64,000 bases of DNA from Pseudomonas sp. Marseille-Q3773 (GTDB taxonomy: Bacteria; Pseudomonadota; Gammaproteobacteria; Pseudomonadales; Pseudomonadaceae), in contig NZ_OU745390.1 in NCBI RefSeq assembly GCF_916618955.1, positions 4,216,001-4,280,000 on the forward strand, given 5' to 3'. A program made the position numbers and the translations under genes. Below are positions 1 to 64,000 of this stretch, in pieces (position 1 is the stretch's first letter; every line of letters starts with the position of its first letter). Below the pieces are notes generated by a model. The model was not told where the DNA came from. It was given only the letters and a program-made list of their open reading frames with translations, and did no database searches.

Positions 1-488
1 AGGCGCTGCACGCGTTCGACCAGGTCGCCGACGCCTGGGGCCTGAAAGACGGAAACTGGCGCGACCTGCTGGGTTGGGCGGCGAAGGTGCACGAGATCGG
101 CCTGGACATCGCCCACTACCATTACCACAAGCACGGGGCCTACCTGATCGAGCACTCCGACCTGTCGGGCTTCTCGCGCGAGGACCAGCAGATGATGGCC
201 TTGCTGGTACGCGGCCACCGCCGCAACATCCCCAAGGACAAATACGCCGAACTGGGCGAGGAAGGGGTCAAGCTCCTGCGCCTGTGCGTGCTGCTGCGCT
301 TCGCCATCCTGTTCCATCACATCCGTGGCAACCAGCAGATGCCGAAGGTGGAACTCAAGGCAGCCGGCGACAGCCTGGATGTGGTATTCCCGCAAGGTTG
401 GCTGGAACAGAACCAGCTGACCCAGGCCGACTTCGCCAACGAGGCGGAGTGGCTGGCCCGGGTCGGCTTCGTCCTCAGCGTACGTTGA
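1..488 (+). CDS. ppx: Exopolyphosphatase Ppx, C-terminal part
   Basis: This is the C-terminal 162 residues of an exopolyphosphatase of the Ppx/GppA family, which removes terminal phosphate from inorganic polyphosphate. The reading frame is open from base 3, so the start lies outside the window. The helical HD-like C-terminal domain is visible: [20 protein letters not shown], then [12 protein letters not shown] and a closing basic/aromatic region. It converges on the polyphosphate kinase gene and the two overlap by 14 bases at their 3' ends, so synthesis and breakdown enzymes are tail to tail. This ppx-ppk layout is the usual one in pseudomonads, unlike the co-directional E. coli operon. Identification is by family resemblance and the ppk neighbour. 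Confidence 0.9.
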
Positions 489-2718
489 GGACCGGGTTGC
501 TCAGGCGCTCCAGCAGGGTCGCCTGGGCACTGCGCGGGTTCTGGTTGCCGGTCGGCGTGCTGCGCACGTAGCGCCCGTCTGGCTGCAGGGTCCAGGCGTG
601 GGTGTTGTCGGTCAGGTAGCCTTCCAGCTCCTTCTTCACCCGCAGCAACAGCTTCTTGCCTTCCACCGGGAAGCAGGTCTCGACACGCTTGTCGAGGTTG
701 CGCTCCATCCAGTCGGCACTGGACAGGTAGATCTGCTCTTCGCCGCCATTGAGGAAATAGAACACCCGCGTGTGCTCGAGGAAGCGCCCGATGATCGAGC
801 GCACCTGGATGTTGTGCGAAACCCCCGGGATGCCTGGGCGCAGGCAGCACATGCCACGCACCACCAGGTCGATCTTCACGCCCGACTGGCTGGCCTTGTA
901 CAACGCCTTGATGACCTTGGCGTCGGTCAGCGAGTTGAACTTGGCGATGATGTGCGCGGGCTTGCCTTCGAGGGCGAACTGGGTTTCCCGCGCAATCATG
1001 TCGAGCATGCCCTTCTTCAGGGTGAACGGCGCATGCAGCAGCTTCTTCATGCGCAGGGTCTTGCCCATGCCGATCAGCTGGCTGAACAGTTTGCCGACAT
1101 CCTCGGTGAGGGCGTCGTCGGAAGTCAGCAGGCTGTAGTCGGTGTACAGGCGGGCGTTGCCGGCGTGGTAGTTGCCGGTCCCCAGGTGCGCATAGCGCAC
1201 GATCTCGCCGTGCTCGCGGCGCAGGATCAGCATCATCTTGGCGTGGGTCTTGAAGCCGACCACACCGTAGATCACCACCGCACCGGCGGCCTGCAGGCGG
1301 CTGGCCATCTGCAGGTTGGACTCTTCGTCGAAACGGGCACGCAATTCGATCACCGCAGTGACTTCCTTGCCATTGCGCGCCGCGTCCACCAACGCGTCGA
1401 CGATTTCCGAGTTGGCACCGGAGCGGTACAGGGTCTGGCGCACGGCGAGCACGTGGGGATCCTTGGCCGCCTGGCGCAGCAGGTCGATCACCGGGGTGAA
1501 CGACTCGAACGGGTGCATCAGCAGGATGTCCTGCTTGCCGATCACGCTGAAGATGTTGTCAGCGTTCTGCAGCAGCTTGGGAATTGCCGGGGTGAACGGC
1601 GTGTATTGCAGCTCGGGGTGGCTGTCCAGGCCAGTGATGCTGAACAGGCGGGTGAGGTTGACCGGGCCGTTGACCTGGTACAACTCGCTTTCACTGAGGC
1701 TGAACTGCTTGAGCAGGTAGTCCGACAGGTGTTTCGGGCAGGTATCGGCCACTTCCAGGCGCACGGCATCGCCGTAGCGGCGCGAGAACAACTCGCCGCG
1801 CAGCGCGCGTGCCAGGTCGTCGACTTCTTCGGAATCCAGCGCCAGGTCGGCGTTGCGGGTCAGGCGGAACTGGTAGCAACCCTTTACCTTCATGCCCTGG
1901 AACAGGTCGTCGGCGTGCGCGTGGATCATCGACGACAGGAACACATAGTTGTCACCTGCGCCACCCACCTCCTCCGGCACGCGGATGACCCGCGGCAGCA
2001 GGCGCGGGGCCGGGATGATCGCCAGGCCGGAATCGCGGCCGAAGGCGTCGACCCCCTCGAGCTCGACGATGAAGTTGAGGCTCTTGTTCACCAGCAGCGG
2101 GAACGGGTGGGTCGGGTCGAGGCCGATCGGGGTGATGATCGGGGCGATTTCGTCGCGGAAGTAGCGGCGTACCCAGGTCTTGAGCTTGGGTGTCCAGTAA
2201 CGGCGGCGGATGAAGCGGATCTGGTGCTTTTCCAGCTCTGGCAGCAGCACATCGTTGAGGATCGCGTACTGGCGCTCCACCTCGCTGTGCACCAGCTCGC
2301 TGATGCGCGCCAGCGCCTGGTGCGGCTGCAGGCCGTCGGCGCCGGCCAGTTCACGGGCAAAATTGATCTGCTTCTTCAGGCCGGCGACGCGGATCTCGAA
2401 GAACTCGTCGAGGTTGCTGGAAAAGATCAGCAGGAACTTGAGGCGTTCGAGCAGTGGGTAGCTCTCGTCCAGCGCCTGTTCCAGCACGCGGATGTTGAAC
2501 TGCAACTGCGAGAGTTCGCGATGAATGTACAGGCTGCTGTCGTCCAGGCCGGGAACGGCAATGGCCGGGGCCGGTGCTGGCGCCGGGGCCACAGGACCGG
2601 CCGCCGGTTCCACGGCAGGCGCGGGCGCCGGCGGCAGGTCTGGCGGGGTCTGCACCATCTCTTCGGGGATTTCCTGAGCATCCTTGATCGCGACAGGGGT
2701 TAGCACTTCATTATTCAT
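475..2718 (-). CDS. ppk: Polyphosphate kinase 1
   Basis: PPK1 (747 residues) reversibly polymerises the gamma phosphate of ATP into long-chain polyphosphate. The fold is recognisable from the N-terminal domain ([20 protein letters not shown], about 63-82) through the two phospholipase-D-like catalytic domains. The autophosphorylated histidine is H492 in [10 protein letters not shown], and the second conserved histidine lies in LEHTRVFYF near residue 650. Residues about 24-53 form a Pro/Ala-rich low-complexity extension preceding the first conserved domain. The ATG has a plausible AGGAACG ribosome-binding site on the minus strand. It overlaps the end of ppx by 14 bases and is divergent from the DedA gene. 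Long open frames on the opposite strand here are GC-rich shadows. Confidence 0.95.
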
Positions 2719-2931
2719 CTGGCGTTCCTGAGGACGTTAACGCCCTATCATCAATTGAGCGGCAAGATAAGCGCCCATTATGACGCCTGTGTTACACGCC
2801 AGGGCAAGCGATGGCGCGCGCCTTCGGGCATTCTCGGTGCAGGAAATGTTCACGTCGAGACACATTTGGACACTTTCATGAATGCGCGCGAAGGGGTAGG
2901 CTGCGCGTTCATTTCGCCAGCACCTCAGAAA

Positions 2932-3576
2932 ATGCTTCAACAATTCCTGCAGGATTTCGGCTACTTCGCCCTTTTTCTTGGCACCTTCTTCGAAGGCGAG
3001 ACCATTCTGGTGCTTGCGGGATTCCTTGCGTTCCGCGGTTACATGGACATCAACCTGGTGTGCCTGGTGGCCTTTTTCGGCAGTTATGCCGGCGATCAGC
3101 TGTGGTACTTCATGGGCCGTCGCCACGGCCGCAGGATCCTGGCGCGCAGGCCACGCTGGCAGGCGATGGGTGACCGCGCGCTGGACCACATCCGTCGCCA
3201 CCCCGACATCTGGGTACTGAGCTTCCGCTTCGTCTATGGCCTGCGTACGGTCATGCCGGTGGCGATCGGCCTGTCGGGCTACCCGCCGCGCCGCTACCTG
3301 CTGCTGAACGGTCTTGGCGCGGCGATCTGGGCAGTCGCCCTGGGCGCGGCCGCGTACCACTTCGGCGCCATTCTCGAAGGCCTGCTGGGCAACGTGAAGC
3401 GCTACGAGCTCTGGGTACTGGGTGGCCTGCTGGCGCTGGGTGGCCTGCTATGGCTGCGCCGGCGCTTCCGTACCCTGCGTGCGGAGCGCAAGGCGGCGGA
3501 CCAGGCCCAGGCCCCACAGGCTGAGCAGGCCGTAAGCCACGAGCAGGAACCAGGCCAGCGGCACGACCACCGCTAG
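2932..3576 (+). CDS. DedA-family membrane protein
   Basis: A 214-residue inner-membrane protein of the DedA/SNARE-associated (VTT) family, whose members act in lipid-carrier recycling, membrane potential and envelope homeostasis. Characteristic elements are FFEGETILVLAGFLAF near residue 20, the GSYAGDQLWYFMGRRHG block near residue 50 and the FRFVYGLRT segment near residue 100, followed by two further hydrophobic helices. The start was set at MLQQFLQDFGY because homologs begin there; an in-frame extension to 2755 has no family similarity. The final ~33 residues are hydrophilic and Gln/Ala-rich. The last 129 bases overlap, antisense, the 3' end of the downstream sterol-desaturase gene, which is an unusually long tail-to-tail overlap. 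Confidence 0.88.
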   Translation: MLQQFLQDFGYFALFLGTFFEGETILVLAGFLAFRGYMDINLVCLVAFFGSYAGDQLWYFMGRRHGRRILARRPRWQAMGDRALDHIRRHPDIWVLSFRFVYGLRTVMPVAIGLSGYPPRRYLLLNGLGAAIWAVALGAAAYHFGAILEGLLGNVKRYELWVLGGLLALGGLLWLRRRFRTLRAERKAADQAQAPQAEQAVSHEQEPGQRHDHR

Positions 3577-4710
3577 GCCCGATGCACCGGCCAGGTACAG
3601 CGCCGGCGCGCTTGCCACCAGCCGTACCTGTTCCAGGCGCGTGGCCCATGGCCGATTTTCCAGGAGTGCGCCCAGCACGAACAAGCCAAACGCCATCAAC
3701 GACCAGCCGAGCACCAGCGCGGCGGTTGGCACACGCTCGGCCACGACCATCAAATAGCTGCCCAGCGCCAGGTAAACCACGAATTGTGCCGCCACGTAGG
3801 CCTGCTGCGGGCGGCCCAGGGCAACCTCGAACTTGCGAAACAAGGCCAGGTCCTGCCTGCCATGCGGGTAGCGGGCGGCTACATCGGCCGGGCGCCAACC
3901 GGTGGGCATGAACCAGATGCGCAGCTTGTCCCACAGGCTGCCGGCACGCCGGGCGTCCTGCCAGAGCTGGGCGTAGAACTGCAGGTTGGCCCATAGCGGG
4001 TTCCAGCTGGCCAGCGGCGTGGTCACGCCGAACACGACCGGCTCGGCCGGGTCCTCCTCCTTGAAAGTGCCGAACAGACGGTCCCAGAAAATGAACACGC
4101 CGCCGTAGTTGCGATCCAAGTAGGCAGGATTTTGCGCATGGTGGACGCGATGGTTGGATGGCGTGATCAACACCCACTCGAGCCAGCCGAGCTTGGCGAT
4201 ATGCCGGGTATGTACCCAGAACTGGTACAACAGGTTGAGCGACGCCACAGTGATGAACACCGCTGGCGGCACCCCGACCAGCGCCAACGGCAGGTAGAAG
4301 ATCCAGGAAAAGATGAAGCCGCTGCTGGTCTGGCGCAGCGCGGTGGTGAGGTTGTATTCCTCGCTCTGGTGATGCACCGAGTGCGCGGCCCACAGCACGT
4401 TGCGCTCGTGGCCGAGGCGGTGCAGCCAGTAATAACAGAAGTCGTACAGGAAGAAAGCCAGCAACCACACCCACCAGGCCTGCGCCGGCAAGCGCAGCAG
4501 CGCCAGATGTTCAAATGCGAGTGCATAGGCCAGCAGACCCAGCCCCTTGGTCAGCAGCCCGGTGCTGGTCGACAGTGCACCCGTACTGAGGCTGTTGATC
4601 GAGTCGGCCAGGGTGTAGTTACGCTGCCCACGCACGCGGTCGGCCACCAGCTCCACGGCGATCAACACGAAGAAGAACGGCACGGCCAGCAATATGAGGT
4701 CCATGGGCAT
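3448..4710 (-). CDS. Sterol desaturase / fatty acid hydroxylase family membrane protein
   Basis: A 420-residue membrane-bound di-iron hydroxylase-type protein. It carries the three histidine clusters of the fatty acid hydroxylase superfamily: HRLGHE (about 118-123), HSVHHQ (about 131-136) and HRVHHAQN (about 209-216), between hydrophobic helices. The C-terminal third adds more membrane segments beyond the core domain, as in the larger bacterial members. The substrate cannot be read from the sequence; sterol or fatty-acyl modification would be guesses. The gene is convergent with the DedA gene and shares 129 bases with it. It diverges from elbB by 100 bases. The start could also be the second in-frame ATG two codons downstream. 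Confidence 0.85.
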   Translation of the reverse strand: MPMDLILLAVPFFFVLIAVELVADRVRGQRNYTLADSINSLSTGALSTSTGLLTKGLGLLAYALAFEHLALLRLPAQAWWVWLLAFFLYDFCYYWLHRLGHERNVLWAAHSVHHQSEEYNLTTALRQTSSGFIFSWIFYLPLALVGVPPAVFITVASLNLLYQFWVHTRHIAKLGWLEWVLITPSNHRVHHAQNPAYLDRNYGGVFIFWDRLFGTFKEEDPAEPVVFGVTTPLASWNPLWANLQFYAQLWQDARRAGSLWDKLRIWFMPTGWRPADVAARYPHGRQDLALFRKFEVALGRPQQAYVAAQFVVYLALGSYLMVVAERVPTAALVLGWSLMAFGLFVLGALLENRPWATRLEQVRLVASAPALYLAGASGLAVVVPLAWFLLVAYGLLSLWGLGLVRRLALRTQGTEAPAQP

Positions 4711-4810
4711 GAGCTCAGGCGTTATCCACCAAGATTAGGCCGCAGCCGCAGAAATCCCTATGGCGACATCTGCCAAACTAGAGGACATTTAGCGCCTCGA
4801 CACTGGAGTA

Positions 4811-5476
4811 ATGAGCATGACAAAAAAAGTAGCGGTGATTCTTTCCGGCTGTGGCGTGTATGACGGCGCCGAAATCCACGAAAGCGTGATCACCCTGCTG
4901 CGCCTCGACCAGCGCGGTGCGCAAGTGCAGTGCTTTGCGCCCAATATTGCGCAGCTGCATGTGATCAACCACCTGACCGGCGAGGAAATGCCCGAGTCGC
5001 GCAATGTACTGGTGGAGTCGGCGCGCATTGCCCGCGGGCAGGTCAAGGACATTCGCGAGGCCAAGGCCGAGGACTTCGATGCGCTGATCGTGCCGGGCGG
5101 TTTCGGTGCGGCGAAGAACCTCTCCAACTTTGCTGTGGAGGGCGCCAATTGCAGCGTCAACCCGGATGTGCTGGCCCTGGCCGAAGCCTTTGCAACGGCA
5201 TGCAAGCCGGTTGGCCTGATCTGCATCTCGCCGGCGCTGGCAGCGAAGATCTACGGGCCGGGCGTGGTCTGCACCATCGGTACCGACGCCGACACCGCGG
5301 CGGCCGTGGTGAAGATGGGCGGCACTCATGAAGATTGCGATGTGCACGATATCGTCGAAGATTCCCAGCGCAAGCTGGTCACCACCCCGGCGTACATGGA
5401 GGCCAAGTCGATCAGTGAAGCGGCTGGAGGTATCTACAAGCTGGTGGATCGGGTGCTGGAGCTGACCCACGAATAG
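4811..5476 (+). CDS. elbB: Isoprenoid biosynthesis glyoxalase ElbB
   Basis: A 221-residue DJ-1/PfpI-superfamily protein closely resembling E. coli ElbB (also called SCRP-27A). Visible landmarks are the N-terminal VILSGCGVYDGAEIHE, VINHLTGEEMPE, LIVPGGFGAAKNLSNF near residue 95, and the closing segment with VTTPAYMEA. ElbB has glyoxalase activity in vitro and has been linked to isoprenoid production, but its physiological role is unsettled. The conserved cysteine of the nucleophile-elbow position is in GLICISPALAAKI. Translation may begin at 4811 or two codons later at 4817; the family usually starts near M-K/T-K. It converges on the YaiI-family gene with a GC hairpin between them. Confidence 0.93.
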   Translation: MSMTKKVAVILSGCGVYDGAEIHESVITLLRLDQRGAQVQCFAPNIAQLHVINHLTGEEMPESRNVLVESARIARGQVKDIREAKAEDFDALIVPGGFGAAKNLSNFAVEGANCSVNPDVLALAEAFATACKPVGLICISPALAAKIYGPGVVCTIGTDADTAAAVVKMGGTHEDCDVHDIVEDSQRKLVTTPAYMEAKSISEAAGGIYKLVDRVLELTHE

Positions 5477-5487
5477 GGGCTTGCTGG

Positions 5488-5508
5488 CGCGCCCCGTGCA
5501 GGGGCGCG
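5488..5508. terminator. GC-rich hairpin between convergent elbB and YaiI-family genes
   Basis: A perfect 8-bp stem CGCGCCCC / GGGGCGCG with a five-base loop lies between two converging genes. There is no T-run on either side, so a role as a bidirectional transcription stop is inferred from position only. Confidence 0.4.
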
Positions 5509-5514
5509 TACACC

Positions 5515-5967
5515 TCAGGCTTTGGAAAGCCGGGCGATGATCCGGTCCAGCGCATTGGCAAACGCCTGCTTCTCGCGCTCGCCGTACGGCGCCTGCCCTC
5601 CTCCCACCTGGCCCTGCTCGCGCAGTTCGGTGAACAGGTTGCGCGCCGCCAGCCGGTCACCCATGTTGCGCTCGTCGAACTCGCGCCCACGCGGGTCCAG
5701 TGCTGCCACGCCCTTTTTCACCAGGCGGTCGGCCAACGGTACGTCACTGCAGATCACCAGTTCGCCGGGCACGGCGTGCTCCACCAGATAATCGTCCGCC
5801 GCATCCATGCCGCTGGGTACCACGATCAGGCGTACGATGGCGAACGCCGGCTTGGCCACAGCCTGGCCCGCGACCATGACCACCTCGAACTTGCGCTTGA
5901 GGGCGAACTTGACGACCAAATCCTTGGCCGCCTTGGGGCAGGCGTCGGCATCGATCCACACGCGCAT
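5515..5967 (-). CDS. YaiI/YqxD family protein (DUF188)
   Basis: A 150-residue protein of the YaiI/YqxD (DUF188) family, a PIN-like fold of unknown function. It has the family's acidic N-terminus VWIDADACPKAAK, the GMDAADDYL block and CSDVPLADRLVKKG, consistent with acidic residues clustered in a putative metal site. The ATG is preceded by GAGG on the minus strand. It is convergent with elbB and divergent from cyaA. No specific substrate is known for the family, so no enzymatic function is assigned. Confidence 0.9.
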   Translation of the reverse strand: MRVWIDADACPKAAKDLVVKFALKRKFEVVMVAGQAVAKPAFAIVRLIVVPSGMDAADDYLVEHAVPGELVICSDVPLADRLVKKGVAALDPRGREFDERNMGDRLAARNLFTELREQGQVGGGQAPYGEREKQAFANALDRIIARLSKA

Positions 5968-6141
5968 CGGGTAACCTCGTCATTCATTCAAGGCAGCCAT
6001 CATGCCTCAACGGCAGTAAAAGCTGGAGCTTGCCGTCCATTGGCGATGGCAAAATGGCGTCAATCTTTCAATTGGCGCTTATCCACCGCCGATCCCTCAG
6101 GCTACACTCGCCTCAGCTCCATTGGCCTGCCCGAGTGCGCA

Positions 6142-8991
6142 ATGAACCACCCCCACGAAATCCGCCCCGACCTGGACGAAGGCATCGACCGCAAGGAGCT
6201 GGCGACCTTGCGTGCGCGTTTCCTGCGGCTCAACCAGGGCCGGCTGCAGCGGGCACTGGAAGGCCTGTCGACGCGCCAGCAACAGGTGCTGACGCTGTTG
6301 CCGCTGCTGTTCCACATAAACCATCCGCTGCTGCCCGGCTATGTTTCGGGCAGCACCCCCGCCGGCGTATCGGGTTACGAGCCAGGCGCCGAACTGCTGC
6401 TCGAAGCCCAGCGCCTGGCCCGCTCGTTCACCTACAAAGCCCGCCATGGCAACCCGCCGCGGCCGATCCATGGCCTGTTCCTGATGGGCAGCCTGGGCTC
6501 GCTGGCGCAGGCCGAGCACAGCGACATGGACCTGTGGGTGTGCCATGCGCCCGGCCTGGCCGATGAACAACTGGGCGAACTGCGGCGCAAGTGCCAGCTG
6601 CTGGAAACATGGGCGGAAAGCCTGGGTGCCGAGGCGCATTTCTTCCTGATCGACACCCAAGGTTTCGCCCAGGGTCAACGCGACGGCCAGCTCGGCTCCG
6701 ACGACTGCGGTACCACCCAGCACTACCTGCTGCTGGACGAGTTCTACCGCACCACCATCTGGCTGGCCGGGCGCACGCCGTTGTGGTGGCTGGTGCCGGT
6801 GTACCAGGAACAGCACTACCACAGCTACACCCAGACTCTGCTGTCCAAGCGCTTCATCCGTAGCCAGGACGCGCTCGACCTCGGCAGCCTGGCGAACATT
6901 CCGCCTGGCGAGTTCGTTGGCGCCGGCCTGTGGCAGCTGTTCAAAGCGATCGACTCACCCTACAAGTCGCTGCTCAAGCTGTTGCTGACCGAGGCCTATG
7001 CCAGCGAGCACCCCGCCGTGCGCTGCCTGAGCCTGGACTACAAGCAGGCCGTGTTCGCCAACCAGCTCGACCTCGACGCGCTGGACCCCTACGTGATGGT
7101 CTACCGGCGCATCGAACACTACCTGCTGCAGCGTGGCGAACGGGCCCGCCTGGAGTTGGTACGCCGCAGCCTGTACCTGAAGGTGAACAAGAAGCTCAGC
7201 GACCCATCCCGGGCCAATGGCTGGCAACGCCGACTGCTGCAGCGCCTGACCGACGAATGGGGCTGGGACACGCGCCAGCTGACACTGCTGGACAGCCGCA
7301 ACCAGTGGAAAGTCCAGCAAGTCGCCGTGGAGCGCCGTGACCTGGTAGCCGAGCTGAACCACAGTTACCGTTTTCTCAGCCAGTTCGCCCGCACCCAGAA
7401 CGCCAGCAGCCGCGCCGACCAGCGCGATCTCAACGTGCTGGGTCGGCGCCTGTATGCGGCGTTCGAGCGCCGTGCCGGCAAGGTCGAAGTGATCAACCCG
7501 GGCATCGCCCCGGACCTCGCCGAAGGGACCCTGACGCTGGTCCAGGCGCCCAACCGCAAGGAGCCCGGCAGCCACCACTGGGGGCTGTACACCGGCAACC
7601 TGAGTACGCATGACGTGGAGCATTTCAGCCCGCTGAAACGCTGCCGCGAGCTGATCGAACTGCTGACCTGGGCGCACCGCAACGGGGTGATCGACAGCAG
7701 CACGCGCCTGGCCTTGCACCCCGGTGTCAGCGACCTCAGCGAAATCGAGCTGTTCAACCTGGTGGGTTGCCTGCAGCAGAGCATTTCCCTGCCCTTGCCG
7801 ATCGTCAGCGAGGTACGCCTGCTGCAGCCCAGTGTTGCCGACGAAGTACTGCTGCTGGTCAACGTCGCCATCGACCCGCTGCGCCATCACCGCGACCTGA
7901 ACATCCTGATGACCACCGAGCGCACCGACTCGCTGAGCTACGCCGGTGTGCGCGAAAACCTGGTGCTGACCCTGGACCAGGTCACCCTCAACAGCTGGAA
8001 CGAGGTGCTGGTCCAGCGCTATGACGGCGAACATGCGCTGGTGCGCTGCCTGCGCGACTTTCTCAACAGCCCGGTGCTGCATGGCCAGCGGCCACGGGTG
8101 CGGGTACGCTGCTTCTGCCAGAGCCGCGCCCAGGCCATCAGCCAGCGCGTCGAGGAAATATTCGACACGGTACAGCTGCTGCTGGACCAGGGCCAGAACC
8201 ACCGCTACCTGCTGCAGGTTGCCCAGCACACCCATGTGCTTGAACTGCTGGCCGGGCACGTAAGCCTGACGACCCTGACCGACCACGAGGCATTACTGGC
8301 CTATCTGGGCGAAGAACGCAGTACCTACAGCCCCCTGTACCTGGACGCCAACGCCCTGCAGGACCACGACCTGCGCCTGGTCCTGGAACAAGGCCAGCCA
8401 GGCTGCATCCAGGTGTTCTACCGCCTGCAGGGTAGCTGGGCCGAGCTGTATGTGCTGGATGAGTACAACGCCTTGTGGCAACAGCACCTGCCCTTGCACG
8501 ACGAAGCACACCTGCTGCTGCCGCTGCAGCGCTTTCTGCGCTCGGTGGTGATGCGCCGCGATGCCCGGTTGCCGATGGACACCCTGCGGCCGGCGTCACT
8601 GGACATCCATTACGCCCAGTTGCTGCCATCCGGCCCGGGCAAGGCGCGCAGCAGCGAGCCGCGCCCGGCCCCTTTCGAAGGCAGCGACCAGCCCTACTAC
8701 GAGGTACAGGCCATTATCCAGGCCGGGGTGGCGGGTGCTGCGCATGTGACGCTGTACTGCGACCAGCAGGAATTTTCCGAACTGGAGCATGGCGAGCAGC
8801 TGTATGCGGTAGTAGCCAGGCAGATTATCGGCCAGCGGCGCAGCGCGGGCCAGTACCGGTGCTACATCACCGACCTGGATCTGTCCGAGCTGCTGGATGA
8901 CCAGTTGGGGTCGACGCAAGTGTATCTGCGCTACAAGCGGCAGCTGGAGCAGGCGTTGAACGAGGGCTTGGAGCGGATATCCAGCGAATGA
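6142..8991 (+). CDS. cyaA: Class I adenylate cyclase
   Basis: CyaA (949 residues) makes cyclic AMP from ATP. It is the class I (enterobacterial-type) enzyme: the N-terminal catalytic half includes the nucleotidyltransferase-like GLFLMGSLGSLAQAEHSDMDLWVCH (shown here only as GSLGS and HSDMDLWVCH), followed by YYHSYTQTLLSKRF-like and LLLTEAYASEHP-like blocks, and a long regulatory C-terminal half. The start MNHPHEIRPDLDEGIDRKEL was chosen because the open frame upstream (to 5776) runs antisense through the YaiI gene and has no similarity to the family. cAMP made here may be sensed by CRP/Vfr and possibly by the cyclic-nucleotide domain of the MscS-like channel at 46.7 kb (inference). Confidence 0.95.
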   Translation: MNHPHEIRPDLDEGIDRKELATLRARFLRLNQGRLQRALEGLSTRQQQVLTLLPLLFHINHPLLPGYVSGSTPAGVSGYEPGAELLLEAQRLARSFTYKARHGNPPRPIHGLFLMGSLGSLAQAEHSDMDLWVCHAPGLADEQLGELRRKCQLLETWAESLGAEAHFFLIDTQGFAQGQRDGQLGSDDCGTTQHYLLLDEFYRTTIWLAGRTPLWWLVPVYQEQHYHSYTQTLLSKRFIRSQDALDLGSLANIPPGEFVGAGLWQLFKAIDSPYKSLLKLLLTEAYASEHPAVRCLSLDYKQAVFANQLDLDALDPYVMVYRRIEHYLLQRGERARLELVRRSLYLKVNKKLSDPSRANGWQRRLLQRLTDEWGWDTRQLTLLDSRNQWKVQQVAVERRDLVAELNHSYRFLSQFARTQNASSRADQRDLNVLGRRLYAAFERRAGKVEVINPGIAPDLAEGTLTLVQAPNRKEPGSHHWGLYTGNLSTHDVEHFSPLKRCRELIELLTWAHRNGVIDSSTRLALHPGVSDLSEIELFNLVGCLQQSISLPLPIVSEVRLLQPSVADEVLLLVNVAIDPLRHHRDLNILMTTERTDSLSYAGVRENLVLTLDQVTLNSWNEVLVQRYDGEHALVRCLRDFLNSPVLHGQRPRVRVRCFCQSRAQAISQRVEEIFDTVQLLLDQGQNHRYLLQVAQHTHVLELLAGHVSLTTLTDHEALLAYLGEERSTYSPLYLDANALQDHDLRLVLEQGQPGCIQVFYRLQGSWAELYVLDEYNALWQQHLPLHDEAHLLLPLQRFLRSVVMRRDARLPMDTLRPASLDIHYAQLLPSGPGKARSSEPRPAPFEGSDQPYYEVQAIIQAGVAGAAHVTLYCDQQEFSELEHGEQLYAVVARQIIGQRRSAGQYRCYITDLDLSELLDDQLGSTQVYLRYKRQLEQALNEGLERISSE

Positions 8992-8993
8992 CC

Positions 8994-9012
8994 GGGGCTG
9001 CCTTGCAGCCCC
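8994..9012. terminator. Hairpin between convergent cyaA and rnk
   Basis: Perfect 8-bp stem GGGGCTGC / GCAGCCCC with a three-base loop, starting three bases after the cyaA stop codon. It has no U-tract; placement between convergent genes suggests a shared stop. Confidence 0.45.
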
Positions 9013-9028
9013 CTTGCAGCCCCAGGAC

Positions 9029-9439
9029 TCAAAGATCGAAATCGCCCGCCGCTTCCGGCTGGTACTCGACTTCCAGCAGCTTCAGCTTGAGGGTCTTGCC
9101 GCCTGGCGCCGGCCAGTCGATCTGCTCGCCCACCGACAACCCCAGCAAGGCACAACCAATCGGCGCAAGGACCGACACCCTGCCCTCAGGCCCGGCATCC
9201 TTCGGATACACCAGGGTCAGGTGGTAATCCTTGCCGCTGGCTTCCTCACGGCAATGCACGCGCGAATTCATGGTCACCACGCCAGCCGGTACTTCCTCAT
9301 GACCGACCACCTGCTCGGCACGGTCCAGCTCGCCCATCAAGGCAAGCACACCCGGCGTACTCTCGTCGAGGCTGTCGATCAGACGCTCCAGACGCTGTAC
9401 GTCCAATCGGGTGAGGATGAGGGAAGGCTTGGTGCTCAT
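9029..9439 (-). CDS. rnk: Nucleoside diphosphate kinase regulator Rnk
   Basis: A 136-residue Rnk protein of the GreA/GreB C-terminal (FKBP-like) superfamily. Rnk binds RNA polymerase and in Pseudomonas and E. coli influences nucleoside diphosphate kinase and polyphosphate/alginate-related traits. The N-terminal coiled-coil is short (RLDVQRLERLIDSLD), followed by the GreA-like domain with VTMNSRVHCRE, YHLTLVYPKDA and VLAPIGCALLGLSVGEQIDW. The start MSTKPSLILTRLD is the family start; the frame remains open further upstream but without similarity and across the terminator at 9491. It is convergent with cyaA. Confidence 0.92.
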   Translation of the reverse strand: MSTKPSLILTRLDVQRLERLIDSLDESTPGVLALMGELDRAEQVVGHEEVPAGVVTMNSRVHCREEASGKDYHLTLVYPKDAGPEGRVSVLAPIGCALLGLSVGEQIDWPAPGGKTLKLKLLEVEYQPEAAGDFDL

Positions 9440-9490
9440 GATCCAGTCAGACTCCTTTGAACAGGCGGTTTTCAACAGGCAGATAAAGCA

Positions 9491-9514
9491 AAACCCCGCC
9501 CAAGGGCGGGGTTT
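9491..9514 (-). terminator. Rho-independent terminator of cyaY-DUF1289
   Basis: Stem AAACCCCGCC(C)/(G)GGGCGGGGTTT with a short loop. On the minus strand the stem is followed by TTTTGCTTT, so it terminates transcripts coming from cyaY and the DUF1289 gene before rnk. Confidence 0.75.
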
Positions 9515-9584
9515 GTAATGGCATTGCGTCACTGACGCAGAACTCGACACTACCACAGCCGGGCAAATACTCAAGCCCCTGCGA

Positions 9585-9809
9585 TCAGTGTGCCTTAGCC
9601 CGATCGCGCAGGGCCTGGGCCTCGCGGCAGATCTGCCGGCGCCGCTCGTCATCGGCCGAGCGCCATTCGCGAATGTGCTCTACATGCCGGTGGCAGCCGG
9701 TGCAGATACGCTGCTCGTCCAGCCGGCACACGCTGATGCACGGCGACGGCACGGCAGGGCTGACGTTGCTGTAGAGCGGCCTGGGCGGCCGGGCCGGGGC
9801 ACTGCTCAT
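9585..9809 (-). CDS. DUF1289 small cysteine-motif protein
   Basis: A 74-residue DUF1289 protein. The family hallmark is present: SPCISVC (two Cys three apart), ICTGCHR (two Cys two apart), then HIREW. Four invariant cysteines suggest a bound metal or cluster, but this has not been shown to my knowledge. The ATG begins one base after the TGA of cyaY (TGA-C-ATG), so its translation is probably coupled to frataxin. The conserved coupling makes a role in iron-sulfur metabolism a reasonable hypothesis only. Confidence 0.88.
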   Translation of the reverse strand: MSSAPARPPRPLYSNVSPAVPSPCISVCRLDEQRICTGCHRHVEHIREWRSADDERRRQICREAQALRDRAKAH

Positions 9810-9810
9810 G

Positions 9811-10143
9811 TCAGATCTCGTCGAAGTCCAGCTTTTCGCCGGCCCGTTCCCAGACGATGCGTTCGAGCATTTCGCCGAGCAACTCCTCGCTCTTCTCGCA
9901 CACCCACTTGCCGCTGTCCTCGTCGTAGTCGAAGTGGAACCCACCGGAACGGTCCGCCAGCCACAGCTGGCGCAGCGGCTCCTGGCGGCTGAAGATCAGC
10001 GTGCTGCCGTTGTCGAACTTGATGGTCAGGACACCCGCCGAGTTTTCCATGTCCAGGTCCAGGCCGCTCTCGTCGAACAGGTCTTCCAGGGCCTGTTGGG
10101 TAGCGTCGACCAGATCATGGAAACGCGCTTCACTCAAACTCAT
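9811..10143 (-). CDS. cyaY: Frataxin-like iron-sulfur assembly protein CyaY
   Basis: CyaY (110 residues) is bacterial frataxin, an iron-binding modulator of IscS-dependent iron-sulfur cluster assembly. The acidic first helix (EARFHDLVDATQQALEDLFDESG) and the beta-sheet motif GVLTIKFDNGSTLIFSRQEPLRQLWLA match the family, and length is typical. It is the first gene of a two-gene unit with the DUF1289 gene, and is divergent from lptM across about 250 bases, the usual pseudomonad arrangement. Confidence 0.95.
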   Translation of the reverse strand: MSLSEARFHDLVDATQQALEDLFDESGLDLDMENSAGVLTIKFDNGSTLIFSRQEPLRQLWLADRSGGFHFDYDEDSGKWVCEKSEELLGEMLERIVWERAGEKLDFDEI

Positions 10144-10352
10144 TACCGGAACCTCGAAATTGGCTGCGTTACTGGCATGCCAGGCAAGATACGGGCGCTT
10201 GCCGCCGAATGCAAAGTTTTAGCCATGGCCTGCAGCGGCACGAACCCGAAGCCAGCGCAGTGCCCGTGGGATCGGGAAAGGGCCGCTGCACGCGCCAAGA
10301 ATAGCCCGCCCGGCGGGCCTGCCCTTGCATAGGCAAGCCGTCGGTCGCTCGG

Positions 10353-10358
10353 TATACT
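10353..10358 (+). promoter_or_regulatory. Possible -10 element upstream of lptM-lysA
   Basis: TATACT sits 37 bases upstream of the lptM start in the cyaY/lptM divergent region. A well-spaced -35 is not obvious (TTGCAT at 10325 is 22 bases away), so this is a tentative -10 call. Confidence 0.3.
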
Positions 10359-10394
10359 CGGGCGCAATACTGCAAATTTCTAAGGATTTCACCC

Positions 10395-10619
10395 ATGAAG
10401 CGCCTGATTTCCTCCTTCGCGGCGCTGGTCGCTGTTGCCTGCCTCGTTTCGGCCTGCGGCCAGAAAGGTCCGCTGTACCTGCCTGAAGACGGCGATAACG
10501 GCAAAGCGCACAAGTCGCACCAGCACTCGCCAAAAGCCAAGCCGGCCCCGACGTCGGAACAGCAGCCGGAACAGCAGCCCGAGCTGCAGTCCGAGCCCGA
10601 GCAGTCGCCAGCGCAGTAA
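10395..10619 (+). CDS. lptM: LptM-family small lipoprotein
   Basis: A 74-residue lipoprotein of the LptM (YifL, formerly LppL in Pseudomonas) family. The signal peptide MKRLISSFAALVAVACLVSA ends in a lipobox with the lipidated cysteine at C21, followed by GQKGPLYLPED, the family's conserved block. In E. coli LptM helps the LptDE translocon mature. The C-terminal tail is rich in Gln/Pro/Glu and poorly conserved. It leads the lysA-dapF-DUF484-xerC-HAD operon, ten bases before lysA. Confidence 0.9.
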   Translation: MKRLISSFAALVAVACLVSACGQKGPLYLPEDGDNGKAHKSHQHSPKAKPAPTSEQQPEQQPELQSEPEQSPAQ

Positions 10620-10628
10620 GGAAACCAG

Positions 10629-11876
10629 ATGAACGCTTTCAACTACCGCGACGGCGAGCTGTTCGCGGAGGGCGTGGGCCTGTCGGCCATCGCCGAACGT
10701 TACGGCACCCCTACCTACGTGTATTCGCGCGCCCACATCGAGGCCCAGTACCGTAGCTACACCGACGCCCTGCGAGGCACCGAGCACCTGGTATGCTTCG
10801 CGGTCAAGGCCAACTCCAACCTGGGTGTGCTGAACGTGCTGGCGCGCCTGGGCGCCGGTTTCGATATCGTCTCCGGCGGCGAGCTGGAGCGTGTGCTGGC
10901 CGCTGGCGGCCGCGCCGACCGCGTGGTGTTCTCCGGTGTCGGCAAAACCCGCGAGGACATGCGCCGTGCCCTGGAAGTCGGCGTGCACTGCTTCAACGTC
11001 GAATCCACCGACGAGCTGGAACGCCTGCAAATGGTGGCCGCCGAAATGGGCAAGGTCGCCCCGGTCTCGCTGCGGGTCAACCCGGACGTCGACGCCGGCA
11101 CTCACCCGTACATCTCCACGGGCCTGAAGGAAAACAAGTTCGGCATCGCCATCGCCGACGCCGAGGCCATCTATGTGCGCGCCGCGCAGCTGCCGAACCT
11201 GGAAGTGGTCGGGGTCGACTGCCACATCGGTTCGCAGCTGACCAGCGTCGAGCCTTTCCTCGACGCCCTCGACCGCCTGCTGGTGCTGGTCGACCGCCTG
11301 GCCGAATGCGGTATCCACCTGCGCCACCTGGACCTTGGCGGCGGTGTCGGTGTGCGCTATCGCGATGAACAGCCACCCCTGCTGGCCGACTACATCAAGG
11401 CCATCCGCGAGCGCATCGGCGACCGCGACCTGGCCCTGGTGTTCGAGCCAGGTCGCTACATCGTGGCCAATGCCGGCGTGCTGCTGACCCGCGTGGAATA
11501 CCTCAAGCACACCGAACACAAGGACTTCGCCATCGTCGATGCGGCAATGAACGACCTGATCCGCCCGGCCCTGTACCAGGCCTGGATGGGCGTCAGCGCG
11601 GTCACCCCGCGCGAGGGTGAAGGCCGTGCCTACGATTTGGTCGGGCCGATCTGCGAGACCGGTGACTTCCTTGCCAAGGACCGTGTGCTGAACCTGGCCG
11701 AAGGTGATCTGCTGGCTGTTCAGTCTGCGGGCGCCTATGGTTTTGTCATGAGCTCCAACTACAACACCCGCGGCCGTTGCGCTGAAATCCTGGTCGACGG
11801 CGACCAGGCCTTCGAAGTTCGCCGCCGCGAGACCATTGCCGAATTGTACGCTGGCGAAAGCCTGCTGCCGGAGTAA
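10629..11876 (+). CDS. lysA: Diaminopimelate decarboxylase
   Basis: LysA (415 residues) is the PLP enzyme that decarboxylates meso-diaminopimelate to L-lysine, the last step of lysine synthesis. It is a fold-type III alanine-racemase-like barrel; the PLP lysine is K60 in CFAVKANSN. Other conserved blocks are [22 protein letters not shown], the glycine-rich [22 protein letters not shown] and the C-terminal [11 protein letters not shown] and SAGAYGF. It precedes dapF, the enzyme that makes its substrate, by four bases, so the end of the pathway is co-transcribed. Confidence 0.96.
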
Positions 11877-11880
11877 GCCC

Positions 11881-12711
11881 ATGCTGCTGCGTTTTACCAA
11901 GATGCATGGGCTGGGCAACGACTTCATGGTCCTCGACCTGGTCAGCCAGCACGCGCACATCCAGCCCAAGCACGCCAAACAATGGGGCGACCGCCACACC
12001 GGCATCGGTTTCGACCAGCTGCTGATCGTCGAGGCGCCGAACAATCCGGAAGTGGACTTCCGCTACCGCATCTTCAATGCCGACGGCTCCGAGGTCGAGC
12101 AATGCGGCAACGGTGCGCGCTGCTTCGCCCGCTTCGTCCTGGACAAGCGCCTGACCGCGAAGAAGCGCATTCGCGTGGAAACCAAGAGCGGCATCATCGA
12201 ACTGGACGTGCAGAACGACGGCCAGGTCAGTGTCGACATGGGTCCGCCACGCTTCACCCCTGCGGACATTCCCTTCATCGCCGATGAGCAGGCGCTGAGC
12301 TACCCACTGGAAGTCGACGGCCAGGTGTATCCGATTGCCGCCCTGTCCATGGGTAACCCGCATGCCGTGCTGCGGGTCGACGACGTGCGTAGTGCCCCTG
12401 TGCACCAGCTGGGGCCGAAAATCGAAAACCACCCACGCTTCCCGCAGCGAGTGAATGCCGGCTTCCTCCAGGTCGTCGACCGTCACCGCGCCAACCTGCG
12501 CGTGTGGGAACGCGGCGCGGGCGAAACCCAGGCCTGCGGCACCGGCGCCTGCGCCGCTGCCGTCGCGGCGATCAGCCAGGGTTGGATGGACTCCCCGGTG
12601 TCCCTCGACCTGCCCGGTGGCCGCCTGCACATCGAATGGGCCGGCCCCGGCAAGCCCGTGGTGATGACCGGCCCAGCCGTACGCGTCTACGAAGGACAGG
12701 TTCGTCTCTAA
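11881..12711 (+). CDS. dapF: Diaminopimelate epimerase
   Basis: DapF (276 residues) interconverts LL- and meso-diaminopimelate, feeding both lysine and peptidoglycan synthesis. The two catalytic cysteines are visible: C75 in [14 protein letters not shown] and C219 in [14 protein letters not shown]. The start [15 protein letters not shown] is chosen at 11881, four bases after the lysA stop; an in-frame ATG 45 bases upstream would lie inside lysA and lacks family similarity. The protein is PLP-independent and typical in length. Confidence 0.96.
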
Positions 12712-12724
12712 GCGAGTAACCGCC

Positions 12725-13435
12725 ATGACCGATCAGCCCAAGGTTGTACCCAAGCAGTCCGCCGAGCTCGATGCCGATGCGGTTGTCGCCTACCTGCGCG
12801 CCCACCCTACTTTCTTCGCCGAGCACGACGAACTGCTGGTCGAACAGCGCATCCCGCACCAACGCGGCGACAGCGTGTCGCTGGTCGAGCGCCAGCTCAA
12901 GCTGCTGCGCGACCGCAACATCGAAATGCGCCACCGCCTGTCACAACTGATGGATGTGGCCCGTGACAATGACCGGCTGTTCGACAAGACCCGTAGGCTG
13001 ATCCTCGACCTGCTCGATGCCGGCAGCCTGGAGGAAGTGGTCATGGCAGTCGAAGACAGCCTGCGCCAGGAATTCCAGGTGCCCTTCGTCAGCCTGATCC
13101 TGTTCGGCGAGAACGTTGCGCCGGTCGGGCGCTGGGTCAGCAATGCCGAAGCGCAGCAGGCCATCGGCGCCCTGCTGGGCGGCGGCAAGACCGTCAGCGG
13201 CAACCTGCGCGAGCACGAGCTGGCCTTCCTGTTCGGCGAAGAACAGCGCCGGGAAGTAGGCTCCAGCGCCGTGGCTGCCCTGGAGTATCAAGGCCTGCAC
13301 GGGGTGCTGGCGATCGGCAGCCGCGACCCGCAGCACTACAAGAGCAGCGTCGGCACCCTGTTCCTCGGCTATATCGCCGAAGTACTTGGCCGCGTTGTAC
13401 CGCGCGTTACCCAGACCCTGCGCCCGGTGCGCTGA
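12725..13435 (+). CDS. DUF484 family protein
   Basis: A 236-residue DUF484 protein, a family regularly placed between dapF and xerC in gamma-proteobacteria. The N-terminal part has [19 protein letters not shown] and [15 protein letters not shown] with predicted coiled-coil, and the C-terminal half looks like a GAF-type domain. Function is unknown. The stop TGA overlaps the xerC ATG by one base (TGATG), indicating translational coupling with the recombinase. Confidence 0.9.
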
Positions 13436-14334
13436 TGGAACGCCAGCTGGAGGCTTATTGCGCACACCTGCGCAACGAGCGCCAGGTTTCCGAACATACC
13501 CTGCTGGGCTACCGCCGTGACCTGGACAAGGTTGTCGCCTACTGCAAGGAACATGGCATTGCCGGCTGGCAGGCGCTGCAGATTCAGCAACTGCGCCAGC
13601 TGATCGCCCGCCAGCACCATCAGGGCCAGTCCTCGCGCAGCCTGGCGCGGCTGTTGTCGGCGGTGCGCGGCCTGTACCGCTATCTCAACCGCGAAGGCCT
13701 GTGCCAGCATGACCCGGCCAGCGGCCTGAGCGCGCCCAAGGGCGAACGCCGGTTGCCCAAGGTCCTGGACACCGACCGCGCCCTGCAGCTACTGGATGGA
13801 GGCGTCGACGACGATTTCATCGCTCGCCGTGACCAGGCCATGCTCGAACTGTTCTATTCATCGGGCCTGCGCCTGTCTGAGCTGACCAACCTCGACCTCG
13901 ATCACCTCGACCTCGCTGCCGGCCTGGTGCAGGTGCTGGGCAAGGGCAGCAAGACGCGCGTATTGCCAGTAGGTCGCAAGGCCCGCGAAGCGCTGCAGGC
14001 CTGGTTCCGCCTGCGCGGCATCGGTAACCCGCGCGACCGGGCGGTGTTCATTACCCGCCAGGGCAACCGCATCAGCCCAAGGGCGGTCCAGCAACGGGTG
14101 AAGGTGGCTGGCGAGCGCGAGCTGGGCCAGCACCTGCACCCGCACATGCTTCGCCATTCCTTCGCCAGCCATGTGCTGGAATCGTCCCAGGACCTGCGCG
14201 CAGTGCAGGAGATGCTCGGCCATGCCGACATCGGCACCACACAGATCTACACCCACCTGGACTTCCAGCACCTGGCCGCGGTGTACGACAGCGCCCACCC
14301 TCGGGCCAAACGCAGCAAAGGCACAGACTCATGA
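13435..14334 (+). CDS. xerC: Tyrosine recombinase XerC
   Basis: XerC (299 residues) acts with XerD at dif to resolve chromosome dimers. The catalytic set is complete: R146 in GLRLSEL, K170 in LGKGSK, H237-x-x-R240 in [10 protein letters not shown]263 in [10 protein letters not shown] and the nucleophile Y272 in IYTHLD. The N-terminal SAM-like core-binding domain occupies about 1-95. Start overlaps the DUF484 stop by one base, and its own stop overlaps the following HAD gene as ATGA, so it is embedded in a tightly coupled operon. Confidence 0.96.
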
Positions 14335-15029
14335 GCATCAAGCTGATCACCTTCGACCTTGACGATACGCTGTGGGACACCGCGCCGGTGATTGCCAGCG
14401 CGGAAGTCGTGCTGCGCGACTGGCTCGAAGCCAATGCCCCGATCCTCGGTGGCGTTCCGGTGGAGCACCTGTTCGCCATTCGTGAGCGCCTGGTGCAGGC
14501 CGAACCCGGCCTGAAACACCGCATCAGCGCCCTGCGCCGACGGGTACTGTTCCATGCCCTGGAAGAAGTCGGCTACAGCGAAAAACATGCGCAGGAACTG
14601 GCCAACGAAGGCTTCGAAGTATTCCTGCATGCCCGCCACCAGGTCGAGATCTTCCCGGAGGTGCAGCCAGTGCTGGAGATCCTGCGCCACCACTACACCT
14701 TGGGCGTGGTCACCAACGGCAATGCCGACGTGAGCCGGCTGGGGCTGGCGGATTACTTCCGCTTCGCCCTGTGTGCCGAAGACCTCGGCATCGGCAAGCC
14801 TGACCCGGCGCCGTTCCTCGAAGCTCTGCGCCGTGGTGAAGTGGAAGCCAGTGCCGCCGTGCACATCGGCGATCACCCCGGCGACGACATCGCCGGCGCC
14901 CAGCGCGCCGGGCTGCGAGCGGTGTGGTTCAACCCGCAGGGCAAGGCCTGGGCGGGCGAACAGGCGCCGGATGCCGAGATCCAGCGCTTGTCGCAGCTAC
15001 CCGACGTGCTAGCGCGCTGGCGCTCATAA
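14331..15029 (+). CDS. HAD-family hydrolase (YigB-like)
   Basis: A 232-residue haloacid-dehalogenase superfamily phosphatase. Motif I is DLDDTLWD, with D9 and D11 as nucleophile and acid; motif II is VVTNGN; motif III/IV is GKPDPAPF and [13 protein letters not shown]. In E. coli the xerC neighbour YigB dephosphorylates FMN and related compounds, and the position here is the same, so an FMN phosphatase role is likely but not proven. ATG overlaps the xerC stop. Confidence 0.9.
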
Positions 15030-15063
15030 GGGGCTGCCTAGGAATTTGCGGTGGTGCGTAGAA

Positions 15064-15087
15064 CGAGCGCCGCGCGGGCGGCGCTCG
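15064..15087. other. Perfect 10-bp hairpin downstream of the HAD gene
   Basis: CGAGCGCCGC and GCGGCGCTCG flank a four-base loop, giving a perfect ten-pair stem 35 bases after the HAD gene stop. No U-run follows, so it may be part of a processed 3' end rather than an intrinsic terminator. Confidence 0.5.
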
Positions 15088-15125
15088 ATCTTACTGGCAA
15101 TGAAATCTCTCGCCGAACAGACACA

Positions 15126-15154
15126 AAAAAGCCCGCAGCGACGGCGGGCTTTTT
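15126..15154. terminator. Bidirectional terminator between HAD gene and sutA
   Basis: AAAAAGCCCGC ... GCGGGCTTTTT forms an A/T-flanked hairpin usable in both directions: it ends the lysA-xerC operon transcript on the plus strand and sutA on the minus strand. Confidence 0.8.
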
Positions 15155-15167
15155 GACAATCAGCCAC

Positions 15168-15497
15168 TCAGATAGGGCGGCTGCCGTACTTGTTGTCCGG
15201 CTTTTTGGGTGGGTCGGCGACCACGTTGGCTTCGACCTCCTGAACCTTGCCGCCGCGAGCGAGGAACTCTTCCATGGCCTTGGCCAGAGCATCACGTTCC
15301 TTCTGCTTGGCTTCCATGCTCGGCATCTCGTCTACCGAGACAGCCGCCTTGGACTTGCCCTTGGCAGTGGGTGCCGGGCTGCTGTCATCATCGCCGGCAT
15401 CTTCGGCGACATCATCAGCCGCAGCTTCGAGGCCGTCATCAGCCTCGTCTTCGTCGCCTACTTCGAGGTCATCATTTTCCAGATCGTCGTCGCTCAT
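15168..15497 (-). CDS. sutA: RNA polymerase-binding regulator SutA
   Basis: A 109-residue highly acidic protein matching SutA, the Pseudomonas slow-growth transcription factor that binds RNA polymerase and supports rRNA and housekeeping transcription in starvation. The N-terminus is Asp/Glu-rich and probably disordered. A central helix (SMEAKQKERDALAKAMEEFL) follows, then the family tail GGKVQEVEANVV, KPDNKYGSRPI. The unusual composition is a property of the family rather than a sign of transfer. A 428-base region without genes lies upstream. Confidence 0.85.
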   Translation of the reverse strand: MSDDDLENDDLEVGDEDEADDGLEAAADDVAEDAGDDDSSPAPTAKGKSKAAVSVDEMPSMEAKQKERDALAKAMEEFLARGGKVQEVEANVVADPPKKPDNKYGSRPI

Positions 15498-15925
15498 GTT
15501 CTACCTCATGACTTGCGAAAAGCAGGTTAGTTATAGACCAGTGCAGCCGTAGACCGGCAGCCACCAGTGAAAATTCAACTGGCCGTGGTAAGGCCACTGC
15601 CCCAGGGTCGGCGCTCCTGATGGGAGGCGGCACCCAGCAGACCCTGCTCCTGGCAGGACCTGACAAATCCATAAGCCCCTGCTGGCCACTCGCTATTGGC
15701 AAGCCTAGCAAAGGCTGGCGAAGCGTGCGGACAACTGTCAAACACCCTTCGGCGCGCATTCTAGCGCGCCAGAAGAAAAAGCAAAGCACCCTGAACGCTC
15801 TACGTTTTGTAAGTTTTATGCCCACGTCGCAAACGTAGCGAATAAACCGTTTGCCGAGCGCGAAATGCTGAAAATCCGGCAAAAAAATGCCCGGCAAGCC
15901 GGGCAAGTTTTTTACCGCGCCGCGG
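15498..15925. other. 428-base intergenic region upstream of sutA
   Basis: This gap separates the ends of amtB and the start of sutA. Apart from the amtB terminator at its right end I see no convincing gene; the one open frame (15620-15838, plus) has no recognisable similarity and poor codon use. The AT-richer part (about 15770-15850) may hold the sutA promoter and a long 5' leader, but no consensus promoter stands out. Confidence 0.5.
15888..15905. terminator. Terminator downstream of amtB
   Basis: Stem TGCCCGG / CCGGGCA with a CAAG loop, flanked by seven A on the left and a T-run (GTTTTTT) on the right. On the minus strand it is followed by seven T, fitting the end of glnK-amtB. Confidence 0.8.
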
Positions 15926-17257
15926 TTACAGGTTGTAGCCGCGTTCGTTGTGCTGAGCCAGGTCGAGGCCGACCGACTCTTCTTCTTCGTTGACCCGCAG
16001 GCCCATAACCAGGTCCAGCACCTTGAGAATCACATAGGTGACGATGGCGGTGTAGAGCACGGTCAGGATCACGCCCTTGGCCTGGATCCAGACCTGCATG
16101 CCGATGTCGGTCACGGTACCGAAGCCACCCAGTGCCGGAGCCGCGAACACACCGGTGAGGATAGCGCCGACGATACCGCCGATGCCGTGCACGCCGAAGG
16201 CATCCAGCGAGTCGTCATAGCCCAGCTTGCGTTTCAGGCTGGTGGCGCAGAAGTAGCAGATCACACCGGCGGCCAGCCCGATCACCAGGGCGCCCATCGG
16301 GCCGACGGTACCGGCAGCCGGGGTAATCGCGACCAGGCCGGCGACCACGCCCGAGGCGATACCCAGCGCACTCGGTTTACCGTGGCCAACCCACTCGGCG
16401 AACATCCAGCTCAGTGCAGCGGCGGCAGTCGCGATCTGGGTCACCAGCATGGCCATGCCCGCAGTACCGTTGGCGGCAGCGGCCGAACCCGCGTTGAAGC
16501 CGAACCAGCCGACCCACAGCATGGCCGCGCCGACCAGGGTGTAGCCGAGGTTGTGCGGAGCCATCGGGGTGGTCGGGTAGCCCTTGCGCTTGCCCAGCAC
16601 CAGGCAGCAGACCAGGCCAGCGACACCAGCATTGATGTGCACCACGGTGCCGCCAGCGAAGTCCAGTACGCCCCAGTCCCACATCAGCGCACCGTCACCG
16701 CTCCAGACCATGTGGGCGATCGGCGCGTAGACCAGGGTGAACCAGATGCCCATGAACACCAGCATCGCGGAGAACTTCATGCGCTCGGCGAAGGCCCCGA
16801 CGATCAGCGCCGGGGTGATGATGGCGAAAGTCATCTGGAAAGTGATGAACACTGCCTCGGGGAACAGCGCGGTGGCCGAGGTCAGGTTCCCGGGCGTGAC
16901 GCCGCTGAGGAACGCCTTGGAGAAGCCACCGACGAAGGAATTGAAGTTGAGCACGCCCTTTTCCATACCGGTGGTATCGAAGGCCATGCTGTAGCCGTAG
17001 ACGACCCACAGAATGCTCATCAGGCCAGTGATTGCAAAGCACTGCATCATCACCGACAGCACGTTCTTGGAACGCACCATGCCACCATAGAACAGGGCCA
17101 GGCCTGGAATGGTCATGAACAGCACCAGCGCCGTTGCGGTCAGCATCCAGGCGGTGTCGCCGGAGTTCAGCGCTGGGGCAGCTTCCTCAGCCAGGGCGAG
17201 CCCGGGCATTACGAGGGACAATAGGGCTCCTAGCCCTGCGATCTTACGCAGAGTCAT
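15926..17257 (-). CDS. amtB: Ammonium transporter AmtB
   Basis: AmtB (443 residues) conducts ammonium across the inner membrane and is blocked by GlnK. A cleavable signal peptide (about residues 1-23, ending ALA-EE) is followed by eleven membrane helices. Family blocks seen include GLALFYGGMVRSKN, DFAGGTVVHINAG with the conserved pore histidine, and GWFGFNAGSA. The gene follows glnK by 47 bases on the same strand, the classic nitrogen-regulated pair, probably driven by the sigma-54 promoter upstream of glnK. Confidence 0.96.
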   Translation of the reverse strand: MTLRKIAGLGALLSLVMPGLALAEEAAPALNSGDTAWMLTATALVLFMTIPGLALFYGGMVRSKNVLSVMMQCFAITGLMSILWVVYGYSMAFDTTGMEKGVLNFNSFVGGFSKAFLSGVTPGNLTSATALFPEAVFITFQMTFAIITPALIVGAFAERMKFSAMLVFMGIWFTLVYAPIAHMVWSGDGALMWDWGVLDFAGGTVVHINAGVAGLVCCLVLGKRKGYPTTPMAPHNLGYTLVGAAMLWVGWFGFNAGSAAAANGTAGMAMLVTQIATAAAALSWMFAEWVGHGKPSALGIASGVVAGLVAITPAAGTVGPMGALVIGLAAGVICYFCATSLKRKLGYDDSLDAFGVHGIGGIVGAILTGVFAAPALGGFGTVTDIGMQVWIQAKGVILTVLYTAIVTYVILKVLDLVMGLRVNEEEESVGLDLAQHNERGYNL

Positions 17258-17304
17258 GTTGTTTTCTCCTGGGGCGTTGGGTTTGGTGAGGCTTTTTTTG
17301 CTGC

Positions 17305-17847
<543 letters not shown>

Positions 17848-17880
17848 TTATGTCAGTGGGACGTGATTGGCCAGTCGCCA

Positions 17881-17908
17881 GCACGGGAAACATGCACAAA
17901 TTCGGTGC
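17881..17908. promoter_or_regulatory. Putative NtrC enhancer sites upstream of glnK
   Basis: GCACAAATTCGGTGC (17894-17908) fits the NtrC dyad GCAC-N7-GTGC exactly. An overlapping imperfect copy, GCAC-N7-ATGC, spans 17881-17895. They lie about 65-90 bases upstream of the -24 element, a normal enhancer distance. Confidence 0.55.
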
Positions 17909-18038
17909 GCGGCAGCGCGGCGTATTGCTCGAAAAATGTGCAACGCGTTCCTGTGGAAGCGACCACCGCGCACTCAAAGACGAGGTTTGTGCGTGCTACA
18001 CTGCCGGCCATTTCCAAGTACCAGTGGACAGCCGAACC

Positions 18039-18305
18039 ATGCTCGCGCCCAAAGCCCTTCTCGACGCCCTGAGCGACCAGGCCTCGCGCCTGTTCAGCAG
18101 CGATACCGCCCAGCCCCGTGCCGAACTGGAAAGCCAGTTCAAGGTGCTGATGCAGGGTGCCTTCAGCAAGCTGGACCTGGTCAGCCGCGATGAATTCGAC
18201 AGCCAGATGGTCGTACTGGCGCGCACCCGTGCCCGCCTCGAAGCCTTGGAGCAACAAGTAGCCGAGCTGGAAGCGCGGCTGAACCCGACATCACAGGACA
18301 AGTGA
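18039..18305 (+). CDS. ubiK: Ubiquinone biosynthesis accessory factor UbiK
   Basis: An 88-residue protein of the YqiC/UbiK (BMFP) family. It begins MLAPKALLDALSDQASRLF, has a central SQFKVLMQGAFSKLDLVSRDEFD and ends in a coiled-coil (RARLEALEQQVAELEARLN). UbiK trimerises, binds lipids and supports aerobic ubiquinone synthesis with UbiJ in E. coli. The start is set at the family methionine; an upstream extension is unsupported. The next gene's ATG follows the stop directly, so the two are probably co-translated. Confidence 0.88.
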   Translation: MLAPKALLDALSDQASRLFSSDTAQPRAELESQFKVLMQGAFSKLDLVSRDEFDSQMVVLARTRARLEALEQQVAELEARLNPTSQDK

Positions 18306-18659
18306 ATGCAGCCCTCCGATGCCTACCCGGTATTGCTGTTCTCCTACGGCACCTTGCAGGACAAGGCCGTACAACTGGCCAATTTCGGCCGTGAGCTGAC
18401 CGGCCAGGCCGACCGCATGCCTGGCTACCGCCAGGACTGGGTCGAGATAACCGACCCGGCCGTGTTGGCGACCAGCGGCAAGACCCACCACCCCATCGTC
18501 TCCCCCAGCAGCCAGGCCGACGACAGCGTGGCCGGCATGGTCTTCCAGATCAGCGAAGAAGAGCTGGCGGCGGCTGACCGCTATGAAGTCGCCGACTACA
18601 AGCGCATCGCCGTCACCCTCGCGTCAGGGCTGACGGCCTGGGTCTATGTGGGCGCCTGA
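18306..18659 (+). CDS. Gamma-glutamylcyclotransferase-like protein (YtfP/GGCT family)
   Basis: A 117-residue member of the gamma-glutamylcyclotransferase (AIG2/YtfP) family. The signature LLFSYGTLQD is near the N-terminus, and the catalytic-type acidic residue falls in the DRYEVADYKRI region. It is short enough to be only the core domain. Substrate is unknown: gamma-glutamyl amines or peptides are typical of the family. The ATG abuts the ubiK stop with no spacer, and the following gene is convergent 22 bases away. Confidence 0.82.
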   Translation: MQPSDAYPVLLFSYGTLQDKAVQLANFGRELTGQADRMPGYRQDWVEITDPAVLATSGKTHHPIVSPSSQADDSVAGMVFQISEEELAAADRYEVADYKRIAVTLASGLTAWVYVGA

Positions 18660-18681
18660 ATCCTCCAGGCCGCTTCCACAC

Positions 18682-20709
18682 TCACCCGGGCGGCAACTCG
18701 CTGGCATGCAGTGTGCCGCGGAACAAGGCCGCGCCACACTGGGTGAACAACGTCTTCACCGGATTGCGTGAATTGAGCACCTTGGCCTGGATTTCGCCAA
18801 TGGTGGAATCCTCCGGCTGCAAAGTCGCGGCCCGGTTGACCCATTCGATGGCGGCAAAGCGACTTTGCTTACGGGTGCCGCGCCCCTGCATCCAGGCCAG
18901 CCCCAGCTCGGCGCTGGCCCGCCCGGCAATTCCCGCGTCAGGGTGCTCTACCAGGCTCAGCAGGTAGGCCACCGCCTCGGCCCGCTCCTGGGGCTCGCCA
19001 AACCGACGCAACAGGATCCCCAGGTGCAGACGCGCTGGTGCGTTGGTCTGCGCATTGCCGAGCGCATCAACCAGCAACTGCCGGGTTGCCAGCATGGCAC
19101 TGCGATCGTTGAGGTTTTCATCGCCATCCATGCGCAAGCGGGCCAGGTGGTATTTGGCTTGCCGGCTGCCAGCCTGCACCGCACGCTGCAGCCAGTACTT
19201 GGCCACCTCATCATCCAGATATTGCTCAGGGGTTTCGCCCAGCTCGCCGTGATGCAATTCGTACAGGGCAAGGGCAGCCCCTGGCAGATTCAGCTCGGCG
19301 CACCGCTCATACAGATAGCAGGCCACCTCATGCCGGTTGCCCGCCCACAGCAGCCGTGCCACGTCGAGCACCCCGAAGCCCGGCGCCAGGCCGGAGCACT
19401 GGCGCTTTACCGCAATCTGCGCCCAGGCCCTGGCCTGCTCGGCAGAACGCGGCAAGCCCCACAAGCCGAAGCGGTGCCCGGCGGCCCGCAATGCACCGGC
19501 CGCCGCATGCGAATGGCCCTCACACAAGTGCTCGATGGCCGTACGTAGCAGCTGATTTTCATCTGCCATGCCATCCAGCACTAGCCGCTCGACCAGACAG
19601 CGAAAGGGCTCGGACATGGCCGGAATGGCAGCGTGATCAGCCTGGCACGCAAAGCTCGCGGCGATATCTCCCATGCCGCCAACGTGGTCATGCAACGCAT
19701 GGCTGCGCAACGCCCCACGCCAGGCCAGCAGGATGGCGCGCTCCCTTGGCCTTAGCGGGCGCTGTGACCAGGCTTCGAACACCTGCTGCCACTCGATGAC
19801 AGCCTGCAGCTGATCGGCATCTGGCAGTGTCAGCCGATCTTCGACAGGCATCCAGCGCAGTGCATTACGCAACGTCTCATCCCACGCTTCGCACAACGGA
19901 CCATTGGCCAGCAGCTCGATCGCCTCCAGGCTGGCACCCCGGCGCGGCTGCAGGTACAACGCCAAGGCCTGGACCGCTTCGAAGCAGCCGGGGCGTGCGG
20001 CCATCGCGTAGCGTAACCAGTAGTGGCGGGTATCCTTGCTTTCGCTGTCGGCCCGTCGGCCCAGGCATGCCGGCAGCGCTTGCGGCAGCTCGGCCAGAGG
20101 CTGCAGTCCATGCTTCACCAGAAACGGCGCTGCAGCTTCTTGCACTTCCACATCGGCACGGGCACTGGGGCGGAAACGCGCCGGCTGGCCTTGGAACAAT
20201 TCGACCAGCCAGCCAGGCTCACCGAATTGCGCACTGATGTGCAGCATGCCAATGGCGGCGGCCACGGGCTGGGGGGAGCGCTCCATGGCCCGTAGCAGGT
20301 GCGCGGTGGCGGTTTCGCAGATCTGCTCGACGGCCAGCGAGCGCACCGCGTTGCGCCTGCCACTGGCCTGCACCTGGCAAGCGCGCTGGAAGCAGTGCAA
20401 ACCCATCACCACCTGGGGGTGATAAGCCTTGGGGCAAGCCTCTATCCAGGCCCTGAGCACCTGGCTCAGGGCTCGGTCGCCTTGGCAGTCGAGGCCGGCC
20501 AGCAGGTGCCCTTGGATAGCGGCAAAGTAGTCGGGAAACTCACCGGGCGGGGCCTGCCGCCATTGCCCTTCGAGGCTGTCGAAAAAGCGATTGAGTTCAG
20601 TGAATGCGTTGGCCTGCACCAGTTCGCGTATTACCTGGCGCGTGCGGCTGAGCGTTTGCACGGGGCACCACCTCAAGTCCATTTGAAGGAAGCTGCGGTG
20701 CCATCCCAT
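18682..20709 (-). CDS. Large Sel1/TPR-like repeat protein of unknown function
   Basis: A 675-residue protein without a recognised enzymatic domain. The N-terminal ~250 residues (LVQANAFTELNRFFDSLEGQWRQ and following helices) resemble DUF4034-type proteins seen in pseudomonads. The C-terminal part contains Sel1-like helical repeats, for example CAELNLPGAALALYELHHGE, KYWLQRAVQAGSRQAKYHLA and AIEWVNRAATLQ. No signal peptide is clear. A protein-interaction scaffold role is the most that repeats of this type imply. The start is uncertain: neither 20709 nor the second methionine at 20682 has a convincing ribosome-binding site. Confidence 0.7.
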   Translation of the reverse strand: MGWHRSFLQMDLRWCPVQTLSRTRQVIRELVQANAFTELNRFFDSLEGQWRQAPPGEFPDYFAAIQGHLLAGLDCQGDRALSQVLRAWIEACPKAYHPQVVMGLHCFQRACQVQASGRRNAVRSLAVEQICETATAHLLRAMERSPQPVAAAIGMLHISAQFGEPGWLVELFQGQPARFRPSARADVEVQEAAAPFLVKHGLQPLAELPQALPACLGRRADSESKDTRHYWLRYAMAARPGCFEAVQALALYLQPRRGASLEAIELLANGPLCEAWDETLRNALRWMPVEDRLTLPDADQLQAVIEWQQVFEAWSQRPLRPRERAILLAWRGALRSHALHDHVGGMGDIAASFACQADHAAIPAMSEPFRCLVERLVLDGMADENQLLRTAIEHLCEGHSHAAAGALRAAGHRFGLWGLPRSAEQARAWAQIAVKRQCSGLAPGFGVLDVARLLWAGNRHEVACYLYERCAELNLPGAALALYELHHGELGETPEQYLDDEVAKYWLQRAVQAGSRQAKYHLARLRMDGDENLNDRSAMLATRQLLVDALGNAQTNAPARLHLGILLRRFGEPQERAEAVAYLLSLVEHPDAGIAGRASAELGLAWMQGRGTRKQSRFAAIEWVNRAATLQPEDSTIGEIQAKVLNSRNPVKTLFTQCGAALFRGTLHASELPPG

Positions 20710-20910
20710 GGCAACCGCCGTTGCCCAACAACACTAAGCCATACCAGGCGCCTGCGCAAAGTTATTGGATCCTTGCCATGCAGCATGAAGGCTGGGGACG
20801 ATACCTGACTTGAAAAACCAGGATGCACACTTCCTGCGCCGGCCTGGAGATCGCTCGCTATGCTTGCACAGCCGCAGGAAGCGGCCCATTTCAGCGACAA
20901 CGGAGCGTCC

Positions 20911-22401
20911 ATGTCCCTAGCCCTCGTCCACAGCCGCGCCCAGGTGGGCGTGCAGGCACCGGCGGTCAGCGTCGAAACTCACCTGGCCAATGGCTTGCCC
21001 CATCTCACGCTGGTCGGCCTGCCGGAAACCACGGTCAAGGAAAGCAAGGACCGGGTGCGCAGCGCCATCGTCAATTCCGGGCTGAACTACCCGCCACGGC
21101 GCATTACCCAGAACCTCGCGCCCGCCGACCTGCCCAAGGACGGTGGGCGTTACGACCTGGCGATTGCCCTGGGCATCCTGGCTGCCGATGGCCAGGTGCC
21201 AACGCCCTCGCTTGCCGAGCTTGAATGCCTGGGTGAACTGGCCTTGTCGGGCAAACTGCGCCCGGTGCAGGGGGTGCTGCCTGCGGCACTGGCAGCACGC
21301 GAAGCAGGCAGGGCGCTGGTGGTGCCACGGGAAAATGCCGAGGAAGCCAGCCTGGCTGGCGGCCTGGTGGTGTATGCGGTGGGGCACCTGCTGGAGCTGG
21401 TCGCCCACCTGAACGGCCAGGTACCGCTGCCGCCCTATGCTGCCAACGGCCTGATACTGCAGCAACGCCCCTACCCGGACCTGAGCGAGGTGCAAGGGCA
21501 ACTGGCGGCCAAGCGTGCGTTGCTCCTGGCGGCGGCCGGGGCGCATAACCTCTTGTTCACCGGCCCACCCGGCACTGGCAAGACCTTGCTCGCCAGCCGC
21601 CTGCCCGGGCTGCTGCCACCGCTGGACGAGCATGAGGCGCTGGAAGTCGCCGCGATCCAGTCGGTCAGTGGGCATACACCTTTGAGCAGCTGGCCGCAGC
21701 GGCCTTTTCGCCATCCGCACCACTCGGCCTCCGGTCCGGCACTGGTCGGAGGCGGCAGCCGACCACAACCGGGCGAAATCACCCTCGCCCACCATGGCGT
21801 GCTGTTTCTGGACGAGCTGCCGGAATTCGAGCGGCGGGTGCTGGAAGTGCTGCGCGAACCGCTGGAATCCGGCGAGATCGTGGTTGCCCGGGCCCGTGAC
21901 AAGGTGCGCTTCCCCGCCCGGTTCCAGCTGGTGGCGGCAATGAACCCGTGCCCTTGCGGCTACCTGGGCGACCCCACCGGGCGCTGTCGCTGCAGCACCG
22001 AGCAGATAGCGCGGTACCGCAACAAGCTGTCCGGGCCGTTGCTGGACCGTATTGACCTGCACCTGACCGTGGCCCGCGAGAGCACCACGCTGAACAACCA
22101 GCCGTGCGGTGAGACCAGTGCCGATGTCGCAGCCAGAGTTGCCGAGGCGCGGGAAGTGCAGCACAGGCGACAGGGGTGCGCGAATGCGTTTCTCGACCTG
22201 GAGGGGTTGCGCTGCCACTGCGGGCTGGCAGCAGCGGACCAGGCCTGGCTGGAGGGCGCTTGTGAGCGGCTGACCCTGTCGTTGCGCGCGGCACACCGGT
22301 TATTGAAGGTGGCGCGAACGCTGGCCGATCTGGAAGGTAGCCAGGCGATTGGCCGGGCGCACCTGGCCGAGGCCCTGCAGTACCGGCCGGGGAGCAGTTA
22401 G
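20911..22401 (+). CDS. comM: ComM / YifB family Mg-chelatase-like AAA+ ATPase
   Basis: A 496-residue ComM protein. It has the N-terminal Lon-protease-like S5 domain (ETHLANGLPHLTLVGLPETTVKESKDR), the AAA+ core with Walker A GPPGTGKTLLASRL and Walker B VLFLDELPEF, and a C-terminal domain with zinc-type cysteines in MNPCPCGYLGDPTGRCRC. In Vibrio ComM is a hexameric helicase driving branch migration in natural transformation, and the family is wide in non-competent bacteria as well. The start MSLALVHSRAQVGV matches the family; an extension to 20860 is unlikely. Confidence 0.92.
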   Translation: MSLALVHSRAQVGVQAPAVSVETHLANGLPHLTLVGLPETTVKESKDRVRSAIVNSGLNYPPRRITQNLAPADLPKDGGRYDLAIALGILAADGQVPTPSLAELECLGELALSGKLRPVQGVLPAALAAREAGRALVVPRENAEEASLAGGLVVYAVGHLLELVAHLNGQVPLPPYAANGLILQQRPYPDLSEVQGQLAAKRALLLAAAGAHNLLFTGPPGTGKTLLASRLPGLLPPLDEHEALEVAAIQSVSGHTPLSSWPQRPFRHPHHSASGPALVGGGSRPQPGEITLAHHGVLFLDELPEFERRVLEVLREPLESGEIVVARARDKVRFPARFQLVAAMNPCPCGYLGDPTGRCRCSTEQIARYRNKLSGPLLDRIDLHLTVARESTTLNNQPCGETSADVAARVAEAREVQHRRQGCANAFLDLEGLRCHCGLAAADQAWLEGACERLTLSLRAAHRLLKVARTLADLEGSQAIGRAHLAEALQYRPGSS

Positions 22402-22422
22402 TTGTGAGGTTTGCGCTTTACC

Positions 22423-22463
22423 TGTTGGAGCTGGCTTGCCAGTGATGGGCCGCAAAGCGGCCT
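22423..22463. repeat. Degenerate REP-like element / hairpin after comM
   Basis: GTTGGAGCTGGCTTGCCAGT followed by GGGCCGCAAAGCGGCC resembles a second class of P. putida intergenic repeats (from memory of the genus). The perfect GGCCGC/GCGGCC stem lies between the converging comM and DoxX genes. Confidence 0.45.
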
Positions 22464-22472
22464 CGACATCCG

Positions 22473-22907
22473 TCAGGCAACCTTGCTCCGGCACAAAAGC
22501 CCGGCAACCGAATAGGCCCCCGGCCCGGTCAAGGCAAGCCCGCCATAAAGGGCCACCAGCAACCAGGCAAACTGACCTTGCTCCAGCGTCCAGTCCGGGT
22601 GCACGAGTACCAGCGCTATCAGCAATACCGCCAGCACCGGCAGGCAAGCCAGACGTGCGGCAACCCCCAGCATCAGCAACAGCGGGCAGACCACTTCGGC
22701 AAATACCGCCAGCCCCAACGTCAGCGCTGCGCCCAGGCCGAAGGGATCTTCAATGCGCTGCAGCTCTGCGCTCCAGTTCAACAACTTGGGCAGGCCATGG
22801 ACGAACAGCAACAGCAAGGCGGCCATGACCCGCAGGAACAACAGGCCGCTGGCGGTCAGGCGTGGCGATGGGGCATCAAGGAAGGGCTGCAGGCGAGGCA
22901 TGAGCAT
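22473..22907 (-). CDS. DoxX-family membrane protein
   Basis: A 144-residue DoxX/DoxD-like inner-membrane protein with four hydrophobic segments. The family pattern is seen in LLFLRVMAALLLLFVHGLPKLLNW, FAEVVCPLLLMLGVAARLACLPV and the final ALYGGLALTGPGAYSV. Family members associate with redox/thiol stress complexes or quinone reduction, but no specific role can be deduced. It precedes, on the same strand, nothing closely; a 102-base gap separates it from the receiver gene upstream. Confidence 0.85.
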   Translation of the reverse strand: MLMPRLQPFLDAPSPRLTASGLLFLRVMAALLLLFVHGLPKLLNWSAELQRIEDPFGLGAALTLGLAVFAEVVCPLLLMLGVAARLACLPVLAVLLIALVLVHPDWTLEQGQFAWLLVALYGGLALTGPGAYSVAGLLCRSKVA

Positions 22908-23009
22908 GGCTCTCTGGTCGATCAGCCCAGGAGCATTGCGCAGCGCCAGGCAAATTGATTGTGCAGGTGTGCTGCGTTGACATGCACCCTCGGTGCGGCA
23001 GCCCGCGCC

Positions 23010-23378
23010 TCACCGGCTGCCGGCCAAGGCCTCTTCTACCGCCTTGAGCAGTATTTCTTCGGAAAACGGCTTCCCCAGGCAGGCCAGCGCCCCCTGCCCC
23101 ATCGCCGCCTGCACCGAGCCGTCATCCCAATGCGCCGACATGCAGATCACTGGCAAGCGCCAGCTCTGCTGCGCCAGCTCACGCTGTACCTCCAGCCCGC
23201 TCATGCCGGGCATCTTCAGGTCCAGCAACACGCAGCCCGCCTCGCCCGCCAGGGGCGAGGCGAGGAAGGCTTCCCCAGCGGCAAACGTCAAGGTCTCGAA
23301 CCCCGCCGAACGCAGCAGATTGGCCAGGCTCTTGCGCACTGACGCATCGTCGTCGACGATGCACACCCCTCTGCTCAT
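23010..23378 (-). CDS. Stand-alone receiver-domain response regulator
   Basis: A 122-residue single-domain response regulator. The acidic pair is at D9-D11 (CIVDDDAS), the phosphoacceptor is D53 (LLDLKMPGMSG), the conserved Ser/Thr position is S81 (CMSAHW) and K103 is in LGKPFSEE, so it appears phosphorylation-competent. It has no output domain. The ATG overlaps the stop of the upstream regulator gene (ATGA), showing co-translation. It is FixJ/NarL-like in its receiver and could be a phosphate sink or shuttle in the pathway of the divergent hybrid kinase. Confidence 0.88.
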   Translation of the reverse strand: MSRGVCIVDDDASVRKSLANLLRSAGFETLTFAAGEAFLASPLAGEAGCVLLDLKMPGMSGLEVQRELAQQSWRLPVICMSAHWDDGSVQAAMGQGALACLGKPFSEEILLKAVEEALAGSR

Positions 23379-24373
23379 GCGCCGCCCAGGCCCTCAGGTC
23401 GTGCTCCGAGGACGTTGTGCATGGCCGCCAGCTCCAGCAGCGAGCGGGACTGCATCTTGTTCATGATGTTCTTCTTGTGCACCTTGGTGGTCACCTCGCT
23501 GGTGCCGATCTGCCTGGCGATCTGCTTGTGCGACAAACCGCCAACCACCAGCGAGAACACCTGGCGCTCACGCTGGGTCAGGCGCTGGTACTTTTCCTCG
23601 ACCTGCCGCGCATGGTGCCACTTGCGGCCTTCGACCACGGCGCGGGCACGCACCGCCTGCAGCAGGGTCAGCAACTGGTCCTCGTCAAACGGCTTGGTGA
23701 GAAACTCCAGCGCCCCGCCACGCATGGCCTGGACGGTCATCGGGATGGTGCCGAAGCCGGTCATGAACACTATCGGCCAGGGCAGCGCCAGCCGGCGCAG
23801 CGCGTCCTGGACCTCCAGGCCGCTGGTATCGGGCAGGTGCATGTCCAACAGCAGACAGGCACAGGGGGTTTCCAGGCGGGCTTCGAACAGCGCCTCGGCA
23901 CTGGCGAACAAGTGATGCGGGATGTCCTGCGAGCGTAACAGGCGGCCCAAGGCGCTGCGCACCGACGGGTCGTCATCCACCACCAGCACCGGCACCGACC
24001 CGCTCAAGCGCTCATCGAGTGGCTCGACAGTTTCGGCCACGCTGCGCAACACTGCCTTGCCCAACGCCTGGGCTGGCGCCTCGAAGCTGATTTCGGCAGC
24101 CAGACGGTAGCCGCGACGCGGCACGGTCTGGATCAGGCTGCGGTCGCCAAAGGCCTTGCGCAACATCGACACCTGCACCTGCAGGTTGTTGTCCTCGACC
24201 ACCGTGCCGGCCCACACCTGGCTGAACAGCTCGTCCTTGCCGACCACCCGGCCGTTGGCCCTGATCAGCGTGGCCAGTACTTCGAAAGCACGCCCACCCA
24301 ACAGGATCGGCTTGCCGTCGACAAACACTTCGCGCCGCTCCAGCGACACCTGGGCATTGCCTATTCGGATCAT
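23375..24373 (-). CDS. Response regulator with winged-helix, receiver and LuxR domains
   Basis: A 332-residue regulator with two DNA-binding domains. Residues about 1-95 form an OmpR/CadC-type winged helix (GGRAFEVLATLIRANGRVVGKDELF and VSMLRKAFGD, ending VPRRGYRL). Residues about 127-240 are a receiver with D177 in LLLDMHLPD and K227 in TKPFDE. Residues about 262-322 are a LuxR/FixJ helix-turn-helix (LTQRERQVFSLVVGGLSHKQIA, SEVTTKVHKKNIM). The start MIRIGNAQVSLERREV fits the winged-helix domain; an extension to 24442 is unsupported. It overlaps the downstream receiver gene by four bases and diverges from the giant kinase gene, its likely partner. Confidence 0.88.
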   Translation of the reverse strand: MIRIGNAQVSLERREVFVDGKPILLGGRAFEVLATLIRANGRVVGKDELFSQVWAGTVVEDNNLQVQVSMLRKAFGDRSLIQTVPRRGYRLAAEISFEAPAQALGKAVLRSVAETVEPLDERLSGSVPVLVVDDDPSVRSALGRLLRSQDIPHHLFASAEALFEARLETPCACLLLDMHLPDTSGLEVQDALRRLALPWPIVFMTGFGTIPMTVQAMRGGALEFLTKPFDEDQLLTLLQAVRARAVVEGRKWHHARQVEEKYQRLTQRERQVFSLVVGGLSHKQIARQIGTSEVTTKVHKKNIMNKMQSRSLLELAAMHNVLGARPEGLGGA

Positions 24374-24572
24374 GGCTTCCTCGCACGGGCACCGGCAATT
24401 TCGCTGCCTGGGCAGCCTAGGCCAGCGAACGCGTTCAGACAATTATCCCGAGGGATAGGTTGGTCTGAGGACTATACAAAAGCCCGCCAGCTGCCAGGGG
24501 ACGATAACGGACAACAGCGTGCCCGTTCCTGCCAAGCAAGCTGTAACCCGCATCAGCACTGGGCCCGCTGCG

Positions 24573-24578
24573 TATACT
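24573..24578 (+). promoter_or_regulatory. Possible -10 element of the hybrid kinase gene
   Basis: TATACT lies 34 bases upstream of the kinase start within the 238-base divergent region; the surrounding GCGTATACTCGCGCC is like the lptM element. No strong -35 is seen, so this is tentative. Confidence 0.3.
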
Positions 24579-24611
24579 CGCGCCTCAGGATGTCGCTAGC
24601 AGGGGTGCATT

Positions 24612-27600
24612 ATGCTCGATGAACGCCTTGCCCACAGGCCCATCGATTACGACCAGTCGATCGACGAGGGCTGGCTGAACCGATGCGAGATCAGCGCGCT
24701 GGGCCAGGAAGGCGAGCTCAGCTACTTCCGCCTGCGCGACCCGGCCACCCGTCAGGCCTGGATCGCCGTACGCGCCCCGCTCGAGGCCCCCGCCGCCTGC
24801 CAGCGCCTGGAACGTGACTACCGCCTGCAACTGGACCCACAGTGGGCGGTAGTCCCGTCGGCGTTCGTGCGTTCGGCCGAAGGCCCATTGCTGGTGTACC
24901 CGGCCGGCCGCTCGGTCGCCGACCTGCTCGCCGACGGCCCGCTGGCGCTGACGCCGTTTCTGGACATCGCGGTAAATGCTGCCAATGCCCTGGCACAGGC
25001 GCACCAACACAATGTGCTGCACGGAGCGCTGCAGCCCGGGCATGTGTGCCTGCATGGCCACCAGCGGGTGCGGCTGGGCTTCTTTCGCGCCGACCACGCG
25101 CAGCGACTCAGCGACCAGGGCGCCCCGCTCGGTAACTGGGCCTACCTGGCGCCGGAGCAGGTTTGCCCGCACGGCAGCAGCAGCGACCGCCGCAGCGACA
25201 TCTATGCCCTGGGCGCCATCCTCTACCAGCTATTGCTGGGAGAGCTGCCACTGGCCGGCCGCGACACCCAGCATTGGCGCCAGCTGCATGCCGGCGTACA
25301 GCCGCGGGCGGCCTGCGAAGTGAACGGCAACGTACCACAGCCCCTCAGCCTGATTCTGGCCAAGGCTTTGGCCAAAGAGCCGGACGCCCGCTACCAGAGC
25401 GCACGCGCCCTGGCGGTCGACCTGGCTCATTGCCAGCGGCAATGGGCGGCCACCCAGACCATGGCCCCCTTCACCCCAGGTTGCGCCGACCCGGTCGCTC
25501 CCAGCCGCGTGCGCCTGTATGGCCGCAGCACCGAGCAGCAGGCAATCGCCCTGCTGCTCAAGGCCATGCGCCGCGACAGCGCGCCACAAGTCCTGCTCAT
25601 CAACGGTGCAGTCGGCATGGGCAAGTCGAGCCTGGTCGAAGCCGCCCTCAAGGCCGACACCGAGGGCTACCGCGCCGTCGGCAAGTGCAACAGCCTGGCC
25701 CAGGCCGTGCCCTACACGCCCTGGGTTGACATACTCGGTGCGCTGACCACCCAGTTGCTGGCCAAGAACAGCCAGGACCTGGACACCCTGCGCCGCGAGA
25801 TCCTGCAGCGCATCAAAGGCCATGGCCGCCTGCTCGGCAAACTGGCCCCGGACCTGCAGCTGATTCTCGGCCCGCAGCCGCAACTGCCGGCCAAGCTTTC
25901 GCGCCTCGGGTTGCACAAGGAACTGCACGCGATCATTGAATTCCTCCAGGTTTTCAGCCGCCCTGGACAACCGCTGGTACTGTTCTTCGACGACCTGCAA
26001 TGGGCTGACGACGCCTCCCGGCAGCTGCTGGCCCAATTGCTGGCGGAGGCGCCCGATAACCTGCTGCTGATGTTCGCCTGCAACAACGACGCGCCCACCA
26101 GCAGCCCGCCACTGACCATACCCGCAACGCTGCGCAGCACCACGCTGAACCTGCAACCGCTGGGTGTCGAGGCGGTAACCGCACTGATTGGCGAGCGCTA
26201 CCACGTCGCCCCCGAGGATGCGTTGCCGCTGGCCCAAAGGGTTCATGACAAGACAGCCGGCAACCCGTTCTTCATCAACCAGATCCTCAAGGCCATGGTC
26301 GAAGACCAGCTGTTCACCTTCGACACCCATGCCATGCGCTGGTCGTGGTGCCTGCACGCCGTGGCCCGACACTGCTACGCCGACAATGTCGCCGACCTGA
26401 TGATCCAGCGTCTGGCGCGCCTGCCCGCAGCGCAACGCGACCTGTTACGGGTCGCCAGCGCGGCGGGCAGCCGCTGCGATCAGCGCCTGCTGCGCCAGGT
26501 ACTCGCCCAACCGCCAGGCGAACCGTTGAAAGCCTTGATTGGCGCGGGTTTCCTGCAATCAGGCGCGAACGGTTTGAGCTTCACCCATGACCGGGTGATG
26601 GAGGCCGCCTACGCTCTCACCCCGGCGCCCGAGCGCGCCTCGCTGCACGCACGCATTGTCCTGGCCATGCGCCAGGCCTGGGCAGGGCACCTGCACGAGG
26701 TACTGTTCGAGCTCGCCAGCCAGCTGCAACGCGCCAGCCCATGCGGGTTTGCAGCGGATGACTGCGAAGCGTTCCTGCAGCTTCTGCGCGAAGCGGCATC
26801 ACGCGCACGCGACCGTGGCGCCTTCGAGCAAACCGCTGATTACCTGCATACTGCCGAGCAGTTGCTGCAGCACGGCGCCTCGCTGGAAAGCCGCACCACA
26901 CATGGCTTTGCCATCGCCTGCATGGCGACGGAATGCGACATTCAGCTATCGCGGACGAGCAGCGCCGAAGCCCGCCTGACGGAATGCCGCCAGCGCGCAC
27001 ACTCGGCGTTGGACCAGGCACGAGCGTGCCGCCTGCAAGCGTTGCTGTGCACCTTGCGCGGCGACTATCAGGTGGCCATCGACAGCGCCCTGTCCGGCCT
27101 GGACCTGCTGGGTATAAACCCGGGGCGGGGCGTCGACTGGCAACAGGTCGAGGCCTGTCATGCCCATGTACAGGCTCTGGTCGAACAGAAAGGCCGGCAT
27201 TGCCTGGAGTCGCTGCCGCGCACCGACTCAGAGGAAGTGACGGTAGCCATCAGCCTGCTGGCCACGCTGTCATCCTCGTTTTTCGTAAAGGACGACATCT
27301 GTTTCCTGCACCTGGCCAAGCTCATGGAAATGTCGCTGCAGCATGGCGTCGCCCCGGGCAGCACCTACGGCATGGCCTGGTACGGGGTGATGATTGCCGA
27401 GCGTTTCGGTGCCTATCATGACGGCCATGCCTATTGCCTGGCCGCGCTCAAGCTGATCGAGCGGCACGGTCTCGAGGCCGACCTGACCAGTGCCCTGCTG
27501 GCCCTGGACCAGGTCAGCGCCTGGACCTCGCCCATGGAGTTCGCCCGCCGAACCGCGCTCGACGCAGTCCACTCGACGCGCCTGAGCGGCGACCTGGCGA

Positions 27601-29660
27601 TGAGCTGCTACGCCTGCAACCACCTGGTTTCCGACTCGCTGTTCATGGGCCGCTACCTGCCGGAAGTGGTCGAGGAAGTGGCGCAAGGCCTGGCCACCGT
27701 GCGGCGCCACGGCTACCACGATGTCGAACAGATCCTGCAGGCCCAGCAAGCGTTCGTCGCCACCCTCGGCGGTATGCCCGGCCCGGCCTCGGCCGCTTAT
27801 TCAAAATCCCCTACCACGCGGTTCTTCCAGCACCTGTTCGCCGGCATGGGCGCCTTCTACATGGGCAATATTGCGCAGGCCATGCGCAACCTCGCATTGG
27901 CCGCTGACCACGCCTGGGCTGCACCGGCACACATCAACCTGGCCGACTACCACCTGTTCCGCGGCCTGGCGCTGGGCAGCCCGGAGGCCCCCGGCAACCT
28001 GGCCGACAAGCTGCGCGAGCTGCATACCCTGCGCGAGCGCTTCAGCCGCTGGGCCGGCTTCAACCAGGCCACCTTCCGCAACAAGCTGCTGCTGATCGAG
28101 GGCGTGATCGCCAAGCTCGAAGGCGACGGCCTGGCTGCGATCCGCTGCTTCGACCAGGCGCAGATCGCCGCTACTGCCGCCGGTTTCATCCACGAGCAGG
28201 CGCTGGCCCATGAACAACTGGCCGAGGTGTGCATTCCCAGCGGCCTGATTTCCGGCGCCAACCTGCACCTGCGTATCGCCCGCGACTGCTTCCATATCTG
28301 GGGGGCGAGCGGCAAGGTGCACCAGCTGGAGACGCTGCACCCGTTCCTGCGCACCCAGCCGATCCAGGAAACCTATCGCGCCACCCAGCAGGCCAGGCTG
28401 GACCTGGAAGCCGGTATCGAAGCCGCGCGCGCGTTGTCCGAGGAAGTGCTGCTCGAAGGCCTGATCGAAACCCTGATGGGCCACCTGACCCAGCACTCCG
28501 GCGCCGACCACGGCGCGCTGCTGATCGTCAGCGGTGCCGAGTTCCAGATGGCCGCCCTCGCCTACATCGATGATGACGGACTGCACGTGAGCATGGACAA
28601 CTGTCAGAGGTTCATGACCCAGGCGCCGCTGTCGGTCATCAACGCCACCATGCGCACCCGCAAGCCGCTGGTACTCAACGATGCCCTCAGCGATTGTCCG
28701 GAGGCTTTCCGCCAGCAGTTACAGGCGCGCAACGCCCGCTCGGTGCTGTGCCTGCCGCTGGTGATCCAGGGCGTGCTGATCGGCCTGGTATACCTGGAAA
28801 ACCGCCTGGTGCCGAACCTGTTCGGCAGCCAGCGCCTGGCCATGCTGGAAATCCTCGCCTCACAGGCAGCGGTGTCGCTGCAAACCGCCAAGTTCTATAC
28901 CCGCCTCGCCGAGGACAACCAGACGCGCGCCCAGATGGAAGCCGAATTGCGCCGCTCGCGGGCCGAATTGGCGCGCAGCGCGCACCTGCAGGTGATGAAC
29001 GAGCTGTCGGCCTCCATCGCCCATGAAATCAGCCAGCCGCTGCTGGGCATCGCTTCCAACGCCGCGGCCAGCCTGCGCTGGCTGAAACGCGCCGAGCCCA
29101 ACCTGGAAGAAGCGATTGCCGGCCTGGAAGACATCCGCAATGACAGCGAACGGGCCGCCAACATCGTGCGGGCGCTGCGGGCGTTGGCCAGGCAGTCGCC
29201 GATGCAACTCAAGGCGGTGAAGCTGGACGAACTGATCCGCGAGGTGGTGCGCCTGACCTCGGCCGATGCCGCCAGGAGCCGGGTCGACGTGCAGACGCAG
29301 TTGCAAGCCGGGGTGTGCGTGACAGCCGACCCGGTGCAGTTGCAGCAACTGATATACAACCTGATCACCAATGCCCTGGAGGCGCTGGCGGGTTATCGCA
29401 GTGATGGCGTGCTGCAGATTGCCTCGGCGTTGGTCGAGGGTGGCGTGGAGATCTGTGTGGACGACAACGGGCCGGGGATTGCTGCAGACGAGCGCGAGCG
29501 TGTCTTCGATGCGTTTCATACCACCAAGACCGGCGGCATGGGCATGGGTCTGGCGATCTGCAGCTCGGTGGCTCAGGCGCACGGCGGGCAATTGCAGGCC
29601 CTGGTGTCGCAGCTGGGTGGGTGCCGGATTCGTTTCACCTTGCCGGTGAATCCTTCCTAG
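24612..29660 (+). CDS. Giant pseudokinase-ATPase-GAF-histidine kinase
   Basis: A 1682-residue cytoplasmic sensor. Residues about 1-280 are a Ser/Thr kinase fold that keeps the LAPEQ and RRSDIYALGAILYQLLLGELP landmarks but has HGAL (137-140) where HRDL is expected and LGFF (155-158) where DFG is expected, so it is probably a pseudokinase. An AAA/STAND ATPase follows, with Walker A GAVGMGKSS (332-340) and Walker B LVLFFDDLQWAD. A long helical TPR-like region runs to about 1260. A GAF domain (about 1280-1420) precedes a coiled-coil and a histidine kinase with H1471 (SIAHEISQPL), N1587 (LITNALEAL), DNGPGI and GGMGMGLAI. It is the likely partner of the divergent regulators. Confidence 0.9.
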   Translation: MLDERLAHRPIDYDQSIDEGWLNRCEISALGQEGELSYFRLRDPATRQAWIAVRAPLEAPAACQRLERDYRLQLDPQWAVVPSAFVRSAEGPLLVYPAGRSVADLLADGPLALTPFLDIAVNAANALAQAHQHNVLHGALQPGHVCLHGHQRVRLGFFRADHAQRLSDQGAPLGNWAYLAPEQVCPHGSSSDRRSDIYALGAILYQLLLGELPLAGRDTQHWRQLHAGVQPRAACEVNGNVPQPLSLILAKALAKEPDARYQSARALAVDLAHCQRQWAATQTMAPFTPGCADPVAPSRVRLYGRSTEQQAIALLLKAMRRDSAPQVLLINGAVGMGKSSLVEAALKADTEGYRAVGKCNSLAQAVPYTPWVDILGALTTQLLAKNSQDLDTLRREILQRIKGHGRLLGKLAPDLQLILGPQPQLPAKLSRLGLHKELHAIIEFLQVFSRPGQPLVLFFDDLQWADDASRQLLAQLLAEAPDNLLLMFACNNDAPTSSPPLTIPATLRSTTLNLQPLGVEAVTALIGERYHVAPEDALPLAQRVHDKTAGNPFFINQILKAMVEDQLFTFDTHAMRWSWCLHAVARHCYADNVADLMIQRLARLPAAQRDLLRVASAAGSRCDQRLLRQVLAQPPGEPLKALIGAGFLQSGANGLSFTHDRVMEAAYALTPAPERASLHARIVLAMRQAWAGHLHEVLFELASQLQRASPCGFAADDCEAFLQLLREAASRARDRGAFEQTADYLHTAEQLLQHGASLESRTTHGFAIACMATECDIQLSRTSSAEARLTECRQRAHSALDQARACRLQALLCTLRGDYQVAIDSALSGLDLLGINPGRGVDWQQVEACHAHVQALVEQKGRHCLESLPRTDSEEVTVAISLLATLSSSFFVKDDICFLHLAKLMEMSLQHGVAPGSTYGMAWYGVMIAERFGAYHDGHAYCLAALKLIERHGLEADLTSALLALDQVSAWTSPMEFARRTALDAVHSTRLSGDLAMSCYACNHLVSDSLFMGRYLPEVVEEVAQGLATVRRHGYHDVEQILQAQQAFVATLGGMPGPASAAYSKSPTTRFFQHLFAGMGAFYMGNIAQAMRNLALAADHAWAAPAHINLADYHLFRGLALGSPEAPGNLADKLRELHTLRERFSRWAGFNQATFRNKLLLIEGVIAKLEGDGLAAIRCFDQAQIAATAAGFIHEQALAHEQLAEVCIPSGLISGANLHLRIARDCFHIWGASGKVHQLETLHPFLRTQPIQETYRATQQARLDLEAGIEAARALSEEVLLEGLIETLMGHLTQHSGADHGALLIVSGAEFQMAALAYIDDDGLHVSMDNCQRFMTQAPLSVINATMRTRKPLVLNDALSDCPEAFRQQLQARNARSVLCLPLVIQGVLIGLVYLENRLVPNLFGSQRLAMLEILASQAAVSLQTAKFYTRLAEDNQTRAQMEAELRRSRAELARSAHLQVMNELSASIAHEISQPLLGIASNAAASLRWLKRAEPNLEEAIAGLEDIRNDSERAANIVRALRALARQSPMQLKAVKLDELIREVVRLTSADAARSRVDVQTQLQAGVCVTADPVQLQQLIYNLITNALEALAGYRSDGVLQIASALVEGGVEICVDDNGPGIAADERERVFDAFHTTKTGGMGMGLAICSSVAQAHGGQLQALVSQLGGCRIRFTLPVNPS

Positions 29661-29666
29661 CCTGTA

Positions 29667-29702
29667 CCGGCCGCTTCGCGGATAGCCCCGCGAAGCGGCC
29701 GG
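29667..29702. terminator. Long hairpin between kinase gene and YcaC-type gene
   Basis: CCGGCCGCTTCGCGG and CCGCGAAGCGGCCGG form a nearly perfect 15-bp stem around ATAGC, between converging genes. It resembles a REP core (TTCGCGG) and may act as a transcript end. Confidence 0.6.
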
Positions 29703-29708
29703 CGCAGC

Positions 29709-30335
29709 TCAACGCGAGCTCAAGACCGCATAGCTGTTCATCAGGTTGCGATAGTTGGGGATGCGCTGCGACAGCAGGTTGCCCAGCCCCTCGATGTCGT
29801 TGCGCCAGTCGCGATGCAGTTCACAGGCCACCGAGAACCAGTTCATCATCTGCGCCCCCGCCTGGGTCATGCGCACCCAGGCCGCCTGCTGCACGGTCTC
29901 GTTGAAGGTGCCCGAGGCATCGGTGACCACGAACACTTCAAAGCCTTCCGCCAACGCCGACAGGGTCGGGAAGGCCACGCACACATCGGTTACCACACCG
30001 GCGATGATCAGCTGCTTGCGGCCAGTGGCCTTGATTGCCTTGACGAAATCTTCGTTGTCCCAGGCGTTGATCTGGCCGGGGCGGGCGATGTATGGCGCGT
30101 CCGGGAACATTTCTTTCAGCTCGGGCACCAGCGGGCCGTTCGGGCCTTGCTCGAAGCTGGTGGTGAGGATGGTCGGCAGGCCGAAGAACTTGGCCAGGTC
30201 GCCCAGGGCCAGCACGTTGTTCTTGAACTCGTTGGGCGAAAAGTCCTGCACCAGCGAGATCAGGCCGGTCTGGTGGTCGACCAGCAGCACCACGGCGTCG
30301 TCTTTGTTCAAGCGCTTGTAATCGGGTTGGCTCAT
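29709..30335 (-). CDS. YcaC-like isochorismatase-fold hydrolase, paralog 1
   Basis: A 208-residue cysteine hydrolase of the isochorismatase superfamily, close to E. coli YcaC. The catalytic aspartate is D20 in VVLLVDHQTGLI and the nucleophile cysteine lies in IAGVVTDVCVAFP near residue 119. The YcaC-specific ITTSFEQGPNGPLVPELK-like and IARPGQINAWDNEDF blocks are present. The substrate of this family is unknown. It differs from the two other copies in this window at many positions (for example VQQAAWVRMTQ), so it is an older paralog. A small AraC-type gene lies just upstream on the same strand. Confidence 0.9.
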   Translation of the reverse strand: MSQPDYKRLNKDDAVVLLVDHQTGLISLVQDFSPNEFKNNVLALGDLAKFFGLPTILTTSFEQGPNGPLVPELKEMFPDAPYIARPGQINAWDNEDFVKAIKATGRKQLIIAGVVTDVCVAFPTLSALAEGFEVFVVTDASGTFNETVQQAAWVRMTQAGAQMMNWFSVACELHRDWRNDIEGLGNLLSQRIPNYRNLMNSYAVLSSR

Positions 30336-30407
30336 GGGGGTGACTCCTTGGGTTGGGATAACGGGCCGGCACTGTCCGCAGGGGTTATACCGGCGGATAG
30401 CTTCGGC

Positions 30408-30788
30408 TTAAGAAAGTACCTGCGCCTGGCGCCACGCCTTCGGCGGCTGGCCGACCAGGCGGCTGAATGCGCGGGTGAAATGGGCCTGGTCGCAAAAGCC
30501 GCATTCCAGGCTCACGTGGGTGATGGGCGCTTCGGTGGCGAGCAGGCGCTTGGCCTTTTCCATGCGCGCCAGCAGGCGCCAGGCCTGGGGCGACAGGCCG
30601 GTAGCCACTTTGAACGCGCGGGAGAAATGGCTGCGAGTGAGGTTGCATACCGCGGCGATCTCGATGATCGACAACGGGCTGTGCAACATCAGTTCCTTGG
30701 CCCGGCGCAGCCGCGCGGGCGTTAGTGCGCCGGGGGTTTGCAGCGGCGCTTCGGGCGTCCCAGGGTGCATGGCGACTCTCCTGTTCAA
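30408..30788 (-). CDS. Short AraC-family regulator (DNA-binding domain only)
   Basis: A 126-residue protein that is almost entirely an AraC/XylS DNA-binding domain. Both helix-turn-helix units are present: SIIEIAAVCNLTRSHFSRAFK and ITHVSLECGFCDQAHFTRAF with the closing VGQPPKAWR. There is no sensor domain. It sits 73 bases upstream of the YcaC-like gene, co-directional with it, and is divergent from a GlxA-type regulator. The start could also be the internal methionine MHPGTPEAPL. Control of the hydrolase is a reasonable inference. Confidence 0.85.
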   Translation of the reverse strand: MNRRVAMHPGTPEAPLQTPGALTPARLRRAKELMLHSPLSIIEIAAVCNLTRSHFSRAFKVATGLSPQAWRLLARMEKAKRLLATEAPITHVSLECGFCDQAHFTRAFSRLVGQPPKAWRQAQVLS

Positions 30789-30950
30789 TGCAGAAAGTCT
30801 CGCCCCCGGCCCATGACAAAGTCCTGAGCCAAACCTGAATTGTTGTTAATTGTGCGCTGCTGGCCCAGGCTGTTTTGCCGATACCATAAGATGCGTTTCG
30901 TATTCAGCTTCTGGCCGCTGCCAGCGGCCGGCATTCAAGGCGAAAGAGGT

Positions 30951-31925
30951 ATGCAGGAAAAACCCGCCCACCGCACCGTGGCCATGGTGCTGTTCAACGA
31001 TGTGTTGCTGCTGGATGTCACCGGCCCCATGGATGCATTCGCCATCGCCAACCGGTTCCTGCCGGCAGAGCGGCAGTACCGGCTGCTGACCTTGGCCGAG
31101 GGGGAAGCGGCGGTACGCGGCTCATGCGGCCTGAAAGTGGTCGCTGACCGGCGCCTGGAAGACCTGCCAGAAGCCGTCGACCTGTTGCTGGTGCCAGGCG
31201 GCCCGGGCGCCTATGACATCGCCCTGCCCGGAATCGAGCGCTGGCTGCCCCAGGCCGTGCGCCGCGCCAGGCGCTTCGGCGCCATCTGTACCGGAGTGTT
31301 CCTGCTGGGGCGGGCCGGGTTGCTCGATGGCTATCGCTGCACCACCCACTGGAACTACGTGGAGCGGCTGGCACAGGCGTTTCCCCTGGCCAAGGTCGAA
31401 ACCGAGCAGATCTACGTGATAGACCGCTGCCTGATCACTTCGGGCGGCATCACCGCAGGTATCGACCTGGCGCTGGCGGTGGTCGCTGAAGACCACGGCA
31501 AGGCACTGGCCCTGGACGTGGCGAAAGTGCTGCTGGTCGCCCGCCATCGCCAGGGCGGGCAGACGCCCTACGGGCCGCTGCTGGCGGCGGTGCCGCGGGA
31601 TGACTCGCCGATTGCCCGGGTACAGGCGTACATCGTCGACCATATCGAGCAGGCGTTTACCGTACAGAAAATGGCCGACCTGGTGGCCATGAGCGGGCGC
31701 AACTTCGCCCGTACGTTCCAGCGCGAGGTGGGTATCACACCGTTGCAGTACCTGCAGAACGCGCGCATCGACCGGGCGCGCAAGCTGCTGGAAGGTAGCG
31801 ATCTGCCGTTGAAGGTGGTGGCCGCGCAGTGCGGGTTCGGCAGCGACCGGCATATGCGCAAGGTGTTCTGCGAGCGGATCGGCATGACGCCGGCGCAGTA
31901 TCGGGCGCAGTTCGGCGGCAGTTGA
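30951..31925 (+). CDS. GlxA-family AraC transcriptional regulator
   Basis: A 324-residue regulator with an N-terminal DJ-1/PfpI-like amidotransferase-type domain (VAMVLFNDVLLLDVTGPMDAF; LLLVPGGPGAYD; FGAICTGVFLLGRAG) and a C-terminal AraC domain (TVQKMADLVAMSGRNFARTFQ; KVVAAQCGFGSDRHMRKVF). The family includes GbdR, CdhR and ArgR-like regulators of amine catabolism; the ligand here is unknown. The start at 30951 follows AAAGAGG at good spacing, while the upstream extension to 30840 does not resemble the family. It is divergent from the short AraC gene, with a REP element after its stop. Confidence 0.9.
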   Translation: MQEKPAHRTVAMVLFNDVLLLDVTGPMDAFAIANRFLPAERQYRLLTLAEGEAAVRGSCGLKVVADRRLEDLPEAVDLLLVPGGPGAYDIALPGIERWLPQAVRRARRFGAICTGVFLLGRAGLLDGYRCTTHWNYVERLAQAFPLAKVETEQIYVIDRCLITSGGITAGIDLALAVVAEDHGKALALDVAKVLLVARHRQGGQTPYGPLLAAVPRDDSPIARVQAYIVDHIEQAFTVQKMADLVAMSGRNFARTFQREVGITPLQYLQNARIDRARKLLEGSDLPLKVVAAQCGFGSDRHMRKVFCERIGMTPAQYRAQFGGS

Positions 31926-31941
31926 GCCTGCAGGTCCAGTG

Positions 31942-31979
31942 TGCCGGCCTCTTCGCGGATTTACCCGCGAAAGGGCCGA
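31942..31979. repeat. REP element after GlxA-type gene
   Basis: Single P. putida-type REP: GCCGGCCTCTTCGCGG, ATTTA, CCCGCGAAAGGGCCG. The stem is intact but the TCCCACAGG tail is missing. Confidence 0.75.
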
Positions 31980-32106
31980 CACAGCTGTCACCTATTTCGG
32001 GACAATCTTTCTCCGCCCAGGCGGATTGTCTGCCTCCAGCCCGGCCCCCAGAATTGTCCGCCAAACTGATCTGACGCTGCCCCGGCAGCTCATGGAGTAC
32101 GAGCCA

Positions 32107-33894
32107 ATGCCACACGAAGGCAGCCTTCTGCAAACCGCGGTGATCTTCCTGCTCGCCGCAGTCCTCGCCGTCCCCCTGGCCAAGCGCCTGCAGCTGGGGG
32201 CCGTGCTCGGCTACCTGCTTGCCGGGGTGATCATCGGCCCGCAAGCACTCGGCCTGATCCGCGACACCGAAAGCGTGGCGCACATTTCCGAACTGGGCGT
32301 GGTCCTGCTGCTGTTCATCATCGGCCTGGAATTGTCGCCCAAGCGCTTGTGGCTGATGCGCAAGGCGGTGTTCGGTGTCGGTACTGCCCAGGTGCTGCTG
32401 ACCGGCGCAGTGATCGGCGCCATCGCGCTATTCGGCTTCAGCCAGACGCTACCGGCAGCCATCGTGCTCGGCCTGGGCCTGGCGTTGTCGTCCACCGCCC
32501 TCGGCCTGCAGAGCCTGGCCGAGAGCAAGCAGCTCAACGCGCCACACGGTCGCCTGGCGTTCGCCATCCTGTTGTTCCAGGACATTGCCGCAATCCCGCT
32601 GATCGCCCTGGTCCCGCTGCTGGCCGCCAGTGGCCCGGACACCAGCAGTGGCGACAGCCTGGGGCATGGCCTGAAGGTGTTCGCCAGCATTGCCGTGGTC
32701 ATTGTCGGTGGCCGTTACCTGCTGCGCCCGGTGTTTCGCACCGTGGCACGCACGCGCCTGCCGGAAGTGTCCACGGCCACCGCGCTGCTGGTAGTGATCG
32801 GCACCGCCTGGCTGATGGAACAGGCCGGTATCTCCATGGCCCTGGGTGCCTTCCTTGCCGGCCTGCTGCTGGCCGACTCGGAATACCGCCACGAGCTGGA
32901 ATCGCAGATCGAACCGTTCAAGGGCTTGTTGCTGGGGCTGTTTTTCATCAGCGTCGGCATGGGTGCCAACCTGCGCCTGCTGCTGGAGATGCCGCTGGTG
33001 CTGCTGGGCCTGACCCTGTTGCTGGTGGCGGTGAAGCTGGTGTTGCTGATCGGCGTCGGCCGCCTGGCCGGTGGCCTGAGCAACGCCAGCGCGCTGCGCC
33101 TGGGCATGGTGCTGGCCGCAGGTGGCGAGTTCGCCTTCGTGGTGTTCAAGCTGGGCAAGGACCAAGGCCTGTTCGATGCCCAGACCTACGACCTGCTGTT
33201 GATGACCATCACCCTGTCGATGGCGATTACCCCGCTGTTGATGATTGGCTGCGCCCGCGCCCTCAAGCGCCCGCAAGCGGTGCGTGAAGTGCCTGAGCAT
33301 TACAAGCAGATCCAGACCGACACGCCACGGGTAGTAATCGTCGGCATGGGCCGCATGGGCCAGATCGTCGCGCGCATCCTGCGCGCTCAGAAGATCCCGT
33401 TCATTGCCCTGGAAACCTCGGTGGACACCATCGAGATGACGCGTATGTTCGAGCAGGTGCCGGTGTTCTATGGCGACCCGCTGCGCCCCGAGGTGCTGCA
33501 TGCGGCCAAGGTGGGTGAGGCGGAGTACTTCATCATCACCATCGATGACCCGGAGGCCGCCATCCATACGGCAGAGCGGGTCAAACGCCTGTACCCGCAC
33601 CTGAAAGTGCTCGCCCGAGCGCGTAACCGCCAGCATGTGCACAAACTGGTGGATGCGGGTGCCGAACCGATTCGCGAGACGTTCTACTCCAGCCTCGAGA
33701 TGACCCGCCGGGCATTGGTGGGGCTGGGCTTGAGCGACGAGCAGGCGGCGGACCGCATCGAGCGGTTTACCCAGCATGACGAAGAGGTGCTGGTGGCCCA
33801 GGGGCAGGTGCGTGACGACCGGGCCAAGGTGATGCAGACGGCCAAGGAGGCGCGGGTGGAGTTGGAGCGGTTGTTTGCTTCGGATGCGGATTGA
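32107..33894 (+). CDS. CPA2 (KefB/KefC-type) cation:proton antiporter
   Basis: A 595-residue monovalent cation:proton antiporter-2 family protein. About twelve membrane helices occupy residues 1-390, with the family blocks LLAGVIIGPQALGLI, LLLFIIGLELSP, FQDIAAIPLIAL and FLAGLLLADSEYRHELES. An RCK-N (TrkA-N) domain follows from about 400, with the Rossmann motif VVIVGMGRMGQIVARIL. KefB/KefC export potassium under control by glutathione adducts, but no dedicated ancillary KefF/G gene is next to it. The start at 32107 is chosen for family similarity; ATG at 32092 is an alternative. Confidence 0.9.
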   Translation: MPHEGSLLQTAVIFLLAAVLAVPLAKRLQLGAVLGYLLAGVIIGPQALGLIRDTESVAHISELGVVLLLFIIGLELSPKRLWLMRKAVFGVGTAQVLLTGAVIGAIALFGFSQTLPAAIVLGLGLALSSTALGLQSLAESKQLNAPHGRLAFAILLFQDIAAIPLIALVPLLAASGPDTSSGDSLGHGLKVFASIAVVIVGGRYLLRPVFRTVARTRLPEVSTATALLVVIGTAWLMEQAGISMALGAFLAGLLLADSEYRHELESQIEPFKGLLLGLFFISVGMGANLRLLLEMPLVLLGLTLLLVAVKLVLLIGVGRLAGGLSNASALRLGMVLAAGGEFAFVVFKLGKDQGLFDAQTYDLLLMTITLSMAITPLLMIGCARALKRPQAVREVPEHYKQIQTDTPRVVIVGMGRMGQIVARILRAQKIPFIALETSVDTIEMTRMFEQVPVFYGDPLRPEVLHAAKVGEAEYFIITIDDPEAAIHTAERVKRLYPHLKVLARARNRQHVHKLVDAGAEPIRETFYSSLEMTRRALVGLGLSDEQAADRIERFTQHDEEVLVAQGQVRDDRAKVMQTAKEARVELERLFASDAD

Positions 33895-33915
33895 GGATTG
33901 GCGCATTGATTCAGG

Positions 33916-33938
33916 AAGAGGGCTCAGGCCCTCTTTTG
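33916..33938 (+). terminator. Terminator after the CPA2 antiporter gene
   Basis: Hairpin AGAGGGC / GCCCTCT followed by TTTTGTATTTTTT, 22 bases after the stop codon. Confidence 0.8.
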
Positions 33939-34110
33939 TATTTTTTGGCTTGAGATTGTCTGGGGCCGCGAAGCGGACCCAGTGCACAAAAATATCAGCA
34001 GCATCCTACTTCGTTGCGAGCCATTTCCTACTCAGTCGCACCATCTGACGAATTATCCTACGCGCCGTGTCGACGCCCGTCTGATTGTCTGGGGAAAGCC
34101 CGCTCTCTAG

Positions 34111-34305
34111 GCTTGCCGGGTCGCTGTCGGTTCAGCGATCGGGTGTGGAAACCCGGCAGGTAAATCGGAATAGCTGTTGTCATGGCAGCTGCGCGCGGGA
34201 GGCCGAATGGCCTGCCGGGGTTCCGATAGCCTGGCTTTCCACCCCGCGTGCAGCCGCCACCCTTCGCGTGGAAACGGATGGTGCCGGCCAACCTCTATCG
34301 GAGTT
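34111..34305 (+). ncRNA. Structured leader upstream of a DUF6124/DUF3077-like gene
   Basis: About 195 bases with many exact complementary segments: TGCCGGGT (34114-34121) with ACCCGGCA (34151-34158); TCGCTG with CAGCGA (34121-34138); ATCGGAA (34164-34170) with TTCCGAT (34221-34227), enclosing AGCTG/CAGCT and AGGCC/GGCCT hairpins; and TTTCCAC (34236-34242), which can pair with GTGGAAA at either 34145-34151 or 34268-34274. From memory, a similar leader precedes small genes of this type across Pseudomonas; a name is not known to me. A cis-regulatory RNA or small RNA is the inference. Confidence 0.5.
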
Positions 34306-34310
34306 TGGCT

Positions 34311-34603
34311 ATGAAAAAAATTGTCCCCAATCCACCTCTTCCCGACACCAAAGAGCGCGCTTTCAGCCGCTGCGATGCCGGCCATCCACCTTTGTTCACA
34401 GTAAACCCGGGCGTCTCTGCCCACGACGCCCTGGTGCATGTCGCCCAGTACCTACGCGGCGCCTACGACTGTGGCTACAAAGCCCTGGAACACCTGATGA
34501 AACCGGCAAGAGCTTGTTCTGGAGCAACCTGAATGCGCTCGAAATGGCAGAAGGATTGGTTGAGGCATTGCTGGATGGGATTGAGTCGCAGCCCATGAAT
34601 TGA
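34311..34603 (+). pseudogene. DUF6124/DUF3077-like small gene, frameshifted
   Basis: The start MKKIVPNPPLPDTKE and FTVNPGVSAHDALVHVAQYL are typical of a Pseudomonas-specific small protein family (DUF6124/DUF3077, function unknown). The frame ends early at 34532 after KALEHLMKPARACSGAT. The next frame continues the expected C-terminus, DETGKSLFWSNLNALEMAEG to MN at 34603. The break is near 34494-34500, where CTGATGAAACC would read through as CTGGATGAAACC, so one G appears missing. Either the gene is inactive or the assembly has an error here. A CGGAG ribosome-binding site precedes the ATG, and the structured leader lies directly upstream. Confidence 0.65.
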
Positions 34604-34613
34604 TGCGGTCTTT

Positions 34614-34652
34614 GCTGGCCTCTTCGCGGGTGAACCCGCTCCCACAGGGGGT
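34614..34652. repeat. Single REP element
   Basis: CTGGCCTCTTCGCGGGTGAACCCGCTCCCACAGG-type P. putida REP with complete stem and tail, just after the frameshifted gene. The opposite REP partner seen at other sites is absent. Confidence 0.8.
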
Positions 34653-34897
34653 GTGTTGAAGGGAATGTCAGTACCAGTCACAGAAAAGGGCCACTGTTTC
34701 CAGTGGCCCCATCTGATGCTTGATATTCATATACACACCCTCAAGCCGGGGTATGGAGGTCTCACCCTACACTGATGATTCAGCCATCGGTGGGGTTCCT
34801 GATCCAGTTACTGCCGCTGAATGACAACTGGCTTCGCACTCGGGTGAAACGCTAACAACGCCCTCCATACAGGTCAACGGCTGGAACAAAGTGCAAC
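34653..34897. other. Intergenic stretch without a recognisable gene
   Basis: A hairpin GGGCCACTG-TTTC-CAGTGGCCC (34688-34709) is preceded by AAAA, so on the minus strand it looks like a terminator although no gene is visible between it and the ycaC terminator. The rest (about 34720-34890) shows no convincing open frame. Confidence 0.45.
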
Positions 34898-34936
34898 AAA
34901 AAAGGCCGGTTTCCTGCAGAGGAAGCCGGCCTTTTT
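34898..34936. terminator. Strong terminator after ycaC copy 2
   Basis: Six A, a 12-bp stem GGCCGGTTTCCT / AGGAAGCCGGCC (one G-U) with a GCAG loop, then five T. It works in either direction and ends the ycaC copy on the minus strand. Confidence 0.85.
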
Positions 34937-34955
34937 GCATTCAACTAACGGGCTG

Positions 34956-35585
34956 TTACTTACCCGCAGTCAGTGCGTTGTAGCTGGTAATCAGGTTGCG
35001 GTAGTCGGGGATGTGGTTGGAGCACAGCGCCGCCAGGCCTTCGATGTCGTTGCGCCAGTCGCGGTGCAGTTCACAGGCCACGCCGAACCAGGTCATCAGT
35101 TGCGCACCGGCCTGGCTCATGCGGTCGTGGGCAGCGTCGCGGGTCATGGCGTTGAAGGTGCCGGAAGCATCGGTCACCACGAATACGTCGAACTCTTCTT
35201 CCAGGGCGGACAGTGCCGGGAAGGCTACACAGACCTCGGTCACCACGCCGGCGATGATCAGCTGCTTCTTGCCGGTGGCCTTCACTGCCTTGACGAAATC
35301 TTCGTTGTCCCAGGCATTGATCTGGCCTGGGCGGGCAATGTACGGGGCGTCCGGGAACAGCGCTTTCAGCTCGGGAACCAGCGGGCCGTTCGGGCCTTGC
35401 TCGAAGCTGGTGGTGAGGATGGTCGGCAGGTTGAAGAACTTGGCCAGGTCGGCCAGGGCCAGCACGTTGTTCTTGAACGCGTCCGGCTCGATGTCGCGCA
35501 CCAGCGACAGCAGGCCAGCCTGATGGTCGACCAGCAAGACAGCGGCGTCGTCTTTGTTCAGGCGGTTGTAGGTGAATTTGCTCAT
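34956..35585 (-). CDS. ycaC: YcaC isochorismatase-fold hydrolase, paralog 2
   Basis: A 209-residue cysteine hydrolase very close to E. coli YcaC. D20 (VLLLV-D-HQAG region), R85 within IARPGQ and nucleophile C119 (GVVTEVCVAFP) mark the active site; YcaC crystal structures place a Cys-Asp pair here but the substrate is unknown. It is almost identical to the copy at 45746-46375, differing at one internal Ser/Ala and the last few residues. It stands alone between a strong terminator and a divergent LysR gene with a shared dyad operator, so autoregulated LysR control is likely. Confidence 0.93.
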   Translation of the reverse strand: MSKFTYNRLNKDDAAVLLVDHQAGLLSLVRDIEPDAFKNNVLALADLAKFFNLPTILTTSFEQGPNGPLVPELKALFPDAPYIARPGQINAWDNEDFVKAVKATGKKQLIIAGVVTEVCVAFPALSALEEEFDVFVVTDASGTFNAMTRDAAHDRMSQAGAQLMTWFGVACELHRDWRNDIEGLAALCSNHIPDYRNLITSYNALTAGK

Positions 35586-35740
35586 GGTCTGTGCTCCTAA
35601 GGGTTATGAAATTTTCAGCATTCGGGGGTGTTTCGCGTTGATGAGCACAGATTAAAATCATCACCTTTGCGGCGGTAGCTAGCAGAATTTGGCTTTAGCG
35701 TTCTGTTTTATGAACGATAGATTTGCAGGGGCTGTACCGG
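34978..35740 (-). repeat. Duplicated ycaC segment, copy A
   Basis: This segment matches 45768-46530 closely over the gene and more loosely through its promoter and the start of a REPIN. The match begins within the last codons of ycaC. See copy B for comparison. Confidence 0.85.
35696..35719. promoter_or_regulatory. Putative LysR operator upstream of ycaC paralog 2
   Basis: TAGCGTTC-TGTTTTAT-GAACGATA is a dyad (TA.CGTTC / GAACG.TA) with the size of a LysR-type site. The same site with a single central change occurs upstream of the other near-identical ycaC copy, while nearby non-coding bases diverge more. Confidence 0.55.
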
Positions 35741-35838
35741 CCTCTTCGCGGGTAAACCCGCTCCCACAAGGATGGCGCAGGGCTTGAGCACTGTGCAGCA
35801 CCTGTGGGAGCGGGTTTACCCGCGAAAGGCCCGGCACA
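35737..35838. repeat. REPIN (inverted REP pair)
   Basis: Two P. putida REPs face each other: CCGGCCTCTTCGCGGGTAAACCCGCTCCCACA and its inverse ending GCGGGTTTACCCGCGAAAGGCCCGG, about 33 bases apart. It sits between divergent ycaC and a LysR gene. Confidence 0.88.
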
Positions 35839-35865
35839 GGCAACCAAGTACCCGGAGACCGATCA

Positions 35866-36777
35866 TTGGAAGACCTTAACTCCCTCTACTACTTCACCCA
35901 GGTAGTCGAGCACGGCGGTTTCGCCCCGGCCGGGCGGGCGCTGGACATGCCCAAGTCAAAACTCAGCCGGCGCATCGCCGACCTTGAAGACCGCCTGGGC
36001 GTACGCCTGCTGCACCGCACCAGCCGCCATTGTTCACTCACCGAGATCGGCCAGGCCTACTACAACCGCTGCCTGGCCATGCGCGTGGAAGCCGAGGGCG
36101 CGGCGGAGATCATCGAGCGCAACCGCAGCGAACCGCGCGGCCTGGTACGCATCAGCTGCCCGACTACCCTGCTCAACTCCTGGGTCGGGCCGATGCTGAC
36201 CCGCTACATGCTCAAGTACCCCCAGGTGGAACTGTTCATCGAGAGCACCAACCGCCGCGTCGACCTGCTGCACGAAGGTTTCGACGTCGCTCTGCGGGTG
36301 CGCTTCCCGCCACTGGAAAACACCGACATGGTGATGAAGGTACTGAGCAACAGTACCCAGTGCCTGGTCGGCCAGCCGCAATATCTGGAGCGGCTGCCCA
36401 AAGGCTTCGACCCGCAACTGCTCGGCACGCTGCCCAGCCTGCACTGGGGCAGCGCCCAACGCGAATACCACTGGCAGTTGTTCCAGGGCGAGGACACCAG
36501 CCACAGCATTGTCATCCCGCATACGCCACGCATGGTCACCGACGACCTGTTCGCCCTGCGTCATTTCGTGGTCGCTGGTGTGGGCATCGCGCACCTGCCG
36601 CGGGTGGCAGTGCGCGAGGACCTGGCGTCAGGGCGGCTGGTGGAGCTGTTGCCGGGTTGGCACCCGCGCTGCGGCATCGTGCATGCGATCTTCCCGTCGC
36701 GGCGCGGTTTGCTGCCCTCGGTACGGGCACTGATCGATCACCTGGCCGAAGAGTTCGCCATCAGCGACATGGCCTGA
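35866..36777 (+). CDS. LysR-family transcriptional regulator
   Basis: A 303-residue LysR regulator starting at TTG (35866), which follows a GGAG ribosome-binding site by eight bases. The N-terminal winged helix has LYYFTQVVEHGGFAPAGRALDM, KSKLSRRIADLEDRLGVRLLHRT and the CrgA/AaeR-like FSLTEIGQAYY pattern. The effector domain covers about 90-295. Divergent from ycaC paralog 2 and next to the dyad site described there, so it is the best candidate regulator for both near-identical ycaC copies. Its 3' end overlaps the convergent MFS gene by 40 bases. Confidence 0.88.
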   Translation: MEDLNSLYYFTQVVEHGGFAPAGRALDMPKSKLSRRIADLEDRLGVRLLHRTSRHCSLTEIGQAYYNRCLAMRVEAEGAAEIIERNRSEPRGLVRISCPTTLLNSWVGPMLTRYMLKYPQVELFIESTNRRVDLLHEGFDVALRVRFPPLENTDMVMKVLSNSTQCLVGQPQYLERLPKGFDPQLLGTLPSLHWGSAQREYHWQLFQGEDTSHSIVIPHTPRMVTDDLFALRHFVVAGVGIAHLPRVAVREDLASGRLVELLPGWHPRCGIVHAIFPSRRGLLPSVRALIDHLAEEFAISDMA

Positions 36778-37937
36778 TTGTCGCTGGCCAGCATGTCCAC
36801 CAGCAGCGCCAGCACCACGGCACCGGCCGCCACGGCGAACAGCACGCCGTAGTGGCCACCGCTGGCGGCGAACAGCGCCGAATAGGCGTAGCCGGCAATG
36901 GCCTGGAAGCTGGCGAAGGACACCGTAGCACGGCTCCAGGTAGCATTCTGTCGGGCATGCCCCGGCACCAGTTGATGGACCCGCGCCAGCGCCAGCGGCA
37001 CGATGCCGGGCGGGAACGAGCCGATCAGCAGCGCTGCGGCCCCCAGCAGGCGCAGGTCGTGGCTACCCAGCAGCACAGCCAGGGCAGCCAGTTGTGCCAG
37101 CAACACCCAGCGGATGCCGGCACGCGCCCCCAGATGGTCAGCCAGCAACCCGTAGAGCACCGGGCCGGCGATAGCCCCCAGGCCATACAACCCCCAGATC
37201 ATTGCGCCGGCATGAGTGCCTGCGCCCAGCCCACGACTGACGTAGTCCACCAGGAACATCATCGGCGCCACCAACGCGGTGGCCATCAGCGCGTATTGCC
37301 CGAACAGTACCAGCACCGCCGGTGAAACTGCAGCCGGGCCCGGCGCATGGCCGCCCTGTTGATGCTCCTGCTCGGCCGGCCACCCGCCCCAGCTGCTGAG
37401 GCTCAACAGCAGTGACAACGCGGCCAGCCCGAACCAGGTTTCCTGCAGCCCTTGGCCAAGCAGCCACGGTACCAGGCTGGCAGCACCGGCGATGCCCAGG
37501 CCAATGCCAAGGAAGATCGCGCCGCTGGCCAGGCCCCGCCGCGCGGTAGCGACATGTGGCAGGATCGCGCTGGCCGCCAGCACCATGATCACCCCGCCGG
37601 CAACGCCCGAAAGCAGGCGCCAGGCAAAGAACCAGGCAACCGACAGCGGCCAGGCACAGGCCAGGAATGCCAGGCTGACCAGCACCATCATGCCGCGCAA
37701 TACCGCTGCGCTCGACCAGCGCCTTGCCAGCGGCCTGCCGGCCAGGGCGCCGACCAGGTAGCCGGCGAGGTTGGCCGCGCCCAGGTAGACCACCGCCGAG
37801 CTCGCGAACCAGTGCGCCTCGATCAGCGCCGGCACCAGCGGTGTATAGGCAAACCGCGCCAGGCCGATACCGACCAGGCTGGCACACAGCCCGGCCCAGA
37901 TCGGCAGCCAGGGCGCGCGTTGAGTTTCTGCAGTCAT
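36738..37937 (-). CDS. YbfB/YjiJ-family MFS transporter
   Basis: A 399-residue major facilitator with twelve membrane helices and no long loops. The N-terminus WLPIWAGLCASLVGIGLARFAYTPLVPALIEA is the YbfB/YjiJ (MFS_4) family signature. Substrates for the family are not well defined. The start at 37937 follows GGGAAG; an extension to 38195 overlaps the next gene's leader and lacks similarity. It diverges from the LysR gene at 38064, the likely regulator, and converges on the LysR gene before it with a 40-base overlap. Confidence 0.87.
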   Translation of the reverse strand: MTAETQRAPWLPIWAGLCASLVGIGLARFAYTPLVPALIEAHWFASSAVVYLGAANLAGYLVGALAGRPLARRWSSAAVLRGMMVLVSLAFLACAWPLSVAWFFAWRLLSGVAGGVIMVLAASAILPHVATARRGLASGAIFLGIGLGIAGAASLVPWLLGQGLQETWFGLAALSLLLSLSSWGGWPAEQEHQQGGHAPGPAAVSPAVLVLFGQYALMATALVAPMMFLVDYVSRGLGAGTHAGAMIWGLYGLGAIAGPVLYGLLADHLGARAGIRWVLLAQLAALAVLLGSHDLRLLGAAALLIGSFPPGIVPLALARVHQLVPGHARQNATWSRATVSFASFQAIAGYAYSALFAASGGHYGVLFAVAAGAVVLALLVDMLASDNQAMSLMANSSAR

Positions 37938-38063
37938 GTTCTTCCCTTGCACCAGGCAGCGCTTGTTGATGGCGATGGGAAAAGCATAAAGTCGCCAGGC
38001 GATGAAATATCGCAGCGATTTCTCATTGCAGGCATGCATTTTTGCATCACAGAGGACAACCTG

Positions 38064-38921
38064 ATGAACTGGGACGACACCCGTGTCTTTCTCGCCCTGT
38101 GCCGGGAGCGGACGCTGCGCGGCGCAGCCCGCAGCCTGGGTGTCGACCAGGCGACGGTCGGCCGCCGCCTTGCTTCGCTGGAACAAGCGCTGCACGCCAC
38201 GCTGTTCCTGCGTGCGGCCAGTGGCTATACGCTGACCCCCGCTGGCGAAACGGCGATGCGCGCAGCCGTCGAGATGGAAGCTGCCGCCGCCGGCCTGCAG
38301 CGGCAGGTACTCGGCCTCGACGACCGCCTTGGCGGCGTGGTCCGGGTCACCACTACCGACTCCTTCGCCCTGGACTTCATCATTCCCGCGGTTGCCCGGC
38401 TACGCATGGAACATCCCGGAATAGAGGTGCAGCTGCAGGCTTCCACGCAAATGCTCAACCTCAGCCAGCGCGAAGCGGATATTGCCGTGCGCACGCAAAA
38501 ACCGGACAACCCGGAGCTGGTGGTGCGCCGGCTGGCACGCTGGCAGAGTGGCCTGTTCGCTTCACGGGATTATCTGCAGCGCTTTGGCGAACCCGCGCCG
38601 GGCAGCAGGTTTGCCGGGCATGAGCTGGTGGTCTACCAACCTTATCTGGACAGCGGCAAGGAGGTGATGCTGGCTGGTGAGCCGATCGCACGCGGGCGCA
38701 TTGCCATGACCTGCACCTCAGGGTTGATGGTGCGGCGGGCACTGGCCAGCGGGCTCGGGTTGGGCGAGTTGCCGGTGCCGCTGGGTGAGCGGGATGGGTT
38801 GCAACAGGTGTGGGCGCACGGCAAGCCTTATGACATCTGGCTGGTGACCCATCAGGACGTGCGGCGTACCGCCCGTGTACGGGCGGTGATCGAAGCGATT
38901 GTGCAGGCGTTCGCTGACTAG
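38064..38921 (+). CDS. LysR-family transcriptional regulator
   Basis: A 285-residue LysR protein. The winged helix carries DTRVFLALCRERTLRGAARSLGVDQATVGRRLASLE, which resembles the short-form family with TVGRR in the recognition helix. The effector domain follows with VRVTTTDSFALDFIIPAVARL. Start MNWDDTRVF at 38064 is chosen; an ATG ten codons earlier is also in frame. It is divergent from the YbfB-type MFS gene, so it probably controls that transporter. The effector is unknown. Confidence 0.88.
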   Translation: MNWDDTRVFLALCRERTLRGAARSLGVDQATVGRRLASLEQALHATLFLRAASGYTLTPAGETAMRAAVEMEAAAAGLQRQVLGLDDRLGGVVRVTTTDSFALDFIIPAVARLRMEHPGIEVQLQASTQMLNLSQREADIAVRTQKPDNPELVVRRLARWQSGLFASRDYLQRFGEPAPGSRFAGHELVVYQPYLDSGKEVMLAGEPIARGRIAMTCTSGLMVRRALASGLGLGELPVPLGERDGLQQVWAHGKPYDIWLVTHQDVRRTARVRAVIEAIVQAFAD

Positions 38922-39004
38922 CCCACCTGCCCTCCAGCACACCCTTACAAGACCCCTGGCCTATCCTTCATCCATAGTCCCGGATCATCCCCGCTGGAGC
39001 CCCC

Positions 39005-40267
39005 ATGATCCGCGCAAACCCCGGACCAGGCCGCGCCCTGCTCGCCACCCTTGCCCTCTGCCCACTGCTCAGCCAGGCCGACGAAGCTGGCTGGTCGCTG
39101 CTCAGCCGCAACTACTTCCTGCACAGCGACTTCCGCTCGCCCTCCGGTAGCGGCCAGAACTACCGCCAGGAATGGGCCCAGGGCTTCATCGGCGACATCC
39201 GTTCCGGTTTCACCGAAGGCACGCTCGGCGTCGGTATCGATGCCCACGGTTTTCTCGGCTTCAAGCTCGACGGCGGTCGCGGCCATGCCGGTACCGGCCT
39301 GCTGCCGCGCGACAGTGATGGCCGCGCCGAGTCCGGCTACTCCAGTGCCGGCGCTGCACTCAAGCTGCGCCTGGGCGACACCCAGCTGCGCTACGGCGAG
39401 ATGACCGTGGAAACCCCGGTGTTCGATACCGCCGACAAACGCCTGCACCCGGAATATGCCACCGGCTGGTTGCTGGAGAACCGCAGCCTGCCCGACTGGC
39501 GCCTGCAAGCCGGGCGCTTCACTGCCTTCAACAACCAGGACAACAGCGCTAGCCATGATGATTTCAGCGGCTACGGCGCCAGCACCGCCAACCACGCCAT
39601 CAGCCTGGCCGGCGCCACCTTCGCGCCCCCAGGCCCATTTGGCGCTGCGCTGTACGCCGGGCAGTTGCAGGACACCTGGCGCCAGGCCTATCTCAACCTG
39701 AACCTTGCCGAGGGCAACTGGCGCCTGGACGGTAACCTGTACAAGACCCGCGACACCGGCAACGCCAGCGCCGGGGCGATCGACACCCTCGCCTACAGCT
39801 TGCTGGCCAGGTACAGCTTCGGTGCCCAGGCGCTGAGCCTGGGCTATCAGAAGGTCGAAGGCGACACCCCGTTCGACTTCGTCGGTGGCGACTCCATCTA
39901 CCTGGCCAACTCGATCAAGTACGCCGACTTCAACGGCCCCGGCGAGCGCTCCTGGCAAATCCGCCATGACCTCGATTTCGCCACCCTCGGTGTGCCCGGC
40001 CTGAGCCTGATGGGCCGCTACGTCAGCGGCCGCGGCATCGACGGCAGCCACGCCCCGGCACGCGGCGCCTACGTCGGCCAGTATGGCCAGGGCGGCAAGC
40101 ACTGGGAGCGCGACATCGACCTGAAATACGTGGTGCAGTCGGGCGCCGCCAGGGACTTGAGCCTGTCGCTCTCCCATGTCAGCCACCGCGCCAACCAGGC
40201 CCAGGCCGGCGATGACATCGATCGCCTCTACCTGATCATCGAATACCCACTCAAAGGCAGCTTCTGA
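39005..40267 (+). CDS. OprD-family outer membrane porin
   Basis: A 420-residue OprD-family porin. A signal peptide (about 1-25, ending SQA-DEAG) precedes an 18-strand barrel pattern, with the family landmarks LLSRNYFLHSDFRS, EWAQGFIGDIRSGFTEGTLGVGIDA, LEVGDTQLRYGEM-like and a C-terminal aromatic residue in YPLKGSF. OprD porins pass amino acids, peptides or aromatic acids. An MFS gene starts two bases after its stop, so porin and inner-membrane transporter are likely expressed together. Confidence 0.92.
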   Translation: MIRANPGPGRALLATLALCPLLSQADEAGWSLLSRNYFLHSDFRSPSGSGQNYRQEWAQGFIGDIRSGFTEGTLGVGIDAHGFLGFKLDGGRGHAGTGLLPRDSDGRAESGYSSAGAALKLRLGDTQLRYGEMTVETPVFDTADKRLHPEYATGWLLENRSLPDWRLQAGRFTAFNNQDNSASHDDFSGYGASTANHAISLAGATFAPPGPFGAALYAGQLQDTWRQAYLNLNLAEGNWRLDGNLYKTRDTGNASAGAIDTLAYSLLARYSFGAQALSLGYQKVEGDTPFDFVGGDSIYLANSIKYADFNGPGERSWQIRHDLDFATLGVPGLSLMGRYVSGRGIDGSHAPARGAYVGQYGQGGKHWERDIDLKYVVQSGAARDLSLSLSHVSHRANQAQAGDDIDRLYLIIEYPLKGSF

Positions 40268-40268
40268 C

Positions 40269-41867
40269 ATGAGCACATCCCCTTCAGGCGCCTGGAGCCC
40301 GTTGCGCAACACCACCTTCCGCATGCTGTGGCTCGCCACCATTGCCTCCAACATCGGCACCTGGATGCACGAGGTAGGCGCCGGCTGGCTGATGACCACG
40401 CTGTCGGCCAGCCCGCTGCACGTGGCGCTGATCCAGGTGGCCGGCTCGCTGCCGATGTTCTTCCTGGCCCTGCCGGCCGGCGCCGCGGCGGATATCGTCG
40501 ACAAGCGCCGCTACCTGTTGCTGGTGCAACTGTGGATGGCCGGCGTGGCCGCTGTACTGGCGGCCCTGACCTTGCTCGGGCTGATGAACGTCACCTTGCT
40601 GCTGGTACTGACCCTGGCGCTGGGCATCGGTACGGCACTGATGATGCCGGCGTGGAGCGCGCTGACGCCGGAGCTGGTGGGCAAGCAGGACCTGGCCAAC
40701 GCAGTGGCGCTTTCCAGTGTCGGCATCAATGTGTCCCGTGCCATCGGCCCGGCATTGGCAGGGGTAGTGGTGAGCATGGTCGGCCCGTGGCTGACCTTTG
40801 CCTTGAATGCCATCTCGTTCGCTGGCGTGATCCTGGTGTTGTTGCTGTGGAAACGCGAAGTGAAGGAGCCACTGCTGCCGGCCGAGCGCTTCGTTGGCGC
40901 CATGCGTACCGGCTTGCGTTTCGCCCGCAGTGCCAAACCGTTGCAGGCGGTGATGCTGCGCGCGCTGGCGTTCTTTTTCTGCGCCAGTGCCGGTACTTCG
41001 CTGCTGCCGCTGATCGTGCGTGGCGAGATGCGCGGCAGCGCAGCAGATTTCGGCCTGCTGCTGGCCGCCATCGGTATTGGCGCAGTGGCTGGCGCCACCT
41101 TGCTGCCACGCCTGCGCGAACGCATCAGTCGCGACCGCCTGGTGATGCTGGCCAGCCTGCTGTATGCCCTGTTCCTGTTGGCCTTGGCGCTGGTGCGTAA
41201 CTTTTATGTGCTATTGCCGGCGATGCTGCTCAGCGGCGCGGCGTGGATCGCAGTGCTGTCCAACCTACAAGTGGCGGCGCAGACCTCGGTGCCGGCCTGG
41301 GTGCGGGCGCGCGCGTTGTCGGTGTACATCCTGATCTTCTTCGGTGCCATGGCCGCTGGCGGGCTGCTGTGGGGCACGCTGGCCAGTCATGCATCGATCA
41401 CCCTGAGCTTGCTGCTGGCCGCAGGCGGGCTGGCTTTCGGCACCTTGCTGACCTGCAGGGTGACGCTGCCGGAAACCGAAGCCGAAGAGCTGACCCCGTC
41501 GCTGCACTGGCCGGTGCCGGTGCTGAGCGATGAGCTGGACCAGGACAACGGGCCAGTGATGGTCACCGTCGAGTACCACATCGAACCGGCCAAGGCCGCC
41601 GCCTTCCAGCGGGCCGCGCGGGAGCTGGAGGCGATGCGCAAGCGCAATGGCGCATTGTCGTGGGGGTTGATGCGCGACAGTGCCGATCCGGCAGTGTGGC
41701 TGGAGTTCTTTTTTGAAGAGTCGTGGCTGGAGCATTTGCGGCACCACCACCGGGTGACCCGGGGTGAGCTGAAGATCGAGGCCCGAGTGCGGATGTTGCA
41801 GACCGATGGGGTGGAAGTGAAGATCCGGCATCTGTTGGCTGGAGGTGAGCACAAGGCTCACCATTGA
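40269..41867 (+). CDS. MFS_3-type (EntS-like) transporter with C-terminal ABM-like domain
   Basis: A 532-residue major facilitator of the MFS_3 (EntS-like) group. Residues 1-410 form the transporter, beginning WSPLRNTTFRMLWLATIASNIGTWMHEVGAGWLM. The C-terminal ~110 residues (VTVEYHIEPAKAAAFQRAARELEAMRKRNGAL and after) look like an antibiotic-biosynthesis-monooxygenase fold attached to the carrier. It begins two bases after the OprD porin stop and is probably cotranscribed with it. Substrate is unknown. A separate ABM-domain protein is encoded 3 kb downstream. Confidence 0.85.
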   Translation: MSTSPSGAWSPLRNTTFRMLWLATIASNIGTWMHEVGAGWLMTTLSASPLHVALIQVAGSLPMFFLALPAGAAADIVDKRRYLLLVQLWMAGVAAVLAALTLLGLMNVTLLLVLTLALGIGTALMMPAWSALTPELVGKQDLANAVALSSVGINVSRAIGPALAGVVVSMVGPWLTFALNAISFAGVILVLLLWKREVKEPLLPAERFVGAMRTGLRFARSAKPLQAVMLRALAFFFCASAGTSLLPLIVRGEMRGSAADFGLLLAAIGIGAVAGATLLPRLRERISRDRLVMLASLLYALFLLALALVRNFYVLLPAMLLSGAAWIAVLSNLQVAAQTSVPAWVRARALSVYILIFFGAMAAGGLLWGTLASHASITLSLLLAAGGLAFGTLLTCRVTLPETEAEELTPSLHWPVPVLSDELDQDNGPVMVTVEYHIEPAKAAAFQRAARELEAMRKRNGALSWGLMRDSADPAVWLEFFFEESWLEHLRHHHRVTRGELKIEARVRMLQTDGVEVKIRHLLAGGEHKAHH

Positions 41868-41879
41868 TGTTGGCTTTTC

Positions 41880-41982
41880 CGGCCTCTTCGCGGGCTCGCC
41901 CCCTTCCCACAGGGATCGCACAAAGCGTGAGGGCTGTGGTGTACCTGTGGGAGCGGGCAAGCCCGCGAAGGGGCCAGCACTG
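41880..41982. repeat. REPIN (inverted REP pair)
   Basis: The left REP has the core TTCGCGGGCTCGCCCCCTTCCCACAGG (one stem change) and the right is its inverse, CCTGTGGGAGCGGGCAAGCCCGCGAAGGGGCC. Left and right differ in stem tip, unlike the matched pairs elsewhere. Confidence 0.85.
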
Positions 41983-41989
41983 AAGGAAC

Positions 41990-42020
41990 AAAAAAAGGGG
42001 CCAGATACTGGCCCCTTCTT
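41990..42020. terminator. Terminator of the amidohydrolase gene
   Basis: A-run, then AAGGGGCCAG / CTGGCCCCTT around ATA. On the minus strand it is followed by at least six T, fitting the gene that ends at 42035. Confidence 0.82.
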
Positions 42021-42034
42021 CACATCCGCTCAGC

Positions 42035-44008
42035 TTAGAAAGCGAAGCACGAACAACCCAACGCCCCCCAGAAACCCTGGAAGTCATTCACCGGCACATT
42101 CGAATGCCGCGCCTTCTCATGGCTGTGCGCATGCACCCCGCAAGGCCCGACGCACTGGTGCGCCGCTGCCGCCAGCGATGGCGTACCCACGCGCCAGTGA
42201 CCCGGCACCTTGGTCACCGGCGACCACTCCGGCAGCACCGGCACCTGTGGCGGGCCGAGCTTGTCGAACTCGGCCGCAGCGTACACCACCTTGCCATCGA
42301 CCACGGTCAGCACCGACTCGATGCCCTTGATCGCTTCTTCATCGACGCTGAAGAAGTCCAGCGACAATGCCGCCAGGTCGGCCAGCTGGCCCACCTTGAT
42401 CTGCCCCTTCTTGCCCTGCTCGCTGGAGAACCAGGCGCTGCCCTGGGTAAATAGCTGCAATGCAGTGTCGCGGCTGAGGCCTTCAGGGTAAAGCTCCATG
42501 CCACCGACGGTCTTGCCGCTGACCAACCAGTACAACGAGGTCCATGGGTTGTAGCTGGACACGCGGGTGGCGTCGGTACCAGCCCCCACCGGCACGCCCA
42601 TGTCGAGCATGCGCTTGATCGGCGGGGTCTGCTCGGCAGCCTTGGCGCCGTAGCGGTCGACGAAGTATTCACCCTGGAAGGCCATGCGGTCCTGGATGGC
42701 GATACCACCGCCCAGCGCACGCACGCGTTCGATGTTCTGCGGGGTGATGGTTTCGGCGTGGTCGAAGAACCACGGCAGGCCGTTGAACGGAATGTCGCGG
42801 TTGACCTTCTCGAACACGTCGAGCATGCGTGTGATCGATTCGTTGTAGGTGGCGTGCAGGCGGAATGGCCAGCGCTGCTCGACCAGGTGGCGCACCACCG
42901 GCTCCAGCTCTTGCTCCATGGTCTGCGGCAGGTCCGGGCGCGGTTCGAGGAAGTCCTCGAAGTCGGCGGCGGAGAACACCAGCATCTCGCCGGCGCCGTT
43001 GTGGCGCAGGAAGTCGGTGCCGCTGTGCAGTTTGACGCTGGAGGTCCACTTACGGAAGTCGTCCAGCTCTTCCTTGGGCTTCTGGGTGAACAGGTTGTAG
43101 GCGATGCGCACGGTCAACTGGTTGTTGTCGGCGAGCTGCTGGATCACCTGGTAGTCGTCCGGGAAGTTCTGGTAGCCACCACCGGCATCGATGGCGCTGG
43201 TCAGGCCCAGGCGGTTGAGTTCGCGCATGAACTGGCGGGTAGAGTTGACCTGGTACTCCAGCGGCAACTTCGGCCCCTTGGCCAGGGTGGCGTAGAGAAT
43301 CATCGCGTTGGGGCGGGCAATCAGCATGCCGGTCGGGTTGCCGAACTTGTCACGCTGGATCTCGCCACCCGGCGGGTTGGGCGTGTCCTTGCTGTAGCCG
43401 ACAGCCTTGAGCGCAGCGCGGTTGAGCAACGCGCGGTCATACAGGTGCAGCAGGAACACTGGCGTGTCCGGGGCGGCCTGGTTGATTTCTTCCAAGGTGG
43501 GCATGCGTTTTTCGGCGAACTGGAATTCGTTCCAGCCACCGACCACGCGCACCCACTGCGGGGTGGGCGTGCGCGCGGCCTGGTCCTTGAGCATGCGCAG
43601 GGCATCGGCCACCGACGGCACGCCTTCCCAGCGCAGCTCCAGGTTGTAGTTCAGGCCACCACGAATCAGGTGCAGGTGCGAGTCGTTCAGGCCCGGAATG
43701 ACCGTGCGCTGCTTGAGATCGATGATCTGCGTGGAGGCGCCCTTGTGGGCCATGGCCTCGGCGTCGTTGCCCACGGCGATGAAACGGCCATCCTTGATGG
43801 CGACGGCGGTCGCGGTGGGTTTTTCACGATCAACGGTGTGCAGTTTACCGTTGAACAGAATCAGGTCGGCGGTCATGGAACCTCCTTGAGTGGATGCGTA
43901 AGCGGAACCGGTAAAGGGCAATGCGGACCAGAGCGCACCGGCGGCACCGAGCACGCTGCTGGTGGCGAGGAACTGGCGACGGGTCTTGTCGTTGCGGTCC
44001 TGTGACAT
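42035..44008 (-). CDS. Tat-exported amidohydrolase (YtcJ/Amidohydro_3 type)
   Basis: A 657-residue metal-dependent amidohydrolase. A twin-arginine signal, RRQFLATSSVLGAAGALWSA and ending YAS, is at the N-terminus, so the enzyme is exported to the periplasm. The beta-lactam-free metal motif VIPGLNDSHLHLIRGG (D-S-H-x-H) and further His-bearing blocks (PWFFDHAETI, GVPVGAGTDATRVSSYNPW) mark the YtcJ branch. The C-terminus is unusual: cysteines and histidines (HQCVGPCGVHAHSHEKARH, GCSCFAF). The start at 44008 follows GGAGAAG. Substrate unknown. It is the last of a minus-strand run from ycaC paralog 3. Confidence 0.86.
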   Translation of the reverse strand: MSQDRNDKTRRQFLATSSVLGAAGALWSALPFTGSAYASTQGGSMTADLILFNGKLHTVDREKPTATAVAIKDGRFIAVGNDAEAMAHKGASTQIIDLKQRTVIPGLNDSHLHLIRGGLNYNLELRWEGVPSVADALRMLKDQAARTPTPQWVRVVGGWNEFQFAEKRMPTLEEINQAAPDTPVFLLHLYDRALLNRAALKAVGYSKDTPNPPGGEIQRDKFGNPTGMLIARPNAMILYATLAKGPKLPLEYQVNSTRQFMRELNRLGLTSAIDAGGGYQNFPDDYQVIQQLADNNQLTVRIAYNLFTQKPKEELDDFRKWTSSVKLHSGTDFLRHNGAGEMLVFSAADFEDFLEPRPDLPQTMEQELEPVVRHLVEQRWPFRLHATYNESITRMLDVFEKVNRDIPFNGLPWFFDHAETITPQNIERVRALGGGIAIQDRMAFQGEYFVDRYGAKAAEQTPPIKRMLDMGVPVGAGTDATRVSSYNPWTSLYWLVSGKTVGGMELYPEGLSRDTALQLFTQGSAWFSSEQGKKGQIKVGQLADLAALSLDFFSVDEEAIKGIESVLTVVDGKVVYAAAEFDKLGPPQVPVLPEWSPVTKVPGHWRVGTPSLAAAAHQCVGPCGVHAHSHEKARHSNVPVNDFQGFWGALGCSCFAF

Positions 44009-44141
44009 GGTCTTCTCCGTCTGGTGGCGGCGCCGGCAGGCGCAACTGCGGAGCATGCCGGTGAGTGCAGGGCCAGGGCTTGGATGGATGTGCGGTGGGT
44101 TGTAGAAGGTTAGCCCTGTTCAAGCGTTGTGCTGCCTGGGC

Positions 44142-44192
44142 TGGCCTTTTCGCGGGTGCGCCCGCTCCCTCGGAAAGGAGCGGGCGAGCCGG
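44142..44192. repeat. Degenerate REP element
   Basis: CTGGCCTTTTCGCGGGTGCGCCCGCTCCCTCGG followed closely by GGAGCGGGCGAGCCGG, a compressed or fused REP pair between the esterase and amidohydrolase genes. Confidence 0.7.
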
Positions 44193-44206
44193 AATGCTGC
44201 CCGCAA

Positions 44207-45025
44207 TTACTTCTGCAGGAACGCCAGCAGGTCCTCGTTCAGCTGCTGGGCATGCGTCACGGCAAACCCGTGCGGCGCCCCGGCATACACCTTCAGTTCA
44301 GCTCCGCGAATCAGCTCCGCCGCCTGCTTGCCGGTGGTTTCCAGCGGCACGATCTGGTCATCGTCGCCGTGGATCACCAGGGTCGGCACATCGACCTTGG
44401 CCATGTCCGGACGGAAGTCGGTCTCGGAAAACGCCGTCACGCAATCCAGGGTGCCCTTGATCGATGCCATCAGCGCGATGTTCAAGGTTTGCGTCTGCAC
44501 GCCCTGGGACACCTGCTGCCCATGGTTCAGGCCATAGAACGGCGTGGCAAAATCGGCGATGAACTGCGCCCGGTCGGCACGCAGGCCGGCGCGGATGCCT
44601 TCGAACACCGACAGGTCGACACCCTGTGGGTTGTCGTCACGCTTGCCGAAGATCGGCGTCACTGCGCCCAGCAAGACCAGGCCGGCCACACGCTCGCTAC
44701 CGTGACGGGCGATGTAGCGGCTGACATCGCCACCGCCCATCGAGAAGCCCACCAGGGTCACCTCGCGCAGGTCAAGGTGTTCGATCAGCTGGGCGATGTC
44801 GTCGGCGAAGGTGTCGTAGTCGTAGCCGCTCCACGGCTGGCTCGAACGGCCGAAGCCACGGCGGTCGAAGGCGATGGCGCGGTAACCGCGGCTGGCCAGG
44901 AACTCCATCTGCGAGTCCCACATGTCGGCATCCAGCGGCCAGCCGTGGCTGAACAGCACGGGCTTGCCACTGCCCCAGTCCTTGAAGTAGATCGAAGTGC
45001 CATCGCGGGTAACGAACGTGCTCAT
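44207..45025 (-). CDS. Alpha/beta hydrolase, PFE-type esterase / non-heme haloperoxidase
   Basis: A 272-residue alpha/beta hydrolase nearly colinear with the P. fluorescens aryl esterase/perhydrolase (PFE). The catalytic triad is S95 in LVGFSMGGGD, the aspartate in VIHGDDDQIVP and the histidine in GAPHGFAVTH. The oxyanion strand is SHGWPLDADMWD. PFE-type enzymes hydrolyse aryl and short-chain esters and can use peroxide, so true haloperoxidase activity should not be assumed. It follows the ABM protein gene by 38 bases on the same strand. Confidence 0.92.
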   Translation of the reverse strand: MSTFVTRDGTSIYFKDWGSGKPVLFSHGWPLDADMWDSQMEFLASRGYRAIAFDRRGFGRSSQPWSGYDYDTFADDIAQLIEHLDLREVTLVGFSMGGGDVSRYIARHGSERVAGLVLLGAVTPIFGKRDDNPQGVDLSVFEGIRAGLRADRAQFIADFATPFYGLNHGQQVSQGVQTQTLNIALMASIKGTLDCVTAFSETDFRPDMAKVDVPTLVIHGDDDQIVPLETTGKQAAELIRGAELKVYAGAPHGFAVTHAQQLNEDLLAFLQK

Positions 45026-45063
45026 GTTGGTATCTCCTTGAAAATGTCGAGGTAAAGGCTTGC

Positions 45064-45630
45064 TCAGCCGCGCAACCAGTTGGCGCAGCGACGGGTGACC
45101 CAGGGCATGATGTAGAACACCACGGGCAGGATGACGAACAGGTTGCTGATCAGGTTGCCGGTAATTGCACCGCCCAACTGCGGAAAGCGCGCGAACAGCG
45201 GCGCCAACAGCTGCGGAACGATCAGGGTCATCGGGCAGATCACCAGGTAGGTCAGCAGCGCCTGCTTCCAGCGCGGCGGTTGCGCTGCGCGGGTGCTCGG
45301 CGGGGTGAACCAGAACTCCGGGTCGTCATGCACCTGGGTGTGGTCACCGCCTTCGAGCAACGGCAACACCTCGGTGACCAGTGCCTGGCGCTCGGCCGAG
45401 TTGACCCAGGCCTGCAACAGGCTGGCGTCGGCGAAGCGCACCACGGTGGTGAAGTGCAGCCCGCCGTCATCGGGGCGGATGACATTGACGTCCAGGTGCC
45501 CAGGCTGCCGGCGGGCGGCGCTGACCGTGCGCTTGAGCCAGGCTTCGTAGGCGGCCAGCGACGCGGCGCGGACCTTGTGCTGGATGACCAGGGTCACCAC
45601 GTTGCGATTGTCTTGGAATGCGGTGTTCAT
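45064..45630 (-). CDS. Membrane-anchored antibiotic biosynthesis monooxygenase-domain protein
   Basis: A 188-residue protein. The N-terminal ~95 residues form an ABM domain (VTLVIQHKVRAASLAAYEAWL, RQPGHLDVNVIRPDD, HFTTVVRFADASLLQAWV). Two hydrophobic helices follow: LLTYLVICPMTLIVPQLLAPL and ITGNLISNLFVILPVVFYIM, so the domain is tethered at the inner membrane. ABM domains without a clear cofactor often act on quinone-like or haem substrates, but this is not shown. The start at 45630 follows AAGGAACG. It lies between ycaC paralog 3 and the esterase on the same strand. Confidence 0.85.
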   Translation of the reverse strand: MNTAFQDNRNVVTLVIQHKVRAASLAAYEAWLKRTVSAARRQPGHLDVNVIRPDDGGLHFTTVVRFADASLLQAWVNSAERQALVTEVLPLLEGGDHTQVHDDPEFWFTPPSTRAAQPPRWKQALLTYLVICPMTLIVPQLLAPLFARFPQLGGAITGNLISNLFVILPVVFYIMPWVTRRCANWLRG

Positions 45631-45745
45631 CGGCGTTCCTTGGGATGAGCTTGCCCGCATCCACTGTGCAACGGCGGACGGGCGGAGGATTGGACGGGTG
45701 TGCTGCACTGGCCGGGCACCGACTGGCGGTGCCCGGGAGCGTGGT

Positions 45746-46375
45746 TTACTTGTTGGCGTTGAAGGCGTTGTAGCTGGTAATCAGGTTGCGGTAGTCGGGG
45801 ATGTGGTTGGAGCACAGCGCCGCCAGGCCTTCGATGTCGTTGCGCCAGTCGCGGTGCAGTTCACAGGCCACGCCGAACCAGGTCATCAGTTGCGCACCGG
45901 CCTGGCTCATGCGGTCGTGGGCAGCGTCGCGGGTCATGGCGTTGAAGGTGCCGGAAGCATCGGTCACCACGAATACATCGAACTCTTCTTCCAGAGCCGC
46001 CAGAGCCGGGAACGCTACGCACACTTCAGTCACCACACCGGCAATGATCAGTTGCTTCTTGCCGGTGGCCTTCACGGCCTTGACGAAGTCTTCGTTGTCC
46101 CAGGCATTGATCTGGCCTGGGCGGGCGATGTACGGAGCGTCCGGGAACAGTGCTTTCAGCTCGGGCACCAGCGGGCCGTTCGGGCCTTGCTCGAAGCTGG
46201 TGGTGAGGATGGTCGGCAGGTTGAAGAACTTGGCCAGGTCGGCCAGGGCCAGCACGTTGTTCTTGAACGCGTCCGGCTCGATGTCGCGCACCAGCGACAG
46301 CAGGCCAGCCTGATGGTCGACCAGCAAGACAGCGGCGTCGTCTTTGTTCAGGCGGTTGTAGGTGAATTTGCTCAT
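45746..46375 (-). CDS. ycaC: YcaC isochorismatase-fold hydrolase, paralog 3
   Basis: A 209-residue YcaC-type hydrolase, nearly identical to the protein encoded at 34956-35585. The two differ at a single internal position (Ser to Ala in FPA-S/A-LEEE) and in the last few residues (NAFNANK versus NALTAGK). The same D20 and C119 catalytic positions are present. It heads a minus-strand run with the ABM-domain protein, the PFE-type esterase and the amidohydrolase. Conservation of the protein despite silent changes in the DNA implies selection or recent gene conversion. Confidence 0.93.
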   Translation of the reverse strand: MSKFTYNRLNKDDAAVLLVDHQAGLLSLVRDIEPDAFKNNVLALADLAKFFNLPTILTTSFEQGPNGPLVPELKALFPDAPYIARPGQINAWDNEDFVKAVKATGKKQLIIAGVVTEVCVAFPALAALEEEFDVFVVTDASGTFNAMTRDAAHDRMSQAGAQLMTWFGVACELHRDWRNDIEGLAALCSNHIPDYRNLITSYNAFNANK

Positions 46376-46530
46376 GGTCTGTGCTCCAAAGGGTTTTGAT
46401 TTTTCAGTAAGTGGGGTGTTTCGCGTTGATGGGAGAAGATTAAAACCATGACCTTTTTGGCGGTAGATAGCGATTTTTGGCTCTAGCGTTCTATTTTATG
46501 AACGATAGTTTGTGTGGGCTGTACCGGCCC
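45768..46530 (-). repeat. Duplicated ycaC segment, copy B
   Basis: The match to 34978-35740 covers nearly all of ycaC, then the leader (TGTGCTC, GGGTGTTTCGCGTTGATG), the TAGCGTTC dyad, and runs into the flanking REPIN. Downstream of the C-terminal codons the two contexts are unrelated. Confidence 0.85.
46484..46507. promoter_or_regulatory. Putative LysR operator upstream of ycaC paralog 3
   Basis: TAGCGTTC-TATTTTAT-GAACGATA, identical to the site at 35696 apart from one central base. No LysR gene lies next to this copy, so the regulator at 35866 may act here in trans. Confidence 0.5.
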
Positions 46531-46624
46531 TTTCGCGGCTAAAGCCGCTCCCACAGGGGTTGCGCTGGATTTGAACCGTGCGCAGTACCTGTGGGAGCGG
46601 CTTTAGCCGCGAAGAGGCCGGCAC
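46524..46624. repeat. REPIN (inverted REP pair) with altered stem
   Basis: Both REPs carry GCGGCTAAAGCCGC where the partner REPIN at 35.7 kb carries GCGGGTAAACCCGC. Inter-REP spacers of the two REPINs are alignable, which shows common descent. Confidence 0.88.
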
Positions 46625-46694
46625 AGGCACCATTGCCTGTCCGGCCAACCTGCTCTATTACTACCCACAGCCCTCCCCTACCCCCGAGACCTCC

Positions 46695-48122
46695 ATGCTG
46701 GCGTTCATCCAGTCATACCCGCTGCTGCTCGGCATCGCCCTGATCCTGCTCGACCTCGTGCTCTGGCAGCTCATTCCCCTCCAGCACCGGGCCTGGCGCA
46801 TCGGCGCGCGGCTGGTGCTGTTCGTGCTGTTCAGCTCGGTACTGGTGGCCGCCGGCATGAGCCCACTGCAACCGCCCCCCTGGGCCGACGATGTCTCACG
46901 CAACCTGTTGGCCACGGTACTTGCCATCGGCTGGTGGCTGTTCGGCGCACGTACGGTGACGGTGGTGTTCGGCCTGTTGCTGGGAGCCCGTGGCAGCCAC
47001 GGCGGGCGCTTGCTGCAGGATGTGCTGGGGGCGTTGATCTTCCTCGCCGCCGTGGTCGCCGCGGCGGGCTATGTGCTGCAGTTGCCGGTGAAAGGCCTGC
47101 TGGCCACCTCCGGGGTGATGGCCATCGTCATCGGCCTGGCACTGCAAAGCACGTTGGCAGACGTATTCAGCGGCATCATCCTGAACACCACGCGGCCCTA
47201 CCAGATTGGCGATTCGATCTCGATTGACGGCACCGAAGGCAAGGTGCTGGAAATCGACTGGCGAGCCACCCGCCTGCTCACCGGCAGCGGCAGCCTGGCG
47301 GTGATTCCCAATTCGGTGGCAGCCAAGGCGCGGCTGCTCAACCACAGCCGCCCGGCCGACGTACATGGCGTATCGATCAGTGTGGTGGTGCCGGCCAAGG
47401 TGCGCCCCAAGCGGGTGTTCGATGCGCTGGAAAAAGCCTTGCAAGGCGTCAGCGCCATTCTTGCCACGCCAAAGCCGAAGGTCGCGGTGAAGGCATCGAC
47501 GCTGGAGTCAGTGGAGTACGAGGCCAGCGGCTTCGTCGCCGACGCGGGCGTCAAGGGTGAAGCACGCAACCAGCTGTTCGACCTGGCGCACCGGCACCTG
47601 GAGGCCAGCGGGGTGATGTGGAACGTGGACCTGGCCATGCCGCCGCGCAGCCGCCAGCGCGAGGTGCTGGACGAAGTGCGGGTGTTCCGTTCGCTGAGCG
47701 ATGAAGAACGGGATGCCTTGAGCCAGCGCATGACGGCAGTGGAGTACCTGGCAGACCAGGTGATCCTGGGCGTGGGCGAGCAATCCGAGCACCTGCTGGT
47801 GATTGGCAGCGGCGTTGTTTCGGCGTCGATCCGCGATGGCGACAGGCTGGTGGAGGCCGGGCGCATGGGGCCCGGTGAGGTGCTGGGGATCGAGGGCATC
47901 ATCGATGAGGACGACTCGTTTGCCGAGTTCCGCACGTTGACCAGTTGCGTCCTGTATCGCATCGACAAGGAACAGGTAAAAAGCTGCCTGGTGCAACGTG
48001 GCGAGGTGCAGGCAGCGCTGGGCAAGTTGCAGCGCTTCAGGCGGCAGAGCCGCGAGTCGCTGTTGCTGCAGAAGCCGGCTTCGATCAAGAAAGGCGGCTT
48101 CCTGAGCTGGTTGCACAAGTAA
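46695..48122 (+). CDS. MscS-type channel with cyclic nucleotide-binding domain
   Basis: A 475-residue mechanosensitive-channel-family protein. Several N-terminal membrane helices precede the MscS core (VMAIVIGLALQSTLADVFSGIIL; YQIGDSISIDGTEGKVLEI near residues 170-185). Residues about 340-460 make a cNMP-binding domain (VFRSLSDEERDALSQRM; GEQSEHLLVIGSG; GPGEVLGIEG). This layout is known from a few cyclic-nucleotide-gated MscS homologs (bCNG type), several of which do not respond to membrane tension. The start at 46695 is the family start; the extended frame runs into the REPIN. It is divergent from ycaC paralog 3. Confidence 0.87.
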   Translation: MLAFIQSYPLLLGIALILLDLVLWQLIPLQHRAWRIGARLVLFVLFSSVLVAAGMSPLQPPPWADDVSRNLLATVLAIGWWLFGARTVTVVFGLLLGARGSHGGRLLQDVLGALIFLAAVVAAAGYVLQLPVKGLLATSGVMAIVIGLALQSTLADVFSGIILNTTRPYQIGDSISIDGTEGKVLEIDWRATRLLTGSGSLAVIPNSVAAKARLLNHSRPADVHGVSISVVVPAKVRPKRVFDALEKALQGVSAILATPKPKVAVKASTLESVEYEASGFVADAGVKGEARNQLFDLAHRHLEASGVMWNVDLAMPPRSRQREVLDEVRVFRSLSDEERDALSQRMTAVEYLADQVILGVGEQSEHLLVIGSGVVSASIRDGDRLVEAGRMGPGEVLGIEGIIDEDDSFAEFRTLTSCVLYRIDKEQVKSCLVQRGEVQAALGKLQRFRRQSRESLLLQKPASIKKGGFLSWLHK

Positions 48123-48160
48123 GCCTGGGCCGCCACGCGCCTGCGAACGCCGCGCAGGGC

Positions 48161-49447
48161 TTACAGCACAACCCTCAGGCATTGCCCAGCGTGGTACAGC
48201 GAGAACCCGGACTCGTAGAATGCAGTGCGCAGCGAAGGTGCACTCACCCCCTTCATCGGCGAGAACGGAATTGGCAGGCTGCCCGCCTCGCCCTTCAGCA
48301 GGAACTCGGCAAACGCTCGGCCGATCACGGTCCCGGTGGTATTGCCACGCCCGTTGTAGCCGGTGACTGCCACCAGCCCCGGCGCTGGCTCGAACAGGCG
48401 CATCAGGTGGTCGGGGGTGAAGTCGATGCAGCCGGTCCAGTGCATCTCCCATTCGACCTTGCCCAGCTCGGGGTAGTAGTGGCTCTGGATCCGGTCGGCC
48501 CAGCTGCGTACGAACCAGGCCGGCTTGTTGTCCACCCGGCCGAGGCTGCCCAGCAGCAGGCGGCCCTGGTCGTCGCGGCGGATGCTGCTGAGCACGGTGC
48601 GGGTGTCCCACGAACCCTGGCCATGCGGCAGTACCTTGTCGGCGGCAGCGCCGTGCAACGGCCTGGACGCCACCTGGTAGTAGTAACCGCGGAAGAACTG
48701 CTTCTGCAGGTTGCTCCAGTCGCCTTCGGTGTAGGCACCGGTGGAAATCACCACCTTGTCGGCGCGCACCGAGCCACGTGCGGTCTTCACTCGCCAGGCA
48801 TCGCCGTCACGCTCCAGGCCCTCGACCGAGGACTGCTGGAACAGCTTGCCGCCCAGGCGCGCCACCGCAGCGGCCAGGCCCTGGGTGTAGCCCATGGGGT
48901 TGATGGTGCCGGCGCGGCGGTCGAGCAGCGCGGCGGAGATCTTGTCGGTACCACAGTATTCCTGGCATTGGGCGCCGGTCAGCAGCTCCACATCGGCACC
49001 CCGGCGGCGCCATTGTTCGTGGCGGGCTTCGAGGTCGGCGATGCCGGTGGCGTTGTGCGCCATATGCAAGGTGCCTTTGTGCTGCGCCTGGCAGTCGATG
49101 CCAAGGCGCTCGATCATGGCGAACACCTCAGCCGGGGCCTCACCCAGCACCTTGTTCAGGCGGCTGCCCTGCTGCAGGCCGAGGGTGGCTTCGACATCGT
49201 CAGGGCGAATCCAGGTACCGGCGTTGACCAGGCCGACGTTGCGCCCGGAGCCACCATGGCCGATCTTCCAGGCTTCCAGCAGGACCACCGACTTGCCCTG
49301 CTCGAGCAAGTGGATGGCCGCTGACAGGCCGGTAATGCCGCCACCGATCACGCAGATATCGGCCTTGTGCTCACCGGCCAGGGCCTGGGTGGCGACGCTC
49401 GGTTCCGTGACGAATTCCCACAAGCATTGTTGACGCAGTTCGGACAT
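48161..49447 (-). CDS. amaA: L-pipecolate oxidase AmaA
   Basis: A 428-residue FAD-dependent oxidoreductase of the DAO family. The dinucleotide-binding motif is DICVIGGGITGLSAAIHLLE, followed by LEAWKIGHGGSGRNVGLVN, and a C-terminal LVAVTGYNGRGNTTGT block. In P. putida AmaA oxidises L-pipecolate to piperideine-6-carboxylate in the D-lysine route. Position next to amaB, which uses the product, supports the assignment. It is downstream of amaB on the same strand, with a REPIN of about 100 bases in between. Confidence 0.88.
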   Translation of the reverse strand: MSELRQQCLWEFVTEPSVATQALAGEHKADICVIGGGITGLSAAIHLLEQGKSVVLLEAWKIGHGGSGRNVGLVNAGTWIRPDDVEATLGLQQGSRLNKVLGEAPAEVFAMIERLGIDCQAQHKGTLHMAHNATGIADLEARHEQWRRRGADVELLTGAQCQEYCGTDKISAALLDRRAGTINPMGYTQGLAAAVARLGGKLFQQSSVEGLERDGDAWRVKTARGSVRADKVVISTGAYTEGDWSNLQKQFFRGYYYQVASRPLHGAAADKVLPHGQGSWDTRTVLSSIRRDDQGRLLLGSLGRVDNKPAWFVRSWADRIQSHYYPELGKVEWEMHWTGCIDFTPDHLMRLFEPAPGLVAVTGYNGRGNTTGTVIGRAFAEFLLKGEAGSLPIPFSPMKGVSAPSLRTAFYESGFSLYHAGQCLRVVL

Positions 49448-49490
49448 GGCCCGGCTCCAGCAATTTGTTCTTGTTTGGGGCCGTTGTGCG

Positions 49491-49581
49491 GCCCATTCGC
49501 GGGTAAACCCGCTCCTACAGGTGCATCACAGGTTTCGAAAACTGTGTTGTACCTGTGGGAGCGGGTTTACCCGCGAACCGG
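49491..49581. repeat. REPIN between amaB and amaA
   Basis: Paired REPs with GCGGGTAAACCCGC and GCGGGTTTACCCGC cores flank a 35-base spacer. Located within what would be the amaB-amaA transcript. Confidence 0.87.
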
Positions 49582-49614
49582 GGGCCAGGCCCCCGGCCAT
49601 GCAGCATCAGCCGA

Positions 49615-51105
49615 TCAGTCGAACACGATACCCTGGGCCAGCGGCAGCTCGCGCGAGTAGTTCACGGTGTTGGTCTGGCGACGCATGTAGCCTTTCCAGG
49701 CGTCCGAACCGGACTCACGACCACCGCCGGTTTCCTTCTCGCCACCGAACGCACCGCCGATCTCGGCGCCGCTGGTGCCGATGTTGACGTTGGCGATACC
49801 GCAGTCGCTGCCCGAAGCACTCTGGAAGCGCTCGGCCTCACGGATGTCGGTGGTGAAGATGCACGACGACAGGCCTTGTGGCACTTCGTTGTTCAGGCGC
49901 AGGGCCTCTTCAAAATCGTCGTAGGCGAGCACGTACAGGATCGGGGCGAAGGTTTCGTGGCGCACCACGTCGCTCTGCGCCGGCATTTCGGCAATGGCTG
50001 GCGACACGTAGTAGGCGTTCGGGTACTGGTCGGCCAGCTGGCGCTCGCCGCCGAACACCTGGCCGCCTTCATCACGGGCCTTGGCCAGCGCACCCTGCAT
50101 GGCATCGAACGACTGCTTGTCGATCAGCGGGCCAACCAGGTTGTCCTTGCGTGGGTCGCCGATGCGCACCTTGCCGTAGGCGGCCTTGACGCGGGCAACC
50201 ACTTCGTCCTTGATCGAGCGGTGCACGATCAGCCGGCGCAAGGTGGTGCAACGCTGGCCAGCGGTACCGACAGCGGAGAACAGGATGCCGCGCACGGCCA
50301 GGTCCAGGTCGGCACTCGGGGCCAGGATCATGGCGTTGTTGCCGCCCAGTTCCAGGATGCTGCGACCGAAGCGGGCGGCCACACGCGGGCCTACTTCCCG
50401 GCCCATACGGGTGCTGCCAGTGGCGCTGACCAATGGGACGCGCGGGTCGTCGACCAGGGCTTCGCCAGCTTCACGGCCACCGATCACCAGTTGCGCCAGG
50501 CCTGCCGGGGCATCGCCGAAGGCTTTCAGGGCTTTTTCGAACAGCGCCTGGCAGGCCAGGGCGGTCAGCGGGGTCTTTTCCGAGGGTTTCCACACCACCG
50601 AGTTACCGGCCACCAAGGCCAGGGCGGTATTCCAGGCCCAGACTGCGACCGGGAAGTTGAAGGCACTGATCACACCGACCACGCCCAGCGGGTGCCAGGT
50701 TTCACGCATGTGGTGGCCGGGGCGCTCGGAGGCGATGGTAAGGCCGTACAACTGGCGCGACAGGCCAACAGCGAAGTCGCAGATGTCGATCATTTCCTGC
50801 ACTTCGCCCAGGCCTTCCTGGGTGATCTTGCCGGCTTCGATCGATACCAGCTCGCCGAGGTCAGCCTTGTGCTCACGCAGCACTTCACCGAACAACCGCA
50901 CCAGTTCGCCACGGCGCGGGGCCGGCACGCTGCGCCAGGCCTCGAAGGCGCCTTGCGCCTGGTCGATACAAGCGATGGTCTCGGCCTTGCCGAGCAGTTT
51001 CACCGAGGCGATCTGGCTGCCGTCGATCGGCGTATGAACAGGGTAGTCGCCCTGGGTGTAAGCCTCGGCGGCAACGCCAAGGCGCTCGAGCAATCCAGCA
51101 ACCAT
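49615..51105 (-). CDS. amaB: L-piperidine-6-carboxylate dehydrogenase AmaB
   Basis: A 496-residue aldehyde dehydrogenase of the ALDH7 (alpha-aminoadipic semialdehyde dehydrogenase) family. The catalytic cysteine is C286 in GTAGQRCTTLRR, the general base glutamate is in RSILELGGNNA, and NAD binding is through AFNFPVAVWAWN and GSTRMGREVG. It converts piperideine-6-carboxylate, in equilibrium with aminoadipate semialdehyde, to 2-aminoadipate. It is divergent from a LysR gene across 135 bases containing a large dyad. An AAT/AmaC-type transaminase is not in the window. Confidence 0.92.
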   Translation of the reverse strand: MVAGLLERLGVAAEAYTQGDYPVHTPIDGSQIASVKLLGKAETIACIDQAQGAFEAWRSVPAPRRGELVRLFGEVLREHKADLGELVSIEAGKITQEGLGEVQEMIDICDFAVGLSRQLYGLTIASERPGHHMRETWHPLGVVGVISAFNFPVAVWAWNTALALVAGNSVVWKPSEKTPLTALACQALFEKALKAFGDAPAGLAQLVIGGREAGEALVDDPRVPLVSATGSTRMGREVGPRVAARFGRSILELGGNNAMILAPSADLDLAVRGILFSAVGTAGQRCTTLRRLIVHRSIKDEVVARVKAAYGKVRIGDPRKDNLVGPLIDKQSFDAMQGALAKARDEGGQVFGGERQLADQYPNAYYVSPAIAEMPAQSDVVRHETFAPILYVLAYDDFEEALRLNNEVPQGLSSCIFTTDIREAERFQSASGSDCGIANVNIGTSGAEIGGAFGGEKETGGGRESGSDAWKGYMRRQTNTVNYSRELPLAQGIVFD

Positions 51106-51143
51106 TGTGCTTCTCCTACATCGGGTGATGGGGTGGAAAAATG

Positions 51144-51171
51144 ATGTGGATCAGTATTAATCCGATCACAT
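51144..51171. promoter_or_regulatory. Putative LysR operator between amaB and its regulator
   Basis: ATGTGGATC-N11-GATCACAT is a near-perfect dyad (one mismatch) in the divergent region, 39 bases upstream of amaB. Overlapping GGAT/ATCC repeats make a second, shorter dyad. Position fits a LysR-type activator site. Confidence 0.55.
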
Positions 51172-51240
51172 AGGTACAACAAACGACCTTTATTCCGCAT
51201 ATCATTCCGTCAGGTAATGATTTGAGCCGCAGAGACCGCT

Positions 51241-52131
51241 ATGTCCAAACGCCTGGTGCCGTCCATGACCGCCCTGCAGTGCTTTGAAGCTGCAGCCCGC
51301 CATTTGAGCTTTACCCGTGCCGCCGAAGAATTGCACCTGACCCAGAGCGCGGTCAGCAAGCAGGTGGCGCAGCTGGAGGACATGCTGCGCCACCACCTGT
51401 TCCTGCGCATCCGCCGCCGCCTGCAGCTGACCCCAGCCGGCAGCCTGTACCTGGCCGAGGTCAACAAGATCCTCACCCAGGTCGACATGTCCAGCCGCTA
51501 CGTGCTCACCTACGGCGAGCAGACCGAGATATTGAAGGTAGCCACCCAGCCGAGTTTCGGCGTGCGCTGGCTGATTCCGCACCTCAAGGGTTTTGGCAAA
51601 CGCCACAGCAATATCCACCTCGACATCCGCAACGAGATGGAGCCGTTCGCCTTGCTGCAGGGTTCGGCGGACGTGGTGTTCTTCTATGGCCAGGGCACCT
51701 GGCCGGGGGCCACCTGCATGGAGTTGTTCGGTGAAGAGGTGGTGCCGGTGTGCGCACCGGAGCTGCTGGCCGGCCGCGAACTGGTCGATGCCGGGCAATT
51801 GGCGGAACTGGTGCTGCTGCAGAGCACCTCGCGACCTGAGGCGTGGCACGAATGGTTTCTGGAGCTGGGCCTGGAAAGCGTCAGCGCCTACCACGGCCCG
51901 CGCTTCGATACGTTCTATATGGCCTTGAGCGCGGCGCAATCCGGGTGCGGGGTGGCACTGGTGCCGCGCTACCTGGCGGCGAAGGAACTGGCCGAGGGCA
52001 GCCTGGTGATGCCGTGGAACCATGCGATGCCCAGTGCCGGGGCGCATTACCTGGCGTATGCCGAGCATGCAGCGGAGGTGCCTAAGGTGCGGGCGTTGGT
52101 GGAGTGGATTCGCGAGCAGCTCTCGGCTTGA
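51241..52131 (+). CDS. LysR-family regulator of the ama/hgl genes (GcvA-like)
   Basis: A 296-residue LysR regulator of the GcvA/AmpR branch. The DNA-binding helix reads ALQCFEAAARHLSFTRAAEELHLTQSAVSKQVAQLEDML. The effector domain follows from about 90. Divergent from amaB and upstream of hglS, it is the natural candidate to regulate D-lysine catabolism. A role in that pathway is inferred from position; the inducer is not known from the sequence. Confidence 0.88.
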   Translation: MSKRLVPSMTALQCFEAAARHLSFTRAAEELHLTQSAVSKQVAQLEDMLRHHLFLRIRRRLQLTPAGSLYLAEVNKILTQVDMSSRYVLTYGEQTEILKVATQPSFGVRWLIPHLKGFGKRHSNIHLDIRNEMEPFALLQGSADVVFFYGQGTWPGATCMELFGEEVVPVCAPELLAGRELVDAGQLAELVLLQSTSRPEAWHEWFLELGLESVSAYHGPRFDTFYMALSAAQSGCGVALVPRYLAAKELAEGSLVMPWNHAMPSAGAHYLAYAEHAAEVPKVRALVEWIREQLSA

Positions 52132-52132
52132 G

Positions 52133-52219
52133 GGCCTCTTCGCGGGCACGCCCGCTCCCACAGGGTCCGCGCAAGGTCTGAACGCTGTGGCAGCGGGCGT
52201 GCCCGCGAAAGGGCCCTTG
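52133..52219. repeat. REPIN between LysR and hglS
   Basis: REP cores GCGGGCACGCCCGC and GCGGGCGTGCCCGC face each other with a 30-base spacer. The right copy has lost the start of the TGTGGGA tail (TGTGGCA). Confidence 0.85.
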
Positions 52220-52324
52220 AGGTCGATCAAAAAAGGAATGACACACTCACTTTTTTTCGCTTGTAAGCCAAGTGCATTCCCCGCTTTCATGTAAGCGTCC
52301 GAACCCAACCAATGGAAGCTAGCG

Positions 52325-53719
52325 ATGCCCGCCCACGATTTCGTCAGCCCCGACAACATCCGCGCGCAGTTCTCCGCCGCCATGTCGCTCATGTACAAAC
52401 AGGAAGTGCCCCTGTACGGCACGCTGCTGGAGCTGGTGAGCGAAATCAACCAGCAGGTCATGGCCCGGCAACCTGAAGTCGCCGAGGCTCTGCGCTGGAC
52501 AGGCGAGATCGAACGGCTGGACCAGGAGCGCCACGGGGCCATCCGCGTCGGCACTGCGCAAGAGCTGGCAACCATTGCCCGCCTGTTCGCGGTGATGGGC
52601 ATGCAGCCGGTTGGCTACTACGACCTCAGCTCCGCCGGGGTGCCGGTTCACTCCACCGCCTTCCGCGCAGTGCACGAGCAGTCGCTGCACGTCAGCCCGT
52701 TCCGCGTGTTCACCTCGCTGCTGCGCCTGGAACTGATCGACAACCCGCAGCTGCGTACATTGGCAGAGAGCATCCTGGCCAAACGCAAGATCTTCACCGA
52801 CCGCGCCCTTGAACTGATTGCCCAGTGCGAACGCGATGGTGGCCTGAACGCCGCAGATGCCGAGGCATTCGTGCAGGAAGCGCTGCACACCTTCCGTTGG
52901 CACCATGACGCCACCGTTACTGCGGAGCAGTACCAGCAGCTGCACGACCAGCACCGCCTGATCGCCGACGTGGTGGCCTTCAAGGGCCCGCACATCAACC
53001 ACCTGACCCCGCGCACGCTGGACATCGATGCGATCCAGGCCGGCATGCCGGCCAAGGGCATCCCGCCAAAGGCTGTGGTCGAAGGCCCGCCTACCCGCCG
53101 CCATCCGATCCTGCTGCGCCAGACCAGCTTCAAGGCCCTGCAGGAAAAGGTCGCCTTCAGCGACCAGCAGGGCAGCGAAGGCAGCCACACCGCGCGCTTC
53201 GGCGAAATCGAACAGCGCGGTGCGGCCCTGACGCCGAAAGGCCGCCAGCTGTACGACAAGCTGCTCGATGCCACTCGGGCCGCCCTGGGTGGCGTGCCGG
53301 CCGAGGCCAATGCCGAACGCTACATGGCGCTGCTGAAGGAGACCTTTGCCGAATTCCCGGACGACCTGGCACAGATGCGCCAGCAGGGGCTGGCGTACTT
53401 CCGCTACTTCGCCACCGAGAAAGGCCTGGCCGCGCGTGACCAGGATGACCGCCCGAGCACCCTGGAAGGGCTGATCGAAGCGGGTCATGTGCACTACGAA
53501 GCGCTGGTTTACGAGGACTTCCTGCCGGTGAGTGCGGCAGGGATCTTCCAGTCCAACCTGGGTGACGATGCGCACGCCGAGTACGGCAGCAATGCCAACC
53601 GCGCTGCGTTCGAAGCGGCGCTGGGCATGCAGGTGCAGGATGAGCTGGCCCTGTATGCGCTGAGCGAGCGAAGGTCGCTGCAGGCCTGTGCGCAAGCGTT
53701 GAACCTGGGTTCGATGTAA
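52325..53719 (+). CDS. hglS: 2-oxoadipate dioxygenase/decarboxylase HglS
   Basis: A 464-residue DUF1338 protein matching HglS of P. putida. HglS is a Fe(II) enzyme that turns 2-oxoadipate into D-2-hydroxyglutarate, joining D-lysine catabolism to central metabolism. The residues reported as metal ligands, H70, H226 and E294, and the substrate-binding R74 are all at the expected positions (QERHGAIR; GPHINH; RFGEIEQRG). It is single-gene, downstream of the LysR gene with a REPIN between, and converges on the chemoreceptor gene. Confidence 0.93.
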   Translation: MPAHDFVSPDNIRAQFSAAMSLMYKQEVPLYGTLLELVSEINQQVMARQPEVAEALRWTGEIERLDQERHGAIRVGTAQELATIARLFAVMGMQPVGYYDLSSAGVPVHSTAFRAVHEQSLHVSPFRVFTSLLRLELIDNPQLRTLAESILAKRKIFTDRALELIAQCERDGGLNAADAEAFVQEALHTFRWHHDATVTAEQYQQLHDQHRLIADVVAFKGPHINHLTPRTLDIDAIQAGMPAKGIPPKAVVEGPPTRRHPILLRQTSFKALQEKVAFSDQQGSEGSHTARFGEIEQRGAALTPKGRQLYDKLLDATRAALGGVPAEANAERYMALLKETFAEFPDDLAQMRQQGLAYFRYFATEKGLAARDQDDRPSTLEGLIEAGHVHYEALVYEDFLPVSAAGIFQSNLGDDAHAEYGSNANRAAFEAALGMQVQDELALYALSERRSLQACAQALNLGSM

Positions 53720-53734
53720 GGTTTCAGGTTGCAA

Positions 53735-53752
53735 GGGGCGCTCTGGCGCCCC
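53735..53752. terminator. Hairpin between hglS and chemoreceptor genes
   Basis: GGGGCGC / GCGCCCC with a TCTG loop, fifteen bases after the hglS stop and nine before the convergent gene's stop. No clear T-run. Confidence 0.5.
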
Positions 53753-53760
53753 CTGCGGTT

Positions 53761-55659
53761 TCAGCGGAAGCGGTCCACTTCCTGGCGCAACTGTGCCGCC
53801 AACCCTTCCAGTTCACGCGCGGTGAAGGCCAGTTCATTGGCCACCTCGCGCTGCTCGCCGTTGGCCTGGGCAATGCTCTGCAAGTTACGGCTGAGCAGCG
53901 TCGCGGTGCTGCTCTGCTCCTGGGTCGCAGTACTGATCACGGCAAATTGCTCACCGGCCGCACGGCTCTGCTCGTCGATACGCGCCAACGCCTGGGCCAC
54001 CTTGTCGTTGCGCTCCAGGCCTTCCTGCATCAGCTGGTTGCCTTGCTCCAGCGTGGTGATGGCGTGCCCGGTCTGCTGCTGGATGCTGGTGATCATGCTG
54101 GAAATCTCGTCCGTGGCCTGACGGGTGCGCGCAGCCAGCCCTCGCACCTCATCGGCCACCACGGCAAAGCCACGCCCCTGCTCGCCGGCACGGGCTGCCT
54201 CGATGGCAGCGTTCAACGCCAGCAGGTTGGTCTGCTCGGCGATCGCGGTGATCACGCTGATGATGCCGCCAATTTCCTGCGAGCGGGCGCCCAGGCTGTC
54301 CATCACCGTAGCGGTACCGCCAAGCGCCTCGGCAATCTGTGTCAACGAGCGCGACGCCTCGTCCATGGCATTGCGACCGATGCGAGTCTGCTGGGCGTTG
54401 TCACGGGCCATGCGCTCGGTGCCGGCCATGTTGTCGGCGATGTTCATCGAGGTGGCGCTGAACTCTTCCACCGCGCCAGCCATGCTGGTGATTTCGCCGG
54501 ACTGCTGGTCCATGCCTTCGCACGCGCCGGCCGACAGGCCAGCCAGCGAACGTGCACGGGTACTGACCTGCTCGGAGGCGCCGCGGATGTGCTCGACCAT
54601 GGTCGCCAGTGCTTCACCCATCTTGTTGAAGCTTCGCGCCAGCTGGCCGATCTCGTCATCGCTGGTCACGCTCAGGCGCGCCCCCAGGTCTCCCGCCCCA
54701 AGCGCTTCTGCCTGGCGCACCAGGTCGTCCAGCGGGCGCAGCTTGCGGCGCAACAGCCACAGCGTGGCGGCGACGGCCAGCAACATCGCCAGCAGGCTGC
54801 CGATGGCCAGGCGCAGGCCGACGCTCCAGGTCACTTGGCGAATTTCTGCCATCGGCATGCTGGCGACCACGGTCCAGGGCCCTTCGGCGAAGGGCGCGGT
54901 GGCGCTGTACAGCTGCTGGTCGGCATTGGCCGGTGGTACCAGCCAGGCACCCTTCTCGTCACGCAAGGCCAACGAACCGGTCTGGCCGATGCGGAAACGC
55001 GCCAGGTTGGCGAACTGGGCATTTTGCGCGTCGGTGTAGTCGAAGCCGACGAACAGCACGGCGATCACCCGGCCGCTGGCATCGCTCACCGGCACATAGC
55101 GGGTCATGTAGTTGCGCTCGAACAGCAAGGCGCGGCCCACATACATCTGCCCGGCCAGCAGTCGCGCATAGGCCGGGTGCTGGCGATCGAGCAGGGTACC
55201 GATGGCACGGCTGCCGTCCTGCTTCTTCAGGTTGGTGCTGATGCGCACGAAATCGTCACCGCTGCGCACGAACAGCGTGGCAATGCCGGCGGTCATCTGC
55301 TGGAAATCGTCGACCAGCTGGAAATCGTTGTTCAGCAGCTGGTTGCCCAGGTACAGGGCAGGCGTGGCCTGGCCGGCGACCTGCACGGTCTCGCCCGCAT
55401 GCAAGGACAGGCCCGAGGCGAAGCGCCGCTCGAACAGGCCGCTGAGGCGCTGGGTGTTGTCCTTGAGCGAGCCGTGGAAGGTAGCGAGCTGGTCGGCCAG
55501 CAAACGCGCCTCGCTGGCCAGGTGGGCCTGGCGGGTGGCGAGGTTGGCATCGTCCAGCGAGCGCAAGGCGAACAGGGTACTGCCGGAAATCACCAGCGCC
55601 AGCACGATGGCGAGGGCAACCCCCAGTTGCGAGGCGATTCGGGCACGCGGTTGAGACAT
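53761..55659 (-). CDS. Methyl-accepting chemotaxis protein with Cache-type sensor
   Basis: A 632-residue chemoreceptor. A membrane helix near residues 12-33 precedes a large periplasmic region (about 34-280) of the Cache_3-Cache_2 type, with [25 protein letters not shown] and [16 protein letters not shown] second helix (about 285-305), a HAMP domain ([21 protein letters not shown]) and the signalling hairpin with [35 protein letters not shown] follow. No C-terminal methyltransferase-tethering pentapeptide is present (ends QEVDRFR). The ATG at 55659 follows AGGAG. Ligand unknown. Confidence 0.92.
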
Positions 55660-55826
55660 GGTCAAGCTCCTGGCAAGAGGCCGGGATCGTCCTGATCACG
55701 TGGGCCACCCGCTTGTTGTCATCGGGAAGCGCGCCCTCTTCCGGGACGCTGGTGCCACTTGATCGGCGTCGCCAGGGAATACTTGAGTGTCGGACCGGGA
55801 TATTCGCAAACCTTTGCGCCTGGCAT

Positions 55827-56753
55827 TCAAAGCGTCGGCAGGATCTGCACATCGGGCAGGTCCACCGCCGCCGCTTCGTCCTGCAGGAACCTGCTCAGGC
55901 GCCGCAAGCGCTCCCCGCCCGGGCGGGTACGCGGCCACACCATGTAATAGTCCATGCCGCTGGGAACGGCGGTCGGCCACGGCAGGCTCAGGCGCCCCTG
56001 GGCCACGTCCTCGGCGACCATCAGCAGGTCTCCCATGGAGATGCCGTAGCCGCGCGCGGCCGCGATCATGCCGAGTTCCAGGGTATCGAATACCTGCCCG
56101 CCCTTGAGCGAAACCTGGTCGCCGAGGCCCATGCGCTCGAGCCAGGCGCGCCAGTCGCGCTTGTCCGGCGTCGGGTGCAGCAGCTCGATACCGGCCAGCC
56201 GTCGTTCGTCCCATGGGCCATCTGCGAGCAAGTCCGGCGCACCTACCGGGATCAGCAGTTCGGCGAACAACCGGCGCACCTCCCAGTCCGGCGGAAACAC
56301 GCCGTCGCTGAGCAGCACCGCACAGTCGAACGGTTCGTTGCTGAAGTCCACATGATCAACGTCCATCCAGGCACTGGTCAGTTGCACTTCGTTGCCGGGT
56401 TGCAGGTGCCGGAAGCGGCTCAGCCGCGCCAGCAGCCAGCGCATGGTCAGGGTCGAAGGCGCCTTCATGCGCAGGATGCCGTCCTCGCCACGCAAGCTCT
56501 CGCAGGCCCGCTCCAGCGCAGCGAAGCCTTCCCGCACGCCTGGCAGCAGCACCCGCGCTGCTTCGGTCAGTTGCAGGCTGCGGCCATTGCGCATGAACAG
56601 GCGACAGGCGAAATGGTCTTCCAATGTACGGATATGCCGGCTGATCGCGCTCTGGGTGATCGACAGCTCCTCACCGGCACGGGTGAACGAGCTCAGCCGG
56701 GCGGCGGCTTCGAATGCGCGCAGGGCATACAACGGAGGAAGCTGACGTGACAT
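55827..56753 (-). CDS. LysR-family regulator (GcvA-like)
   Basis: A 308-residue GcvA-type LysR regulator: LYALRAFEAAARLSSFTRAGEELSITQSAISRHIRTLEDHF is the helix-turn-helix, followed by a normal effector domain (LSSWMDV... LSLPWPTAVPSGMDYYMVWP). Divergent from the MATE transporter gene with 154 bases between them, so it probably controls that exporter. No inducer can be deduced. Confidence 0.87.
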   Translation of the reverse strand: MSRQLPPLYALRAFEAAARLSSFTRAGEELSITQSAISRHIRTLEDHFACRLFMRNGRSLQLTEAARVLLPGVREGFAALERACESLRGEDGILRMKAPSTLTMRWLLARLSRFRHLQPGNEVQLTSAWMDVDHVDFSNEPFDCAVLLSDGVFPPDWEVRRLFAELLIPVGAPDLLADGPWDERRLAGIELLHPTPDKRDWRAWLERMGLGDQVSLKGGQVFDTLELGMIAAARGYGISMGDLLMVAEDVAQGRLSLPWPTAVPSGMDYYMVWPRTRPGGERLRRLSRFLQDEAAAVDLPDVQILPTL

Positions 56754-56907
56754 GAGGCACCTGCCATGCGGGCTGGGAACGGTTCACCGGCAAGCATATA
56801 TGCATGAGTCCAACTCATGCCAACGATCGCTTTTATCCTTTTGTGCAAAGTTGACCAAAGCTTCAGAATCGCCCTTCGTTGATCGCCCCAGGAAGAAGGA
56901 CCGTCCC

Positions 56908-58296
56908 ATGCATGTCGCGCCCACTACAGAACTGAAGGCTTTGCTGCGCCTGGCCGGGCCACTGATCGCCTCGCAACTGGCGCACATGCTGATGGTGCTG
57001 ACCGACACCCTGATGATGGCCCGCATCAGCCCGCAGGCTTTGGCCGGCGGCGGCCTGGGCGCGGCGAGCTATTCGTTCGTGTCGATCTTCTGCCTGGGCG
57101 TGATCGCTGCGGTCGGCACATTGGTGGCGATCCGCAAGGGTGCCAACGACATCGAGGGCGCCACCCGCCTGGCGCAGAACGGCCTGTGGCTGGCCTGGGG
57201 CCTGGCGCTGTGCGCCGGGCTGGTGCTGTGGAACCTCGAGCCGGTGCTGTTGCTGTTCGGGCAAAAACCGGAAAACGTGGCTTCGGCCGCCGAATTCCTC
57301 ACCCTGCTGCCCCTCGCCCTGCCCGGCTACCTGACCTTCATGGCCTTGCGCGGCTTCACCAGCGCCTTGGGCCGCTCGACCCCGGTGATGATCATCAGCC
57401 TGGTGGGCACGGTGCTCAACTACCTGCTCAACGTGGCGCTGATCGAAGGCATGTTCGGCCTGCCGAAGCTGGGCCTGATGGGCATCGGCCTGGTCACCGC
57501 AGTAGTGTCTATGGGCATGGCCATCGCCCTGGCGCTGTATATTCGCTGGCACCCGGCCTATGCCGCCTACCCGCTACGCAAGGGCCTGTCGCGCCCGTCG
57601 CTGCCGGCCCTGCGCGAACTGTGGCGGCTGGGCCTGCCGATTGGTGGTACCTACATGGTGGAAGTCGGTCTGTTCGCCTTCGCCGCGCTGTGCATGGGTG
57701 TGCTGGGCAGTACCGAGCTGGCGGCGCACCAGATCGCCCTGCAGATCGTTTCCACCGCGTTCATGGTGCCGACCGGCTTGTCGTACGCGGTGACCATGCG
57801 GGTGGGGCTGTACTTCGGCGCCGGCAACCTGCTGGCAGCGCGCAGCGCCGGGCGGGTGGGCATCAGCTTCGGGGCGATGATCATGTTTGCCTTCGCCGCG
57901 TTGTTCTGGCTCCTGCCCGATACGCTGGTGGGACTGTTCATCGACCGCAACGACCCGGCCTTCGCGGCGATCTTCCAGCTGGCAGTGCAGCTGCTGGCGG
58001 TGGCGGCATGGTTCGAGCTGTTCGACGGCATGCAGACCATTGCCATGGGTTCGATCCGCGGGCTGAAGGACGCCAAGACCACTTTCCTGATCGGGCTGGT
58101 GTGCTATTGGCTAGTGGGGGCACCGAGCGCCTGGCTGTTCACCTTTACCCTGGGCGGTGGCGCGGTCGGGGTGTGGTGGGGGCTGGCGTTGGGGCTGGCG
58201 TGTGCGGCGGTGGCCCTGACCTTTGGCTTTGAGTGGCGGATGAAGCGGCTTTTGGGTAAGGCCGGGATTGGTGGTGCGGCGACGGCTTCGGCCTGA
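56908..58296 (+). CDS. MATE-family multidrug efflux protein (PmpM/NorM-like)
   Basis: A 462-residue multidrug and toxin extrusion transporter with twelve helices. Family blocks include RLAGPLIASQLAHMLMVLTDTLMMARISP near the N-terminus and STELAAHQIALQIVSTAFMVPTGLSYAVTMRVG in the second half. PmpM of P. aeruginosa, a close relative by sequence memory, is a proton-coupled exporter of quinolones and quaternary ammonium compounds. The start at 56908 follows GGAAGAAGGA. It is divergent from a LysR gene. Confidence 0.9.
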   Translation: MHVAPTTELKALLRLAGPLIASQLAHMLMVLTDTLMMARISPQALAGGGLGAASYSFVSIFCLGVIAAVGTLVAIRKGANDIEGATRLAQNGLWLAWGLALCAGLVLWNLEPVLLLFGQKPENVASAAEFLTLLPLALPGYLTFMALRGFTSALGRSTPVMIISLVGTVLNYLLNVALIEGMFGLPKLGLMGIGLVTAVVSMGMAIALALYIRWHPAYAAYPLRKGLSRPSLPALRELWRLGLPIGGTYMVEVGLFAFAALCMGVLGSTELAAHQIALQIVSTAFMVPTGLSYAVTMRVGLYFGAGNLLAARSAGRVGISFGAMIMFAFAALFWLLPDTLVGLFIDRNDPAFAAIFQLAVQLLAVAAWFELFDGMQTIAMGSIRGLKDAKTTFLIGLVCYWLVGAPSAWLFTFTLGGGAVGVWWGLALGLACAAVALTFGFEWRMKRLLGKAGIGGAATASA

Positions 58297-58301
58297 CTTG
58301 C

Positions 58302-58397
58302 GGGCCTCTTCGCGGGTAAACCCGCTCCCACAGGGACTGCGCAGGGTCTGAATCCTCTGCATAGCCTGTGGGAGCGGGTTCACCCGCGAAAGGGCCC
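58302..58397. repeat. REPIN after the MATE gene
   Basis: REP cores GCGGGTAAACCCGC (left) and GCGGGTTCACCCGC (right) with the usual TCCCACAGG tails, 33-base spacer, between two converging genes. Confidence 0.88.
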
Positions 58398-60064
58398 TAA
58401 AGGGCTGCGCCCAACTGGCAGCCGGTCGCCTGCAGCAAGAACTCCATCAACTCGCCCACCGGCAAAGGCTTGCTGACCAGGAAGCCCTGCACCTGGTCAC
58501 AACCGAACCCGCGCAACAAGGCCAGCTGCTCTTCACTCTCCACCCCCTCGGCCACCACTTCGAGGTTGAGGTTGTGCGCCAGGTTGATCATGGCGTGCAC
58601 CAGCTTGCGGTTCTCCTCACGCATTTCCATCTCTGCCACAAAACTGCGGTCCACCTTGAGCAAGGTGATCGGCAGGCTGTTGAGGTGCACGAACGAAGAG
58701 AACCCGGTGCCGAAGTCATCCAGCGAGAAACGCACGCCCAGGCGCCCCAAGGCATCCATGGTCTGGCGCACCAGCTCGTTGCGGCGCATCACCGCGGTTT
58801 CGGTCAGCTCGAACTCCAGCCAGCGGGCATCGACACCATGCTCGATTATCAGGCGGCTCAAGGTCGCCAGCAACTGGCTGTCCTGGAACTGGCGGAAACT
58901 CAGGTTGACCGCCATGTGCAACGGCTCCAGCCCGCCCTCGCACAGTGCCTGCATGTCACGCAGGGCACGGGAAATCACCCAGTAGCCCAACGGTACGATC
59001 AGGCCACTCTGCTCGGCCAGCGGCACGAACTCGCTGGGCGGCAACAGGCCACGTTCGGCATGGCGCCAGCGCACCAGCGCCTCCAGGCCGACGATGCGCC
59101 CGTCGGCCAGGTTCAGTCGCGGCTGGTAATGCAGCTCCAGCTCGTCACGACGCAAGGCGCGACGCAGTTCGCTCTCCAGGTCGGCAAGGCTGCGGGCATT
59201 ACGGTTGATACGCTCGTTGAACACGTGGAAGGTACAGCCCTGGCTACCCTTGGCCTGGCGCATGGCAATGTGCGCGTGCCACATCAGCGGGTCGGCCCCG
59301 CCCTGGACGCGCGCATGGGCCAGGCCCAGGCTGCAACCCAGCAGCAGGCTTTCGCCGTCGATCCAGTACGGCTCGGCCAACGCTTCGACAATGCGCTCGG
59401 CCATCCACTCGGCGCGGTTGGCGTCACGGCGGGTGTCGATCAGCAGGGCAAATTCGTCACTGCCCAGGCGCGCCAGCTGGTCACCCGCCTCCAGCTGCTG
59501 CTTCAGGCGTGCCACCACTTGCAGGATCAGGCGGTCGCCGCTCTGATGGCCAAGCGCATCATTGACGTGGCGGAAGTTGTCCAGGTCCAGGTGGCCAAGG
59601 GCAACGCCACGGCCTTCGTTCTCGGCCAGGCGCGCGGTGAGCAAGGCCTGGAAACCCTGGCGGTTGGCGATACCGGTCAACGGGTCCTGTTCGGCCAGCC
59701 GTTGCAGGGTGGCCACCAGCACGCCGCGCTCACGCACATGGCGCAGCGAGCGGCGCAAGGTATCGGCATTCAGCTGCTCGCGTACCAGCCAATCGCTGAC
59801 CGCACTCGGTGGCAGCTCGGGCTCGTGCTCGAGCAACAGGATGGTCGGCAGGTCGCAGCGCGCGGGTGCAGGCTGTAGCGCCGGGGTCGCCAGTACGACA
59901 GCCTGGCGGTCATGACGGAACAGGCTGTCTACCGCCTCCCAGTTGGGCGCAGTCAGCAGCACTGCAGCACCGTCCAATGCATGCACGCAGTCGCGCAGCA
60001 ATACGGTCCATTCCGGCTCATCAGCCAACAGCAGCAAACGCAGAGGTTCGACAGGCGTGGACAA
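58397..60064 (-). CDS. GSDEF-EAL cyclic-di-GMP protein
   Basis: A 555-residue protein. An N-terminal receiver-like domain (about 1-115) lacks clear phosphorylation residues. A GGDEF-family domain (about 125-285) has GSDEF in place of GGDEF (LARLGSDEFALLID), so the first glycine is replaced by serine and cyclase activity is doubtful. A complete EAL domain follows (about 300-550), with GLEALVRWRH, NLSFRQFQD, ELTETAVM, DDFGTGFSSF and VVAEGVESEEQ; its phosphodiesterase residues look intact. A c-di-GMP hydrolase regulated by the degenerate domain is the likely role. A candidate Fur site lies upstream. Confidence 0.9.
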   Translation of the reverse strand: MSTPVEPLRLLLLADEPEWTVLLRDCVHALDGAAVLLTAPNWEAVDSLFRHDRQAVVLATPALQPAPARCDLPTILLLEHEPELPPSAVSDWLVREQLNADTLRRSLRHVRERGVLVATLQRLAEQDPLTGIANRQGFQALLTARLAENEGRGVALGHLDLDNFRHVNDALGHQSGDRLILQVVARLKQQLEAGDQLARLGSDEFALLIDTRRDANRAEWMAERIVEALAEPYWIDGESLLLGCSLGLAHARVQGGADPLMWHAHIAMRQAKGSQGCTFHVFNERINRNARSLADLESELRRALRRDELELHYQPRLNLADGRIVGLEALVRWRHAERGLLPPSEFVPLAEQSGLIVPLGYWVISRALRDMQALCEGGLEPLHMAVNLSFRQFQDSQLLATLSRLIIEHGVDARWLEFELTETAVMRRNELVRQTMDALGRLGVRFSLDDFGTGFSSFVHLNSLPITLLKVDRSFVAEMEMREENRKLVHAMINLAHNLNLEVVAEGVESEEQLALLRGFGCDQVQGFLVSKPLPVGELMEFLLQATGCQLGAAL

Positions 60065-60122
60065 GCGGGCTCCTTAGGGCTTCACGGTGCAACGGAAGAG
60101 TCCGGGTATGCTACTGCACAAA

Positions 60123-60137
60123 TGAGAATGATTTTTA
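60123..60137. promoter_or_regulatory. Candidate Fur box upstream of the GSDEF-EAL gene
   Basis: TGAGAATGATTTTTA matches 12 of 14 positions of the 7-1-7 Fur inverted repeat TGATAAT-N-ATTATCA. It is 59-73 bases upstream of the GSDEF-EAL start codon. This is a motif match only. Confidence 0.4.
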
Positions 60138-60360
60138 AATTTGTGAGCGCAAAGCTGACGTAGCGTCCCGACGCATTTTGTCGTGCATCCTGCGCGAAAC
60201 GGACTCAGCCGGCAAATACGTTTTTTCCAGTACCTTGCATTACTCACACTAATACCGGCGTTCCCACAAAAGTCTGACTCAGACGTCAGACGGTCGCGCC
60301 ATAACGGGCCCATGCCTGATAGAATGCGCGGCTATTTTCTGGCGACCCCCGGTTTCTAGC

Positions 60361-62370
60361 ATGTCCCGACTCAATCCCCGGCAGCAGGAAGCCCGTGACT
60401 ATGTCGGCGGCCCTCTTTTGGTGCTCGCCGGTGCAGGTTCGGGCAAGACCAGCGTGATCACGCGCAAGATTGCCCACCTCATCCAGAACTGCGGCATCCG
60501 TGCCCAGTACATCGTGGCGATGACCTTCACCAACAAGGCCGCCCGCGAGATGAAGGAGCGGGTCGCCACCCTGCTGCGTCCGGGCGAAGGTCGTGGCCTG
60601 ACGGTGTGCACCTTCCACAACCTTGGCCTGAACATCATCCGCAAGGAGCACGAGCGCCTGGGTTACAAGCCAGGCTTCTCGATCTTCGACGAGTCCGACA
60701 TCAAGGCGTTGCTGTCGGACATCATGCAGAAGGAATACTCCGGCGACGACGGCATCGACGAGATCAAGAACATGATCGGTGCCTGGAAGAACGACCTGAT
60801 CCTGCCGCCGGAGGCGCTGGAAAAGGCGCGCAACCCGCGCGAGCAGACCGCCGCCATCGTCTACACCCACTACCAGCGCACGCTCAAGGCGTTCAACGCG
60901 GTGGACTTCGACGACCTGATCCTGCTGCCGGTCAAGCTGTTCCAGGAGCACCCCGACGTGCTGGAGCGCTGGCAGAACCGCGTGCGCTACCTGCTGGTGG
61001 ATGAATACCAGGACACCAACGCCAGCCAGTACCTGCTGGTGAAGATGCTGATCGGCATGCGCAACCAGTTCACCGTGGTCGGCGACGACGATCAGTCGAT
61101 CTATGCCTGGCGCGGCGCCCGGCCGGAAAACCTCATGCTGCTCAAGGAGGACTACCCCTCCCTGAAGGTGGTTATGCTGGAGCAGAACTACCGTTCCACC
61201 AGCCGCATCCTGCGCTGTGCCAACGTGCTGATCGCCAACAACCCGCACGCGTTCGAGAAGCAGCTGTGGAGCGAGATGGGGGTAGGTGACGAGATCCGCG
61301 TGATCCGCTGCAAGAACGAGGAAGCCGAGGCCGAACGCGTGGCCATGGAAATCCTCACCCTGCACCTGCGCACCAATCGCCCCTACAGCGACTTTGCCAT
61401 CCTTTACCGGGGCAACTACCAGGCCAAGCTGATCGAACTGAAGCTGCAGCATCACCAGGTGCCGTATCGCCTGTCGGGCGGCAACAGCTTCTTCGGCCGC
61501 CAGGAAGTCAAGGACCTGATGGCCTACCTGCGCCTGCTGGTGAACCCGGACGATGACAACGCCTACCTGCGAGTGATCAACGTACCACGCCGGGAAATCG
61601 GCTCCACCACCCTTGAAAAGCTCGGCAACTACGCCACCGAACGCGGCATATCGATGTATGCCGCCAGCGAGGAGCTGGGCTTGGGCGAGCACCTGGACGC
61701 CCGCTACACCGAACGCTTGCAGCGCTTCAAGCACTGGCTGGACGGGGTGCGCCACAAGGTCGCCCTGGAAGACCCGATTGCCGCACTGCACGAGATGATC
61801 CGCGACATCGACTACGAGAACTGGATCCGCCAGCAGACCGCCAGCGACAAGGCTGCCGAGTTCCGCATCAGCAACGTCTGGTTCCTGGTCGAAGCGCTGA
61901 AGAATACCCTCGAGAAGGACGAAGAGGGTGACATGACCATCGAGGATGCCATCGGCAAGCTGGTGCTGCGCGACATGCTTGAGCGCCAGCAGGAAGAGGA
62001 AGAGAACGCCGAGGGCGTGCAGATGATGACCCTGCATGCTTCCAAGGGCCTGGAGTTCCCCTACGTGTTCATCATGGGCATGGAAGAGGAAATCCTCCCG
62101 CACCGCTCCAGCATCGAGGCCGACACCATCGAAGAGGAACGCCGCCTGGCCTACGTGGGCATCACCCGCGCGCGCCAGACCCTGGCCTTCACCTTCGCCG
62201 CCAAGCGCAAGCAGTACGGCGAAATCATCGACTGCACGCCCAGCCGGTTCCTCGATGAACTGCCGCCGGAAGACCTGGCCTGGGAGGGCCTGGACGACGC
62301 GCCGGTCGAGGTCAAGGCGGCACGCGGCAACAACGCCCTGGCCGATATCCGGGCGATGCTCAAACGCTGA
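60361..62370 (+). CDS. rep: ATP-dependent DNA helicase Rep
   Basis: Rep (669 residues) is a superfamily 1A 3'-5' helicase that helps replication forks pass proteins. Motifs: Q motif LNPRQQEA, Walker A LAGAGSGKTSVITRK, Ia AMTFTNKAA, II LLVDEYQDTN, III VVGDDDQSIYAWRGA, IV LEQNYRS, V MTLHASKGLEFP and VI AYVGITRAR. Length is that of Rep rather than UvrD (about 720-730). The start is ATG at 60361, although no clear ribosome-binding site precedes it. xpt follows 60 bases later. Confidence 0.95.
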   Translation: MSRLNPRQQEARDYVGGPLLVLAGAGSGKTSVITRKIAHLIQNCGIRAQYIVAMTFTNKAAREMKERVATLLRPGEGRGLTVCTFHNLGLNIIRKEHERLGYKPGFSIFDESDIKALLSDIMQKEYSGDDGIDEIKNMIGAWKNDLILPPEALEKARNPREQTAAIVYTHYQRTLKAFNAVDFDDLILLPVKLFQEHPDVLERWQNRVRYLLVDEYQDTNASQYLLVKMLIGMRNQFTVVGDDDQSIYAWRGARPENLMLLKEDYPSLKVVMLEQNYRSTSRILRCANVLIANNPHAFEKQLWSEMGVGDEIRVIRCKNEEAEAERVAMEILTLHLRTNRPYSDFAILYRGNYQAKLIELKLQHHQVPYRLSGGNSFFGRQEVKDLMAYLRLLVNPDDDNAYLRVINVPRREIGSTTLEKLGNYATERGISMYAASEELGLGEHLDARYTERLQRFKHWLDGVRHKVALEDPIAALHEMIRDIDYENWIRQQTASDKAAEFRISNVWFLVEALKNTLEKDEEGDMTIEDAIGKLVLRDMLERQQEEEENAEGVQMMTLHASKGLEFPYVFIMGMEEEILPHRSSIEADTIEEERRLAYVGITRARQTLAFTFAAKRKQYGEIIDCTPSRFLDELPPEDLAWEGLDDAPVEVKAARGNNALADIRAMLKR

Positions 62371-63003
<633 letters not shown>

Positions 63004-63053
63004 GGCCGCTACGCGATCTCTGAGGTGCGCCCCATTTGTTGGACAATCTTTGA

Positions 63054-63956
63054 TTAGGCTGCTGCCGCCTGATTCCTGTATGCCACGGGACTCAGGCCGG
63101 CCAGCCCCATCTTGATTCGATCATGGTTGTAGTAATCGATGTATTCATCAATTGCAGCGCTCAGATCTTCGATGCTGGCGAAGCGCTGACCATGATACAT
63201 CTCGGTCTTCAGTGTGCCGAAGAAACTCTCCATTCGCGCATTGTCCAGGCAGTTGCCCTTGCGTGACATGCTCTGCTCCAGCCCCTTCTCCTCAAGTCGA
63301 TTTCGGTAGCGGTAGTACTGATATTGCCAGCCCTGGTCGGAGTGCAGCATAGGCCTGGCACCTTCCGGCAGCCGTGACAGCGCCTTTTCGAGCATCTGAC
63401 CAACCAATGGATAGTGCGGCGAAGTGTCGATCTGATGTGCCACGATCTCGCCATTGAATAGGTCCAGCACCGGAGAGAGATACAGCTTTTCACTCGCCAC
63501 CTTGAACTCGGTCACGTCCGTTACCCACCTCGTGTTTGGCTCTTCTGCCGTGAACTTGCGCTCCATCGTGTTGGGGGCAATGCGTCCGGGCTGGCCACGA
63601 TAGGACTTGTACTTCTTCACGCGAACCGTGCATTTGAGGTCGAGCTCGGCCATCAGTCGCCGCACGACCTTGCTGTTCACTACATGGCCGACGCTGCGCA
63701 GTGTCGCTGTCATGCGCCGATAGCCGTAGCGACCTTTATGCCGCTCCTGGATCTCACGGATACGGTCCTTGAGCGGAGCCAGCTTGTCACCGGCGGCCAT
63801 CAACTTGCGCTGGTAGTAATACGTACTGCGCGCCAGTCCGGCCAGCTTAAGCAGACCGTCGAGCGGGAAGCGGGTGCGCAGGGCCGAGATGATCAGGACT
63901 TTTTCTTCCCGGCCTTCTTCTGTCTCGCCTTCTCCTCGCGCAGTTCTTTTAACTTT
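63054..63956 (-). CDS. IS3-family transposase OrfB (via frameshift)
   Basis: The catalytic part of an IS3-family transposase. The rve core has D in RWVTDVTEF, D in MLHSDQGWQYQ and E in NARMESFFGTLKTE, the DDE triad. The N-terminal HTH_21 region reads LRTRFPLDGLLKLAGLARSTYYYQ, with IQERHKGRYGYRRM following. The upstream frame is open to a slippery A-AAA-AAG at about 63953-63959 on the minus strand, so synthesis probably relies on minus-one frameshifting from OrfA; an independent in-frame ATG lies near 63800. The range given runs from the stop to the slip site. Confidence 0.85.
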   Translation of the reverse strand, partial: KVKRTARGEGETEEGREEKVLIISALRTRFPLDGLLKLAGLARSTYYYQRKLMAAGDKLAPLKDRIREIQERHKGRYGYRRMTATLRSVGHVVNSKVVRRLMAELDLKCTVRVKKYKSYRGQPGRIAPNTMERKFTAEEPNTRWVTDVTEFKVASEKLYLSPVLDLFNGEIVAHQIDTSPHYPLVGQMLEKALSRLPEGARPMLHSDQGWQYQYYRYRNRLEEKGLEQSMSRKGNCLDNARMESFFGTLKTEMYHGQRFASIEDLSAAIDEYIDYYNHDRIKMGLAGLSPVAYRNQAAAA

Positions 63957-64000
63957 TTTAGGTAGGCGATCTCCATCTCGGCGTGGCGCAGCCTGGCTAG
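63893..64000 (-). CDS. IS3-family OrfA, C-terminal fragment
   Basis: The last 35 residues of OrfA, LRHAEMEIAYLKKLKELREE to KKKS, a lysine-rich end typical of IS3 family first reading frames. It runs off the window at its 5' side. It overlaps OrfB in the minus-one frame after the slippery A-AAA-AAG. Confidence 0.75.
   Translation of the reverse strand, partial: LARLRHAEMEIAYLKKLKELREEKARQKKAGKKKS

Follow-up and report, generated by a model that had tools for sequence, protein, structure and literature searches.

The CP1 pseudokinases are a described kinase family found in Proteobacteria and Cyanobacteria, in which a cytosolic pseudokinase is joined to a COG3899-type ATPase, often together with GAF or PAS domains; the passages cited here mention no partner regulators, operator, YcaC link or histidine kinase output (PMC12599244). 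The cyanobacterial cbSTKIII/HstK proteins, presented in the cited parts of their descriptions as dual kinases, combine a Ser/Thr-kinase fold, a GAF domain and a histidine kinase in one protein (PMC2176072, PMC1262709). A similar order of N-terminal Ser/Thr-kinase domain, central GAF domain and histidine kinase occurs in fungal Mak2/Mak3 and Chk1, which also carry a receiver domain of their own; in the part of the source cited, Mak2/Mak3 are reported in oxidative stress signalling and their double mutant is not peroxide-sensitive (PMC5383687).

We analyzed a 64,000-nt stretch of Pseudomonas sp. Marseille-Q3773 (GCF_916618955.1, NZ_OU745390.1, 4,216,001-4,280,000, forward strand), hereafter the window, to which all positions refer. 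It encodes a 1682-aa sensor kinase (24612..29660, plus strand), a 332-aa two-headed response regulator (23375..24373, minus strand) and a 122-aa lone receiver (23010..23378, minus strand), all three lying where the initial annotation had placed them. The relevant neighbourhood nevertheless outgrows the span 23010..29660 assigned to it, reaching at least 30788 with ycaC and a small AraC gene; the operator, the small AraC gene as a partner and the link to hydrolases, all described below, had escaped that annotation. Its view that the combination is undescribed stands for the trio, of which we found no account in the open-access PMC literature, but not for the kinase, whose family is the CP1 family.

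Profiles, alignment and structure models give a consistent picture of the kinase. Pfam domains were found at residues 99-267 (Pkinase), 301-486 (AAA_16, 106.5 bits), 1281-1423 (GAF) and 1573-1680 (HATPase_c), while HisKA at 1462-1528 scored 24 bits, slightly below the cut-off of 26.9. Together with the models, they bear out the proposed succession of pseudokinase (1-290), STAND ATPase (from about 296), GAF domain and histidine kinase (HisKA/HATPase, 1462-1680), and the intervening stretch, at first called simply a long helical region, can be refined to a TPR-like superhelix modelled at 691-1278 (mean pLDDT 92.8). The Walker A/B residues G335, G337, K338, D460 and D461 are invariant in 21 aligned kinases, as are H1471, N1583, N1587, D1618, G1620, G1622, G1644 and G1646. 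The protein possesses the phosphoacceptor His and the N and G boxes of a two-component sensor kinase as well as the Walker A/B motifs and C-terminal repeat solenoid of a STAND NTPase, the solenoid being taken from the TPR-like model. MalT is a STAND ATPase in which an NTPase with Walker A/B motifs is likewise followed by a TPR-like solenoid; the window kinase differs from it in having a histidine kinase output and a pseudokinase at the opposite end. Pfam detected no Response_reg domain within the kinase, and in contrast to the fungal proteins with their fused receiver, it would signal to separate proteins.

AlphaFold predicts the full fold of a protein kinase for residues 1-298 (mean pLDDT 90.9), with PknB as the best match (E 2.3e-19). 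Within this fold, HGALQP stands for HRDxKP, LGFFR for DFG and Arg54 at the beta3-Lys position, so that the beta3 Lys, the HRD Asp and the DFG Asp are all lost. Such a domain with degraded catalytic motifs, fused to an ATPase recognized here by the AAA_16 profile, is what characterizes CP1 proteins, the family being defined by a COG3899-type ATPase. The initial reading of the domain as a pseudokinase is supported, yet the degradation marks the family at large and is no peculiarity of the window protein: the DFG Asp and the beta3 Lys each occur in only 1 of 122 domains.

Public annotation names such proteins trifunctional kinases, and the name would be literally right if the domain kept an unusual phosphotransferase activity. 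The complete fold would fit such an activity, as would the HRD Asp, which 75 of 90 relatives outside the window kinase's group retain; given that this residue is present in 0 of 32 domains within the group, that the other two catalytic residues are nearly always lost, and that in L090-L092 the domain is interrupted by an insertion, we regard it as very unlikely.

In the regulator, Pfam profiles identified Trans_reg_C (winged helix, residues 20-91), Response_reg (129-238, with D177) and GerE (LuxR HTH, 264-318), confirming a winged helix at one end and a LuxR helix-turn-helix at the other. Although the mechanically called ORF begins at TTG 24442, we place the start at ATG 24373, where the alignment with homologues begins and where M1 and I2 do not vary among 19 sequences. 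The resulting 332-aa form matches the numbering used in the initial annotation, whose phospho-residues H1471, D177 and D53 all hold. The receiver with its Asp, Thr and Lys and the GerE HTH make the protein NarL/FixJ-type, resembling FixJ/StyR-type regulators in domain content and conserved phospho-site; the conserved receiver residues are Asp in 69/69, Thr in 68 with Ser in 1, and Lys in 69/69. It matched the 'response regulatory protein' of PDB 1yio/1zn2, which we take to be StyR, with 148 bits. It differs from this type in the extra N-terminal winged helix of OmpR/CadC type, and scored 165.3 bits against the FixJ equivalog NF006900, whose cut-off is 255.

Linkage supports the proposal that the three genes serve one pathway. 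Of 298 Pseudomonas genomes, 72 contain the kinase. The 298 genomes encode 36 full-length regulators, every one of them no more than about 1.4 kb from a kinase match and arranged either divergently or co-directionally. Regulator and receiver do overlap by 4 bases, and 27 of 34 such gene pairs share this overlap. Furthermore, the phospho-acceptor Asp or His is intact in lone receivers, regulators and kinases at 69/69 loci with both partners. Outside the genus, no full-length regulator was found in samples of 398 and 194 genomes; since only 5 or 10 candidates per genome were scored, a restriction to Pseudomonas is a statement about this sampling. At 32 of 119 kinase loci, neither regulator nor receiver occurs within 3-3.5 kb, and G244 retains a wHTH relic, the rest having been lost. 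Many loci come from close relatives, so that locus counts are not independent, and the Fisher p value of 6e-9 ignores phylogeny. Mirror-tree correlations of 0.93, 0.92 and 0.89, uncorrected for species relatedness, were not taken as proof.

The divergent promoter contains a predicted operator, the 7-2-7 palindrome TTATCCC-GA-GGGATAG (24443..24458), which precedes both start codons, at a distance of 85 bp from the regulator ATG and of 169 bp from the kinase ATG. Of 30 distinct divergent loci (L132 being dropped as a duplicate of L084), 29 retain its consensus TTATCCC-GA-GGGATAR and only L083 lacks it, the encoded proteins being down to about 50% identical. The position relative to the regulator ATG is -85 to -105 in 28 of the 29 and -157 in L133. 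A genome scan returned a single site with at most one mismatch. Upstream of the regulator, no palindrome was found in L083, L102, L104-L107 and L109, and L103 has a weak one. Palindromes in L102 and L104-L107 that we had first taken for target promoters are sited at the 3' end of the AraC gene and were for that reason not counted as operators.

Which head would read the palindrome is suggested by loci of another kinase type. In 18 of 21 such Pseudomonas loci, the roughly 100 bp preceding the lone receiver contain a sister 7-2-7 palindrome (background, 44 of 4294 80-bp windows), and their REC-LuxR regulator has no fused winged helix, which points to the LuxR head as the reader. NarL/FixJ-type HTHs are known for inverted heptamers of this kind. 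Were the winged-helix head the reader instead, leaving the LuxR head with other targets or none, one could understand why the palindrome precedes a separate wHTH gene in L094-L096 and L098, and why G244 kept a wHTH relic after losing the rest; the G244 locus (L123), however, has no detectable palindrome, and in view of the sister sites we consider a winged-helix reader improbable.

The sister palindrome before the lone receiver also points to receiver feedback and favours a role of the window's receiver as a putative feedback sink or competitor. A true phosphate shuttle, which as a relay would require an HPt partner, or an allosteric partner acting for instance on the small AraC protein or a hydrolase, would accord with the conserved coupling of the two genes and the strictly retained phospho-acceptor Asp. 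Nonetheless, the receiver went undetected in 6 of 41 loci that keep the kinase and the two-headed regulator, which argues against an obligatory shuttle, and we think such roles unlikely.

Downstream of the kinase lies ycaC (29709..30335, minus strand), an isochorismatase-family cysteine hydrolase (400.4 bits against NCBIfam equivalog NF041461, cut-off 310) and predicted direct target. About 50-70 bp upstream of its start is a weaker operator copy (30383..30402), the second-best of all palindrome sites in the window. The 14-base core of this copy contains 2 mismatches, and chance alone would produce sites of this quality (allowing up to 3 mismatches, 7 matches were observed vs 9.5 expected). 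By mismatch count the site at 30386 is therefore not significant when taken on its own; what lends it weight is where it lies and that it is conserved. Of 19 clade A loci, 17 have the top-scoring site of their ycaC promoter in this stretch, and L078 and L129 have it next to the stretch, while the more distant ycaC promoters of L103-L105, L108, L123 and L179 show no such element. The small AraC-type regulator (30408..30788, minus strand; 126 aa, HTH only) emerges as a fourth conserved partner: of 41 loci with the two-headed regulator, 40 have its gene no farther than 2.5 kb away, vs 2 of 24 Pseudomonas kinase loci without a wHTH gene.

The association with hydrolases extends beyond Pseudomonas. 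Of 51 non-Pseudomonas kinase loci, 13 have a YcaC-type hydrolase together with an amidohydrolase, vs 0 of 15 HK-only controls, and the other 38 lack the pair; the amidohydrolase occurs in 72/72 kinase-positive vs 165/226 kinase-negative Pseudomonas genomes. In the kinase tree, the hydrolase label requires 15 changes vs 27.8 in shuffles, none of 500 being as low, and labelled loci concentrate in one supported half (31 of 45 rows vs 4 of 43); these labels were set by hand, with L166 unlabelled though qualifying (ycaC adjoins its kinase), L087 with its distant YcaC also unlabelled, and L107 labelled owing to an amidohydrolase near the kinase of G148.

The neighbours might also be passive occupants of a stress and metabolism hot spot, with the system controlling only itself and perhaps the AraC gene. 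Clade B (L084-L088, L090-L092), where no close ycaC, amidohydrolase or arylesterase adjoins and the sole YcaC relatives, in L086 and L087, are distant ones, would agree with this and shows that ycaC is no universal target; the near-uniqueness of the full operator in the genome would agree as well. Against it, the hydrolase-linked loci cluster in one half of the tree while spanning Enterobacterales, Shewanella, Burkholderiales and Alphaproteobacteria, and clade A ycaC promoters retain a site, so we judge mere passive neighbourhood to be rather doubtful.

We instead favour, as reasonably probable, a self-regulating, locally acting two-component system for a YcaC-centred hydrolase response. By the logic of known STAND proteins, the ATPase/TPR solenoid would sense a cytoplasmic signal, with the pseudokinase and GAF domains as putative regulatory inputs, and the histidine kinase would phosphorylate the regulator at D177. 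The phosphorylated regulator would then bind the palindrome through its LuxR head, the winged helix perhaps making a second DNA contact, and control, by activation or repression, its own operon, the kinase and, via the weaker copy, ycaC. The lone receiver from the same operon could compete through D53 for phosphoryl groups and damp the output. This output would comprise YcaC and, in part of the family, linked amidohydrolase, arylesterase, DoxX and exporter genes along with the small AraC regulator, plausibly a detoxification response. More tentatively, and with less confidence than we place in the system itself, the pseudokinase-gated STAND histidine kinase may be a dedicated sensor for a conserved proteobacterial detoxification module made up of YcaC, an amidohydrolase and an arylesterase/perhydrolase-like enzyme, acting as the Mak2/Chk1 stress kinases do in fungi. 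In Pseudomonas, the two-headed regulator would then pass on the output, bringing two DNA sites together within one local control region.

To our knowledge, no function is known for any proteobacterial member of these kinases, nor did we find one in the open-access PMC literature. While the kinase family was already known as CP1, the divergent-promoter palindrome, the sister palindrome, the small AraC association and the YcaC/amidohydrolase link are new, and supply an operator, a set of partner genes and possible outputs. The conserved DNA switch and its neighbours suggest that a group of detoxification-type enzymes, themselves poorly understood, is under the control of this unit. With these data YcaC, an enzyme of unknown function according to the cited part of its description (PMC4519933), gains a candidate regulator, and the loci form a natural series in which the winged-helix head is separate, fused or absent.

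As for the surroundings, the idea of a signalling island in the sense of foreign DNA found no support, as GC in 2-kb bins over 22-30 kb (0.654-0.665) is inside the window's range of 0.587-0.673. No tRNA gene was found in the window, and the numbers of predicted sigma-70 sites and terminators did not clearly exceed those in shuffled sequence (1 vs 0.6 and 4 vs 5.0). Among other genes, a recurring neighbour encodes a DoxX-family membrane protein (22473..22907, minus strand), and a second YcaC paralogue (34956..35585, minus strand) is a near-copy of the third (45746..46375, minus strand). Between them lie an OprD-family porin (39005..40267, plus strand), an MFS_3 transporter (40269..41867, plus strand), an amidohydrolase_3 of uncertain start, presumably YtcJ-like (42035..44056, minus strand), and an arylesterase related to PDB 3hea/1va4 (44207..45025, minus strand; 508 and 503 bits). 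The window promoters of DoxX, the amidohydrolase, the arylesterase and these two YcaC copies have low palindrome scores; in other genera, the MFS_3 transporter and the amidohydrolase are found near the kinase.

The kinase gene (24612-29660, + strand) encodes 1682 residues, and its product is the single full-length match to itself in the 5.56 Mb genome containing the window, the remaining 48 of 49 matches being partial. Pfam assigns Pkinase, AAA_16, GAF and HATPase_c domains, with HisKA slightly below its cut-off. In the AlphaFold models, residues 1-298 take up a complete kinase fold (mean pLDDT 90.9), to which PknB-type kinases are the closest structures, and residues 691-1278 form a TPR-like superhelix that is nearly all helix (mean pLDDT 92.8). 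PDB matches to the latter model are mostly TPR-type proteins, and TM-scores are low (0.15-0.40 by query length for the 50 listed), so the model can be assigned to the TPR class with confidence but not to a precise relative. STAND sensors such as MalT are built from a STAND ATPase followed by a solenoid, and the kinase has the same layout. Natural variants lack parts of it: L179 (6737-9217) and L203 (6557-9511) are without the ATPase and TPR parts, L178 without the ATPase and L109 without part of it. In genome G034, the kinase frame is split into several ORFs at both loci (L097 and L127). The kinase belongs to an already described family, CP1 (PMC12599244). Searches of open-access PMC brought up no account of the fused regulator, of the operator family, of the AraC partner or of the YcaC/amidohydrolase association, all discussed below.

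An alignment of 122 kinase domains, 3 of them duplicates, covered the window's own and those of the homologous loci retrieved. Only L150 has the DFG Asp, and only L165 the beta3 Lys (the position is a gap in 7 rows). The HRD Asp is retained by 75 of 90 relatives, and by none of the 32 members of the window's group (the window, L069-L093, L129-L133 and L166, counting L089 and L093 although they lack the divergent arrangement). This pattern suggests a two-step decay, in which DFG and Lys would have been lost family-wide and the catalytic loop afterwards in the window's group. The initial annotation had considered that a catalytic Asp or Lys might be supplied by other positions; judged from sequence alone, residues 137-165 of the window's kinase, which cover the catalytic loop and the DFG position, contain a single Asp, D161. 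L090-L092 carry an insertion within the pseudokinase domain, ahead of the catalytic loop; it contains a repeat-like peptide known from Pseudomonas REP elements, which reads ASLLAKA in L090 and L091.

The divergent regulator (23375-24373, - strand) joins a winged helix, a receiver and a LuxR head; its homologues begin at ATG 24373, with Met-Ile invariant in 19 sequences. Across 298 Pseudomonas genomes, the kinase (query residues 1-1296, E up to 1e-60) has a match in 72 and the regulator (E up to 1e-40) in 84. All three regulator parts are covered in 36 of these 84, and by the coordinates listed each of these has a kinase match no more than about 1.4 kb away. When 398 genomes were sampled from the phylum and 194 from the order, with scoring limited to 5 or 10 candidates in each genome, full-length matches came from Pseudomonas only (3 and 2, respectively). 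In other genera, the kinase is accompanied by a REC-LuxR regulator and often also by a lone receiver. The winged helix resides on a separate protein together with a STAND/AAA-like ATPase in L094, L135, L177 and L179, and a putative separate winged-helix ORF of similar length occurs in L095, L096 and L098. The two-headed regulator is thus one member of a series in which the winged helix is separate, fused or absent. At L123 (8857-9168, genome G244), the winged-helix part alone remains, 71% identical over 104 residues and with YcaC nearby; the kinase, the lone receiver and the other regulator parts have no match there.

Counting duplicates, a LuxR-type regulator lies within 3 kb in 82 of 119 kinase loci and a lone receiver within 3.5 kb in 74; both occur in 69 and neither in 32. 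Six of 41 fused-regulator loci (L100-L103, L105 and L129) showed no detectable lone receiver. Lone receivers retain the Lys in 68 of 69 cases (the other being a gap) and Thr/Ser in all 69.

When the divergent promoters of two groups of Pseudomonas loci, clades A and B, are aligned, the block TTATCCC-GA-GGGATAR (operator; 24443-24458 in the window) is conspicuous among the rows listed. Of 30 distinct divergent loci (L132 was left out as a duplicate of L084), all but L083 have it. In 28 of these 29, the regulator ATG follows 85-105 bp downstream. In L133 the distance is 157 bp, a long hairpin-like insertion separating the two. L099-L101 carry it with more changes at about -101 to -104, and in L094-L096 and L098 it lies upstream of the separate winged-helix gene; the DNA ahead of the regulator showed no copy in L102, L104-L107 and L109. 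Within its own genome, the operator site alone matches at up to one mismatch, and one other place matches at two. A weight matrix ranks it first in the window at 30.4 bits, followed by a site in the promoter of ycaC (30383-30402; 9.6 bits) and a third at 7.5. Of 19 clade A loci (excluding L082, whose ORF start is wrong), 17 have their best ycaC-promoter site in this same stretch; L078 and L129 have a better site immediately beside it. Six more distant aligned ycaC promoters did not show the element.

Other Pseudomonas loci have another kinase type, where the regulator is REC-LuxR or none was found, without a fused winged helix. Of 21 such loci, 18 (all but L111, L112 and L152) carry a sister palindrome, CTATACC-TA-GGTATAG, that precedes the lone receiver by no more than about 100 bp, against a background of 44 in 4294 windows. 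The absence of a fused winged helix here suggests that the LuxR head is the likelier reader of the palindrome. The regulon would include the lone-receiver gene.

We propose that the STAND/TPR part of the kinase would receive a signal and pass it to the histidine kinase, whose residues are in place. As their linkage suggests, the histidine kinase would act on D177 of the regulator, which would bind the conserved palindrome and from there control its own gene, the kinase gene and ycaC. The lone receiver (23010-23378, - strand), a product of the regulator's operon, most likely limits the response. The signal might be electrophile or peroxide-type stress, a tentative guess prompted by two reports: P. 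aeruginosa YcaC is reactive with electrophiles, a stress or nutrient role having been suggested by the authors of that study (PMC4519933), and fungal kinases of related architecture reportedly take part in signalling under oxidative stress (PMC5383687).

Nearly all fused-regulator loci, 40 of 41, have a small AraC gene (30408-30788 in the window) no more than 2.5 kb from the kinase. The same holds for 3 of 5 Pseudomonas loci where the winged-helix gene is separate, for 2 of 24 Pseudomonas kinase loci without such a gene, and for 1 of 45 and 0 of 5 loci from other genera. A YcaC-type hydrolase and an amidohydrolase occur together in 13 of 51 non-Pseudomonas kinase loci versus 0 of 15 HK-only loci, the latter being shorter (median 14.7 vs 19.3 kb). 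The 13 come from Enterobacter (twice), Silvania, Pseudescherichia, Phytobacter, Shewanella, Achromobacter, Cupriavidus, Rhizobium, Sphingomonas, Roseomonas, Herbaspirillum and one record labelled Mycobacterium. An arylesterase-type hydrolase is found in 13 of the 51 loci, DoxX in 7 and MFS_3 in 6. The window's counterparts of these neighbours lie at 39-46 kb, the amidohydrolase (42035-44056, - strand) 12.4 kb from the kinase. Amidohydrolase is present in 72 of 72 kinase-positive versus 165 of 226 kinase-negative Pseudomonas genomes; by the coordinates listed, at least 19 of the 72 have it no more than 15 kb from the kinase, and in the others it is distant, on another contig or not among the rows listed. 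A tree of 88 kinases splits into two supported halves, and hydrolase-linked rows, by labels that we assigned, make up 31 of the 45 kinases in the half that holds the window's; the other half has 4 among 43, including the Sphingomonas and Achromobacter loci. The window itself holds three YcaC paralogues (29709-30335, 34956-35585 and 45746-46375), the last two identical at 602 of 630 bases within a duplication of about 870 bp that includes upstream DNA and is 92% identical.
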